This document shows positions 1 through 44,784 of a stretch of 44,784 bases of DNA, in pieces. Location of the stretch: positions 1 through 44,784 of the forward strand of contig JAJKJM010000079.1 of the NCBI GenBank assembly GCA_021153985.1. Direction: 5' to 3'. Position 1 is the stretch's first letter, and each line of letters begins with the position of its first letter. The position numbers and the translations under genes are program-made. The notes beneath the pieces were generated by a model. That model was not told where the DNA came from. It saw only the letters and a program-made list of their open reading frames with translations, and ran no database searches. The DNA comes from Polaromonas sp. (GTDB lineage: Bacteria; Pseudomonadota; Gammaproteobacteria; Burkholderiales; Burkholderiaceae_C).

Positions 1-1212
<1,212 letters not shown>

Positions 1213-1233
1213 GGGCGGCCATGGGGTCGCCTT

Positions 1234-2112
1234 GTGACTCGTGAGTTGATTCTTTATTGCGACGAGTCCGACTCTTCAGGAAAGCATTTCGCCAATTTTT
1301 ATGGCGGCGCACTGGTGGAGTCGAAACATCAAGCGGAGGTGATAGCTCGCCTGGAAGGCTGCAAAGAACGCCTAAATCTTTATGGCGAACTCAAATGGCA
1401 GAAGATCACTGAGCCGTATGCTCAGAAGTACATGGATTTCTTGGAAGAAGTCTTTCTCCTGGTTAAAGAGGGAAAACTCAAATTCCGAATCATGTTCACG
1501 CAGAACTATTTTTCAGCACATCGGCTGACCACCGAGCAGCGGGAGAACGGGTTTTTTCTTCTGTACTACCAATTTATCAAGCACGCTTTTGGGCTACGGC
1601 ACGCAGGACTCGCTGGCGTTAAAACTGGAGTTCGAATCTATTTTGATAAGTTGCCGGATACCTCTGAGAAATGTGCGGCATTCAAGGGCTTTGTTACGGG
1701 GCTTAATAGCAGCTCGGGCTTCCGCCGAGCGAATGTGTACATACGCCCCGACCAACTTGCCGAGATTGACTCGAAGGAACACGTCATCCTTCAAGCATTG
1801 GATGTGATCCTCGGCTCCATTCCGTTCAGGCTCAACGACAAGCATAAAGAAAAGCCAGAGGGATCGAGGGTGCGGGGCAAAAGAACAATTGCCAAGGAGC
1901 GTGTTTACAAGAGAGTACTTGCCGAAATCCGCGCCGCATATGGAGGCAAGGCGTTCAATATCGGTATTTCGACAGGTACAAGTCCTGGCTTGGAAAGCAG
2001 GTGGGATGACCCATACCGGCACTGGATTTTTAAGCCCGCGGATGGCGTTGTGAAACCAGAGTTCGCTAAAAAGCGTGGCGGGAAAATAAAAAGCCCCGCA
2101 GGCACTACATAA
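1234..2112 (+). CDS. DUF3800 domain-containing protein
   Basis: 292-residue protein of the DUF3800 family, a group with a predicted RNase H-like fold whose function is not settled. The family hallmarks are the N-terminal LILYCDESDSSG (D10, E11, D13) followed by NFYGGALV, and the later ALDVILGSI (D190). The only usable start after the gyrB stop in this frame is GTG at 1234, only 21 bases past gyrB. The gene is visibly richer in A/T than gyrB, with different codon choice, which suggests acquisition by transfer. DUF3800 genes often occur in accessory and defence-rich regions (family knowledge). The nuclease-like role is inference. A perfect stem-loop follows the stop. Confidence 0.85.
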   Translation: MTRELILYCDESDSSGKHFANFYGGALVESKHQAEVIARLEGCKERLNLYGELKWQKITEPYAQKYMDFLEEVFLLVKEGKLKFRIMFTQNYFSAHRLTTEQRENGFFLLYYQFIKHAFGLRHAGLAGVKTGVRIYFDKLPDTSEKCAAFKGFVTGLNSSSGFRRANVYIRPDQLAEIDSKEHVILQALDVILGSIPFRLNDKHKEKPEGSRVRGKRTIAKERVYKRVLAEIRAAYGGKAFNIGISTGTSPGLESRWDDPYRHWIFKPADGVVKPEFAKKRGGKIKSPAGTT

Positions 2113-2116
2113 AGGT

Positions 2117-2133
2117 CCCAAGTGAAACTTGGG
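2117..2133 (+). terminator. Perfect stem-loop after the DUF3800 gene
   Basis: CCCAAGT, loop GAA, ACTTGGG: a perfect 7-bp stem starting 5 bases after the DUF3800 stop. There is no T-tract, so it may be an RNA 3'-end stabiliser or weak terminator rather than a classical intrinsic terminator. Confidence 0.35.
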
Positions 2134-2309
2134 CGTTCGCGCGCTGAAGGGCAGTTAAATTATAAGTGAAGAGAGCAAAAGCATGCAAATTCGACATTTT
2201 GGGTAAAAAATGCACCCGTACCCGGTCCTGAATTAGTGGTTCGTGCATTGCGCAGAATCACCGGTGCAAACCGGACCACCTCCATAAATCTATTGCCAAG
2301 AAGATTGTT

Positions 2310-2558
2310 ATGACCGAAACCACAGAACGCCCAGCGCTGCCCGACCACCTCTCGACCGACGAGCGCAGCCCGCACTTCGTCCGCGCCATCTTTGAGCACG
2401 ACATCGGCATCCGCTTCAACGACAAGGAACGCACCGACGTCGCCGAGTACTGCATCAGCGAAGGCTGGATCAAGGTACCCGTCGGCAACAAGGTAGACCG
2501 CAAAGGCAACCCGCTGATGATCAAGCTCAAAGGGCGTGTTGAGTCGTTTTATAAATAG
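2310..2558 (+). CDS. DUF3297 family protein
   Basis: 82-residue soluble protein matching the small DUF3297 family of proteobacteria. Recognisable stretches are LPDHLSTDERSPHF, the central VRAIFEHDIGIRFN and the C-terminal KLKGRVESFYK. Some databases mislabel this family as glutathione peroxidase; nothing in the sequence supports that. The function is unknown. ATG at 2310 follows a weak AAGAAG ribosome-binding site. Composition is like the core genome, unlike the flanking DUF3800 gene. The gene ends before a strong intrinsic terminator at 2617-2667, so it is probably transcribed alone. Confidence 0.85.
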   Translation: MTETTERPALPDHLSTDERSPHFVRAIFEHDIGIRFNDKERTDVAEYCISEGWIKVPVGNKVDRKGNPLMIKLKGRVESFYK

Positions 2559-2616
2559 GCCAGTGAACAGCCCAGCCGGTCAGCACATTCATACACAGCG
2601 CTAACCGGACCCGATC

Positions 2617-2667
2617 AACACCATGAAGCATCAACCTCCCGCAGGTGAACTTCATGGTGTTTTTTAT
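2617..2667 (+). terminator. Intrinsic terminator after the DUF3297 gene
   Basis: AACACCATGAAG (2617-2629 region) pairs perfectly with CTTCATGGTGTT (2650-2662), followed by a T-rich run TTTTTTATT. It is a long stem with a loop of about 20 bases and a classical Rho-independent layout on the + strand. Confidence 0.85.
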
Positions 2668-2723
2668 TGCGGCCCTGGCTTAACTTTGCTACCTTCACCG
2701 ACCGCAAGCCTCAACCACCACCC

Positions 2724-3335
2724 ATGACCCGCATCGCCGTCATCGACTTCGAAACCACAGGCCTCTCCCCCGCCATGGGCGACCGCGCCACCGAAGTCGC
2801 CATCGTCATGGTCGAACACGGCCAGATCGTCGACAGATTCCAAAGCCTCATGAACGCAGGCCGCTTCATCCCGTCTTTCATCGAAAGACTGACAGGCATC
2901 AGCAACGCCATGGTCGCCGCCGCACCCGCAGCTGAGGAAGTCATGGCCGAGGCCAATCGCTTTGTAGGCAACGCGCCCATGGTGGCCCACAACGCCTCGT
3001 TTGACCGCAGATTCTGGGAAGCCGAACTGAGCCGCGCAGGCGAGAAGGTAACCCAGCCCTTTGCTTGCACCATGCTGGTCGCCAGAAGGCTCTATCCCCA
3101 GGCGCCTAGCCACAAGCTGGGTGTGCTGATTGATTACCACCGCTTGCCGAAAGCGGGCCGGGCTCACAGGGCTATGGCTGATGCGGAGATGGCGGCGTCT
3201 TTGCTGGGGCAGATTCAGGATGATCTGCGTAGTCGTCACCGCGTGACCCGGCCTGATCATGCTTTGTTGCTGGCGCTGCAGCGTTGTGCGAAACCAGCCG
3301 TGTCTGTATTGATGTCGAAGTATGCTGATGCGTGA
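2724..3335 (+). CDS. 3'-5' exonuclease, DnaQ-like DEDDh family
   Basis: 203-residue exonuclease of the DEDDh (DnaQ/RNase T-like) superfamily. All four acidic residues and the general-base His are visible: motif I IDFETTG (D8, E10), motif II AHNASFDRRFW (D94) and motif III HRAMADAEM (H148, D153). It has no polymerase or GIY-YIG partner domain, so it is a stand-alone exonuclease that would remove 3' nucleotides from DNA or RNA using two metal ions. ATG at 2724 was chosen because the family's conserved start RIAVIDFETTG follows directly; the frame is open back to 2667. It is often annotated as DNA polymerase III epsilon-like; it is too short and divergent to be the replicative DnaQ itself. Confidence 0.88.
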   Translation: MTRIAVIDFETTGLSPAMGDRATEVAIVMVEHGQIVDRFQSLMNAGRFIPSFIERLTGISNAMVAAAPAAEEVMAEANRFVGNAPMVAHNASFDRRFWEAELSRAGEKVTQPFACTMLVARRLYPQAPSHKLGVLIDYHRLPKAGRAHRAMADAEMAASLLGQIQDDLRSRHRVTRPDHALLLALQRCAKPAVSVLMSKYADA

Positions 3336-3379
3336 GGAATGGCTTGAGTCGGCTGAAATAAGTCTGAACCCGGAGAACA

Positions 3380-5365
3380 ATGAAAATGACTGATCGGGCG
3401 TTTTACTCAGACTCAATTGAAGATTTCTTTCGCCGAGCGCCGGACGAGATTCTTGGAATACTTGTTAGGGGTGGCATTGCTTTGGAAGCGCCGCAACGCG
3501 ACGCTTGGCTGTCTCAAATAGCATTGTTGCGGGACTGTCTCGGAAGTTTCTTAAAGCGCGGGAATATCTACTTTGAATACGTAGTGCCGCGTGTGGGACG
3601 CCGCATTGATGTAGTTCTTCTGATTGATCATATTCTGTTCGTGCTTGAATTTAAGGTGGGCACCGCAGCTTTTTCAACTGCCGCAATTGATCAGGTCTGG
3701 GACTATGCACTTGATCTGAAAAACTTCCACGAAACAAGCCATGCAATTGCCATTGCACCGATCCTTATTGCCACTCAGGCTAGGGACGTATTAACGCCAC
3801 TTAGGGCTACAAAACACGCGGATGGGGTTTTGCTTCCGGTTTGTGTATCCGCAGATCGTTTGGCACTTGCAATAGATGAGCTGCTCGCACACTGCGAAGG
3901 TGAAAAACTAAACGCGCTTGAGTGGGAACGAGGTAGATATAGGCCCACGCCGACAATCATTGAGGCGGCAAAAGCGCTCTACAGCAAGCATTCCGTCTTA
4001 GAGTTGTCCCAAAGCGGAGCAGATCGAAAAAACTTAGCAGAGACTTCAGTGACCATCGCGAGCGTTATCCGTCGAGCACGGGAGCAGTCAAGCAAAGTTA
4101 TCTGTTTTGTGACAGGGGTTCCTGGAGCAGGGAAGACTTTAGTTGGATTAGATATTGCTGCGAAAGAACGAGATGAAAACAGTGCGCTGCATGCTGTTTA
4201 TCTTTCAGGAAATGGCCCGCTTGTAGCAATTCTTAGAGAGGCGCTAACGCGCGACAAGGTACAGCGAGATTTGGAAGCGGGGAAAAAGACGAAGAAAGGT
4301 GAAGCGCGTCGACCAATTGAAACTTTCATTCAGAATGTTCACCATTTTCGGGACGAGTGTTTAAAGGACACCGGCCCGCCGAGAGAGCATGTTGCGATTT
4401 TTGATGAGGCTCAACGAGCATGGAGTAGAGAACAGACGGTGTCTTTCATGGCTCGAAAGAAGGGACGACCCGACTTCAATCAATCAGAGCCGGAGTTTCT
4501 GATTTCTTGTCTTGATCGACATCCGGATTGGGCAGTCGTTGTCTGTCTCGTGGGGGGAGGTCAGGAGATAAATACAGGGGAGGCGGGTATTCGTGAGTGG
4601 ATAGACGCAATCAACCGATCCTTTCCTCTTTGGCGCATTTGCATTTCTCCTCAGCTGGAAGGGGAGGAATATTTAGCGAAGGACTCCCTGAAAACATTGA
4701 GTGGAACTGGGCGTATTGCGTTCGACGGCGGATTGCACCTTTCCACTTCCATGAGGTCTTTCAAGGCAGAAACAGTTTCTGATTTTGTTAAAGAGCTATT
4801 GGACTTGAAAGCGGACAAGGCGAGAAGACTACTTGCCGACTTTGGCGGACGCTATCCGATTCTTCTTACTCGTAATACTGCAACGGCTAAAGAGTGGCTA
4901 AGAGAGCAAGCACGAGGAACCGAGCGATACGGAATCATGGTTTCTTCACAGGCACAGCGATTGAAGCCGCATGCAATTGATGTTCGTGTACAGATCGATC
5001 CTATCCACTGGTTCCTTAATGATAAAGAAGATGTGAGGTCGTCCTTTTATCTAGAGGACGTAGCAACTGAGTTTCACGTTCAAGGCCTCGAAGTTGACTG
5101 GGGTTGCGTCGTATGGGACGGCGATTTTAGGTACGCAAGCGAGGGGTGGTCGCAACATTCGTTTGTGGGTAATAGTTGGCAACGGATTAGAAAACTGGAG
5201 CGCCAAAGCTATCTCAAAAATGCTTATCGCGTATTGCTTACTAGAGCACGTCAAGGAATGGTTATCGTCGTGCCGGAAGGCGATGAGCGTGACGCGACGC
5301 GACAGACTTCCTTTTACGATCCCACTTTTGAATATCTCCGTAGCATCGGCCTCTCGGAAATTTAA
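3380..5365 (+). CDS. PD-(D/E)xK nuclease-like N-terminus fused to DUF2075 helicase/ATPase
   Basis: 661-residue protein. Residues about 60-115 look like a RecB-type PD-(D/E)xK nuclease: E66, D77 in GRRIDVVLL, E90-x-K92 in FVLEFKVG and a QxxxY motif at 105-109. Residues about 235-650 are a DUF2075 (superfamily-1 helicase-like) domain: Walker A TGVPGAGKT (245-253), Walker B FDEAQRAW (D342, E343) and a motif-VI-like VLLTRARQG near the C-terminus. It would couple ATP-driven nucleic-acid translocation to cleavage; the substrate is unknown. GGAG precedes ATG 3380, and ATG 3386 is an equal alternative. The gene is clearly richer in A/T than its neighbours, a sign of transfer. A role in phage defence is inference from architecture and context. 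Confidence 0.85.
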   Translation: MKMTDRAFYSDSIEDFFRRAPDEILGILVRGGIALEAPQRDAWLSQIALLRDCLGSFLKRGNIYFEYVVPRVGRRIDVVLLIDHILFVLEFKVGTAAFSTAAIDQVWDYALDLKNFHETSHAIAIAPILIATQARDVLTPLRATKHADGVLLPVCVSADRLALAIDELLAHCEGEKLNALEWERGRYRPTPTIIEAAKALYSKHSVLELSQSGADRKNLAETSVTIASVIRRAREQSSKVICFVTGVPGAGKTLVGLDIAAKERDENSALHAVYLSGNGPLVAILREALTRDKVQRDLEAGKKTKKGEARRPIETFIQNVHHFRDECLKDTGPPREHVAIFDEAQRAWSREQTVSFMARKKGRPDFNQSEPEFLISCLDRHPDWAVVVCLVGGGQEINTGEAGIREWIDAINRSFPLWRICISPQLEGEEYLAKDSLKTLSGTGRIAFDGGLHLSTSMRSFKAETVSDFVKELLDLKADKARRLLADFGGRYPILLTRNTATAKEWLREQARGTERYGIMVSSQAQRLKPHAIDVRVQIDPIHWFLNDKEDVRSSFYLEDVATEFHVQGLEVDWGCVVWDGDFRYASEGWSQHSFVGNSWQRIRKLERQSYLKNAYRVLLTRARQGMVIVVPEGDERDATRQTSFYDPTFEYLRSIGLSEI

Positions 5366-5377
5366 CTCGCCTGGTTA

Positions 5378-5713
5378 CTAAGGCAAAACTCTGCGGCTAT
5401 GTAGCAGATGTCCCAGTCGCCTTAACATTCTGTTGTCATACACGAGCGTTCCTTCGACTACCTCAAGCGAGTTGATTGAGATGGTCGTATCCGGAAAGAA
5501 GCGTCGCGCATCACGACGGTTTTGAAAGCGCAAGGTGACTTGCTGACCGTAGTGAGTTTTCACATATAGAAGAGGTCCTAGCTTGGGGCCGGGGAATCCC
5601 CTTCCTTTCATTGCTTGTTGTGGAAAATCTCTCCCGTGTGAGAGCGACAGATACAGGCCCGAGCATTTCGGCATCCCGCCCCATTCGGGAAGGGCCTCGA
5701 GTAATTTATTCAT
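5378..5713 (-). CDS. Hypothetical protein
   Basis: 111-residue open frame on the minus strand, beginning with ATG directly after an in-frame TGA. I do not recognise a family. The sequence is mixed hydrophilic and basic, has no signal peptide or membrane segment, and reads like real protein (LGPLLYVKTHYGQQVTLRFQ, then ISINSLEVVEGTLVYDNRM). It converges on the nuclease-helicase gene, ending 12 bases from that stop. The upstream ribosome site is weak (GCGAG). It sits in the A/T-richer accessory stretch. It could be a real small gene or a remnant of a longer one. Confidence 0.45.
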   Translation of the reverse strand: MNKLLEALPEWGGMPKCSGLYLSLSHGRDFPQQAMKGRGFPGPKLGPLLYVKTHYGQQVTLRFQNRRDARRFFPDTTISINSLEVVEGTLVYDNRMLRRLGHLLHSRRVLP

Positions 5714-5765
5714 TCACTGCTCGCAATCCAAAATGCACAGGTTATCCATGCGCTGCAGCGTTGTG

Positions 5766-5785
5766 ACCCAGGGCTTTACCTGGGT
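5766..5785 (-). terminator. Stem-loop downstream of the TraB/TIKI-like gene
   Basis: ACCCAGG, six-base loop, CCTGGGT: a perfect 7-bp stem located 42 bases after the minus-strand stop at 5827. It lacks a T-tract; the terminator role is tentative. Confidence 0.3.
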
Positions 5786-5826
5786 GGGGCATCCCAGTAG
5801 ACTTGGAACGGACAATCCCAACTTAC

Positions 5827-6477
5827 CTATCCCCAATCGAGTTTCCAATTCACTCGAATTTCCTGAGTCTTCTTGACCATTTGGATCTTGGCGATCAGAC
5901 CTGCTCGGTGAGCAGACCCGAATAGAAACAGTCCTTTGTTGAAATTATTGAGTCGACAGTACTCATAGACATTGGCAATCATTGCGTCTTCACGCTTTGA
6001 GTTGTATGCCTTCCATTCGGCATACGCTATAGAGAGGGTTGCGTCGTTCAATTTCTGAAGCGCCTTCGTGATAACGAAATCTGATTGCCGGAGCGTGCGA
6101 TCACTCAATCGGCTATTGAGATATTCAAATCCTTTGTTATGTTCAAGGTAATTCTGCTGGTACAACACCGCTCCAAGTTCCGGGCCGGTGCGTCCAACTT
6201 CGCGAATAACCTGATCAAACTTTATCTGTTCGAAAGACGACGGATCAACGGTATCAACTGGAATCTGGAGAACTGAGTGGTGTTTCAGATACTCATAAAT
6301 TGCTTTGATTTCCAATTTTCCTCTATGGAATGCGTCGTTCTTTTCCATGAATTTAAAGTACGAAATTTCTTGAAACAGAACATCTGGCTGGATGAGCTCA
6401 AGAATGCGAGTTAGCTCACCGGCGTTGCATCTGCCGGTCTCTGTATGGACTGACCCAAGCAATACTATTTCAGGCAT
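5827..6477 (-). CDS. TraB/TIKI-superfamily-like protein
   Basis: 216-residue protein starting MPEIVLLGSVHTETG. It carries the features I associate with the TraB/PrgY/TIKI fold: an N-terminal GSVH motif (GxxH), then ELIQPDVLFQEIS (Glu after the first helix), and near the C-terminus the pair KREDAMIANVYEYC and LFLFGSAHRAGL (second GxxH). The family includes metal-dependent proteases and proteins of unknown role. In the window this frame is continuous with the upstream DUF4124 gene and makes one 424-codon ORF, but the true start is almost certainly ATG 6477, which overlaps the stop of the frameshift-corrected DUF4124 frame (6470-6472). A/T-rich codon use suggests transfer. The family assignment is moderate. 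Confidence 0.6.
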   Translation of the reverse strand: MPEIVLLGSVHTETGRCNAGELTRILELIQPDVLFQEISYFKFMEKNDAFHRGKLEIKAIYEYLKHHSVLQIPVDTVDPSSFEQIKFDQVIREVGRTGPELGAVLYQQNYLEHNKGFEYLNSRLSDRTLRQSDFVITKALQKLNDATLSIAYAEWKAYNSKREDAMIANVYEYCRLNNFNKGLFLFGSAHRAGLIAKIQMVKKTQEIRVNWKLDWG

Positions 6478-7101
6478 ATCTAGCAGTGCAGTGCAGTGCA
6501 AACTGACGATCACGATCCTTCTTTCTTTGGTCTTTGATCCAGTCTTGCATTTGTCCGGTTTGTGGTTGACGAGCCATGACATCAAGCGATTTGATGTGCT
6601 CGTCCAGTGCCTTGCACTCACTGCGCTGCTCGACGGTAAGTTTCCTGCTTGCGCGGAAGCGGAAGGTAATGGCGCCACCGGCTGAATACGATCTGCGGCA
6701 GCCATCTGCGAAGGCGATAGGCCAGTCATCAGGTTGTGATCGGCCTTGGTGACGACTTGCGCACCTGCCGAGCCTTGTGGGCAGGCGTTGTCGCTGTAGA
6801 TGGTCTTGCCGTTGACCACGCACTTGGTGACGATGCGGTTGCCCGGTGCTGGAGTCGCGGGTACAACTGGCTGCGGCTGCGCTGATGTTTGGGGCGGCGG
6901 TGAGGGTTGGCTGGTGGCTGGCACTGCCTGCTTGGTCTTTGCTGGTAATACCCGATCGCTCCGAGACTCCCACACCCGATAGCTGGCATAAATGAGCGTC
7001 AGAAGAACGAGCAGGAAGCCGATCCAGCGTAAAAGCGGTTGTTCTGGAGCCGGACTGAATGGTCGCTCACGGTCACCACTTTTCATGAAATCCTGGTCCA
7101 T
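6470..7101 (-). pseudogene. DUF4124 domain membrane-anchored protein, frameshifted
   Basis: The N-terminus has one membrane segment (WIGFLLVLLTLIYASYRVW), a Pro/Gln-rich linker and a DUF4124 core (KCVVNGKTIYSDNACPQG). It proceeds in one frame to IQPVAPLPSAS near 6650. The expected C-terminal part of such proteins, LTVEQRSECKALDEHI through MARQPQ and DRQFALHC, lies in a different frame and ends at TGA 6470-6472. One extra C in the run near 6640-6645 (AAACTT to AAACCTT) would restore it. So the gene carries a one-base deletion, either natural or a sequencing error. Start is ATG 7101 or ATG 7086; the latter has AGGA upstream. The intact product would be an envelope protein of unknown role. Confidence 0.7.
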
Positions 7102-7233
7102 TGGTTTCCCGCCCCCCGCCTGTTGTTTGCATCAACGATACCGCATGAATATGCTTTGGTGAACAGGGGTCTTCGTTGCTTGAGAAGAATTGGCTGGCTA
7201 AGCTTCGCTTCTCAATCAACAAGGAAGCAGCCC

Positions 7234-7647
7234 ATGCCCACCACCCCCTCCCTCCCCGAATCCATCATGTCCCACGTCTCCATCGGCACGAACGATTTCG
7301 AGCGTGCCAAGGCGTTCTATACGGCTGTGTTGGGGGCGATGGATATCAGGGTGGTGATGGAGCACCCGGGCGCCGTGGCTTTTGGGCGGGCCTATCCGGA
7401 GTTCTGGGTCGGCGTACCGCATGACGGGGGCAAGGCGTATGTGGGCAATGGGTCGCACTTTGGTTTTCTGGCTGTGTCTAAAGCGCAGGTGGATGCGTTT
7501 TATGCAAAGGCGCTGGAGATGGGAGGCATTGGCGACGGTGCGCCTGGGCCTCGGCCTTTTTATGGGCCGCAGTATTACGGGTGCTTTGTGCGGGACCTGG
7601 ATGGGCACAAGATTGAGGCGCAGTTTTCGGATGCTTCTGCGGGCTGA
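7234..7647 (+). CDS. VOC family (glyoxalase/bleomycin-resistance fold) protein
   Basis: 137-residue protein of the vicinal-oxygen-chelate fold with paired beta-alpha-beta modules: SHVSIGTNDFERAKAFYTAVLG (first, with the usual metal His), and GCFVRDLDGHKIEAQF (C-terminal module with the conserved Glu). Substrate and reaction cannot be read from sequence; the family includes glyoxalases, dioxygenases and resistance proteins. ATG 7234 is chosen over the upstream open frame because AAGGAAG (7221-7227) sits at proper distance. The gene is divergent from the DUF4124 gene and stands alone. Confidence 0.85.
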   Translation: MPTTPSLPESIMSHVSIGTNDFERAKAFYTAVLGAMDIRVVMEHPGAVAFGRAYPEFWVGVPHDGGKAYVGNGSHFGFLAVSKAQVDAFYAKALEMGGIGDGAPGPRPFYGPQYYGCFVRDLDGHKIEAQFSDASAG

Positions 7648-7734
7648 CCTCGCCGGGCTTGGTCGCTGCCTTGTTTTAAGCCCAGCCTTCCGCGCATCCG
7701 CCTGACCCCCCGACCACCGGGCCAGCTGGTTCAA

Positions 7735-8691
7735 TTAGCTGGGGTGGGCCTCTGCTTCAGCCTCAGCCTCGGCGTCTGACTTCACCTCTTGTTTTGCCGC
7801 GCGGTCTTTCTTCTTCTTGCCGGTTTTGCCGGCCTCCAGAAACTCGAGCAGCAGTGCGTTGACTTGCGCGCTTTCTTCGTGGTGCAGCCAGTGGCTGGCG
7901 CGGGGCAGGTGGATGGCTTCGCCTTTGTCGCACCAGGTGATGGCTTCGTCGGCGAGGCCGCGCTCTAGGGCGGTGTCGCGGTCGCCCCAGATGACTCTGA
8001 CGGGCACGGTGATGCGCGCTGGCGGTTTGAAGGCTGTTGGCAGCGGCAGGGCGCGGTACCAGTTGAGCATGCCGGTGAGGGCGCCTTCTTCGGCCCAGGC
8101 CTGGCGGTAGGTGCTGAGGTCTTCGGCGCTGAAGGTATCGCGGCGGCTGGTGGTGGTAAGGGCCCAGCGCAGGGCCTGGTAGTGGTTGGCGCGCAGCATG
8201 AGCTCTGGCGCTATGGGCAGCTGGAAGAGGCCGACGTACGCGCTCCTGACGAGCTGCAGCGGGTTGCGCATGGCGTAGCGCAGCATGGTGGCGGGGTGGG
8301 GCGCGTTGAGGATGGCGGCGCGCTCTATGTGCACGGCGTGGTGCGTGGCCAGGTGCCAGGCGACGATGCCGCCCCAGTCATGCCCTACGACGCTGAATTG
8401 TTGCCGGCCCAGCGCCCGGGCCAGGCCGATGACGTCAAGCGCGAGGGTGTTGAGCTGGTAGGCGGGCACGCCGGCGGGCTTGGCGGAGCCGCCATAGCCG
8501 CGCTGGTCGGGCGCCAGCACCCGAAAACCGGCGTAGGCCAGCGGCGCGATGTGGCGGCGCCAGGCGTACGCCGTCTCTGGAAACCCGTGCAGCAAGATCA
8601 CGAGGGGGCCGTCTTCGGGCCCGGCGGCCGCGACGTTAAAGCGCAGGCCCTGGGCCTGCAGGCTGAGGGTTTCGGTGGGGAGTGCGGCCAT
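7735..8691 (-). CDS. Alpha/beta hydrolase, epoxide hydrolase-like
   Basis: 318-residue alpha/beta hydrolase. HGFPETAYAWR forms the oxyanion region (HGxP), and the nucleophile elbow GHDWGG has Asp in place of Ser, as in epoxide hydrolases and haloalkane dehalogenases. Later WGDRDTAL and ASHWLHHE supply the acid and His of the triad. The lid region contains NWYRA. Most likely it hydrolyses epoxides; a dehalogenase role is less likely. The C-terminus has a charged tail (GKKKKDRAAKQ, then alternating Ala/Glu) not needed for the fold. Start ATG 8691 was chosen since homology begins there; the frame is open 50 codons further without family similarity. It faces the VOC gene convergently. Confidence 0.85.
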   Translation of the reverse strand: MAALPTETLSLQAQGLRFNVAAAGPEDGPLVILLHGFPETAYAWRRHIAPLAYAGFRVLAPDQRGYGGSAKPAGVPAYQLNTLALDVIGLARALGRQQFSVVGHDWGGIVAWHLATHHAVHIERAAILNAPHPATMLRYAMRNPLQLVRSAYVGLFQLPIAPELMLRANHYQALRWALTTTSRRDTFSAEDLSTYRQAWAEEGALTGMLNWYRALPLPTAFKPPARITVPVRVIWGDRDTALERGLADEAITWCDKGEAIHLPRASHWLHHEESAQVNALLLEFLEAGKTGKKKKDRAAKQEVKSDAEAEAEAEAHPS

Positions 8692-9135
8692 GGTGTCGTG
8701 GGTCCTCTTGCGTTGGCGGGTGGGGCAATGCCTTGCCGATGGGGCGACTTTGGCGGGCTCCCCGGACGGTGTGTGCAGGACAGGGCCGCATGCGCTTGTC
8801 GCCCGGGATGTGGACCGGGCTACCCGGGTGCCGGGGTGCACGGGGAGGCGACACGGGGGCAGGCTGCGGCGGTGGGTCGGCGGCCCCGACGGTTTTTAAG
8901 TAAAAAGTGCCTCTAGCCCAATCAGGGTATTGGCTGCCAGCTCCTGAATTGATAGCGCGGCAACCCTTCGCCTTTTCGCGCTTGGGTACGGGGCGCTGTC
9001 TGACATGGATGGGTGGGGGTGGTTTCCAGAATGGGTTGTATGTGGCTGGCGCGGTGTGCTGCGGCGCGTTTTGGCGCGTTTTGCGTGGCCGGCGCCGGCT
9101 TTCGTTCAACCCCCTTCTTTCTGGAGACACCCATC
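8692..9135. other. Intergenic region between divergent hydrolase and SDR genes
   Basis: 444 bases without a convincing gene. It must hold the divergent promoters. It contains one copy of the Comamonadaceae-type interspersed element (8902-8956). Open frames crossing it on both strands are rich in Arg, Pro, Gly and Trp and look like shadows of high-GC DNA. Confidence 0.6.
8902..8956 (+). repeat. Short interspersed element, copy 1
   Basis: About 55 bases of the form GTGCCTCTAGCCCA ... GGCTGCCAGCTC ... GATAGC. Related copies occur at 11273, 13950, 29420 and 37917, and half a copy near 43470. It lies between genes and has partial dyad symmetry around the TAGCCCA / TGGCTGCCAGC segments. Confidence 0.65.
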
Positions 9136-9933
9136 ATGGAATCTACTTCGCTTCGCCCGCTGGCTATCGTCACGGGCGCTTCTTCGGGTATTGGCTATCA
9201 CCTGGCCCGTTGTGCGGCTGAGGCGGGCTATGACCTCATCATGGCGGCAGACCAGCCGCTGGACGGCGCCGCCGCCGACGTGCGTGCGCTGGGCGCGCAG
9301 GCTGAGACGGTGCAGACCGAGCTGGCCAGCCGTGAGGGCGTGGACGAGCTGTGTGCCGCCGTCAAGGGCCGGCCGGTGTCGGTCTTGATGGCCAATGCCG
9401 GGCATGGCTTGGGCAAGGCCTTCCTGGAGCAGGACTTCAAGGACGTCCAGCATGTGATCGACACCAACATCACCGGCACGATTTACCTGCTGCAAAAGGT
9501 GGCCAAGGACATGTGCGCGCAGGGCCAGGGCCGCATCCTGGTCACGGGCTCGATCGCGGGCTTCCAGCCGGGCGCCTTCCAGGCCGTCTACAACGGCAGC
9601 AAGGCCTTTGTTGATTCATTTACAGCGGCGCTGCGCAATGAGCTGAAGGATACCGGCGTGACGGTGACCTGCCTGATGCCGGGCCCGACGGACACCGAAT
9701 TCTTTGCGCGCGCCGGCCTGCTGGACACCAAGGTCGGCGCCGATGAGAAAGCCAAGGCCGACCCGGCCGAGGTGGCGAAGATCGGCTTCAAGGCCATGAT
9801 GGACGGCGAGGCCGATGTGGTGGCCGGCATGAAGAACAAGATGCAGGTCATCATGTCGAAGATGATGCCGTCGCAGGTGGTGGCCGAGCAGCACCGCAAG
9901 ATGGCCGAGCCCGGCACGGCGCAGAACGTTTAG
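9136..9933 (+). CDS. SDR family oxidoreductase
   Basis: 265-residue short-chain dehydrogenase/reductase with the classical NAD(P)-binding start VTGASSGIGYHLA, the NAG motif (MANAGHG), catalytic Ser in VTGSIAG and the YNGSK active site, then LMPGPTDTEFF. Its substrate cannot be predicted. Start ATG 9136 has GGAG at 9123-9126; the open frame extends upstream without homology. It is followed at 247 bases by a small hydrophilic gene. Confidence 0.92.
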   Translation: MESTSLRPLAIVTGASSGIGYHLARCAAEAGYDLIMAADQPLDGAAADVRALGAQAETVQTELASREGVDELCAAVKGRPVSVLMANAGHGLGKAFLEQDFKDVQHVIDTNITGTIYLLQKVAKDMCAQGQGRILVTGSIAGFQPGAFQAVYNGSKAFVDSFTAALRNELKDTGVTVTCLMPGPTDTEFFARAGLLDTKVGADEKAKADPAEVAKIGFKAMMDGEADVVAGMKNKMQVIMSKMMPSQVVAEQHRKMAEPGTAQNV

Positions 9934-10180
9934 CCGGCATTGACGCCGCGCAGGGCCATGCCGGCACCCGACTTCCCGCACATCCAGCGCGCCAACAAGG
10001 CCAGGCGCCGCCGTGGGCCTGTTGCGGCCCTGGTGGCGGCACTTCGGGCGCTGCTGGCCAGAGCGCTGAGGGCAGCGGCCGGGCGGCACGAACCCGGCAG
10101 GCCCGCGCATTCCCGCCACCCCCGCCGCAGCGTGCGAGCCCGCGCGCGGGAGCTTCATCCTTCTCAATCAGGAGATACCC

Positions 10181-10438
10181 ATGAGCAAGAAACAGAACAC
10201 CACCACCAACAAGCAAGACCCAAGGGCTGACACCGGCACGCAGGGCCAGCCGCAAGACAGCGCGCCCAAGGCCTCGGGCCACGGCGGCAAGGTTGAAAAC
10301 GATTTCAACCAGATGGGTGAGCAAAAGCCCACGCAGCGCAATGAGGGCCAGCGCACGGCCAACAGCCGCAATGACCGCGAGTCGCATGTAGGCGGCAGCA
10401 ACCAGCTGCAGTCGCGCCGCGGCACGACGGGACGTTGA
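10181..10438 (+). CDS. Small hydrophilic hypothetical protein
   Basis: 85-residue protein with no hydrophobic stretch, rich in Gln, Asn, Arg, Gly and Thr (for example KVENDFNQMGEQKPTQRN). It is probably intrinsically disordered. A good ribosome site (AGGAGA) lies before ATG 10181. Its stop at 10436-10438 almost touches the GTG start of the next hydrolase gene (10440), so the two are probably co-transcribed and translationally coupled. I do not recognise a characterised family. A stress-related role is only a guess from composition. Confidence 0.65.
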   Translation: MSKKQNTTTNKQDPRADTGTQGQPQDSAPKASGHGGKVENDFNQMGEQKPTQRNEGQRTANSRNDRESHVGGSNQLQSRRGTTGR

Positions 10439-10439
10439 T

Positions 10440-11249
10440 GTGTCTGCGGACACCTTCAGCGCGGGGGCCGGGGTAAGCGCGGACCTGTTTGACCATCAGA
10501 GCGGCGACCACCTGGCACTGGACAGCGCGAAGATCTACTTTGAAGTGCATGGCGGCAGTGCCGACCCGCCGCTGCTGTTTCTGCACGGCGGGCTCGGCAC
10601 ACTCAAGGATTTCAACGGCGTTATGCCGCTGCTGACAAAGCGCTTCCGGGTGATCGGCATCGACAGCCGCGGCCAGGGCAAGTCAACCCTGGGGACGGCG
10701 GACCTGACCTATCACCGGCTTGCGCTTGATGCTGCCGCGGTGCTCAAACACCTGGGCGTTGGCCGCTGCAGCGTGGTGGGGTTCAGCGATGGCGGCATCA
10801 CGGCGCTGCGCATGGCCGCAGAATGCGGGCCGCTGGTCGACAGGCTGGTTGCCATTGGCACCGGCAAAAAGCTCAGGGCCGATGACCCGGTGCGCAAGCT
10901 GCTGGGCAGCGTCACGGCGCAAAGCTGGACCGAGAAGTTTCCCGAGTCGGTGGCGCTGTACAAGGCGGTCAACCCGCAGCCTGACTTTGCGGCGCTGATC
11001 GATGCCGTGGTGCCGATGTGGCTGGACGACAGCGCCACCGGCTACCCGGCCGATTGCGTCACGCGCATCACATGCCCGCTACTGGCGGTTCGCGGCGATG
11101 AAGACCACCTGGTGTCGCGTGCCAGCGTGTTTGAGCTGGTGGAGCAAGTGCCCGGGGCGAAGCTGCTGAACATCCCCTTCGCGGGGCATGAGGCGCACAA
11201 GGACCAGGCGCAAGCGGTGATGGCCAGCGTGAACCGGTTTCTGGAATAG
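10440..11249 (+). CDS. Alpha/beta hydrolase
   Basis: 269-residue alpha/beta hydrolase. LLFLHGGLGTL is the oxyanion region, GIDSRGQGKS follows, and the nucleophile elbow GFSDGG places Ser116. The acid is in RGDEDHLV and the His in FAGHEAHK. The family covers esterases, C-C hydrolases and haloperoxidase-like enzymes; the substrate is unknown. GTG 10440 is the first usable start and lies one base past the stop of the small upstream gene. No strong ribosome site is seen, which fits coupled translation. Confidence 0.85.
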   Translation: MSADTFSAGAGVSADLFDHQSGDHLALDSAKIYFEVHGGSADPPLLFLHGGLGTLKDFNGVMPLLTKRFRVIGIDSRGQGKSTLGTADLTYHRLALDAAAVLKHLGVGRCSVVGFSDGGITALRMAAECGPLVDRLVAIGTGKKLRADDPVRKLLGSVTAQSWTEKFPESVALYKAVNPQPDFAALIDAVVPMWLDDSATGYPADCVTRITCPLLAVRGDEDHLVSRASVFELVEQVPGAKLLNIPFAGHEAHKDQAQAVMASVNRFLE

Positions 11250-11272
11250 GGCGACCGCCAGTTTTTTATAGC

Positions 11273-11328
11273 GAAAAGTGCTTGAAGCCCAGGTTCTACA
11301 TGTACTGGGTGCTATTAATACCATAGCG
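11273..11328 (+). repeat. Short interspersed element, copy 2 (divergent)
   Basis: Contains AAAAGTGCTTGAAGCCCAG ... ACTGGGTGCTATTAAT ... CATAGCG, a diverged copy of the element at 8902. It lies 24 bases after the hydrolase stop. Confidence 0.55.
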
Positions 11329-11497
11329 TGAAGTGCTCCCGGCCCCGGCCTTGTACGCGTCTTTACCTGCCATTGAGGCATTTCGTTACGTAGCGCAACA
11401 CGGCAGACGCACAGCTCTAAGGTTGGGGGCGCAGGATGAACGCTTGTTTTTTTGCTGCAGGGCGAGCCCCTGCTGACACCGCCCTGAAAGGCCCGCC

Positions 11498-11728
11498 ATG
11501 AAAAAGATCGCCGACTTCCTGTTTCACCCGCGCTATTTGCGGGCCATTCCTTCGCTGGTGGTGTTGACCACCGCCATGGCCTGGAGCGTGGCGCCGGACC
11601 CGGACACTGATATGACCGACGCGGTTCAGAAGCGGGCCAGTGTGACACTGTCGCTCAGCCACACCGCCGTGGGTGGTAGCCCGGGCAGCCTTGGCGATAA
11701 ACCGCTGGAGCCGTCCGAGGAAGCCTGA
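11498..11728 (+). CDS. Small hypothetical protein with N-terminal hydrophobic segment
   Basis: 76-residue product: basic start MKKIADFLFHPRYLR, a hydrophobic stretch AIPSLVVLTTAMAWSVA that could be a membrane anchor or signal, then a Ser/Thr/Glu-rich tail. TGAAAGG at a good distance precedes ATG 11498. No family is recognised. The next gene (fic) starts 123 bases later. It is a plausible small gene, but coding is not certain. Confidence 0.5.
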   Translation: MKKIADFLFHPRYLRAIPSLVVLTTAMAWSVAPDPDTDMTDAVQKRASVTLSLSHTAVGGSPGSLGDKPLEPSEEA

Positions 11729-11768
11729 GGCGTGGTGCGCCGGGCGGTACGGACCACCGTGGATGATT

Positions 11769-11797
11769 TTGACCGCAGGTACAGTGGCAACTAAAGT
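11769..11797 (+). promoter_or_regulatory. Candidate sigma-70 promoter for the fic gene
   Basis: TTGACC (11769-11774), a 17-base spacer and TAAAGT (11792-11797), about 55 bases before the Fic start. The leader contains A-rich repeats of the type GTCGCAAAA / TTGCAAAA. A second arrangement, TTGCAA (11818) with 17 bases to TAGACT (11841), would start transcription at the ATG itself. Confidence 0.35.
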
Positions 11798-11851
11798 CGC
11801 AAAAATATCCGCAGAAATTGCAAAAAACTGTTTGCTGACATAGACTTAGGA

Positions 11852-13060
11852 ATGCCTGAAAAGTCGCAACAATTCCTGCTCTATGACGACCCCGCGCAGA
11901 TGGAGCCCCTACTTCCGGGCGAACACCGGCTTGCGCCGCTGCTGGAACAAGCCCATGACCTGCAAAAGGAGGCCGGCAGCTTGGCGGGCAAGGGTTCACC
12001 GGCCGACCTTCGCCAGCTATTGCGGGCGATGAACTCCTACTACAGCAACAAGATCGAGGGACAACACACTCTGCCGTTTGAAATTGAGAACGCACTGCGC
12101 AACGACTATTCGCGCGATGCGGACAAGGCGCGGCGCCAGCGGCTGGCGCTGGCGCATATGCAAACCGAGCGCGCCATTGAGGCCGGCTGGAGCGGATGGT
12201 CTGGCGGCCAGGTGTGGTCTGCACAAATGGTGCAAGACATTCACCAGGACTTGTTTGCACGTCTGCCGGACGCCGACCGGGTTTTGGCTGAAGGCGACGT
12301 GTTGGTGCCAGGCGCATTGCGCGACCGGGACGTCGGCGTAGGCGTGCATGCGGCGCCCGCCCATGCGGCCATTGGCGCCATGCTGGCGCGATGGGGCAGT
12401 GTTTACGGTGGCGTTCGGCGCGGAGAGTTGCAGATCGTCGCGATTGCTGCGTCCCATCACCGGTTGGCCTGGATCCACCCGTTTCGTGACGGCAATGGCC
12501 GGGTAGCGCGCTTGCACACACACCTTGCCTTGGGTGCGTTGGGGTTGACCAATGGGTTGTGGTCACCGTTGCGCGGTTTTGCGCGCAGCCATGAGGCTTA
12601 TTACGCCCGCCTGGCTGCCGCCGACGAGCCGCGCGCCGGCGCGCTTGACGGGCGCGGCAACCTGTCGGAGCGCGCATTGATTGACTGGATCACGTATGTG
12701 CTGGCGCTATGCCTGGACCAGGTGCGCTTCATGACAGGCCTGCTGGACATGGCCGGGATGAAGGATCGCATTGCCGCCTGCCTGGCCTTTGAGGAAAACG
12801 TGGTGCGGCAGGGGGTGCGCAGTGAGTCGCTGCGGGCATTGCATTACCTGCTACTCACGCAGTCCGAGCTGGAGCGAAGCGAGTTCAAGGCTTTGCTGGG
12901 CCTGGGCGAGCGTCTTGCTACGGCGCAGGTCACGGCCCTGCTCAAGCGCGGCCTGTTGGCCACCGATTCACCTCACGGAAAATTGCGGTTTGGTGTGCCT
13001 CAGCATGCCTTGCGCTTTTACTTTCCCAACCTTTGGCCGGAGGCCGAGGCAGGGGCTTAG
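11852..13060 (+). CDS. Fic family protein (probable AMP-transferase)
   Basis: 402-residue Fic-domain protein. The active site HPFRDGNGR (209-217) matches the canonical HxFx(D/E)GNGR, so it probably transfers AMP from ATP to hydroxyl side chains of a target. An inhibitory helix motif SNKIEG (S65, E69, G70) lies N-terminal to the Fic core, as in class II self-inhibited Fic proteins. The C-terminal part (about 330-395) looks like a winged helix that could bind DNA. No antitoxin-like FicA gene is adjacent, consistent with built-in inhibition. Start ATG 11852 has only a cramped AGGA before it. Confidence 0.92.
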   Translation: MPEKSQQFLLYDDPAQMEPLLPGEHRLAPLLEQAHDLQKEAGSLAGKGSPADLRQLLRAMNSYYSNKIEGQHTLPFEIENALRNDYSRDADKARRQRLALAHMQTERAIEAGWSGWSGGQVWSAQMVQDIHQDLFARLPDADRVLAEGDVLVPGALRDRDVGVGVHAAPAHAAIGAMLARWGSVYGGVRRGELQIVAIAASHHRLAWIHPFRDGNGRVARLHTHLALGALGLTNGLWSPLRGFARSHEAYYARLAAADEPRAGALDGRGNLSERALIDWITYVLALCLDQVRFMTGLLDMAGMKDRIAACLAFEENVVRQGVRSESLRALHYLLLTQSELERSEFKALLGLGERLATAQVTALLKRGLLATDSPHGKLRFGVPQHALRFYFPNLWPEAEAGA

Positions 13061-13085
13061 AGCAGCTTTCAGGGCTAGTCCGCGC

Positions 13086-13910
13086 TCACTTGGTTGTGAT
13101 AATCCAGCGGCTGATCTTGCCGACCACATCGGCTTCGATGCCGTTGTAGCCGTGGTACGCCATGGCCTCGCAGGGGTCGCCCTTACTTTGCCCGCCGGTC
13201 ACGCTGATGAGCTCGGCCCTGGGTGTTTTGGCGAGCAGGCCCATCAGCTGCGGCGTCTCGCTGAAGGCGCAGAGCTTGCAGCCGTCTTGCTCATGGTGCA
13301 CGACCAGTACGGGGATCGTCAGCTTTTCCATCGGCATTTTGGGCACGGCGCGGCCGGCAGGGTCGGTGAGGATGGTGGAGGTCAGCACGATGCCGTCGGG
13401 CCCGCCTTGCGCCGGCGTGGCCTCGGTGGCGATGTAGGCGGCGCTTTGCGTGCCGCGGCTGGTGCCGACCAGCCACACGGGCACGGGTGCCTGTTGCTTG
13501 AGCCAGGCGATGACGGCCTTCACATCGGCGGTGTGCTCAGGCAGTTGCCGGTTGCCTGAGAGGTAGGGCGGCGACTGCTTGTCTGACGGCGCGTCGATCA
13601 CCGCGACGGCAAAGCCCGCGTCGGCAAATTGCTGGCGCGTGCGCACGACGAAATTGCCGTTGCCCCAGCCGAAACTCCCGCCATCTTTGATCTGCAAGCC
13701 GCCATGGCCGCCGGCCAGGAGGATGACCGTTGCTTTGGGCTGTGCGCTGGCGATGTAGATAAAGCGCTGGGTGACGCCGGGCCGCGTGGGGATGTCGACC
13801 ACGCGGGGTGCGCCTTGCGCCTGGGCGCCCTGGCTGGCCAGGCCCACCCATGGGACAAGCAGGCACAAGAACAGATGCTGGGCGAGGCGCTTGCAGGAGG
13901 GGTAGTTCAT
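13086..13910 (-). CDS. Secreted alpha/beta hydrolase
   Basis: 274-residue exported hydrolase. A signal peptide (basic SCKRLAQ, hydrophobic HLFLCLLVPWVGLA, cleavage after AQA) starts at ATG 13910. The mature part has VILLAGGHGGLQ, the nucleophile elbow VGTSRGTQSA and an acid/His pair in VVHHEQDGC and MAYHGYNG. Two Cys near the HEQDGCKLC motif could form a disulfide in the periplasm. The substrate is unknown. The 14 codons upstream of 13910 in the same frame were not used because the signal peptide begins at 13910, which is preceded by AGGGA. It converges with fic with a gap of only 25 bases. Confidence 0.82.
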   Translation of the reverse strand: MNYPSCKRLAQHLFLCLLVPWVGLASQGAQAQGAPRVVDIPTRPGVTQRFIYIASAQPKATVILLAGGHGGLQIKDGGSFGWGNGNFVVRTRQQFADAGFAVAVIDAPSDKQSPPYLSGNRQLPEHTADVKAVIAWLKQQAPVPVWLVGTSRGTQSAAYIATEATPAQGGPDGIVLTSTILTDPAGRAVPKMPMEKLTIPVLVVHHEQDGCKLCAFSETPQLMGLLAKTPRAELISVTGGQSKGDPCEAMAYHGYNGIEADVVGKISRWIITTK

Positions 13911-13949
13911 GGCGGAGTCCCTGGTGGAGTTGTTGGTGGAGTTATGAGT

Positions 13950-14005
13950 CAAATCGGCCTCTAGCCCAGATGGTACCTTGGCTTGCAGCTATAAAAGTGA
14001 TAGCG
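13950..14005 (+). repeat. Short interspersed element, copy 3
   Basis: CAAATCGGCCTCTAGCCCAG ... CTTGGCTTGCAGCTATAAAA ... GATAGCG. Good match to the copies at 8902 and 37917. It lies between two hydrolase genes, just before a REP-like palindrome. Confidence 0.7.
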
Positions 14006-14021
14006 AATAGTGGTTGGAGGC

Positions 14022-14063
14022 CGCTGGCCCTCACCCCCGCCCTCTCCCAGAGGGAGAGGGAGT
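14022..14063. repeat. REP-like palindrome
   Basis: CCGCTGGCCCTCACCCCCGC followed by the palindrome CCCTCTCCC-AGA-GGGAGAGGG. The same unit occurs at 40187-40223 and 40256-40299. A related form (CCCTCCCCC ... GGGGGAGGG) occurs at 35554-35666, 42481-42610 and 42646-42773. Confidence 0.75.
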
Positions 14064-14103
14064 GAAGAGCGGCGCTTGCTTTTGCCAGACTCTTCGCCCG
14101 GGT

Positions 14104-14919
14104 TTATGGCGCCGTCGCCGCCTTGATCCACTGCACCACCGCTTCGCTGGCCACCACCGGCGTGCTCAGGTGGTTGGCCTTGACTTCGAGGTACTGGCTT
14201 TTGGGATTGGCCGGGAACTTGTCGGCAAAGTAGGGCTTGGCGTATTTGCTGATGCCGTCTTCGTCGCCTACCACCGTCAGCACCGGCGTGCCTGCCGGGA
14301 TGCGTGGAGCCGTCACGCCCATGTCGGCGTCGGAGGCCGGGTCAAAGTAGCTGAGGTAGTCCTTCGCGGTAGCCGTCACGGGCAGCTGCTTGCCCTGGTT
14401 GATGTCGGAAAAGCGTTCACGCGAATCGCCTTTGCCGTCGGCCACCAGCTTGCGGGCTTCGTCCACGCTGTCGCGCACCGAAGTGTTCTGCTGAGAGGTG
14501 TAGTAGCGCGCGGGCGTATGGCCGGGCGCCAGCAGCACCAGCGCCTGCACGTCGCCGCCGCGCGCGGCAAAGCTCATACCTGCGGGCACGCCCAGGCTGT
14601 GGCCGGCGATCACGATTGTGGTGGCGCCCTGGCTGCGCAGGGTTTTGACGTGCGTGGCTATTTCGGCCATGGCCTTGTCCCAGTTGCCGTCGAGGTAACG
14701 GGTGCGCGACCAGGGCATGTCGGGGTAGAGCACCAGCATGCCGGCGTCTTCCAGCACGGGTTTGAAGCGGCTCATGTTGGGGTCTCTGTTGCTGCCGGGG
14801 TTTTTGCCATGCAGCATGAGGACGCCGATCTTGTCTTGCGCGTGGGCGATGCCGCCCAGCAATGCCGAGGCTGTAAGCAAGGCGATGGTGACGAAGCGGC
14901 GGGTAAATGGACTGCGCAT
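14104..14919 (-). CDS. Secreted alpha/beta hydrolase (DUF3530/dienelactone hydrolase-like)
   Basis: 271-residue exported hydrolase. The signal peptide is FTRRFVTIALLTASALLGG with cleavage after AHA. The mature part shows GVLMLHGKNPG, the nucleophile elbow IAGHSLGVPAG (Ser), VVGDEDGIS (acid region) and VKANHLSTP (His). Start ATG 14919 was chosen for the signal peptide; upstream in-frame codons lack similarity. It is related in layout but not closely in sequence to the secreted hydrolase at 13086-13910; the two are separated by repeats. The substrate is unknown. Confidence 0.82.
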   Translation of the reverse strand: MRSPFTRRFVTIALLTASALLGGIAHAQDKIGVLMLHGKNPGSNRDPNMSRFKPVLEDAGMLVLYPDMPWSRTRYLDGNWDKAMAEIATHVKTLRSQGATTIVIAGHSLGVPAGMSFAARGGDVQALVLLAPGHTPARYYTSQQNTSVRDSVDEARKLVADGKGDSRERFSDINQGKQLPVTATAKDYLSYFDPASDADMGVTAPRIPAGTPVLTVVGDEDGISKYAKPYFADKFPANPKSQYLEVKANHLSTPVVASEAVVQWIKAATAP

Positions 14920-15003
14920 GAGAGGCCTTTTTCTTTCAAGGTTGCCGGGGGGGGAGTGAGGTATGGGCATCGTACCTGCGCGCCCGCAGCCCCGCAGCCG
15001 GGT

Positions 15004-15032
15004 TTGCACCCAGCGGCGGGCCTTTCTACAAT
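15004..15032 (+). promoter_or_regulatory. Candidate promoter giving a leaderless MIOX transcript
   Basis: TTGCAC (15004-15009), a 17-base spacer and TACAAT (15027-15032). Transcription would start about seven bases after the -10 box, at the A of ATG 15039. No Shine-Dalgarno sequence is visible before that ATG, so the mRNA may be leaderless. Confidence 0.45.
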
Positions 15033-15038
15033 GCCCTG

Positions 15039-15878
15039 ATGATGAACGCCACGCCGCAAGCCGTCGCCAGCCCTTCTGCCCACACCGCGCTGCTTGCCAG
15101 CGAGCCTGAGCGCGCCGCCTACCGCGACTACGCGCAGCCGGGCATTGACAGGGTGCGCACGTTCTACCGCAACAACCACCAGCACCAGACGCTGGACTTT
15201 GTGCGGGCCAAGAAGGCGCAGTGGCTGACGTTTTCGCAGCGCGAGATGACGCCCTGGGCGGCGCTGGAATTTCTGAACACGCTGGTGGACGAGTCCGACC
15301 CCGACATCGAGTTGCCGCAGATCAGCCACCTGCTGCAAACCGCCGAAGCGATACGCGCCGACGGCCACCCTGACTGGTTTGTGCTGACGGGCTTTATCCA
15401 TGACCTGGGCAAGGTGCTGTGCCTGTTTGGCGAGCCCCAGTGGGCGGTGGTGGGCGATACCTTTCCGGTGGGATGCAAGTTTTCAGACCGGGTGGTGTAC
15501 CCCGAATACTTTGCGCTGAACCCTGACAGTGCGGATGCGCGCTACAACACTGAGCTTGGCATCTACACGCCTGGATGTGGGCTGGATGCGGTGCATATGT
15601 CGTGGGGGCATGACGAGTATCTTTATCAGCTGATGAAGGCGCATTTGCCGCTGCCTGCGCTGTACATGATTCGGTATCACTCGTTTTATGCGTGGCATCG
15701 GGAAGGGGCGTATGGGCATCTGGTTGATGCGCAGGATGTTGCGCATCTGGAGTGGGTGCGCAAGTTCAACCCTTATGACCTTTATTCGAAGAATGACAGG
15801 CCGCCTGTGCTGGCGGAGCTCAAGCCTTATTACGAGGACTTGATGGCTAAGTATTTGCCTGCCTCGCTCAAGCTCTAG
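15039..15878 (+). CDS. Inositol oxygenase (MIOX) family protein
   Basis: 279-residue non-haem di-iron oxygenase closely resembling animal and plant myo-inositol oxygenase, which converts myo-inositol to D-glucuronate. All six iron ligands of the family are present: H97 (ISHLLQTAE), H121-D122 (FIHDLGKV), H191 (MSWGHDEY), H214 (RYHSFYAW) and D247 (FNPYDLY). The substrate-contact stretch [16 protein letters not shown] is conserved, and the length is normal for the family. Two adjacent ATGs (15039, 15042) are possible starts. No inositol transport or glucuronate genes are next to it, so its pathway is not shown by context. High similarity to eukaryotic MIOX in a bacterium suggests ancient transfer, which is inference. 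Confidence 0.92.
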
Positions 15879-16238
15879 TTTTCTCGGTGCCTGTTCCGGC
15901 GGGCGCTTACTCTGCGGAGTTTTGCTGGCCGGGGTTGCCGGCAGCAAGTAACTTTCTTTTGCTTCGCCAAAAGAAAGTCACCAAAGAAAAGGCGACCCTA
16001 CTTGCTGCGTCCCCTGCGCTTCGCTCCGGGGCAGCCTGCGGTGCTCGGTTCAGGCGGGGTCTCGCTAAACTCGCCTTCGGCTCAGACAACGCGATCCCTG
16101 ATCCGCCTGAACCTCCGCTCCTCGGCGCATCCAGAAGGGGTGGGGACAGAAATACCAATACCAATACCAAAAACAGCCGGACCCCCAACAGCCGAAGTCA
16201 AACCTCCGAATACCTGAGGGGGCAGGGCCCAGCGAACC
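15879..16238. repeat. Intergenic repeat element with strong hairpins
   Basis: 360 bases between convergent genes with no credible gene. The hairpin ACTTTCTTTTG (15951-15961) / CAAAAGAAAGT (15968-15978) has an 11-bp stem. GCTGGCCGG/CCGGCAGC lies before it. Downstream, GGTTCAGGCGG pairs with CCGCCTGAACC (about 16047-16113). I recognise this composite (AAGTAACTTTC... followed by a CGTCCCCTGCGCTTCG segment) as a dispersed element common in beta-proteobacteria. AATACC is repeated three times near 16154. The first hairpin may act as a terminator for the MIOX gene. Confidence 0.6.
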
Positions 16239-17396
16239 TCAAGCAGCCACTAAGCGCAGCACGGTAATCTCAGAAGGCGCCCCAAACCGCTTGGGTGGCC
16301 CCCAGTAGCCCGTGCCACGGCTGGTGTAGACCCACAGGTTTTGCAGCTTGTGCAGGCCCGCCGTGAACGGCTGCTGAAACCGCACAAACAAATTCCACGG
16401 ATAGAACTGCCCGCCATGGGTGTGGCCTGAGAGTTGCAAATCAAACCCGGCTTTGGCTGCCGCTGCGGCGCTGCGGGGCTGGTGTGCCAGCAGCACGCGC
16501 ACGGCGTTGAGCGGGGCGCCGCGCAGGGCTTGCTCGGGGTCGCTGCGGTGCGCCGGGTCGAAGTGGCCGGCGCTGTAGTCTGTGACACCGGCCAGCACCA
16601 GGGGCATGCCACTCAGCGCGGCCTCTGCGGGCGGGCGGATCACCACATGCTGGTTGAGCAGCACGGTCAGCCCCAGGCGGCGCAGCTCGTCGATCCAGGC
16701 ATGGGCGCCGGAGTAGTACTCGTGGTTGCCCGTTACGAAGTAGGTGCCGTGGCGTGAGGTCAAATCGGCCAGCGGCGCAACATGGGCCGCAAGTTCGCTT
16801 ACCTTGCCGTCGACCAGGTCGCCAGTAATCGCCACCACATCGGCGTTCTGCGCATTCACCTTGTCGACAATGCGGCGCAGGTACGCTTCTTTGATGGTCG
16901 GCCCCACGTGGATGTCGCTGATCTGCGCCACGGTAAAGCCTTGCAGCGCGGGTGGCAGGCCTTTGATGGGCACGTCGACTTTCACGATGGCGGCTGTGCG
17001 CCGGGCGTTCAAAAAGCCCAGCACGGTGATGACCACGCCCAGCAGGGGCACGGCTTCGGCGGAAGTGCTGTGCAACCAGGCCATGGGCAGGTGGCCCGGC
17101 GCGGCCAGGTCGGCCAGCCACAACAGCAGCAAGGCCGCATCGCGCGCCAGCGTCAGCACCAGCATCGACGAGAACAGGCCCATGAAGAGCAGGCCCACCC
17201 AGGTCAGCACATCGGCCAGCGGTTGTTTGGCCACGCGCCCGGCCATCAGGCCCAGCGGCATCAGCAGCGCTGAGAGCGCCAGGCCCGCCATCAATAGCCA
17301 TTGGCCGGTGGGCCAGGCCCCTAGCCCGGGCACAAGGCGTGCGCCAATGTAAACATGGAGCAGCGCGGTTACAAGCGCCAGGGGCAGGAAGTTCAT
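16239..17396 (-). CDS. Membrane-anchored metallophosphoesterase
   Basis: 385-residue protein with four predicted membrane helices in the first 150 residues, then a calcineurin-like metallophosphoesterase domain. Metal-binding motifs appear in order: ISDIHVGP, ITGDLVDG, TGNHEYYSG, LAHQPRS and LSGHTHGGQ. The domain order matches the YaeI/YkuE-type phosphodiesterase group; the substrate (perhaps a lipid intermediate) is unknown. Start ATG 17396 is chosen at the membrane part; the frame is open to 17447. It is transcribed away from minC. Confidence 0.88.
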   Translation of the reverse strand: MNFLPLALVTALLHVYIGARLVPGLGAWPTGQWLLMAGLALSALLMPLGLMAGRVAKQPLADVLTWVGLLFMGLFSSMLVLTLARDAALLLLWLADLAAPGHLPMAWLHSTSAEAVPLLGVVITVLGFLNARRTAAIVKVDVPIKGLPPALQGFTVAQISDIHVGPTIKEAYLRRIVDKVNAQNADVVAITGDLVDGKVSELAAHVAPLADLTSRHGTYFVTGNHEYYSGAHAWIDELRRLGLTVLLNQHVVIRPPAEAALSGMPLVLAGVTDYSAGHFDPAHRSDPEQALRGAPLNAVRVLLAHQPRSAAAAAKAGFDLQLSGHTHGGQFYPWNLFVRFQQPFTAGLHKLQNLWVYTSRGTGYWGPPKRFGAPSEITVLRLVAA

Positions 17397-17684
17397 GAAA
17401 GATGTCCAGGGTGAGGAGCCCTGCATATGGGTGCGTGGCCCGTGCATTCAATGCCGGCGCGGTTTTTTAGGGTCGCGGCGCCGCACCACATCAGTGCCGC
17501 TTCGCGCTGCTTCTCGCCGCATCAAGCGCGTGCAGGCGTTTCACCCGCTCACAAGTGCGACAAAGCGTGCGCCTGAATGCGCGGCTTTGGCGGCTACCCT
17601 CTGCCATCTTTTCATGGCTTCTTTCCTTTGGCTCTTTTGCGAGGCTCTCGCTGGCAGGCCGTTTTCTTCTTTTCATATGACTCC

Positions 17685-18470
17685 ATGACCGTTGCCATTC
17701 AGGCCACTACCCCCGCCACCTTTGAAATCAAGAGCGCCAACCTGCCCCTGGTTGCTTTGTTGCTCAAATCCACCGACCTCATCGCACTGGCGCGCGAGCT
17801 CGAAGCCCGCTTCGGCGACATCCCCGACTTCTTCGACCAGGACGCGTTGATGATTGACCTCTCGCCGCTGCAGGCGGCGGCGCAGGCCGGCCAACCGGTG
17901 GGCGAGATCGACTTTCCCTCCCTCATCAGCCTGCTGGGCAGCTACCAGCTGGTGCCCATTTCTGTCAAAGGCGGCAGCCCCGCGCAGATGGCCGCGGCAC
18001 TGCAAGCCGGTTTGCTGCCTGTGCCTGATGCACACCTCGTACCCGCACGGCCCGCGCCTGCGGCGACCCCCGCGCCCGCCGAACCCGCACCTACGCCCTC
18101 CGCCACACCACCCCCCGCGCCGCAAGGCGCCATGGTCATCGACAAACCCTTGCGCTCAGGCCAGCAGGTCTATGCGCGCGGCCGCGACCTGGTGGTGCTG
18201 GCCATGGTCAACGCCGGGGCCGAGGTGATTGCCGACGGGCACATCCATGTGTATGCGCCGCTGCGCGGCAAAGCGATGGCGGGTGCCCGCGGCAATGCGG
18301 ATGCACGCATCTTCTCGCTGGCGCTGGAGGCCGAGCTGCTGTCGATTGCCGGGGTGTACCGAACCAGTGAACACCCCTTGCCGCCGGGCATGGCGGGCAA
18401 ACCCACCCAAGTCCGCCTCGTCCCCGGCGACGAAGGCGACAAACTAGTGATGAATGTGATGACAGCGTGA
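17685..18470 (+). CDS. minC: Septum site-determining protein MinC
   Basis: 261-residue division inhibitor that, recruited to the membrane by MinD, blocks FtsZ assembly away from midcell. The N-terminal domain (about 1-105, FEIKSANLPLVALLLKSTD) is joined by a Pro/Ala-rich linker (about 118-150) to the C-terminal beta-helix domain (KPLRSGQQVYARGRDLVVLAMVN, GHIHVYAPLRGKAMAGA). It is first in the minCDE operon. No clear ribosome site precedes ATG 17685. The stop overlaps a potential GTG in the minD frame. Confidence 0.95.
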   Translation: MTVAIQATTPATFEIKSANLPLVALLLKSTDLIALARELEARFGDIPDFFDQDALMIDLSPLQAAAQAGQPVGEIDFPSLISLLGSYQLVPISVKGGSPAQMAAALQAGLLPVPDAHLVPARPAPAATPAPAEPAPTPSATPPPAPQGAMVIDKPLRSGQQVYARGRDLVVLAMVNAGAEVIADGHIHVYAPLRGKAMAGARGNADARIFSLALEAELLSIAGVYRTSEHPLPPGMAGKPTQVRLVPGDEGDKLVMNVMTA

Positions 18471-18571
18471 ACACTGCCACTTTGCTTCCCCCTGCTCCTA
18501 CTCCCTCTGCTCCCGCTGCACTCCCAGCGTCTACCGAACACACCTCTCCTGCTCCTCAAGGAAATATACGA

Positions 18572-19390
18572 ATGGCAAAAATCATTGTGGTCACCTCCGG
18601 CAAGGGCGGCGTGGGCAAAACCACCACCAGTGCCAGCTTTGCAACCGGCCTGGCACTGCGCGGGCACAAAACCGCCGTCATTGACTTTGACGTGGGCTTG
18701 CGCAACCTGGACCTCATCATGGGCTGCGAGCGCCGCGTGGTGTACGACCTCATCAACGTCATCCAGGGTGAAGCCACGCTCAACCAGGCACTCATCAAAG
18801 ACAAGCAATGCCACAACCTTTTTGTGCTGGCTGCCTCGCAGACCCGCGACAAGGATGCGCTCACCAAAGACGGCGTGGAGAAGGTGCTCAAAGACCTGGC
18901 CGCCATGGATTTTGAGTACATCGTGTGCGACTCCCCCGCCGGCATTGAAACCGGCGCGCTCATGGCCATGCACTTTGCCGACGAAGCGCTGGTGGTGACC
19001 AACCCCGAAGTTTCATCGGTGCGCGACTCCGACCGCATCCTCGGCATGCTGTCGAGCAAGACCAAACGCGCCATCGCCGGCGGCGACCCGATCAAGGAGC
19101 ACCTGCTCATTACCCGCTACAACCCCGGCCGCGTCGACCAGGGGCAAATGCTTTCGCTGGAAGACATCAAAGACATCCTGCGCATCAAGCTCATCGGCGT
19201 GATCCCCGAATCCGAATCGGTGCTGCAGGCCTCCAACCAGGGCGTGCCGGCTGTGCATATGCAAGGCAGCGACGTGTCAGAGGCCTACAAAGATGTCGTC
19301 GACCGTTTCCTCGGCGACAAAGACAAACCCATGCGTTTTATCGACGCGCAAAAGCCGGGGATCTTTAAACGCTGGTTTGGGGGGAAGTAA
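18572..19390 (+). CDS. minD: Septum site-determining protein MinD
   Basis: 272-residue membrane-associated ATPase that drives Min oscillation and recruits MinC. The deviant Walker A is SGKGGVGKTTT, followed by IDFDVGLRNLDLIMG and ERRVVYDL, switch II CDSPAGIETGA, and the C-terminal amphipathic membrane-targeting helix PGIFKRWFGGK. ATG 18572 has AAGGA at 18559-18563 and gives the normal family length. The frame is also open from GTG 18467, which overlaps the minC stop; that would add 35 Pro/Ala-rich residues and is unlikely to be the main start. Confidence 0.97.
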   Translation: MAKIIVVTSGKGGVGKTTTSASFATGLALRGHKTAVIDFDVGLRNLDLIMGCERRVVYDLINVIQGEATLNQALIKDKQCHNLFVLAASQTRDKDALTKDGVEKVLKDLAAMDFEYIVCDSPAGIETGALMAMHFADEALVVTNPEVSSVRDSDRILGMLSSKTKRAIAGGDPIKEHLLITRYNPGRVDQGQMLSLEDIKDILRIKLIGVIPESESVLQASNQGVPAVHMQGSDVSEAYKDVVDRFLGDKDKPMRFIDAQKPGIFKRWFGGK

Positions 19391-19393
19391 GGC

Positions 19394-19654
19394 ATGGCGT
19401 CTTTTTTGTCCTTTTTGCTTGGCGAGAAAAAGAAAACCGCCAACGTCGCCAAAGAGCGGCTGCAGATCATCCTGGCGCATGAGCGCACGGACCGCAGCCC
19501 CAAACCCGACTACCTTCCGGCGCTGCAGCGAGACCTCATTGCGGTGATTGCCAAATACATTCCCATCAATCCTGACCACATCAAGCTGCATCTGGAGCGG
19601 CAGGACAACCTGGATGTGCTGGAAGTGAAGATTGAGTTGCCGGATAAGAAGTGA
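19394..19654 (+). CDS. minE: Cell division topological specificity factor MinE
   Basis: 86-residue MinE, which stimulates MinD ATPase and so confines the division inhibitor to the poles. The N-terminal MinD-binding region contains [15 protein letters not shown], and the C-terminal topological domain contains [29 protein letters not shown]. It starts 3 bases after the minD stop, as the last gene of the operon. A large inverted repeat follows. Confidence 0.97.
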
Positions 19655-19665
19655 AGGCGGGTTCG

Positions 19666-19834
19666 TTTATCCGCAGATTTCGCAGATTTACGCAGATTGA
19701 ATACAAACTCAATGCAAGGTATTTTGATTCGAGTACGGAAACAAGAGTGATGAGTGAAGAGTGAAGTCTGGAATACAAAGCTCTGGTATTTATCTGTATT
19801 CAATCTGCGTAAATCTGCGTAATCTGCGGATAAA
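19666..19834. repeat. Long inverted repeat (40-bp arms, 39/40 matched)
   Basis: The left arm 19666-19705 begins TTTATCCGCAGATTTCGC; the right arm 19795-19834 is its reverse complement with one mismatch. An 89-base A/T-rich centre lies between them. Each arm itself contains about three tandem units of CGCAGATTT(A). No ORF is inside. The position just after minE suggests a strong RNA hairpin or a MITE-like mobile sequence. Confidence 0.85.
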
Positions 19835-19846
19835 TCCTGCTCCCCC

Positions 19847-19875
19847 TTGAACTCCGCCAGCGACCCCGTTACCCT
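19847..19875 (+). promoter_or_regulatory. Candidate promoter for the PPC-domain gene
   Basis: TTGAAC (19847-19852), a 17-base spacer and TACCCT (19870-19875), ending six bases before ATG 19882. It is weak at the -10 but precisely spaced; no ribosome site is visible, so the transcript could be leaderless. Confidence 0.25.
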
Positions 19876-19881
19876 CGGCCC

Positions 19882-20313
19882 ATGTCGCAAACCCTAGTCC
19901 TCCGGCTGACCCCAGGTGAAGACCTACGCTCTGCCCTGACGGCAGCATTCACCCAGCTGCAAACAGAACACAACACACAAGCCGCCTGTGTCATCTCCGC
20001 CGTAGGAAGCCTCTCCCGCGCTGTGCTCCGCTACGCAGCCGAGCCAAACGGTACGGTGCTGGAAGAGCCGCTGGAGTTGATCACGTTGTCCGGCACGCTG
20101 AGCGCGGATGGCGCGCATCTGCATGCGAGCGTGGCTGACGCGCGGGGGAACGTGCGGGGCGGCCATGTGATGCCGGGTTGCATTGTGCGGACGACTGCCG
20201 AGATTGTGTTGGCGCCTTTGCCGGGGTGGACGTTCAGCCGTGAGCATGATGCGGCCACCGGTTACAAGGAACTGGTCGCCACTGTCCGGCCGCTGCCGCC
20301 CTCGGCTCCGTAA
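19882..20313 (+). CDS. PPC domain (DUF296) protein
   Basis: 143-residue single-domain protein of the PPC/DUF296 family (plants and prokaryotes conserved). Recognisable stretches are LRLTPGEDLRSALTAAF, ISAVGSLSRAVLRYA, ELITLSGTLS, HLHASVADARGNVRGGHV and IVRTTAEIVLAPL. In plants the domain sits in AT-hook DNA-binding proteins; bacterial stand-alone forms fold as trimers and their function is unknown. The His-rich HLHAS/GGHV positions could bind a metal (inference). It is read alone after the inverted repeat. Confidence 0.88.
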   Translation: MSQTLVLRLTPGEDLRSALTAAFTQLQTEHNTQAACVISAVGSLSRAVLRYAAEPNGTVLEEPLELITLSGTLSADGAHLHASVADARGNVRGGHVMPGCIVRTTAEIVLAPLPGWTFSREHDAATGYKELVATVRPLPPSAP

Positions 20314-20504
20314 AGCCGCCGTGTAGGCCTCTTCGCACAGACGTATCGGCTTGCCTGACGTGGCGGGCACCGCTGCCGGGCGTAAATTGACTTCAAAGTC
20401 CGCCGTTTTCTGGCCTCTGTGGCAAACGGTGAATTGTCTAATCCTGCCGGGCTGTCCATCTGTGATCAAAAGTGTGCGGCTTCAGCGGCTTTCAGGAGAA
20501 CATC

Positions 20505-21113
20505 ATGAAGTCATCGCATCGTTATTACCGTTATGGCGTGCCGGCCCTGCTGGTGGCTGTGCTGGGCCTGCCATCGGCCCTTGCGCAAACCGGCGGTAGC
20601 GCCGGAGGGTCTGCTACTGGCGGCGCAGGTGCCGCTGGAGCGGGTGGTGCGAGTGTGGGCAGCCCTGCCGCCGGCACCACGGGTACCAATACCAACACAG
20701 GCACCGGCACGGGCGGCACGACCATTAACGGCAACAACACCGGGACGGGCGTGACCAATACCAACACCGGCCCGGGCACTATCGGCACCACGACCGGCAA
20801 CGCCAACGGAACGGGGACCACGACAACAAACACCAACACAGGCACCGGCACTGGCGGCACGACCCTCAATGGCACCAACACCGGGACGGGCGTGACCAGC
20901 ACCAATACGGGCACTGGCACGGGTGGCGCGGTAGGGACGGACGGAACAGGCGCCGGCGCCAGGGCCCCTTTGGCCAACCCGCTGAACCGCAACCCGGCAC
21001 GCCGGGCACTGCCTGTTGAGCCGGCACAGCCTGCGCCAGCTGACCCGCGCGACTCGACCGTGCGGCCGGCCACGGTGCCGGGTACGCCCGACCCACGCGA
21101 CAGCACGCGTTAA
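20505..21113 (+). CDS. Secreted Gly/Thr/Asn-rich low-complexity protein
   Basis: 202-residue exported protein. The signal peptide is MKSSHRYYRYGVPALLVAVL with cleavage after SALA. Then comes a Gly/Ala stretch, and two imperfect copies of a ~40-residue unit rich in Thr, Asn and Gly (each with TNTNTGTGTGGTT and NTGTGVT). The C-terminus is Pro/Arg-rich with a repeated DPRDST. AGGAGA precedes ATG 20505. No known domain is seen. It may be a surface or matrix-like disordered protein. The repeats could vary in number between strains. Confidence 0.7.
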   Translation: MKSSHRYYRYGVPALLVAVLGLPSALAQTGGSAGGSATGGAGAAGAGGASVGSPAAGTTGTNTNTGTGTGGTTINGNNTGTGVTNTNTGPGTIGTTTGNANGTGTTTTNTNTGTGTGGTTLNGTNTGTGVTSTNTGTGTGGAVGTDGTGAGARAPLANPLNRNPARRALPVEPAQPAPADPRDSTVRPATVPGTPDPRDSTR

Positions 21114-21181
21114 AACGTCAAGAGAAGAGGCTGCCGCTGTGCGCCGCTGTAGGCCGCCGTACGTCCTTACGTCTGTACGTA

Positions 21182-21886
21182 TCAGTGAGGGTTGATGCGC
21201 GAAAGGTCGTGCAGCCAGTCGTGCCAGGCGGCTTCGCGGTCTGGCGGCAGCACGCGCAGCAGCGCCGAGGGGTGCAGGGTGATGAGCACCTTGCGGCCGT
21301 CTTCGCGCTCGAGGATCTGGCCGCGGTTGGCCATGACGGGAACGGCTTTGCCCAGCAGGGCCCGCGCGGCCGTTGCGCCCAGCGCGACGAGCAACGCGGG
21401 TTGCACCAGGGCGATCTCGTTTTCAAGCCAGTGGGAGCAGGCGGCGATTTCGCGCTGTGTGGGTGATTTGTGGATGCGCCGCTTGCCGCGCAGTTCGTAC
21501 TTGAAGTGTTTGACGGCATTGGAGACAAACACCTGGGCGCGGGGAATGCCAAGCTGCTCCAGCGCGCGGTCCAGCAGCTTGCCGGCGGGCCCTACAAAAG
21601 GCTTGCCGGCCAGGTCTTCCTGGTCACCGGGCTGCTCGCCCACAAGCATGATGCCGGCCTTGCGCGGGCCTTCGCCGCAGACGGACTGCGTGGCGTGTTC
21701 GCCGATGGGGCATTCGCGGCAGTGGTCGGTGGCGCGTTTGAGCGCCGCATGTGAACGCACCACTTCAACCACCCCCTCGACCACCTCAGGCCCGGCGGCC
21801 GCTATCGGTGCGCGCGGGGATTTTCTGGCTTGCGCCGCGGTCAGGGTCAGGGGGCGGACATCACGCCCATTCGCTGTGCCTTTCAT
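21182..21886 (-). CDS. UdgX family uracil-DNA binding protein
   Basis: 234-residue member of the family-4-like uracil-DNA glycosylases, of the UdgX type. Four Cys for an Fe-S cluster are present (C56, C59, C70, C150). Motif A is GEQPGDQE (83-90) and motif B is HPSALLR (205-211). The diagnostic loop KRRIH (135-139) is present. In characterised UdgX, His of that loop forms a covalent bond to the deoxyribose at uracil sites (established knowledge), so the protein tags uracil in DNA instead of simply excising it. It lies downstream of a DUF4130 gene and behind an SOS box. ATG 21886 with AGGTG upstream is preferred; GTG 21895 is also possible. Confidence 0.9.
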   Translation of the reverse strand: MKGTANGRDVRPLTLTAAQARKSPRAPIAAAGPEVVEGVVEVVRSHAALKRATDHCRECPIGEHATQSVCGEGPRKAGIMLVGEQPGDQEDLAGKPFVGPAGKLLDRALEQLGIPRAQVFVSNAVKHFKYELRGKRRIHKSPTQREIAACSHWLENEIALVQPALLVALGATAARALLGKAVPVMANRGQILEREDGRKVLITLHPSALLRVLPPDREAAWHDWLHDLSRINPH

Positions 21887-21957
21887 CTTCAACACCTGTC
21901 TTCAGTGGTGTGCTGCGAAAAATGGCCTTTCGTTCCAACACGCGTAGGCAGCTTGCG

Positions 21958-22923
21958 CTAAGCGGATGGCGAGCGGCTGGAGGCCTGGGCGGCGCCTGAT
22001 GTGCTTGCCACGCCCGGGCTCCTGCCTGCATGGGTCTTGCGCGCGCCAGCTGAGGCGCCTGGCTTGGCGCGTGGCCGGCTGTTGCGGTAGTGCGGAGCTT
22101 GCCCCTTTTGCATCATGCGGCGGCGCAGGCGGTCGGGGTGAAAGACCTGTTCGTACAGCGTGAGCCAGCGCTGCTCGCCGGCGTCGTCTGAAGGCACGGT
22201 GGTTTTATCAGCGCCGGGGCGAAAGCGAAGCGCGAACACCGCTTCCTGGGGTTTTGCCGCCAAGGGCTCGGAGGCAGCATGCCGGGCATGGCCAACGTTT
22301 TGCGGGCCCAGGTAATCGGCCTCGACGCTGCATTCAGGCGTGAGGATGGCCCAGCGCATGTGCGCAAAGCGTTTGGCAAACAGCGGCGCCACGGCGTCCA
22401 TGATGTGGTGCTCGGGCTCAAACCAGGCCACGTGCAGCGGCCCGCCCTGGGGCCGGCTTTTGAAGGTGTCGTCTTGCACCGAATGAAAGCGCAGCTGGGC
22501 CTTCATTTTCTGCATGTCGTGGCGCACTTCCTCGGCCATCTGCCGGGCCAGCGCCATGTCGGCGTCGAGCTGGTTGTGCCGCAGATCGGGCTCGTGCACC
22601 AGGCGCCAGAGCAGGCGATACAGCAGGTTGAAACGCTGGGGGTTGTTGTGCATGACGGCGGCCTGGCACAGCGCCACGTATTCAGGCGGAACGCTCACGG
22701 CGGGGGCGTCGCCGAGCGCTGGAATGGGGGCGGCGCCAGCGTCTGCGCCTGCACCCGGCGTGCTGCTGCATTGCCAGTTGACTTGTTCGGGCAGGATGTT
22801 TTGCGCGAGCAGGCCGCGGGCGGCACGGCGGAAGCCCTCGTAGTCTGCCTGGCCCTGCAGCGTGACGGGCAGCAAAGCCTGGGGAAAGAGGTCGTTCGTC
22901 AGCAGGTCATTCATCACACCCAT
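21958..22923 (-). CDS. TIGR03915/DUF4130 family putative DNA repair protein
   Basis: 321-residue protein matching the DUF4130 family that accompanies UdgX. Recognisable stretches are FNLLYRLLWRLVHEPDLRHN, LARQMAEEVRHDMQKMKAQ, LRFHSV and HVAWFEPEHHIMDAVAPLFAKRFAHMRWAI. In many proteobacteria this domain is fused to UdgX or forms a cluster with a radical-SAM DNA repair protein; here it is a separate gene just upstream of udgX, and no radical-SAM gene is in the window. The C-terminal 45 residues are basic and Ser/Ala/Arg-rich, probably disordered. AAGGA precedes ATG 22923. The biochemical role is unknown. Confidence 0.82.
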   Translation of the reverse strand: MGVMNDLLTNDLFPQALLPVTLQGQADYEGFRRAARGLLAQNILPEQVNWQCSSTPGAGADAGAAPIPALGDAPAVSVPPEYVALCQAAVMHNNPQRFNLLYRLLWRLVHEPDLRHNQLDADMALARQMAEEVRHDMQKMKAQLRFHSVQDDTFKSRPQGGPLHVAWFEPEHHIMDAVAPLFAKRFAHMRWAILTPECSVEADYLGPQNVGHARHAASEPLAAKPQEAVFALRFRPGADKTTVPSDDAGEQRWLTLYEQVFHPDRLRRRMMQKGQAPHYRNSRPRAKPGASAGARKTHAGRSPGVASTSGAAQASSRSPSA

Positions 22924-23058
22924 GCGTACATCCTTTCTTCTTTCTTCTCGTCAGACCCATGGTGCGGCTGTGGGTTGTACCGCGCCTGTAGGTAAAGAGG
23001 CCGAGTTCCCGGGGGCGCACAACGCGCGGGCGGGAAGGAGAAGGCTCAATGGCCTGAA

Positions 23059-23080
23059 ACACTGTATCAATATACAGTGT
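23059..23080. promoter_or_regulatory. LexA (SOS) box upstream of the DUF4130-udgX operon
   Basis: The near-perfect palindrome has the core CTGTATCAATATACAG, i.e. CTG-N10-CAG, extended symmetrically by ACA and TGT on the two sides. It matches the classical LexA operator of proteobacteria. It lies 136 bases before the DUF4130 start, in the gap after ybhN. A/T-rich hexamers inside it could be the -10 on the minus strand, so LexA would block RNA polymerase. Confidence 0.72.
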
Positions 23081-23161
23081 TTGGCGGGTTTTGGGGTAAA
23101 AGTGGGTGCATGGCCCTCGCCAACTTGTGGCTTTGGCGCCTAAAAGCTGCCTAAAAGGCCT

Positions 23162-23202
23162 CTTTCTCCTTCCCCGCTGGGGGAAGGAGCGGGGAAGGGG
23201 GG
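23162..23202. repeat. REP-like palindrome after ybhN
   Basis: CTCCTTCCCCGCTGGGGGAAGGAG, then further G-rich sequence; related to the CCTTCCCCC/GGGGGAAGG arm of the elements at 35554 and 42481. It is directly downstream of the ybhN stop. Confidence 0.6.
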
Positions 23203-23205
23203 GAG

Positions 23206-24222
23206 TTAGCGCGCCCGCCGGCGCAGTTGCCTGGCCCTGGCTTCCATTGCCAGGTAAGCCGCCGACGCCACACCCAGCGGCACCAGGTAATAAACCACGC
23301 GGTAAGCCACCAGCGCCGCCAGCAGGTCGGCCGTGGGCATCAGGTGCGAGAGCAGGGCGACAAACACCGCCTCCAGCACACCCAGCCCGGCCGGGATGTG
23401 GGTGATGACACCGGCTATGGCGGCCAGCAGCAGCACGCTGACGACGGCTGAAAACTCGATGCGGTGCTGGAACAGGATGAAGATGATCGACGACATGATG
23501 AGCCAGTTGCCCGCGCCCATCACCAGCTGCAGGGCGGCCAGGCGCAGTGAGGGCAGCTCGATCTCATGGCCGCGCAGCCCCAGCGTGCGCTGGCGCGAAA
23601 ACGCGCAGATGGCGAGGTAGCCGCCGGCCACGGCCAGCAGCACACCACCAATCAGGCGCAAATGGTCACTGGTGAGCGCCCAGCCGGGCGGCAAGGTCGG
23701 CGGCTTGAGGCTGAATACCAGGCCTGCGAGCAGCAGGTAGCCCATCCAGTTGGCGAGCATGCTGATCGACATGATGCGGGTGATGGCGCCGTTGCGCAGC
23801 CCCAGCCGCGAATAGAGGCGAAAGCGAAAGGCCACGCCGCCGACCAGGGAGCCGAGGTTGAGGTTGAAGGCATAGCTCACAAAGGTCACCAGCATCACCG
23901 TGGGGGTGGGTAGCTGGTGACTGGTGTAGTGCCGCCCCAGCAGGTCAAAGCAGCTGTAGAGCGTGAAGCTGGCCAGCATGAGCGCCACGGCGCCCCAGGC
24001 GGCGGTGAGGGGATAGTCCTCCAGCGAGGTCAGCACCTGGCCCCATTCGATATTGCGGGCCTGCGACACGAGCAGGCCGGCGACGAGCACGAAGAAGACA
24101 AAGGTCGCGCCGCGTTTAAGCCAGGTCCACCAGCGTTTTTCGCTGTGGGTGGGCCGGGCTGGCCGATGGGGCGGCGTGAGCGGGCCGGGGCTTGGCGTGG
24201 GCAAGGTGCGGCTTTCGGCCAT
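23206..24222 (-). CDS. ybhN: YbhN-like membrane protein (LPG synthase TM-region/UPF0104 family)
   Basis: 338-residue integral membrane protein with about eight hydrophobic helices after a Pro-rich cytoplasmic start. The family signature stretches are VSYAFNLNLGSLVGGVAFRFRLYSRLGL and AAIAGVITHIPAGLGVLEAVFVALLSH. It belongs to the lysylphosphatidylglycerol synthase TM-region family but lacks the synthase domain. It starts 17 bases after the clsB stop. The order ybhP-clsB-ybhN is the same as in E. coli, which supports a shared role in inner-membrane phospholipid handling (inference). Confidence 0.88.
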   Translation of the reverse strand: MAESRTLPTPSPGPLTPPHRPARPTHSEKRWWTWLKRGATFVFFVLVAGLLVSQARNIEWGQVLTSLEDYPLTAAWGAVALMLASFTLYSCFDLLGRHYTSHQLPTPTVMLVTFVSYAFNLNLGSLVGGVAFRFRLYSRLGLRNGAITRIMSISMLANWMGYLLLAGLVFSLKPPTLPPGWALTSDHLRLIGGVLLAVAGGYLAICAFSRQRTLGLRGHEIELPSLRLAALQLVMGAGNWLIMSSIIFILFQHRIEFSAVVSVLLLAAIAGVITHIPAGLGVLEAVFVALLSHLMPTADLLAALVAYRVVYYLVPLGVASAAYLAMEARARQLRRRAR

Positions 24223-24238
24223 CAGGGGCTCACACGGG

Positions 24239-25549
24239 TCAGGCCTGGCTCACCGGCTCGGAGGACTCCGAAGACTTCGAAGATTTCGAAGAGGCCGGGG
24301 GCGGAGCGGCACGGCGGGGCAGCAGGGTGCCTGCCGGCGTGAGGCGCGGTGCATGCGCCGGCAGCCAGCCGGCCCAGGCGGGGTAACGGCGCAGCAGGTG
24401 AAACACAAAATAGCTGCGCAGCTTGCGCCACCAGGTCGACTCGACGAGGTCTTCGCGGTTGATCTGTCTGCAGCTGCGCTGCATGAGCATGTCCAGCCGC
24501 CCGCCCAGGTCCTGGTTGAAGGCACGGTCGCGGATGACGACGTTGGCCTCCAGGTTGAGCGAGAGGCTGAGGGGGTCGAGGTTGCTGGAGCCCACGGTGG
24601 CCCATTCGTCGTCGATCACGGCCACTTTGCCGTGCAGCGGCCGGTCGCAGTATTCGTAAATGCGCACTCCGGCGTCCAGCAGGTGGTGGTACAGCATGCT
24701 GGCGGCGGTCTTGACGATGGCCATGTCGGGCTCGCCCTGCAGGATGAGGCGCACATCGACGCCGCGCCGCGCGGCATGGCGCATTTCACGCAGCAGTCGG
24801 TAGCCCGGGAAAAAGTAGGCGTTGGCGATCACCACGCGCTGGCGCGCCGTGCGGATGGCAGCACGGTAGTGGCGTTCGATGTCGTTGGTGTGCTTGCGGT
24901 TGTCGCGTGTCACGAACAGCGCGGAGGCCTCGCCGACAGGCGCGGGAACGCTGTCACCGCGCCAGGTGCCGGCCAGTGAACGCGCGCGGTCGGAAAAACG
25001 CTCACGCAGGCCGGGCGGCGGCGTTGCGCCGGCGTTGCGGTGGCCTGCGGCCAGGGCCTTGTGCACAAAGGTATTGATGTCGGCAACGATGGGGCCTTCG
25101 ATTTCGACGGCGTAGTCCTGCTTGGCCTCGGGCCCGAAGTCGGCCAGGTGGTCGGCCGAATAGTTGATGCCGCCGACAAACGCGCGCTCGCCGTCGACCA
25201 CCACGATCTTGCGGTGCATGCGGCGAAACACATTGGTGCGCCAGCCCCAGAGCCTGGGGCCGGGGTCAAACACATGGATGCGCACGCCGGCGCGCGTGAG
25301 GGTAGAGATGAATTCGGGCGAGAGATCCGGCGAGCCGAAACCGTCGATGGTCAGGTCAACCTGCACACCGCGCCGCGCCGCGCCATGCAGCGCCGCATGC
25401 AGCCCTTCACCGACCTTGTCTTCAAACAGGATGAAGGTTTCAACGATGACTTCGCGTTGGGCCGCGGCGATGCATTCAAAAACGCGCGGGAAAAACTCCT
25501 CGCCGTTTTCAAGCAAACGAAACTGGTTGCCGCTCACCCATCTCGACAT
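24239..25549 (-). CDS. clsB: Cardiolipin synthase B (phospholipase D family)
   Basis: 436-residue phospholipase-D superfamily enzyme with two HKD motifs: MHRKIVVVDGERAFVGGIN and LHGKVAVIDDEWATVGSSN. It opens with GNQFRLLENGEEFFPRV and ends in a Ser/Lys/Glu-rich tail. ClsB makes cardiolipin (and in E. coli also phosphatidylglycerol) from phospholipid donors at the inner membrane. GGAGG stands directly before ATG 25549; the frame is open further, but the extension is the antisense-like overlap of the next gene and lacks homology. It is the middle gene of the ybhP-clsB-ybhN cluster. Confidence 0.92.
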   Translation of the reverse strand: MSRWVSGNQFRLLENGEEFFPRVFECIAAAQREVIVETFILFEDKVGEGLHAALHGAARRGVQVDLTIDGFGSPDLSPEFISTLTRAGVRIHVFDPGPRLWGWRTNVFRRMHRKIVVVDGERAFVGGINYSADHLADFGPEAKQDYAVEIEGPIVADINTFVHKALAAGHRNAGATPPPGLRERFSDRARSLAGTWRGDSVPAPVGEASALFVTRDNRKHTNDIERHYRAAIRTARQRVVIANAYFFPGYRLLREMRHAARRGVDVRLILQGEPDMAIVKTAASMLYHHLLDAGVRIYEYCDRPLHGKVAVIDDEWATVGSSNLDPLSLSLNLEANVVIRDRAFNQDLGGRLDMLMQRSCRQINREDLVESTWWRKLRSYFVFHLLRRYPAWAGWLPAHAPRLTPAGTLLPRRAAPPPASSKSSKSSESSEPVSQA

Positions 25550-25574
25550 ACATCCTCCAAGGCCAGCAAGGGCG

Positions 25575-25679
25575 CATCTGTTCCAGCAGGGGCCGCGGAA
25601 CCGGCTTTGCCGGGCCGCAGGCGCAGCGCCCCCTCGGGGGGCAGCGAAGTACACGCAGTGACGAGCGTGGGGGCCATAT
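25575..25679. repeat. GC-rich dispersed repeat (CGCGGAACCGGCTTTGCC type)
   Basis: CAGGGGCCGCGGAACCGGC, then TTTGCCGGGCCGCAGGCGCA, then CCCCCTCGGGGGG and AGTACACGCAGTGACGAGCG. This unit lies between ybhP and clsB. Two inverted, shortened relatives occur at 30291-30445. I recall such units as common between Comamonadaceae genes. Confidence 0.6.
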
Positions 25680-26591
25680 CTAAAGCTCGATTTCCGCCGC
25701 CAGCGGCGCATGGTCAGAGAGGTGCGACCAGGGCCGCAGCGGCAGCACCACGGGCGCGTGGCCGATGGCGTTGCGCACATAGATGCGGTCCAGGCGCAGC
25801 AGGGGCATGCGTGCGGGGAAGGTCCTGGCCGCCTTGCCGTTGGCCTGCACAAAGACTTCATGCAGTTCGGCGCCCTGTTCAAGCCGCGCATGGGCGCGGT
25901 GCCGCCAGTCGTTGAAGTCGCCGGCGACGACGACGGGCGCATGCGCCGGGATGTCTTTGCGGACCAGTTCGCAGAGCATGTCCATCTGCTGCTCACGGTG
26001 CGACTCCATCAGGCCCAGGTGCACGCAGATGGCGTGCACGTTCACGCTGCGGCCGGGGATTTGCAGCTCGCAATGCAGCAGGCCCCGGCGCTCGGGCCCG
26101 CTGATGGAGACGTCGCGGTTTTCAAAACGCACGATGGGGAATTTCGACAGCACCGCGTTGCCGTGGTGGCCGTTGGTATAGACGGCGTTGCGGCCGTAAG
26201 CGAACTGCGGCCAGATCGTATCGGCAAGAAATTCGTAGTGCGGCGTTTCAGGGTAGTTGTCGAACTTGTCCTGGTGCTTGACGTGGTTGCCGGTCACCTC
26301 TTGCAGGAACACCACGTCAGCGCCCACGCTGCGCACCGCTTCGCGCAGCTCGGGCAGGATGAACTTGCGGTTGAAGAAGGTGAAGCCCTTGTGGATGTTG
26401 ACCGTGAGCACCTTGAAGGAGAACGAGGACTCGGCGCTCGCCGCGGCCAGGGCGGTCTGCGTGTCGGCCTCGACGGCGGCCATGTCGACCTGCGTGCCCG
26501 CTTTGGGGCGCCTGGCGGGCGCGGCAACCGTCAGCCCGTCAGGCGTATTGCGGCGGGAGGCGTCGGAGGAGTCAGGAACAGAAGGCTGCAT
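25680..26591 (-). CDS. ybhP: Endonuclease/exonuclease/phosphatase family protein (YbhP-like)
   Basis: 303-residue member of the Mg-dependent EEP superfamily. Motifs appear in order: [42 protein letters not shown] and LSDHAPL. These are the metal and phosphate ligands of DNase I-like phosphatases. In E. coli the orthologue sits beside clsB and ybhN as here. The target is unknown: nucleic acid or phospholipid headgroup. The start is uncertain. ATG 26591 gives a polar N-terminal extension of about 75 residues before the domain; the ribosome site is weak. Confidence 0.85.
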
Positions 26592-26988
26592 AAGAGAGAG
26601 GGCCGAAAGTGGCGGTGCGGGCGGTGCGCGGTGGAAAAAGAAATAGAAAGAACAGGATACGCGCCTGCCGGGCACTTGGGCATTGGCCCTGGTGTTGACC
26701 TTGGCGTTGATTGTGTCTTGGGGACTTTTCCCCCAGGTGTAGGACAGAAACTTATTTGCACGCCCGGCCAGTGCGCCTTGTTGGCCCCTTGTTGGCCCTT
26801 ACTGGCCGGTCGTTATCAGGGTGCGGCACAACCACAACTCTCGGGCGCAGTGTCCTACATGGCTGGGCGGGGCTCTCCGGCACGTTGGCCACAGCACGCC
26901 GCTTAAATTGAAATCAGCCCCGTCATCACATCAGGGCATGTTTAACCAACGCGCCTTATTCAAGGGCCAACCGAAGAGGAAATTGACC
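26592..26988. other. Divergent intergenic region
   Basis: 397 bases between ybhP and the secreted-protein gene, with no credible gene. It contains short direct repeats CTTGTTGGCCC (about 26779-26805) and a GGCCAGT/ACTGGCC inverted pair around 26766-26813. Promoters for both directions are expected here, but I could not pick one with confidence. Confidence 0.5.
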
Positions 26989-27411
26989 ATGACGAAGTTC
27001 TCAATGAAATCCATCCCCGCCGCCGCGGCGATCGCCACCGCCTTGTTGATGGGCGTGCAAGCTCAGGCGCAGACAGACACCACCACGCCACCGGGCAGCA
27101 CCAAGCCGAAGGACCAGACCACGGCAGCGCCCAACACCAACAGTGCGGCGCGTGCAGGCGCTGATGCGGGCAACAGTTCGGGCAACCCTGTAGCCGCCAG
27201 CGCCACGCAGACCCCCGGCACCACGAAGTCCAAGGACAACGTCATGGCCGCCCCCACGGGCGGGATGGCCAAGGATGCGGATACGCGCACGGCCGCCAAG
27301 GCTGAGAAGCGCCAGAAACGCGCCGCCAAGAAGGTTCGCAACCAGGCCGCACGCGATGCTGCCGCGACCGCCAACGCAGGCGCCCCGCCCATGACCGGCG
27401 GCACCAAGTAA
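26989..27411 (+). CDS. Secreted low-complexity hypothetical protein
   Basis: 140-residue exported protein: signal peptide KFSMKSIPAAAAIATALLMG with cleavage after AQA, a Thr/Pro/Asn-rich middle (for example TQTPGTTKSKDNVMAAPTGG), then a strongly basic Lys/Arg/Ala stretch (AEKRQKRAAKKVRNQAARDA). GAAGAGGA precedes ATG 26989. No domain is recognised. Its signal peptide resembles that of the next gene (27596), suggesting a common origin of the exported leader. Ala/Lys-rich composition fits a periplasmic or cell-surface disordered protein. Confidence 0.7.
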   Translation: MTKFSMKSIPAAAAIATALLMGVQAQAQTDTTTPPGSTKPKDQTTAAPNTNSAARAGADAGNSSGNPVAASATQTPGTTKSKDNVMAAPTGGMAKDADTRTAAKAEKRQKRAAKKVRNQAARDAAATANAGAPPMTGGTK

Positions 27412-27595
27412 GACAAGAGAACCCGCTTCAGGCCATGGCCTGGCCGCGAAGGCCGTTGCCATGACTTGAGGCGCTCCCGGTCCTGACAGGCCAGGAGCCC
27501 GGCCAAAGCGTTTCGCCGCGGCCTTTTCCGGGTGTGCGGGCCTTTTGACACTTTTGACAATTTGGCAAGCCCATCGTTTTTTCAAGGAGACTGAT

Positions 27596-28138
27596 ATGTC
27601 CAGGTTCACTATTCGTTCGATTCCCGCTGCTGCCGCCCTGACCTTGGCGGCCGCGTTTGCCTCGCCTGTTGTGTTGGCACAAGGCCTTGGCGTCGGCGTG
27701 GGTGCCGGGGTCGGCGTCAACGCCGGCACCGGTGCGCGCACCACAGGGGGTGCGGCCAACACGGGCGCGGGCTTGGGCGTGTCGCTCGGCCAGAACACCA
27801 ATATTGACGCCGGTGTGCGCGCCAATGCGGCTGCGGCTGCAAGCGGCGGCGGCGACAGCGGTACCGGCACCGGAATGGCCAGCGGCCGCGCCGGCGTGGG
27901 CGCCAATACCGGCGCGGGTGTCAATGCGTCGGGCGTAAGCCAAGGCGCCAGCAACATCGGTGGCCAGGCCGCAGGTGCGGTCGACAGCACGGGCCGTGCG
28001 GTGTCCCGCACAGGCCACGCTGTGAGGAGCGGCGCCAAGCGCACCTATAACGGCGTGGGCAATGCCGTGAGCGGTGTACAGGGTGGCGTGCAAGGCAGCG
28101 TGCAGGGCGGTGCGGCCGTCAGTGGCGGTGCTCACTAA
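27596..28138 (+). CDS. Secreted Gly/Ala-rich hypothetical protein
   Basis: 180-residue exported protein: signal peptide FTIRSIPAAAALTLAAAFA, cleavage after VLA, then a Gly/Ala/Val/Asn-rich body with repeated GVGxGxGVN and GANTGAGVN patterns, a segment resembling GQAAGAVDSTGRAVSRTGHAV, and a C-terminal GVQGGVQGSVQGG. AAGGAGA before ATG 27596 is a strong ribosome site. No known domain. A strong terminator follows. Function unknown; a surface or matrix role is speculation. Confidence 0.72.
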   Translation: MSRFTIRSIPAAAALTLAAAFASPVVLAQGLGVGVGAGVGVNAGTGARTTGGAANTGAGLGVSLGQNTNIDAGVRANAAAAASGGGDSGTGTGMASGRAGVGANTGAGVNASGVSQGASNIGGQAAGAVDSTGRAVSRTGHAVRSGAKRTYNGVGNAVSGVQGGVQGSVQGGAAVSGGAH

Positions 28139-28167
28139 TCCACCCAATCCATTGAAGGATGAACAAG

Positions 28168-28204
28168 GCCGGGCGCGGGTATCCCCCGCGGCCCGGCTTT
28201 TTTT
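28168..28204 (+). terminator. Intrinsic terminator
   Basis: GCCGGGCGCGGG, short loop, CCCGCGGCCCGGC followed by TTTTTTT. Classical GC-rich stem and T-run, 30 bases after the Gly/Ala-rich gene. Confidence 0.9.
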
Positions 28205-28252
28205 GCGCCCCGTCTTAAACCTTGAACCCTTAAACCTTTAACCGTTTGACGC

Positions 28253-29323
28253 TTATTTGGGACGCGGCTGCCGCAAGCCTTTGTCGGGTTGCGACAGCGT
28301 CCCGGCGCGCAGCGCTTTCACCGCGTTGGCCACTGCCTTTGCGGCGTTAGCTACCTCGGCCAGCATGGCCTGGTCGGCGTCCAGCGTGTCGTGGCTGGTG
28401 GCATAGGGCTCGTAATAGCCGATGTAGCGGTCCAGCCGGGCCTGGTTGCCGGCATCGATCAGGCCCATCCAGTCCAGCCAGTCGCACAGGCCGCGGCGCG
28501 TGCCCTCGATGCCCGCGACATCGCCGTGCACCACCACCCCGTAGGCCCGGCCGGCCAGGTGCTTGGGATAGTCCCAGCCCTTCATTTCAATCGCTTTGGC
28601 TTCCTCGGGCTTTTTGCCGTGGGTGCTGGTGGGGTCGGGGTTGCCGCCGTCGGCGCAGACCAGGCGGTCCATCATGAGCTTGAGGGGGCTGGGCGACTGG
28701 TACCAGTACACCGGCGTGAGGATGATGACGCCGTGCGCGGCTGTCCAGCGTTCGTAGATCTCGGCCATCCAGTCGCTGGTTTGCCCCAGTGAGTGGTTGG
28801 GGTAGCAGCTGCAGGGCCAGTGGCACAGCGGCATCGCGGTGGCAACGCAGCCCTTGCACGGATGAATGTGGAGCTGGTAGCTGGAGGTGAGCAGGCTGAG
28901 GTCGAGAACGTCGGTGCCCATGCCCGCGCTTTCGAGCGAGGTTTTGGCGGTGTTCAGCAGGCGCCAGGTCTTGGAGATCTCGCCGGGGCAGGTGCCGTCG
29001 TTGCGGGACGAGCCGCAGATGAGCAGCACGCGTGAGGGCGTGGCGGGGTCTTTCCACGCGGCTTCGGCTTTCTTCAGGCGCTCGCGGGTTTCAAGCCACT
29101 CGGTGGACAAGTCGTAATCGGGGTCGGCAAAGTCATTTCCGGCCTTGCGTGTGATGGGCGCCTTGCGGCCTTCCTGGTAGGCGTCCCAGGCCAGCGCTTC
29201 GACCCGGGCGAGGGCCTCGTCTTCGCGGCGGAAGGCGGGGTCGACAAAGGATTGCATGAAGCGTTCGTGGAACGCGCTGCGCGACAGGACGGCCGGCGCC
29301 TGGCCTTTGCGTACGGTGGTCAT
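28253..29323 (-). CDS. Flavodoxin-fold NAD(P)H-dependent oxidoreductase
   Basis: 356-residue protein. A charged ~95-residue N-terminal extension precedes an NADPH-dependent FMN reductase-like domain: LLICGSSRNDGT (FMN phosphate loop), ILTPVYWYQSPSPLKLMMDRL and YGVVVHGDVAGIEG. An unusual Cys cluster (HPCKGCVATAMPLCHWPCSC) lies inside the flavodoxin domain, recalling the iron-sulfur flavoprotein/multimeric reductase group. Electron donor and acceptor are unknown. ATG 29323 has no clear ribosome site. Confidence 0.82.
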   Translation of the reverse strand: MTTVRKGQAPAVLSRSAFHERFMQSFVDPAFRREDEALARVEALAWDAYQEGRKAPITRKAGNDFADPDYDLSTEWLETRERLKKAEAAWKDPATPSRVLLICGSSRNDGTCPGEISKTWRLLNTAKTSLESAGMGTDVLDLSLLTSSYQLHIHPCKGCVATAMPLCHWPCSCYPNHSLGQTSDWMAEIYERWTAAHGVIILTPVYWYQSPSPLKLMMDRLVCADGGNPDPTSTHGKKPEEAKAIEMKGWDYPKHLAGRAYGVVVHGDVAGIEGTRRGLCDWLDWMGLIDAGNQARLDRYIGYYEPYATSHDTLDADQAMLAEVANAAKAVANAVKALRAGTLSQPDKGLRQPRPK

Positions 29324-29419
29324 CGAAGCAGTTTAGTCAGGCGGCGCAGCCCGAAGAGGTGGTTTCGAAGTCGTCCTACGCGGGCTTTCGGCGCTCTCCG
29401 GCAGGGTGAGAATCATGAA

Positions 29420-29474
29420 GAAAAATGCCTCCAGCCCAAGCTGCGTATGGACAAGCAGCTATAAAAACCATAGT
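29420..29474 (+). repeat. Short interspersed element, copy 4
   Basis: AAAAATGCCTCCAGCCCAAG ... GACAAGCAGCTATAAAAACC ... ATAGTA. Same family as 8902, 13950 and 37917; it lies between the oxidoreductase start and the Spy-like gene terminator. Confidence 0.65.
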
Positions 29475-29497
29475 AAGCGCTTTCTGGGGCCGGCCAT

Positions 29498-29540
29498 AAA
29501 AAAGCCCGCAAGGCCGCCCTTGGCGGGCTGGCTTGCGGGC
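29498..29540 (-). terminator. Intrinsic terminator of the Spy-like gene
   Basis: On the minus strand GCCCGCAAG ... CTTGCGGGC is followed by TTTTTT; an inner GCCCGCC/GGCGGC pairing extends the stem. Located 29 bases beyond the stop at 29569. Confidence 0.88.
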
Positions 29541-29568
29541 GGGCGCTGCTTCAGTTCAGCGTGCTGGC

Positions 29569-30123
29569 TTAGCCTTTTTGCGGTGCGGCGCCACCTTGGC
29601 CGCGCGGGCCACCGTGGTGAGGGCCGTGCTTTTTGTGCTCGGCATCAAAGGTTTTTTGCTGCTCGGGCGTGAGGACTGCGTAGAGGGCCTTGGTGGCTTC
29701 GCCGCGCTTGTCCATCGCCGCGCTCATTTCGGCCATGCGCTGGGCGCGCATTTCCTTCATTTTGTCGATGCGCTGGGGTGTGGTCAGCTTGTCGAACTCG
29801 GCGCGCTGCTCTGGGCTGGGACGTGCGCCATGGGCGGGCGGCTGCATGGCGGCGGTGTAGCTGGTCCATGCGCCTTCCTGGGCGGGCGTGATCTTGAGCT
29901 TGGCCTTGAGTTCGGCCTGGTGCTTGGCGATCATGGCCTGCATCTTGGCGGGGTCATGGCGGGCCATGCGGCCTTCATGCGGGCCGGCGGGTTTGCCTGC
30001 GGCAGTGGGAGCGGCCGTGGGTGCTGCGGGGGCTTGCGCCATGGCGCCGGCGCCAGCGGTGGCCAGCAGGCCCGCGAGGATGAGGCTGTTCAGGGAAGCA
30101 GTGCGGTTGAATGCGAATTTCAT
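29569..30123 (-). CDS. Spy/CpxP (LTXXQ motif) family periplasmic protein
   Basis: 184-residue exported protein. The signal peptide is KFAFNRTASLNSLILAGLLA with cleavage after AMA. The mature part has an Ala/Pro/Thr linker, then a helical Spy-like domain with the motif KLTTPQRIDKMKEMRAQRM and the repeat LTPEQQKTFDAEHK, ending in a His/Gly-rich tail. Spy/CpxP proteins are periplasmic chaperones or envelope-stress sensors. AGGAAG before ATG 30123 decides the start over the upstream ATG 30162. Confidence 0.88.
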   Translation of the reverse strand: MKFAFNRTASLNSLILAGLLATAGAGAMAQAPAAPTAAPTAAGKPAGPHEGRMARHDPAKMQAMIAKHQAELKAKLKITPAQEGAWTSYTAAMQPPAHGARPSPEQRAEFDKLTTPQRIDKMKEMRAQRMAEMSAAMDKRGEATKALYAVLTPEQQKTFDAEHKKHGPHHGGPRGQGGAAPQKG

Positions 30124-30450
30124 GGGGGACTTCCTTTCAAAGAGAAGATGCCTGAAATCCATGGTCGTGACATACGGCTTTTGGCTTCAGGTTGAAGGCA
30201 AGTGTGGCGGCCGTCTGTTTCCGAGCCATTGCCGGAAGGTAAAGATAAGGGATATACGCTCACCCCTGTTGAGGCTCACTGCGTGTAGCCTCCTTTCCCC
30301 TTGCAAGGGACGGCGCCTGCGGCCTGGCAAAGCCAGTTCCGCGGGGAGGTAGGTACACCCCTATCGGTACTCACTTCGTGTAGTACCTTTTCCCCTTGCA
30401 GGGGACGGCGCCTGCGGCCTGGCGAAGCCAGTTCCGCGGCCCCTGCTGGC
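30124..30450. repeat. Intergenic region with two GC-rich dispersed repeats in tandem
   Basis: 327 bases without a gene. Two near-identical units at about 30291-30345 and 30388-30445 share CCCCTTGCA-GGGACGGCGCC, then TGCGGCCTGGC(A/G)AAGCCAG and TTCCGCGG. They are relatives, in inverted orientation, of the repeat at 25575-25679. They follow the end of the RuBisCO-like operon. Confidence 0.6.
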
Positions 30451-31776
30451 TCACTCCTGGGGCTCTGCTAGCGGCGGGGCCGTGCCGTGGAGGAGGGTTT
30501 CGAAGAGGTTCTCGCCGCCCATTTGCCCGCCTTTGAGCATGACCTCCATGCCGTCGAGCGCGGCCTCGTCGCTGTGCAGGCGGCACAGGGCGACGCCGGG
30601 CGCGAGTTGCGCCGCATACGACAAGCCCCAGGCGTTGAGTGCCTGCACGGCGTGGCTGGAGGTGTCGCCGCCGGCAATGCCGAGGCGGCGCAGGGGGGCG
30701 GCCTTGAGCACGCGCGCCAGCAGCTCGCCAGAGGCTTGTGCCAGCGCGCGGCTGTCAACGGCGGCGCCCGGCGCGGAGCCTGGGGCCGAGGTGCAGGCCA
30801 GCACGTGACGGCCCTGGGCCAGCAGTTCGGAGATTTGTGCCGCCATCTGCTGCGCATACGCCGCATCGCCGGTGAGGCGCGTGGCGTCCAGCGCGACTTG
30901 CCGGTAGGAGCTGGCGGCCCGGACCTGCAGCGCCGTCATGGGCGACAGGCTGCCGGCCAGTACCAGCACGGGGCCCGTGGCGGCGTCGATGCGGGATGTT
31001 GTTTGTATTGCGGCTTGCCAATGCGCAGCCAGGGCCTGTACCACGCTGCTGGGCCCGACGGCCAGCAGGCGCTGGTGTTGCGCGCGCTGCCAGATGAGCC
31101 GGCCCACAGTGGCCAGGTGGCCGGTGTGGGCGACGTCGAGCAGAACCGCGTCGGGCTTTTGCGCCATGAGCGTGTCGAGCTGCCGGTTCAGCGCTTCGGC
31201 GTCCTGTTCGTAGCCGGGGTAATCAAGGCCTGCGACTTGCGCCAGGCCCTGCGCGGCCAGGTGCTTGCGCAGGTCGGCTTCGTGCATGGGCGTGACGGGA
31301 TGCCGGCTCATGGTGGGGTGGCGGTCTATGCGGTAGATGCTTTCACCGGCGCGGGCAAACAGGTTGCCGAAGACGCAGTAGCGCCCGAGGTTCGGCTGGC
31401 CGCCCACGATGGGCACCAGTGTGTTCCCGGCGTGCGGCTGCAGGATGCGGATGGCCGCGCCTATGCTGCCGACGTGGGGTGCGCTGTCAAAGGTCGAGCA
31501 GGTTTTGTAGTGCATGACGGGCGCGCCCAGTGCGGCGAAGAGCCGCCCGACCGGTTCAAGCTCCGCCCGCATTTCGCCGGGGCTCATCGCGCGGGCAGCG
31601 CCGGCGATGCCCAGGCAGTCCAGCGGGCCGGCGCGCTGCAGTTGCGCGTCCGTCGGCAGGCCGAGAAACAGCAGCGTGCGAAGCCCTGCGCGTGCGGCTG
31701 TGGCCAGCGTGTCGGTGGCGCCGGTGAAGTCGTCGCCGTAATAAGCCACCTTGAGCCGGCTGTCGTGCAGGACCAT
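30451..31776 (-). CDS. Four-carbon acid sugar kinase family protein (DUF1537; OiaK-like)
   Basis: 441-residue kinase of the DUF1537/OtnK family. N-terminal AYYGDDFTGATDTL, then HYKTCSTFDSAPHVGSIG (substrate side), and C-terminal nucleotide-binding stretches including LVLAGSLSPMTALQ and GIAGGDTSSHAVQ. The family phosphorylates four-carbon and branched sugar acids. When paired with a RuBisCO-like protein, as here, characterised members act on 3-oxo-isoapionate (OiaK), giving the substrate of the OiaX decarboxylase. It starts 3 bases after the RuBisCO-like stop, the last gene of the operon. The actual substrate here is inference. Confidence 0.85.
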   Translation of the reverse strand: MVLHDSRLKVAYYGDDFTGATDTLATAARAGLRTLLFLGLPTDAQLQRAGPLDCLGIAGAARAMSPGEMRAELEPVGRLFAALGAPVMHYKTCSTFDSAPHVGSIGAAIRILQPHAGNTLVPIVGGQPNLGRYCVFGNLFARAGESIYRIDRHPTMSRHPVTPMHEADLRKHLAAQGLAQVAGLDYPGYEQDAEALNRQLDTLMAQKPDAVLLDVAHTGHLATVGRLIWQRAQHQRLLAVGPSSVVQALAAHWQAAIQTTSRIDAATGPVLVLAGSLSPMTALQVRAASSYRQVALDATRLTGDAAYAQQMAAQISELLAQGRHVLACTSAPGSAPGAAVDSRALAQASGELLARVLKAAPLRRLGIAGGDTSSHAVQALNAWGLSYAAQLAPGVALCRLHSDEAALDGMEVMLKGGQMGGENLFETLLHGTAPPLAEPQE

Positions 31777-31779
31777 CGT

Positions 31780-33045
31780 TTACTTGCCAAAGAAGGCCAG
31801 CGCCGCCGCCAGTTCGGGCGCCTCACGCGCACGGTCGGCCAGCGCGACGCCATCGCGTGCGGCCGCCCAGGCCTGGCGGATGCTGGCCACGCCCGCCGCA
31901 GGCCCGCCCGGGTGCGCCAGGATGCCGCCGCCGGACATAAAGAGCAGGTCGTCGCTTTTCACCGCCGCCCAGGTGGCAGGCACGGTGCCGGCCCATTGGC
32001 CCGACGAGAAGGCCGGCATGACGCGGTCATCGAACCCATCGGTTAGCGGCGTGTAGCAGTCGTGCGCGGATTCAATCACCTCTTCATCAGGCTGCGAGAA
32101 CTTGCCTTGCAGGCCGTGCACGTGCATGTGGTCAACGCCCGCCAGGCGCCACAGCGTTTGGTAAGCCTGGAAAGACATGCCCAGCAGCGGATGCCGCGAC
32201 AGTGCGCCATAGCCGTTGCGATGGCCGTGAACGGCCAGGCCGGTGTGGCGGCGCAGCGTTTGCATGCCGGAATGGCCGCACCAGTTGAGGCTGGCCATGA
32301 CGCAGCTGCCGCCTTCGCGCGCAACCAGGTCGGCGTGGCGCTTCATGGCATCGGTTTCGTCGGTGATGTTGAAAGCCACCATCACGTGCTTGCCGGTGCG
32401 CTGCTGGTGATCGCGCACCACGGCCATCACGGTGGGTACGCGCTGGGCCAGCGGGGCATGGGCCGGGTCGGCGCAGACTTCGTCGTCCTTGATGAAGTCC
32501 ACACCGGCCGCGCACAGTCGCGCCACCAGCTCGGCGGTTTGCGCGGCGCTGAAGCCGACATTGGGTTTGATGATGGTGCCGACCAGCGCGCCGCTGGCCA
32601 CGCCGGTGGCCTTGCGCGTGCCGGCGATGCCGGCCTGGGGCATGTCGAACTGCGCGCGGTAGGCGGCGGGCAGCTTGAGGCTTTCAAGCCGCAGGCCGCT
32701 GGCTTCGCCGAGGTCGTACAGATTGCCCGAGACGGTAGCCGCAAGAGTTGGAAGATTCGCGCCTACGTTGGCGACAGGGAAGGAAATGCGCACGCGGGCA
32801 CGCCGCCATGGGCCTGTGTGGCCTTTTCGTTCGAGCAGTGCATTGGGCAGGCTGGGTGCGCTCACTGATTCGAGCTCGTCAATCTGCTCGACCGTGGCGC
32901 GTGCGCGCTGGCGCAGCTCGTCGGTTTCGCCTTCCACGCGGGTGAAGGTGCCGCAGGACTGTTCGCCTGCCATCACTTCGGCCACCTGCGCGGGTGGCAG
33001 CGGGGTTTCGATCAGGTAGGTGGCTTCAAAGCGGTCGGCTTGCAT
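31780..33045 (-). CDS. RuBisCO-like protein (type IV family; OiaX-like decarboxylase candidate)
   Basis: 421-residue member of the RuBisCO large-subunit superfamily. Active-site positions equivalent to true RuBisCO are retained: K160 in TIIKPNVGF (K175), the carbamate Lys and metal ligands FIKDDE (K186, D188, E189), HGHR (H275, R276), DHMHVHGLQGK (H308, loop-6 K315) and SGGG (S371). True RuBisCO is excluded by overall divergence, by the absence of a small subunit or phosphoribulokinase, and by the kinase/TRAP context. Characterised relatives beside DUF1537 kinases decarboxylate 3-oxo-isoapionate 4-phosphate (OiaX). It lies 13 bases after the VOC gene. Confidence 0.88.
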   Translation of the reverse strand: MQADRFEATYLIETPLPPAQVAEVMAGEQSCGTFTRVEGETDELRQRARATVEQIDELESVSAPSLPNALLERKGHTGPWRRARVRISFPVANVGANLPTLAATVSGNLYDLGEASGLRLESLKLPAAYRAQFDMPQAGIAGTRKATGVASGALVGTIIKPNVGFSAAQTAELVARLCAAGVDFIKDDEVCADPAHAPLAQRVPTVMAVVRDHQQRTGKHVMVAFNITDETDAMKRHADLVAREGGSCVMASLNWCGHSGMQTLRRHTGLAVHGHRNGYGALSRHPLLGMSFQAYQTLWRLAGVDHMHVHGLQGKFSQPDEEVIESAHDCYTPLTDGFDDRVMPAFSSGQWAGTVPATWAAVKSDDLLFMSGGGILAHPGGPAAGVASIRQAWAAARDGVALADRAREAPELAAALAFFGK

Positions 33046-33058
33046 GGTGAAGTGACGC

Positions 33059-33598
33059 TCAAAGTTTGCTGAGATCAGGAAAGGGCCGCACCGGGTCGCT
33101 GCCGTCCCAGCCTTCGCTCGACGCGCGGATCAGGTCGAACATCTTGCCCTTGGGGCCGGCGACTTCCGAAAGCTCGATCACGGTGCCGGGGTGGTATTCG
33201 GTGTCGAAGTAGATGAAGCGGCCGTTCTCGCCGACCTCGCCTTTCATCACCGGCTTGAAGCCTTGCTTGAGCAGGCGCTCCAGGTCGGCGTCGTAACTCG
33301 TCGTCCAGTAGGCGACGTGCTGCAGCCCGGTGCGGCCGGCCTGCAGGAAGTCGCGGTACATCGAGGGCACATCGTTGCGCGTCTGGATCAGCTCGACCTG
33401 GACAAAACCCGAGTTGGCCAGCGCCACCGAGTTGTGCGGTTCGTGCGATTCGCCTTTGTAGCTGTAGTTTTTGATGGGCACCTTGGGGTTGTAGAACCAG
33501 GGGCCGACGCCCAGGGTTTCGCTCCAGTACTTCATCGCGGCTTCGATGTCGGGCACGACGTAGCCCAGCTGGCGGATCTCGCCAAAAAATTTGCTCAT
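33059..33598 (-). CDS. VOC family protein in the RuBisCO-like operon
   Basis: 179-residue vicinal-oxygen-chelate protein with two modules: IRQLGYVVPDIEAAMKYWSE and GLQHVAYWTTSYDADLERLL. Likely metal ligands are Q at the first strand, E in FVQVELIQ, H in LQHVAYW and E in TVIELSEV. It resembles methylmalonyl-CoA epimerase-like VOC proteins, whose chemistry includes proton shifts next to a carbonyl. An isomerase or epimerase step on a sugar acid would fit the operon (inference). GGAG precedes ATG 33598. It is read between the TRAP permease and the RuBisCO-like gene. Confidence 0.85.
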   Translation of the reverse strand: MSKFFGEIRQLGYVVPDIEAAMKYWSETLGVGPWFYNPKVPIKNYSYKGESHEPHNSVALANSGFVQVELIQTRNDVPSMYRDFLQAGRTGLQHVAYWTTSYDADLERLLKQGFKPVMKGEVGENGRFIYFDTEYHPGTVIELSEVAGPKGKMFDLIRASSEGWDGSDPVRPFPDLSKL

Positions 33599-33627
33599 GT
33601 TGTTTTGCTCCAGTGAAAAGGGGAGGT

Positions 33628-35511
33628 TCAGGTTTTAAGGAAGCCGGTGGAGAACCAGGGCACGGCTGCCACCAGGGCCAGGCCTATCAGCAGCGCGCCC
33701 ATATAGGCCCAGATGTAGGGAATGCCTTCGTCGGGGTCGACCTTGCTGACCGCGCAGGCGCCGTAGTAGCCGACACCGAAGGGCGGCGCGAACAGGCCAA
33801 TGCCCATGGCGAAGATCACGACCATGGCGTAGTGCACGTCATGCACACCGACCATGCGCGCGATGGGAAAGAGCAGCGGGCCGAACAGCACGATGGCGGG
33901 GATGCCTTCGAGCACGCTGCCCAGGATGACAAAGGCGACGATGGACACGGCGAGGAAGCCGTAGGCCCCGCCGGGCAGGCTGCCCATGATGCGCGCCAGG
34001 TCTTGCGAGAAGCCCGACTGCGTGAGACCCCAGGCCATGGCGGTGGCGCAGCCGATGATGAACATGATGGCGCCGGTGAGCGAGGCGGTTTCGATCAGCA
34101 TGGGCATGAGGCGGCGCCATGGAAACTGCCGGTACAAAAAGAGGCCGGCCAGCACGGAATAGAAGATGCCGATGGTGGACACCTCGGTCGCCGTGGCCAC
34201 GCCTTCGACCACCGCGGCGCGGATGACGAAGGGCAGGATGATGGCGGGCAGGGCGATCAGCAACAGCTTGCCGATTTCGCGTTTGCTGTGGCGCGCGACG
34301 CCGCTCAGGTCTTCATGGCGGTAGCGCCACCACACGACGGTGCAGAGCGCTGCGCCTAACACCACGGCCGGCAGCAGGCCGCCGGTAAACAGCGCGGCAA
34401 TCGACACGCCGGTGACAGAGCCGATGGTGATCAGCACGATGGAGGGCGGAATGGTTTCGGTCTGCGCGCCGGTCGCCGACAGCAGCGCCACCAGGTCGCC
34501 GGGCTTGGCGCCGCGCTTTTTCATTTCAGGAAAGAGCACCGGCGCAATCGCGGCCATGTCGGCGATCTTGGAGCCCGAGATGCCCGAGACCAGGTACATC
34601 GCACCGATCAGCACATAGCTGAGGCCGCCGCGCACGTGGCCCAGCAGGCTGGCCAGGAACTGGATCATGGCCTTGGCCATGCCCGTCATCTCGATCAGCG
34701 CACCCAGAAAGATAAAGAGCGGCACCGCCAGCAGGATCATGTGCGACATGCCTTCGTCCATGCGGCCGACCATGACGAGCAGCGGCGTTGACGTGGTGAG
34801 GGCCAGGTAGCCGAAGGTGGCGAGCGCGAACGAGAAGGCGATGGGCACGCCCGACAGCACGGTGCTGGCGACGATGATGACAAAGAAGATGATCAGGTTG
34901 AGCTTGCCCAGCGGCTGGAGCAGCGGCTGCGCGAACCAGAACAGCAGGACCACGGCGGCGGTGCCGGCCAGCGCAATGCCGGTTTGTTTGAAGGTGCTGA
35001 TGCGCAGCAGCCGCAGCACGGCGACGATGACCATCAGCGCCATGCCGACAGGAATCGCTGCGGCGCGCCAGGCGTTGTTGACTTCCATCGCCGCGGTGAC
35101 GATGAAGCTTTCTTCATAGGCGTATTCGCCCGCCGGGTAGATCACCAGCACCAGGAAGGCGATGGAGGCGGTGATGGCAATCGTGTCGAGCAGCGCGCGG
35201 GTGGGCGGGCTCACGTTGTTAACCAGCGCCGTCATGCGCATGTGCTCGCCGCGGCGCAGCGCGACGACGGCGCCCAGCATGGACAGCCAGAGGAACATGA
35301 TGGACGCGAGCTCGTCCGACCAGACCAGCGGCGAATGGAACACGTAGCGCGAGACCACGCCGGCGAACAGCACGAAGATCTCGGCCAGCACGAGGGCTGC
35401 GGCGATGGATTCCACCACAGTGCCCAGGGCGCGGTCGGCCTTGTGCGCGAGGCCGCTTAGCGGGTTGGCGGGCGGGGCGTCAGCAGCGGGTTGTGGGGAG
35501 GGAAGGGACAT
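33628..35511 (-). CDS. TRAP transporter fused permease (DctQ-DctM)
   Basis: 627-residue membrane protein with the small TRAP subunit (about residues 25-190, DELASIMFLWLSMLGAVVALRRGEHMRM) fused to the large DctM subunit (about 205-620, with SGSKIADMAAIAPVLFPEMKKRG and the GIGLFAPPFGVGYYGAC motif). It imports an organic or sugar acid using a sodium gradient together with the binding protein encoded upstream. GGAG before ATG 35511. A BIME-like repeat separates it from the binding-protein gene in the same operon. Confidence 0.92.
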   Translation of the reverse strand: MSLPSPQPAADAPPANPLSGLAHKADRALGTVVESIAAALVLAEIFVLFAGVVSRYVFHSPLVWSDELASIMFLWLSMLGAVVALRRGEHMRMTALVNNVSPPTRALLDTIAITASIAFLVLVIYPAGEYAYEESFIVTAAMEVNNAWRAAAIPVGMALMVIVAVLRLLRISTFKQTGIALAGTAAVVLLFWFAQPLLQPLGKLNLIIFFVIIVASTVLSGVPIAFSFALATFGYLALTTSTPLLVMVGRMDEGMSHMILLAVPLFIFLGALIEMTGMAKAMIQFLASLLGHVRGGLSYVLIGAMYLVSGISGSKIADMAAIAPVLFPEMKKRGAKPGDLVALLSATGAQTETIPPSIVLITIGSVTGVSIAALFTGGLLPAVVLGAALCTVVWWRYRHEDLSGVARHSKREIGKLLLIALPAIILPFVIRAAVVEGVATATEVSTIGIFYSVLAGLFLYRQFPWRRLMPMLIETASLTGAIMFIIGCATAMAWGLTQSGFSQDLARIMGSLPGGAYGFLAVSIVAFVILGSVLEGIPAIVLFGPLLFPIARMVGVHDVHYAMVVIFAMGIGLFAPPFGVGYYGACAVSKVDPDEGIPYIWAYMGALLIGLALVAAVPWFSTGFLKT

Positions 35512-35553
35512 GGAATCTCCGGGAGGAAGGCGAGAGGATTGCGGCTGCTGGTT

Positions 35554-35666
35554 TTACTCCTTCCCCCGCTGGGGGAAGGTTGGGATGGGGGCCTGCGGCC
35601 GTGGCAGAAGCGCTTGCAACCGCCGCTGGCCCCCACCCCTGCCCTCCCCCAGCGGGGGAGGGAGTA
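35554..35666. repeat. BIME-like composite repeat within the TRAP operon
   Basis: Two different palindromic arms in one unit: CTCCTTCCCCCGCTGGGGGA and CCCTCCCCCAGCGGGGGAGG, joined by about 60 bases. It is the reverse complement of the two copies in the thi operon (42481, 42646). It sits between the TRAP binding-protein and permease genes and could form a processing or attenuation hairpin in that mRNA. Confidence 0.8.
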
Positions 35667-35681
35667 AGACGTGGGAGAGCT

Positions 35682-36701
35682 TTACGCCAGCTTGCCGACC
35701 GACTGCTCCAGCAAGCCCCAGGCCTCGGCGCCGAACCGTTCTTTCCACTCGTTGTAAAAGCCCGCTTCACGCAGCTTGGCGCGGAAGCTATCCGCTTGCG
35801 GGCGATTGATGGTCAGGCCCTTGGTTTGCAGATCAGCCACCACGGTTTCATTGAGCTTCTTGATGTCGTCGCGCTGCTGCAGGCCGGCTTCGTTGATGGC
35901 GCGGGCCACGATGGTCTTGAGGTCGGCGGGGAGCTTTTCCCAGGCGCGGCCGTTGGCGATGAACCAGTAGCCGTCCCAGATGTGGTTGGTCAGCGAGCAG
36001 AACTTTTGCACCTCATACAGCTTGGCGACCTGGATGATGGGCAGCGGGTTTTCCTGGGCGTCGACGATCTTGGTTTGGAGCGAGGAATACACCTCGCTGA
36101 ACTGCAGGCTGGCGGGCGCGGCGCCCAGGCCTTTGAACATGGAGATCGACAGCGGGCTCACCGGCACGCGGATCTTCAGGCCGTCCATGTCTTTGGCGGT
36201 GGTGACGGGCGCCTTGCTGCTGGTGGTCTGGCGGAAACCGTTGTCCCACATCTTTTCAAAGGCATAGAGGCGGCTCTTGCTGATGGCTTCGCGCACATGC
36301 GCGCCCAGCTTGCCGTCCATGGCACCCCAGACCTGGCTGTAGTCGCTGAAGGCAAAACCGACGGCGTTGATGGCGGCTACCGGCACCAGCGTGGCGATGA
36401 CCAGGGCCGACGGCGTGAAGAACTCGATGCCGCCGGAGCGCACCTGGGCCAGCATGTCGGTGTCGCCGCCCAGCTGGTTGTTCGGGAAGATCTTGATCTC
36501 GACCCGGCCGTTGGTTTCTTTCAGGATGCGGTCGGCCGCCTGCTGGGCGCGGATATTGAGCGGGTGGGTGACGGGCAGGTTGTTGCCGTACTTGTAGGAG
36601 AACTCGGCGGCGCGGGCCATGGAGGGCAGGGCGGCGGCGATGCCGGCGGCGGATGCGGCGGACAGGGTGCGCAGCACGCTGCGGCGGGTGACTTCGGTCA
36701 T
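35682..36701 (-). CDS. TRAP transporter substrate-binding protein (DctP family)
   Basis: 339-residue periplasmic binding protein. The signal begins TRRSVLRTLSAASAAG, a twin-arginine-type leader, with cleavage after ARA. The mature part has the DctP pattern: YGNNLPVTHPLNIRAQQAA, GGDTDMLAQVRSGGIEF, LKIRVPVSP, QFSEVYSSLQTKIVDAQENP and HIWDGYWFI. The Arg of KIRVP is the usual carboxylate-binding residue, so the ligand is an acid. ATG 36701 with GGAGA upstream decides the start. It is the first gene of the operon, divergent from the LacI regulator. Confidence 0.92.
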   Translation of the reverse strand: MTEVTRRSVLRTLSAASAAGIAAALPSMARAAEFSYKYGNNLPVTHPLNIRAQQAADRILKETNGRVEIKIFPNNQLGGDTDMLAQVRSGGIEFFTPSALVIATLVPVAAINAVGFAFSDYSQVWGAMDGKLGAHVREAISKSRLYAFEKMWDNGFRQTTSSKAPVTTAKDMDGLKIRVPVSPLSISMFKGLGAAPASLQFSEVYSSLQTKIVDAQENPLPIIQVAKLYEVQKFCSLTNHIWDGYWFIANGRAWEKLPADLKTIVARAINEAGLQQRDDIKKLNETVVADLQTKGLTINRPQADSFRAKLREAGFYNEWKERFGAEAWGLLEQSVGKLA

Positions 36702-36719
36702 GGTTTGTCTCCAGTTTTG

Positions 36720-36742
36720 TTTTGATGCATTTTGATGCATCA
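36720..36742. promoter_or_regulatory. Candidate LacI-type operator before the TRAP/RLP operon
   Basis: TTTTGATGCAT at 36720-36730 and again at 36730-36740, exactly one helical turn apart; the second runs into the perfect palindrome TGATGCATCA (36733-36742). It lies 19-41 bases before the binding-protein ATG. Confidence 0.55.
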
Positions 36743-36806
36743 TCGGGTGAAAGCAGCGCAACGATAGGCGTGAGGTCTTCAATCGTCAAACGGGAAAAAT
36801 GATGGA

Positions 36807-36817
36807 TTTTGATGTAT
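36807..36817. promoter_or_regulatory. Third operator-like copy at the lacI-family start
   Basis: TTTTGATGTAT, one base different from the two copies at 36720-36740, overlapping the ATG of the regulator. This would allow autoregulation and joint control of both directions. Confidence 0.4.
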
Positions 36818-37880
36818 GAGGGTTATCCCTGAGGGTCTGGAAGGCTCACAACAGCGGGCCCGTGTGGTCGATATTGCGCGGGCTGCGGGAGTTTCCACCG
36901 CCACGGTCGACCGCGTGCTGAACCAGCGCCCGGGCGTGCGCGGGGCCACCGCGCAAAAGGTGCTCAAGGCCGCGGCCGAGATGGATTATTTGCCGGAGAC
37001 GGGCCTCTATGCCGCGCTGGCCGCGCCGCCCATGCGGCTGACCTTTTTGCTGCCCGACGGCAGCAACCGCTTTATCCGCATGCTGGGCGATACGGTGGGT
37101 TATTCGCAGGAGCACCTGACGCCCTTTAACGTGAAGTGCCGCACCGAGCTGTTTGAAAGCTTCAACCCGCAGCAGCTGGCCGCCAGCCTGCTGCAGCAAG
37201 GCAAGCGCAGCGAGGGCATTGCGTTTATGGCGCTGGAGCACCCGGCGGTGCGCGAAGCGGTGAGCGAGCTGGCCGAAAAAGGCGTGCCCACCATCACACT
37301 GATCTCGGATTTGTCGGGCTCGCAGCGCGCCGGTTATGTGGGCCTGGACAACCGCGCGGCGGGGCGCACGGCGGGTTACCTGGTGGGCCGATTTATCGGC
37401 CCCGGCGCGCGTGCCGGCAAGGTGGCGCTGATTGCCGGTTCATTGAGCTACCGCGCGCATGAAGAGCGTGAGGCAGGCTTTCTGCACGTGATTGAAGAGA
37501 TGTTTCCCACGCTGCAGGTGGTGGGCCTGCGCGAGGGGCAGGATGACGCGCAGAAGAATTACGAGCAGACGCGCACCCTGCTCGAGCAATACCCCGACCT
37601 CGCCGGCATCTACAACATAGGCGGCGCGTCTGACGGCGTGGCGCGCGCGCTGAAGGAGAGCGGGCGCGAGCACAAGGTGGTTTTTATCGGCCACGGCCTG
37701 ACACCTGACACGCGCGCGATGCTGATCGACGGCAGCATGGACGCGGTCATCACGCAAAGCCCGCAGACGGCGATGATGAGTTGTGTGCGGATGTTTACCA
37801 ATCTGCGGGACCGGCGGGATGTGATGAGCGGGGTGGATGCCGTGCGCAGTCAGGTCATCTTTCGCGAGAACTTACCCTGA
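36816..37880 (+). CDS. LacI family transcriptional regulator
   Basis: 354-residue LacI/GalR regulator. An N-terminal helix-turn-helix with hinge (VVDIARAAGVSTATVDRVLN, about 17-36, then RPGVRGATAQKVLKAA) is followed by a periplasmic-binding-like sensor domain with VPTITLISDLSGSQRAGYVG and YNIGGASDGVARAL. It is likely the local regulator of the divergent TRAP/RuBisCO-like operon, with the sugar acid or an intermediate as inducer (inference). Start ATG 36816 has no strong ribosome site; a later GTG near 36861 is possible. Confidence 0.9.
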   Translation: MRVIPEGLEGSQQRARVVDIARAAGVSTATVDRVLNQRPGVRGATAQKVLKAAAEMDYLPETGLYAALAAPPMRLTFLLPDGSNRFIRMLGDTVGYSQEHLTPFNVKCRTELFESFNPQQLAASLLQQGKRSEGIAFMALEHPAVREAVSELAEKGVPTITLISDLSGSQRAGYVGLDNRAAGRTAGYLVGRFIGPGARAGKVALIAGSLSYRAHEEREAGFLHVIEEMFPTLQVVGLREGQDDAQKNYEQTRTLLEQYPDLAGIYNIGGASDGVARALKESGREHKVVFIGHGLTPDTRAMLIDGSMDAVITQSPQTAMMSCVRMFTNLRDRRDVMSGVDAVRSQVIFRENLP

Positions 37881-37916
37881 ACACCGAGAATGTAACGGTT
37901 TGCTTGGTTTTATAAG

Positions 37917-37973
37917 CCAAATCGGGCTCTAGCCCATATGGATCATGGGCTGCTAGCTATTGATTTAATAGCG
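37917..37973 (+). repeat. Short interspersed element, copy 5
   Basis: CCAAATCGGGCTCTAGCCCA ... ATCATGGGCTGCTAGCTATT ... AATAGCG. The best-preserved copy; TAGCCCATATGGATCATGGGCT shows the central dyad. It lies between the regulator and the thiC promoter. Confidence 0.72.
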
Positions 37974-37995
37974 CTACGTAATTGATCCCGGTCAT

Positions 37996-38024
37996 TTGCC
38001 AGCATCCGCCGGCCTGCCTACAAT
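37996..38024 (+). promoter_or_regulatory. Promoter of the thi operon
   Basis: TTGCCA (37996-38001), a 17-base spacer and TACAAT (38019-38024). It is placed so that transcription begins just before the TPP riboswitch. Confidence 0.6.
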
Positions 38025-38031
38025 GGCCTCA

Positions 38032-40151
<2,120 letters not shown>

Positions 40152-40186
40152 TTTAATGCATCCTTTGTTCCCTCTCCTCTCTCTTA

Positions 40187-40299
40187 TTCCCTCTCCCTCT
40201 GGGAGAGGGCTAGGGTGAGGGCTCCCCGAATTCAATGAACGTCATCTTTTCATCCGCCGCCAGCCCTCACCCCTGCCCTCTCCCAGAGGGAGAGGGAGT
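40187..40299. repeat. Facing pair of REP-like palindromes between thiC and thiO
   Basis: The first unit 40187-40223 (CCCTCTCCCTCTGGGAGAGG, then TAGGGTGAGGGCT) and the second 40256-40299 (GCCCTCACCCCTGCCCTCTC, then CCAGAGGGAGAGGG) are inverted relative to each other and flank about 30 bases. Together they can form one large cruciform. The same palindrome is at 14022-14063. Confidence 0.78.
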
Positions 40300-40317
40300 C
40301 ATGCGGGGAGGGAAATC

Positions 40318-41409
40318 ATGAGCACCTTGCACATCGGCATCGCCGGCGCAGGCCTGGCCGGCCGCACGCTGGCCTGGCGCCTGCTGCGCGCCGGCTGCCG
40401 CGTGAGCCTGTTCGATGCGCGCCGCCGCGACGATCTGGCCACGGCCTCGATGACGGCGGCGGCCATGTTGTCGCCGCTGGCGGAGCTGGCGGTGTCTGAT
40501 GAGGCCGTGTTTGCGATGGGCCAGCGCTCCATGCAGCTGTGGCCTGAGTGGATTTCCGAGATTGAAGAGCAAGCCGGCGAGGTTTTTTTTCGCCGCAAGG
40601 GCACGCTGGTAGTGGCGCATGCGCCCGACCAATCGTCGCTGGAGCATTTCACGCGGCTCTTGCAACACAAGCTGCCCGAGGGATGCCGTGAGCAGGTGCG
40701 CACGCTGGATGCCGCAGGTGTAGCGCAATGTGAGCCTGCGCTGGCCGGGCGTTTTGGCAATGGCCTCTTCCTGGACGGCGAGGGCCAATTGGCCAACGAC
40801 CAGTGGATGGCCGCGCTGGCCGCTGAGATCGACCGCCGGGGCGGGCAATGGCTTGAAGGCCAGGCGGTGAACCGTGTGGAGGCCGGGCGGATTGTGTGTG
40901 CGGGCCAGACCTATGCGATGGATGTGGCAGTAGACGCGCGCGGTGTGGGCAGCAAGGCGCAGTGGCCTGCCGGCAACCCGCTGCGGGGCGTACGCGGCGA
41001 GGTGTTGACGGTGGAGTGTGCAGGCGTGACGCTGCAACGCCCGGTGCGCCTGATGCATCCGCGTTACCAGCTGTATGTGGCGCCGCGGCCCGGCAATCGT
41101 TTTGTGGTGGGCGCGACCGAACTGGAATCCGAAGATACCGGGCCGGTGACGCTGCGTTCTACGCTGGAGTTGGGCAGCGCGCTGCACAGCCTGCACCCGG
41201 CCTTTGGCGAGGCGCGTGTGCTGCGGCTGGCCGCCGCCTTGCGTCCGGCGCTGGACGACCACCGGCCCACGGTGGAGCAGCGCGATGGCGTGTGGCATAT
41301 CAATGGCTTGTACCGGCACGGCTACCTGTGCACGCCGGCGCTGGTGGATGGGCTGGTGCATCAGTTGCTGGGAAGCACGGCCACTGTGAAAGAAGAGAGA
41401 GTGACATGA
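40318..41409 (+). CDS. thiO: Glycine oxidase ThiO
   Basis: 363-residue FAD-dependent oxidase of the DAO family, with the dinucleotide fold at the N-terminus (HIGIAGAGLAGRTLAWRLL) and FRRKGTLVVAH, LFLDGEGQLANDQWMAAL, LYVAPRPGNRFVVGATE and the closing GLYRHGYLCTPAL. ThiO oxidises glycine to the imine that supplies C2-N of the thiazole ring. Its stop overlaps the thiS start as ATGA, indicating coupling. GGGAGGG lies just before ATG 40318. Confidence 0.93.
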   Translation: MSTLHIGIAGAGLAGRTLAWRLLRAGCRVSLFDARRRDDLATASMTAAAMLSPLAELAVSDEAVFAMGQRSMQLWPEWISEIEEQAGEVFFRRKGTLVVAHAPDQSSLEHFTRLLQHKLPEGCREQVRTLDAAGVAQCEPALAGRFGNGLFLDGEGQLANDQWMAALAAEIDRRGGQWLEGQAVNRVEAGRIVCAGQTYAMDVAVDARGVGSKAQWPAGNPLRGVRGEVLTVECAGVTLQRPVRLMHPRYQLYVAPRPGNRFVVGATELESEDTGPVTLRSTLELGSALHSLHPAFGEARVLRLAAALRPALDDHRPTVEQRDGVWHINGLYRHGYLCTPALVDGLVHQLLGSTATVKEERVT

Positions 41410-41639
41410 CAACATCACAACATTCGACACAACATTTAATGAAGGTTTCGCTCAACGGCGAGATCATTGACACTGACGCAGCCACTTTGCAGGCTTTGCT
41501 GGTGGCGCGCGGCTACCAGCTGCAAGGCGCGTTCGCCTGCGCGGTCAACAAAACCTTTGTGCCGCGGCCGCAATGGCCAACTCGCGCTTTGGAAAACGGC
41601 GACCGAATCGACATCGTCACCCCCATCACAGGAGGTTAA
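41406..41639 (+). CDS. thiS: Sulfur carrier protein ThiS
   Basis: 77-residue ubiquitin-like sulfur carrier ending in the diagnostic ITGG, whose terminal Gly is thiocarboxylated to deliver sulfur for the thiazole ring. Body: KVSLNGEIIDTDAATLQALL and RALENGDRIDIVTP. ATG 41406 overlaps the thiO stop (ATGA) and has AGAAGAGAGAG upstream; a shorter form from ATG 41439 gives the usual 66 residues but has no ribosome site. Confidence 0.94.
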   Translation: MTTSQHSTQHLMKVSLNGEIIDTDAATLQALLVARGYQLQGAFACAVNKTFVPRPQWPTRALENGDRIDIVTPITGG

Positions 41640-41642
41640 GCC

Positions 41643-42464
41643 ATGGACACGCCCACCACTGCATCACCGATCGCCCACGGCCAGCCCTGGACCGTGGCCG
41701 GCACCACGATTTCAAGCCGCTTTTTCCTTGGCACTTCGCACTACCCGTCACCGCAAGTGATGAGCGACGCGGTTCGCGCCAGCGGCACCGAAGTGCTGAC
41801 GGTGGGCCTGCGCCGCCTGCAGCCTGAGAGCGGCGGCGGCAACAGCTTCTGGCAGCGCATCCAGGCGCTGGGCTGCCACATCCTGCCCAACACGGCGGGC
41901 TGCCACAGTGCGGAAGAAGCGATCACGCTGGCGCAGATGGCGCGCGAGATTTTCGGCACGACCTGGATCAAGCTCGAAGTGGTCGGCGACGACTACACCC
42001 TGCAGCCCGACACCCATGGTACCGTGCATGCGGCCACGGTACTGGCCAAAGAGGGCTTTGCCGTGTTTGCCTACACCACCGACGACCTGGTGATTGCCCA
42101 GCGCTTGCGCGATGCCGGCTGCGCGGCGGTGATGCCCTGGGCTGCGCCTATTGGTACAGGCCGCGGACCGCTGAACCCGTTTGCGCTGGAGACCATGCGC
42201 CGCCGCTTGCCTGATACCGTGCTGGTGGTCGATGCGGGCCTGGGCCGGCCCTCGCATGCGGCGGCGGTGATGGAGTTGGGCTTTGATGCGGTGCTGCTGA
42301 ACACTGCCGTGGCGCAGGCGGGCGACCCGGTGCGCATGGCGCGCGCCTTTGCCGACGGCGTGGCCGCGGGGCGGGCGGCGTATGAATCGACGCCCATGCC
42401 CGAGCGTGCGGCGGCGCAGGCTTCGACTCCGACCGTCGGCGTACCCTTCTGGCATGCGCCGTGA
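41643..42464 (+). CDS. thiG: Thiazole synthase ThiG
   Basis: 273-residue TIM-barrel enzyme condensing deoxyxylulose phosphate, the glycine imine and ThiS thiocarboxylate into the thiazole phosphate. Conserved parts are [40 protein letters not shown] (the Lys forms the imine with the sugar phosphate), [13 protein letters not shown] and [13 protein letters not shown]. It has AGGAGG right before ATG 41643, 3 bases after thiS. Slightly longer than many ThiG because of an N-terminal extension. Confidence 0.96.
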
Positions 42465-42480
42465 CTTGCAACCACCTCCC

Positions 42481-42610
42481 GCTTCTTGCTCCCTCCCCCA
42501 CTGGGGGAGGGCAGGGGTGGGGGCCAGCGGCGGTGGACCATGCGCTTACGCAAAGGCCGCAGAGCCCCCATCCCAACCTTCCCCCAGAGGGGGAAGGAGT
42601 AATAACCGGA
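42481..42610. repeat. BIME-like repeat, thi copy A
   Basis: About 130 bases: GCTTCTTGCTCCCTCCCCCA, a G-rich complement, CAGGGGTGGGGGCCAGCGGC, GTGGACCATGCGCTTACGCA and finally CCTTCCCCCAGAGGGGGAAG. About 95% identical to the copy at 42646, and the reverse complement of 35554-35666. Confidence 0.85.
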
Positions 42611-42645
42611 TCACGCCCAAGCCAGCTCCATTTGGCCGGCACATC

Positions 42646-42773
42646 GCTTCTTGCTCCCTCCCCCGCCGGGGGAGGGCAGGGGTGGGGGCCAGCGGCGGTG
42701 GACCATACGCTTACGCAAAGGCCGCAGGCCCCCATCCCAACCTTCCCCCAGCGGGGGAAGGAGTAAAACCGGA
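42646..42773. repeat. BIME-like repeat, thi copy B
   Basis: Second copy of the 42481 unit in the same orientation, separated by 35 unrelated bases. Its end runs to 8 bases before the thiE start, so the thiE ribosome-binding region is supplied by the repeat border. The whole 317-base gap between thiG and thiE is repeat DNA. Confidence 0.85.
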
Positions 42774-42781
42774 ATGAACCC

Positions 42782-43417
42782 ATGAAGATAGACGCATTCG
42801 CTCCCCTCATCGCCCCCGTCGGCTTTTACCCCGTCGTGCCCAATGCCGCCTGGGTGCGGCGCCTGCTGGGTTGGGGTGTGCGCACCATCCAGCTGCGCAT
42901 CAAGGCGGCGGACCATGACGCGGAAGAGATCGCGTGGGAGGTCCGCACCGCGATTGCCGCCGGGCGCGAAGTGCCGGGCTCGCAGGTCTTCATCAACGAC
43001 CACTGGCAGCTGGCGCTGGACCACGGCGCTTACGGCGTGCACCTGGGCCAGGAAGACCTGGACACCGCCCCCATCGCCGCGCTGCGTGATGCCGGCATAC
43101 GCCTGGGCCTGAGCACACACACCCCCGCCGAGCTGGCGCGCGCCAAGGCCGTGCAGCCGTCCTACCTGGCCATAGGCCCCATCTACCCGACGACGCTCAA
43201 GGTCATGCCTTATGAGCCGGTGGGGCTGGAGCGCCTGAAAGCCTGGGCGCAGGATGCGGCGCCTTACCCGGTGGTGGCGATTGGCGGCATCTCGCTGGCA
43301 TTGATGCCCGGTGTGTTGGCCTGCGGTGTGAACGGCGTGGCGGTAGTCAGCGCGGTGACGCTGGCGCAGGACCCGGAGCAGGCGGCGCGGCAGGGCCTGC
43401 AGCTCGCCGCCGCCTAA
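42782..43417 (+). CDS. thiE: Thiamine phosphate synthase ThiE
   Basis: 211-residue TIM-barrel enzyme joining hydroxymethylpyrimidine pyrophosphate and thiazole phosphate to thiamine phosphate. Conserved segments are GVRTIQLRIKAAD, SQVFINDHWQLALDHGAYGVHLGQEDL, LGLSTHTPAELARA, YLAIGPIYPTTLK and VVAIGGISL. Somewhat divergent, but in place as the last gene of the thi operon. The pyrophosphate-loop region carries TTLK in place of the common TxTK. A bidirectional terminator follows. Confidence 0.92.
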   Translation: MKIDAFAPLIAPVGFYPVVPNAAWVRRLLGWGVRTIQLRIKAADHDAEEIAWEVRTAIAAGREVPGSQVFINDHWQLALDHGAYGVHLGQEDLDTAPIAALRDAGIRLGLSTHTPAELARAKAVQPSYLAIGPIYPTTLKVMPYEPVGLERLKAWAQDAAPYPVVAIGGISLALMPGVLACGVNGVAVVSAVTLAQDPEQAARQGLQLAAA

Positions 43418-43420
43418 AAC

Positions 43421-43457
43421 AAAAGGCTGCAAGGCAAAATGCCCCGCAGCCCTTTAT
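43421..43457. terminator. Bidirectional terminator between thiE and the OYE gene
   Basis: GGCTGC (43425-43430) pairs with GCAGCC (43446-43451), with an inner GGCA/TGCC pair. CTTTATT follows on the + strand and TTTTGTTTT on the minus strand. It serves two convergent genes. Confidence 0.75.
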
Positions 43458-43469
43458 TGGCATGAACCG

Positions 43470-43490
43470 GCAGCTATTAATTCGATAGCG
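43470..43490 (-). repeat. Half copy of the short interspersed element overlapping a gene end
   Basis: GCAGCTATTAATTCGATAGC matches the right half of the element seen at 37917 (TAGCTATTGATTTAATAGCG). It covers the stop codon (43477-43479) and the last two to three codons of the oxidoreductase gene. Confidence 0.5.
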
Positions 43491-44583
43491 CGGGGTAGTC
43501 GGTATAGCCCTTTTCGCGGCCGCCGTAGAAGGTGGCTTTGTCTGGCGTATTGAGTGGCGCCTTGGCGCGCAGGCGCTCCACCAGGTCCGGGTTGGCGATG
43601 TAGGGCTTGCCGAAGGCCACCAGGTCGGCGCCGTTGGCCACGGCCTGTTCAGCCAGTGCCTGGTCGTAGCCGTTGTTGACCATCCAGGCACCCTTGCCGC
43701 CGGCGTTGCGGTAGGCAGCCTTCAGCGCCTTGTAGTCAAACGGGCGGTCTTCCAGTTCACGCGGGCCGCCGGTCGCGCCCTCAATGATGTGGATGTAGGC
43801 CAGGTTGAGCGGGGCGAGCTGCTTGACCACGTAGTCAAACAGCTGCTGCGGGTTGCTGTCATGCACGTCGTTGGCGGGCGTGACGGGCGACAGGCGAATG
43901 CCGGTCTTGCCGCCGCCCACCGCGTCGGTCACGGCGCGGGTGATTTCCAGCAGCAGGCGGGCGCGGTTTTCGATGCTGCCGCCGTAGTCGTCGGTGCGCT
44001 TGTTGCTGCCGTCTTTGAGGAACTGGTCGAGCAGGTAGCCGTTGGCGCCGTGGATCTCGACGCCGTCAAAGCCGGCCGTTTCGACCGCATTGCGCGCCGC
44101 TGCCGCAAAGGTGTGCACGATGCCGGGGATTTCACCGGCATCGAGTGCGCGCGGCTCTGACGTTTCGACAAAGGTCGGCTCGCCGCCTTCGATCAGCACG
44201 GTTTTGGTTTTGGCGGTGATGGCCGAAGGCGCCACCGGCTTGCCGCCCTCGGGCTGCAGCTTGTTATGCGAGACACGGCCCACATGCCAGAGCTGCACAA
44301 CGATCTTGCCGCCCTTTTCATGCACCGCATGGGTGACTTTCTTCCAGGCGTCGAGCTGCTCGCTGCCATACAAGCCCGGCACGTCGGCATAACCCTGGCC
44401 CTGGTGGCTGACGGCCGTGGCCTCGGTGATCAGCAGGCCGGCACTGGCACGCTGGCTGTAATAGATGGGCGCCAGATCCGTCGGCACGGCATTGGGCGAA
44501 CGGTTGCGCGTGAGCGGCGCCATGACGATGCGGTTGGAAAGATGGAGGTCACCGGCTTTGTTGGGGTCGAATAAGGTGGGCAT
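43477..44583 (-). CDS. Alkene reductase (Old Yellow Enzyme family, NemA-like)
   Basis: 368-residue FMN-dependent oxidoreductase of the OYE family, which reduces activated C=C bonds and related nitro compounds with NAD(P)H. Segments: RIVMAPLTRNRSP (FMN binding), LLITEATAVSHQGQGYA, VVQLWHVGRVSH, GVEIHGANGYLLDQFL (His/Asn substrate pair and catalytic Tyr), DDYGGSIENR and DLVAFGKPYIANPDLV. Typical length. The last two residues and the stop codon are encoded in a repeat half-element. It is read downstream of an IS110-type transposase end and its terminator. Confidence 0.92.
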   Translation of the reverse strand: MPTLFDPNKAGDLHLSNRIVMAPLTRNRSPNAVPTDLAPIYYSQRASAGLLITEATAVSHQGQGYADVPGLYGSEQLDAWKKVTHAVHEKGGKIVVQLWHVGRVSHNKLQPEGGKPVAPSAITAKTKTVLIEGGEPTFVETSEPRALDAGEIPGIVHTFAAAARNAVETAGFDGVEIHGANGYLLDQFLKDGSNKRTDDYGGSIENRARLLLEITRAVTDAVGGGKTGIRLSPVTPANDVHDSNPQQLFDYVVKQLAPLNLAYIHIIEGATGGPRELEDRPFDYKALKAAYRNAGGKGAWMVNNGYDQALAEQAVANGADLVAFGKPYIANPDLVERLRAKAPLNTPDKATFYGGREKGYTDYPALSN

Positions 44584-44605
44584 TGGGTCCTCTCTGGTTT
44601 CAGAA

Positions 44606-44633
44606 TAAAAAACAGGGCCAGTTTGGCCCTGTT
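44606..44633 (-). terminator. Intrinsic terminator between transposase end and OYE gene
   Basis: AACAGGGCCA (44611-44620), loop GTT, TGGCCCTGTT (44624-44633): a perfect 10-bp stem. Read on the minus strand it is followed by TTTTTTAT, so it would stop transcription coming from the transposase before the OYE gene. Confidence 0.8.
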
Positions 44634-44669
44634 TCGATTGGCTTGCCCAACACGGGTTGCTGGTTTCAT

Positions 44670-44784
44670 GCTATTTGGCATGTAAGCGTTTTGAGGTTCC
44701 TCCAGGTGTTTTGCAGCATCCCAGCTTGCCTGGTCGCGCAGCATCGCATTGAGGATCGTCAGCAGCTTTCGCATGCATGCGACC
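44670..44784 (-). CDS. IS110-family transposase, C-terminal end (partial)
   Basis: Entering from the right edge in the frame beginning at 44783, the sequence reads VACMRKLLTILNAMLRDQAS, then WDAAKH. This is the usual C-terminus of IS110-type (DEDD) transposases as I recall them. No stop occurs where such proteins normally end: the frame continues through the terminator and into the OYE gene out of frame, to 44430. The 3' end is therefore probably degenerate or joined to foreign sequence. Only about 35 residues can be supported. Confidence 0.6.

Follow-up and report, generated by a model that had tools for sequence, protein, structure and literature searches.

A conserved operon of six genes, encoding a LacI regulator, the solute-binding protein and fused permease of a TRAP importer, a VOC protein, a RuBisCO-like protein (RLP) and a DUF1537 kinase, was identified in a 44,784-nucleotide stretch of the genome of a Polaromonas sp. 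(hereafter, the window). It is tentatively proposed, with a probability of roughly 0.35, that this operon serves to import a small sugar acid, probably one branched at C2, and to degrade it through isomerization by the VOC protein, phosphorylation by the kinase and cleavage by the RLP. The gene set appears to be widespread and, as far as the literature search could find, uncharacterized; no report of the six-gene set was found in that search, which covered neither Carter (2018) and Kim (2018) nor the paper on DUF1537 of 2016 and the review of RLPs of 2007.

The anatomy of the unit was computed directly, and both an ORF check and a profile search agree with the sequence-only reading, which had described six genes of these families at this place. 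The reverse strand carries the DUF1537 (four-carbon acid sugar) kinase (30451..31776; PF07005 and PF17042), the RLP (31780..33045; PF00016 and PF02788), the VOC (Glyoxalase_4) protein (33059..33598; PF13669), the fused TRAP permease DctQ-DctM (33628..35511; PF04290 and PF06808) and the TRAP solute-binding protein DctP (35682..36701; PF03480), for which the longest ORF extends to 36782 but the ATG at 36701, chosen by likeness to homologues, is the likelier start. These genes are separated by gaps of 3, 13, 29 and 170 bases, respectively, and the 170-base gap between the permease and DctP contains two palindromic repeats. The LacI-family regulator, which harbors a periplasmic-binding-protein domain (Peripla_BP_4), is encoded divergently on the forward strand (36816..37880; PF00356 and PF13407). 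The DctP, DctQ and DctM domains scored 243.7, 98 and 341.5 bits, confirming a TRAP importer, and no SDR or lactonase gene was found among the ORFs of the unit.

Conservation of the unit, gene order included, was likewise computed directly. The VOC gene lies beside a same-strand RLP gene in 92 of the 128 distinct RLP loci compared. In the main set of VOC loci (95 rows, or 92 once three repeats were dropped), the two genes are on the same strand and 0–310 bases apart in 92/92 loci, a count that is partly by construction because most of these loci were fetched via their RLP. The kinase is present in 91 of the 92 VOC loci, the exception being L016, where the contig ends, and LacI is also present in 91, the exception being the 6-kb contig L043. 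A fairer test of the linkage is a search seeded with the VOC protein, which found it at an identity of at least 68% in 8 of 398 genomes of the same phylum, including the window's own genome; the RLP gene adjoins it in all eight. Against this linkage, four further genomes (G487, G447, G406 and G431) encode a VOC protein of 62–73% identity with no adjoining RLP, and the G487 locus also lacks the kinase and the permease.

The RLP scored 204.1 bits against PF00016 and 35.1 bits against PF02788, both above cut-off; it thus contains both RuBisCO large-chain domains and belongs to the superfamily. It fell below the cut-offs of the models for OiaX (NCBIfam NF042437; 437.8 bits, cut-off 700), for MtnW/YkrW (TIGR03332; 123.3 bits, cut-off 513.6) and for form III RuBisCO (TIGR03326; 226.4 bits, cut-off 497.45), whereas the annotated OiaX of locus L105 scored 785.5 bits against the first of these. 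A methionine-salvage (YkrW) identity, which would have counted against the sequence-only reading, was rejected on the MtnW score. In a tree built without the characterized Xanthobacter and Ochrobactrum RLPs, the window RLP was located in a supported VOC-linked clade of 29 rows (100/99), separate from the OiaX clade (9 rows, 100/100). The VOC-linked clade also contains PDB entry 3nwr, "A rubisco-like protein," which we take to be a Burkholderia fungorum protein and to which the window RLP matches with 652.5 bits over residues 3–420; no paper on the function of 3nwr was found in the literature search. The RLP of Polaromonas sp. JS666 (locus L014) matches that of the window at 93%.

The active site was compared residue by residue (spinach numbering). 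The window RLP keeps 15 of 17 RuBisCO active-site residues, including K201, D203, E204, K175, H294, H327, K334 and S379. The nine RLPs of the OiaX clade, from which the OiaX-type active site was defined in this analysis, carry D60, G123, Q327 and G/C379 in place of E60, N123, H327 and S379, whereas the window RLP has the RuBisCO residues at all four positions, as do the 33 listed RLP rows outside the OiaX clade. On model score, tree and residues, OiaX was rejected as the identity of the window RLP. Clade-specific changes, K177 to N and H298 to Y or F, may point to a different substrate, a point against the pathway proposed below. The kinase belongs to the DUF1537 family (SBD_N 191 bits, NBD_C 105.2 bits), and it scored below the cut-offs of the models for OiaK (NCBIfam NF042436; 338.4 bits, cut-off 700) and for the 3-oxo-tetronate kinase OtnK (178.5 bits, cut-off 350).

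The VOC protein, to which the sequence-only reading had assigned no role, ranks among the unit's most constant components. It is retained, nearly always together with the kinase, in units that differ in their transporter, dehydrogenase and even lyase, and on this ground it is predicted to be a metal-dependent isomerase that makes the kinase substrate. Its score against the methylmalonyl-CoA epimerase model (TIGR03081) was below the cut-off of 114.95. Paralogues were located at 11 places with 47–53% identity and at 9 places with 28–36% identity, and the stretches opened around them contained no RLP match and no functional hint.

From this gene content we infer every reaction, the direction of the VOC step and the substrate of the following pathway. 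The TRAP importer would take up the acid, while LacI would sense the acid or a product and control the divergent promoters. The VOC metalloenzyme, standing in for the oxidoisomerase of the ApnO type, would isomerize the imported oxidized acid to the 3-oxo acid used by the kinase (3-oxo-isoapionate or a close relative); units whose transporter delivers a reduced acid would add an SDR dehydrogenase. The DUF1537 kinase would then phosphorylate the terminal hydroxyl, after which the RLP would move or lose the carboxylate, hydrate the intermediate and split the chain into 3-phosphoglycerate and a small acid such as glycolate, an outcome for which tetrulose-phosphate isomerases would not be needed. 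The clade, the OiaX score below cut-off, the kept residues and the distribution of isomerase genes together lead us to expect RuBisCO-style C–C cleavage rather than OiaX decarboxylation. The cleavage product is probably 3-phosphoglycerate. A bolder form of this proposal, which we regard as speculative, is that a distinct, unassigned RLP branch may perform every step of RuBisCO catalysis (carboxylate transfer, hydration, C–C cleavage and protonation) within a heterotrophic pathway whose supply comes from a new VOC-fold metal isomerase, performing the alpha-ketol carbon-skeleton rearrangement that ApnO otherwise carries out.

The neighbourhoods of the RLP genes bear on these steps. Of the 131 fetched loci, five, each with an OiaX-clade RLP, contain TIM-like and RpiB-like isomerase genes such as those of the annotated OiaX locus L105, and these genes occur in 0/95 VOC rows; this absence is a weak sign because 4 of the 9 OiaX-clade loci (L189, L190, L204 and L206) also lack them in the fetched stretch, and absence nearby is not absence from the genome. 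A pyruvate kinase or enolase gene, which would suit a 3-phosphoglycerate product, is nearby in 4 (L012, L097, L099 and L197) of the 26 RLP loci that lack this VOC protein and whose RLP is from outside the OiaX clade, and in 0/95 VOC rows. The ApnO-type query matched in 15 of 131 loci but in 0/95 VOC rows. As the sequence-only reading had remarked, the unit contains no oxidoisomerase gene; the window's own genome also gave no match to the query, in a search of an 88.9% complete genome without its own positive control. In the VOC unit of genome G217, the RLP and the kinase are both of another clade, in which three of the seven other rows (L096, L192 and L198) have an ApnO-type gene nearby and the remaining four (L097, L104, L195 and L197) contain an SDR but gave no match to ApnO. 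The clade of this pair is thus partly linked to ApnO, indicating that the same kinase-RLP step fits behind either VOC or ApnO.

The sequence-only reading took the unit to handle an acid sugar by means of an importer, a kinase and an RLP, as the families and best models support, and likened the kinase and RLP to OiaK and OiaX, which are indeed the best-scoring curated models for both. A reading in which the RLP and kinase function as true OiaX and OiaK, with the entry genes elsewhere and the RLP decarboxylating 3-oxo-isoapionate 4-phosphate to L-erythrulose 1-phosphate, appears improbable: the scores (437.8 and 338.4 against 700) are far below the cut-offs, the RLP lies outside the OiaX clade and lacks its four replacements, and the absence of the isomerase genes from the VOC rows and of an ApnO match from the genome also speaks against it. 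A linear acid is a possible but doubtful substrate. The VOC protein would then be a 2-oxo/3-oxo acid isomerase like OtnI, consistent with 1,2-proton shifts being classic VOC chemistry, the kinase would yield 3-oxo-tetronate 4-phosphate or its C5 analogue, and the RLP would decarboxylate this, as OtnC does, giving dihydroxyacetone phosphate or another, related ketose phosphate. Three genomes combine the VOC protein, kinase and TRAP genes with a DeoC/LsrF-type aldolase replacing the RLP, which suits such a route, although it also fits the pathway proposed above. The kinase's match, albeit below cut-off, to the OtnK model suits a linear acid too, and PMC7325909 and PMC8914248 both refer to the DUF1537 work in connection with RLPs that take part in breaking down four-carbon acid sugars. 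However, the RLP keeps the residues that are replaced in the decarboxylase OiaX, the kinase scores higher against OiaK than against OtnK, and the G217 pair comes from a clade that includes ApnO-linked rows. A C6 branched acid such as hamamelonate or 2-carboxyarabinitol, with the RLP acting as an oxygenase or cleaving enzyme to give 3-phosphoglycerate plus glycolate or a similar pair, is rather unlikely. The RuBisCO-type active site would fit, a paper on an RLP oxygenase of the D-hamamelose pathway is cited, by title, in PMC10176493, and the Ochrobactrum RLP of that pathway (Kim, 2018) is tied to 3-phosphoglycerate and glycolate, in an ambiguous direction, in PMC8914248; however, the window unit contains no SDR or lactonase and lacks sugar-oxidizing genes.

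The importers of the VOC units are of the TRAP or amino-acid ABC type. In trees that left out L010 (an SDR unit) and L074, the solute-binding proteins of SDR units fall into a single group (12 with SDR, 1 without). Mapped on 27 units common to both trees, the SDR label changes twice on the binding-protein tree and three times on the RLP tree, a small difference that lends weak support to the proposed pathway. The structure model of the window binding protein is poor (pLDDT 61.3). PDB entry 4oan, whose ligand we take to be 2-acetolactate, was tried as a guide to its ligand. The best match to 4oan (100% over 308 residues) is in genome G499, where an ORF reading like an acyl-CoA synthetase comes after the binding-protein and TRAP genes and no RLP match occurs within the 16 kb opened; 4oan, a relative of the window binding protein, is thus from another operon type, says little about the ligand here and was dropped. 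One review passage lists 2-acetolactate among TRAP ligands, with the protein unnamed. Between the divergent DctP and LacI genes, a candidate LacI operator, the palindrome TGATGCATCA, is located at 36733..36742. Of the 92 regions upstream of LacI, 12 contain it exactly and 27, that of the window included, contain it with no more than one mismatch, and it ranks first among all 1024 ten-base palindromes; since these regions share ancestry and the majority do not have the palindrome, it is a lead only.

The apionate RLP transcarboxylase/hydrolase is named OiaT. In the D-apionate pathways, as proposed for the window unit, a DUF1537 kinase is followed by an RLP acting on a phosphorylated branched 3-oxo acid. 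These pathways use OiaK with OiaX or with the transcarboxylase/hydrolase (Carter, 2018, as cited in PMC6302742, PMC10176493 and PMC10103415). The window unit differs from them in having neither ApnO nor the OiaX-linked isomerases, in the constant VOC protein and in an RLP that belongs to a different clade and has an active site of the RuBisCO type; furthermore, the D-apionate locus L105 has a ribose-type ABC importer, unlike the VOC units. Two loci, L012 (Cupriavidus) and L099 (Bradyrhizobium elkanii), share with the window the TRAP genes (65–68%), the binding protein (50–51%), the RLP and the kinase, but contain an SDR, lack this VOC protein and have a pyruvate kinase gene nearby.

Only a handful of RLPs have been characterized, according to a review (PMC10176493), and for the VOC-linked clade, which has a solved structure in 3nwr, no assigned reaction was found in the literature search. 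The four positions at which OiaX-clade RLPs part cleanly from the rest of the RLPs listed provide a simple candidate marker for annotators. If the RLP of the VOC-linked clade uses a RuBisCO-type site to split a phosphorylated acid, it would be a natural comparison for RuBisCO chemistry in the breakdown of carbon compounds.

The compact six-gene unit proposed by the sequence-only reading was borne out by the open reading frames and domain matches at 30451–37880, where the gene for a LacI-type regulator on the forward strand diverges from five reverse-strand genes encoding, in this order, the TRAP binding protein, a fused TRAP permease, the VOC protein, the RuBisCO-like protein (RLP) and a DUF1537 kinase. 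The intergenic distances are 3 bases (kinase/RLP), 13 bases (RLP/VOC) and 29 bases (VOC/permease), and the gap between the binding protein and permease genes spans 170 bases and carries two palindromic repeats. A palindromic repeat, CCCTCNCCC...GGGNGAGGG, is present in nine copies in the window (14040–14060, 35559–35579, 35642–35662, 40189–40209, 40276–40296, 42491–42511, 42577–42597, 42656–42676 and 42741–42761; up to 2 mismatches, 0.04 expected by chance), two of which sit in this gap.

Conservation of the unit was assessed in 131 loci, comprising 22 plasmid loci picked from RLP matches, the best 80 of 582 genome loci, 2 further annotated OiaX plasmid loci and 27 stretches (7 + 20) from other genomes; 128 were distinct after L151, L153 and L154, with identical RLP DNA, were dropped. 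The VOC protein was found at >60% identity in 92 of the 128, and in all 92 the RLP gene lies 0–310 bases from it on the same strand; the kinase and the LacI regulator are each present in 91, the misses falling at contig ends or on short contigs. Since most of these loci had been fetched by RLP, a VOC-seeded search offers a fairer test: among 398 genomes of the phylum, 8, counting that of the window, encode the protein at 68% identity or more, and an RLP adjoins it in all eight, while no RLP match was found in the stretches opened around VOC paralogues of 47–53% (11 places) or 28–36% identity (9 places). A search of 295 genomes of one family, seeded with 4oan, a structural relative of the window's binding protein (12 places opened, then 2 more), gave seven further VOC units: the three at L235, L237 and L239 have the usual make-up, and in the four at L236, L242, L250 and L251 no RLP adjoins VOC. 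Overall, the RLP adjoins VOC in 95 of 99 distinct units opened. In L242, L250 and L251, a DeoC/LsrF-type aldolase replaces the RLP beside the VOC, DUF1537 kinase and TRAP genes.

The palindrome TGATGCATCA (36733–36742), between the divergent LacI and binding-protein genes, is exact in 12 of the 92 LacI upstream regions, a number that rises to 27 when a single mismatch is allowed, and ranks first among all 1024 ten-base palindromes; because these regions are related and the majority lack it, it is only a candidate operator.

The window RLP carries both RuBisCO domains and scores under every curated model cut-off, including those for OiaX (437.8; cut-off 700), form III RuBisCO (226.4; 497.45) and MtnW (123.3; 513.6); its closest solved structure is 3nwr (652.5 bits). 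In a 66-row tree, rooted with uncertain position on a very long RuBisCO branch, 29 VOC-linked rows including 3nwr form one clade (support 100/99) and nine OiaX rows a separate one (100/100), with the thirtieth VOC-linked row, L210, placed outside the former. Of 17 active-site residues in a form I RuBisCO, 15 are conserved in the window RLP (departures K177 to N and H298 to Y), and the tally is 16 of 21 once neighbouring positions are counted. The nine OiaX-clade proteins have D60, G123, Q327 and G or C379, and the other 33 listed have E60, N123, H327 and S379. TIM-like and RpiB-like isomerase genes, as at the annotated OiaX locus L105, occur in 5 of the 131 loci, all of the OiaX clade, and are absent from the stretches fetched for the other four of its nine loci; we take these genes, recorded by family name only, to be LerI/DerI of apionate work. 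Together, the residue and isomerase-gene patterns suggest that OiaX, in turning into a simple decarboxylase, lost part of the RuBisCO machinery, and that the activity of the window RLP still goes beyond decarboxylation. An Asp/Glu-racemase-family gene, perhaps another isomerase module, lies near the RLP–kinase locus in L098, L103, L194 and L196.

Transport genes vary among the 92 VOC units: the window's TRAP type occurs without a dehydrogenase (SDR) gene in 59 and with one in 13, a polar-amino-acid-type ABC transporter replaces TRAP in 13, and a different TRAP occurs in the remaining 7. A binding-protein tree of 31 sequences, which leaves out the SDR unit L010, groups the other 12 of the 13 SDR units with a single unit that has no SDR, L054, and sets them apart from 14 SDR-free units; across 27 units the SDR label is explained by two changes on the binding-protein tree, against three on the RLP tree. 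These patterns lend weak support to the idea that SDR units would import a reduced acid, and SDR-free units, the window's included, an oxidised one. In the window's own genome (88.9% complete), no close SDR of this kind turned up (best 37%).

The most favoured reading, at a probability of about 0.35, begins with import of the acid, which the VOC protein would isomerise; the kinase would then phosphorylate the product, and the RLP would perform a RuBisCO-like cleavage to 3-phosphoglycerate and a small acid, the key intermediate being 3-oxo-isoapionate or a near relative. A doubtful alternative is an OtnC-like route via linear oxo acids, supported by the link that two papers (PMC8914248, PMC7325909) draw between RLPs and four-carbon acid sugars. 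A hamamelonate-like route appears slightly less probable still; a hamamelose RLP is tied to 3-phosphoglycerate and glycolate, in wording ambiguous as to direction, in PMC8914248. Least probable is a true OiaX route. Two apionate RLPs are described in a review as decarboxylating, or transcarboxylating and hydrolysing, 3-oxo-isoapionate 4-phosphate (PMC6302742).

Elsewhere in the window, a myo-inositol oxygenase homologue, of a family known chiefly from eukaryotes, is encoded at 15039–15878 (+; PF05153, 369.9 bits). A DUF3800-VIII RNA (2090–2155, −; Rfam, 50.2 bits) overlaps the end of an opposite-strand DUF3800 protein gene (1234–2112, +), and a TPP riboswitch (38028–38152, +; 69.8 bits) precedes a long open reading frame (38145–40151) that reads like a putative ThiC.

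The known oxidoisomerase gene, which the sequence-only reading already noted as missing, is indeed absent from the unit; among the loci compared, the gene recorded only by the family name "phosphogluconate dehydrogenase C-terminal domain" is presumably this oxidoisomerase, ApnO, and an ApnO query, run without a positive control, gave no match in the window's 88.9% complete genome. No report of the six-gene set was found in the literature searched, most subscription papers being outside its reach. All parts of the unit belong to known families and its overall plan resembles that of apionate catabolism, but its RLP clade is distinct, its VOC protein is constant and it has neither the oxidoisomerase nor the isomerases, which makes the variant new.
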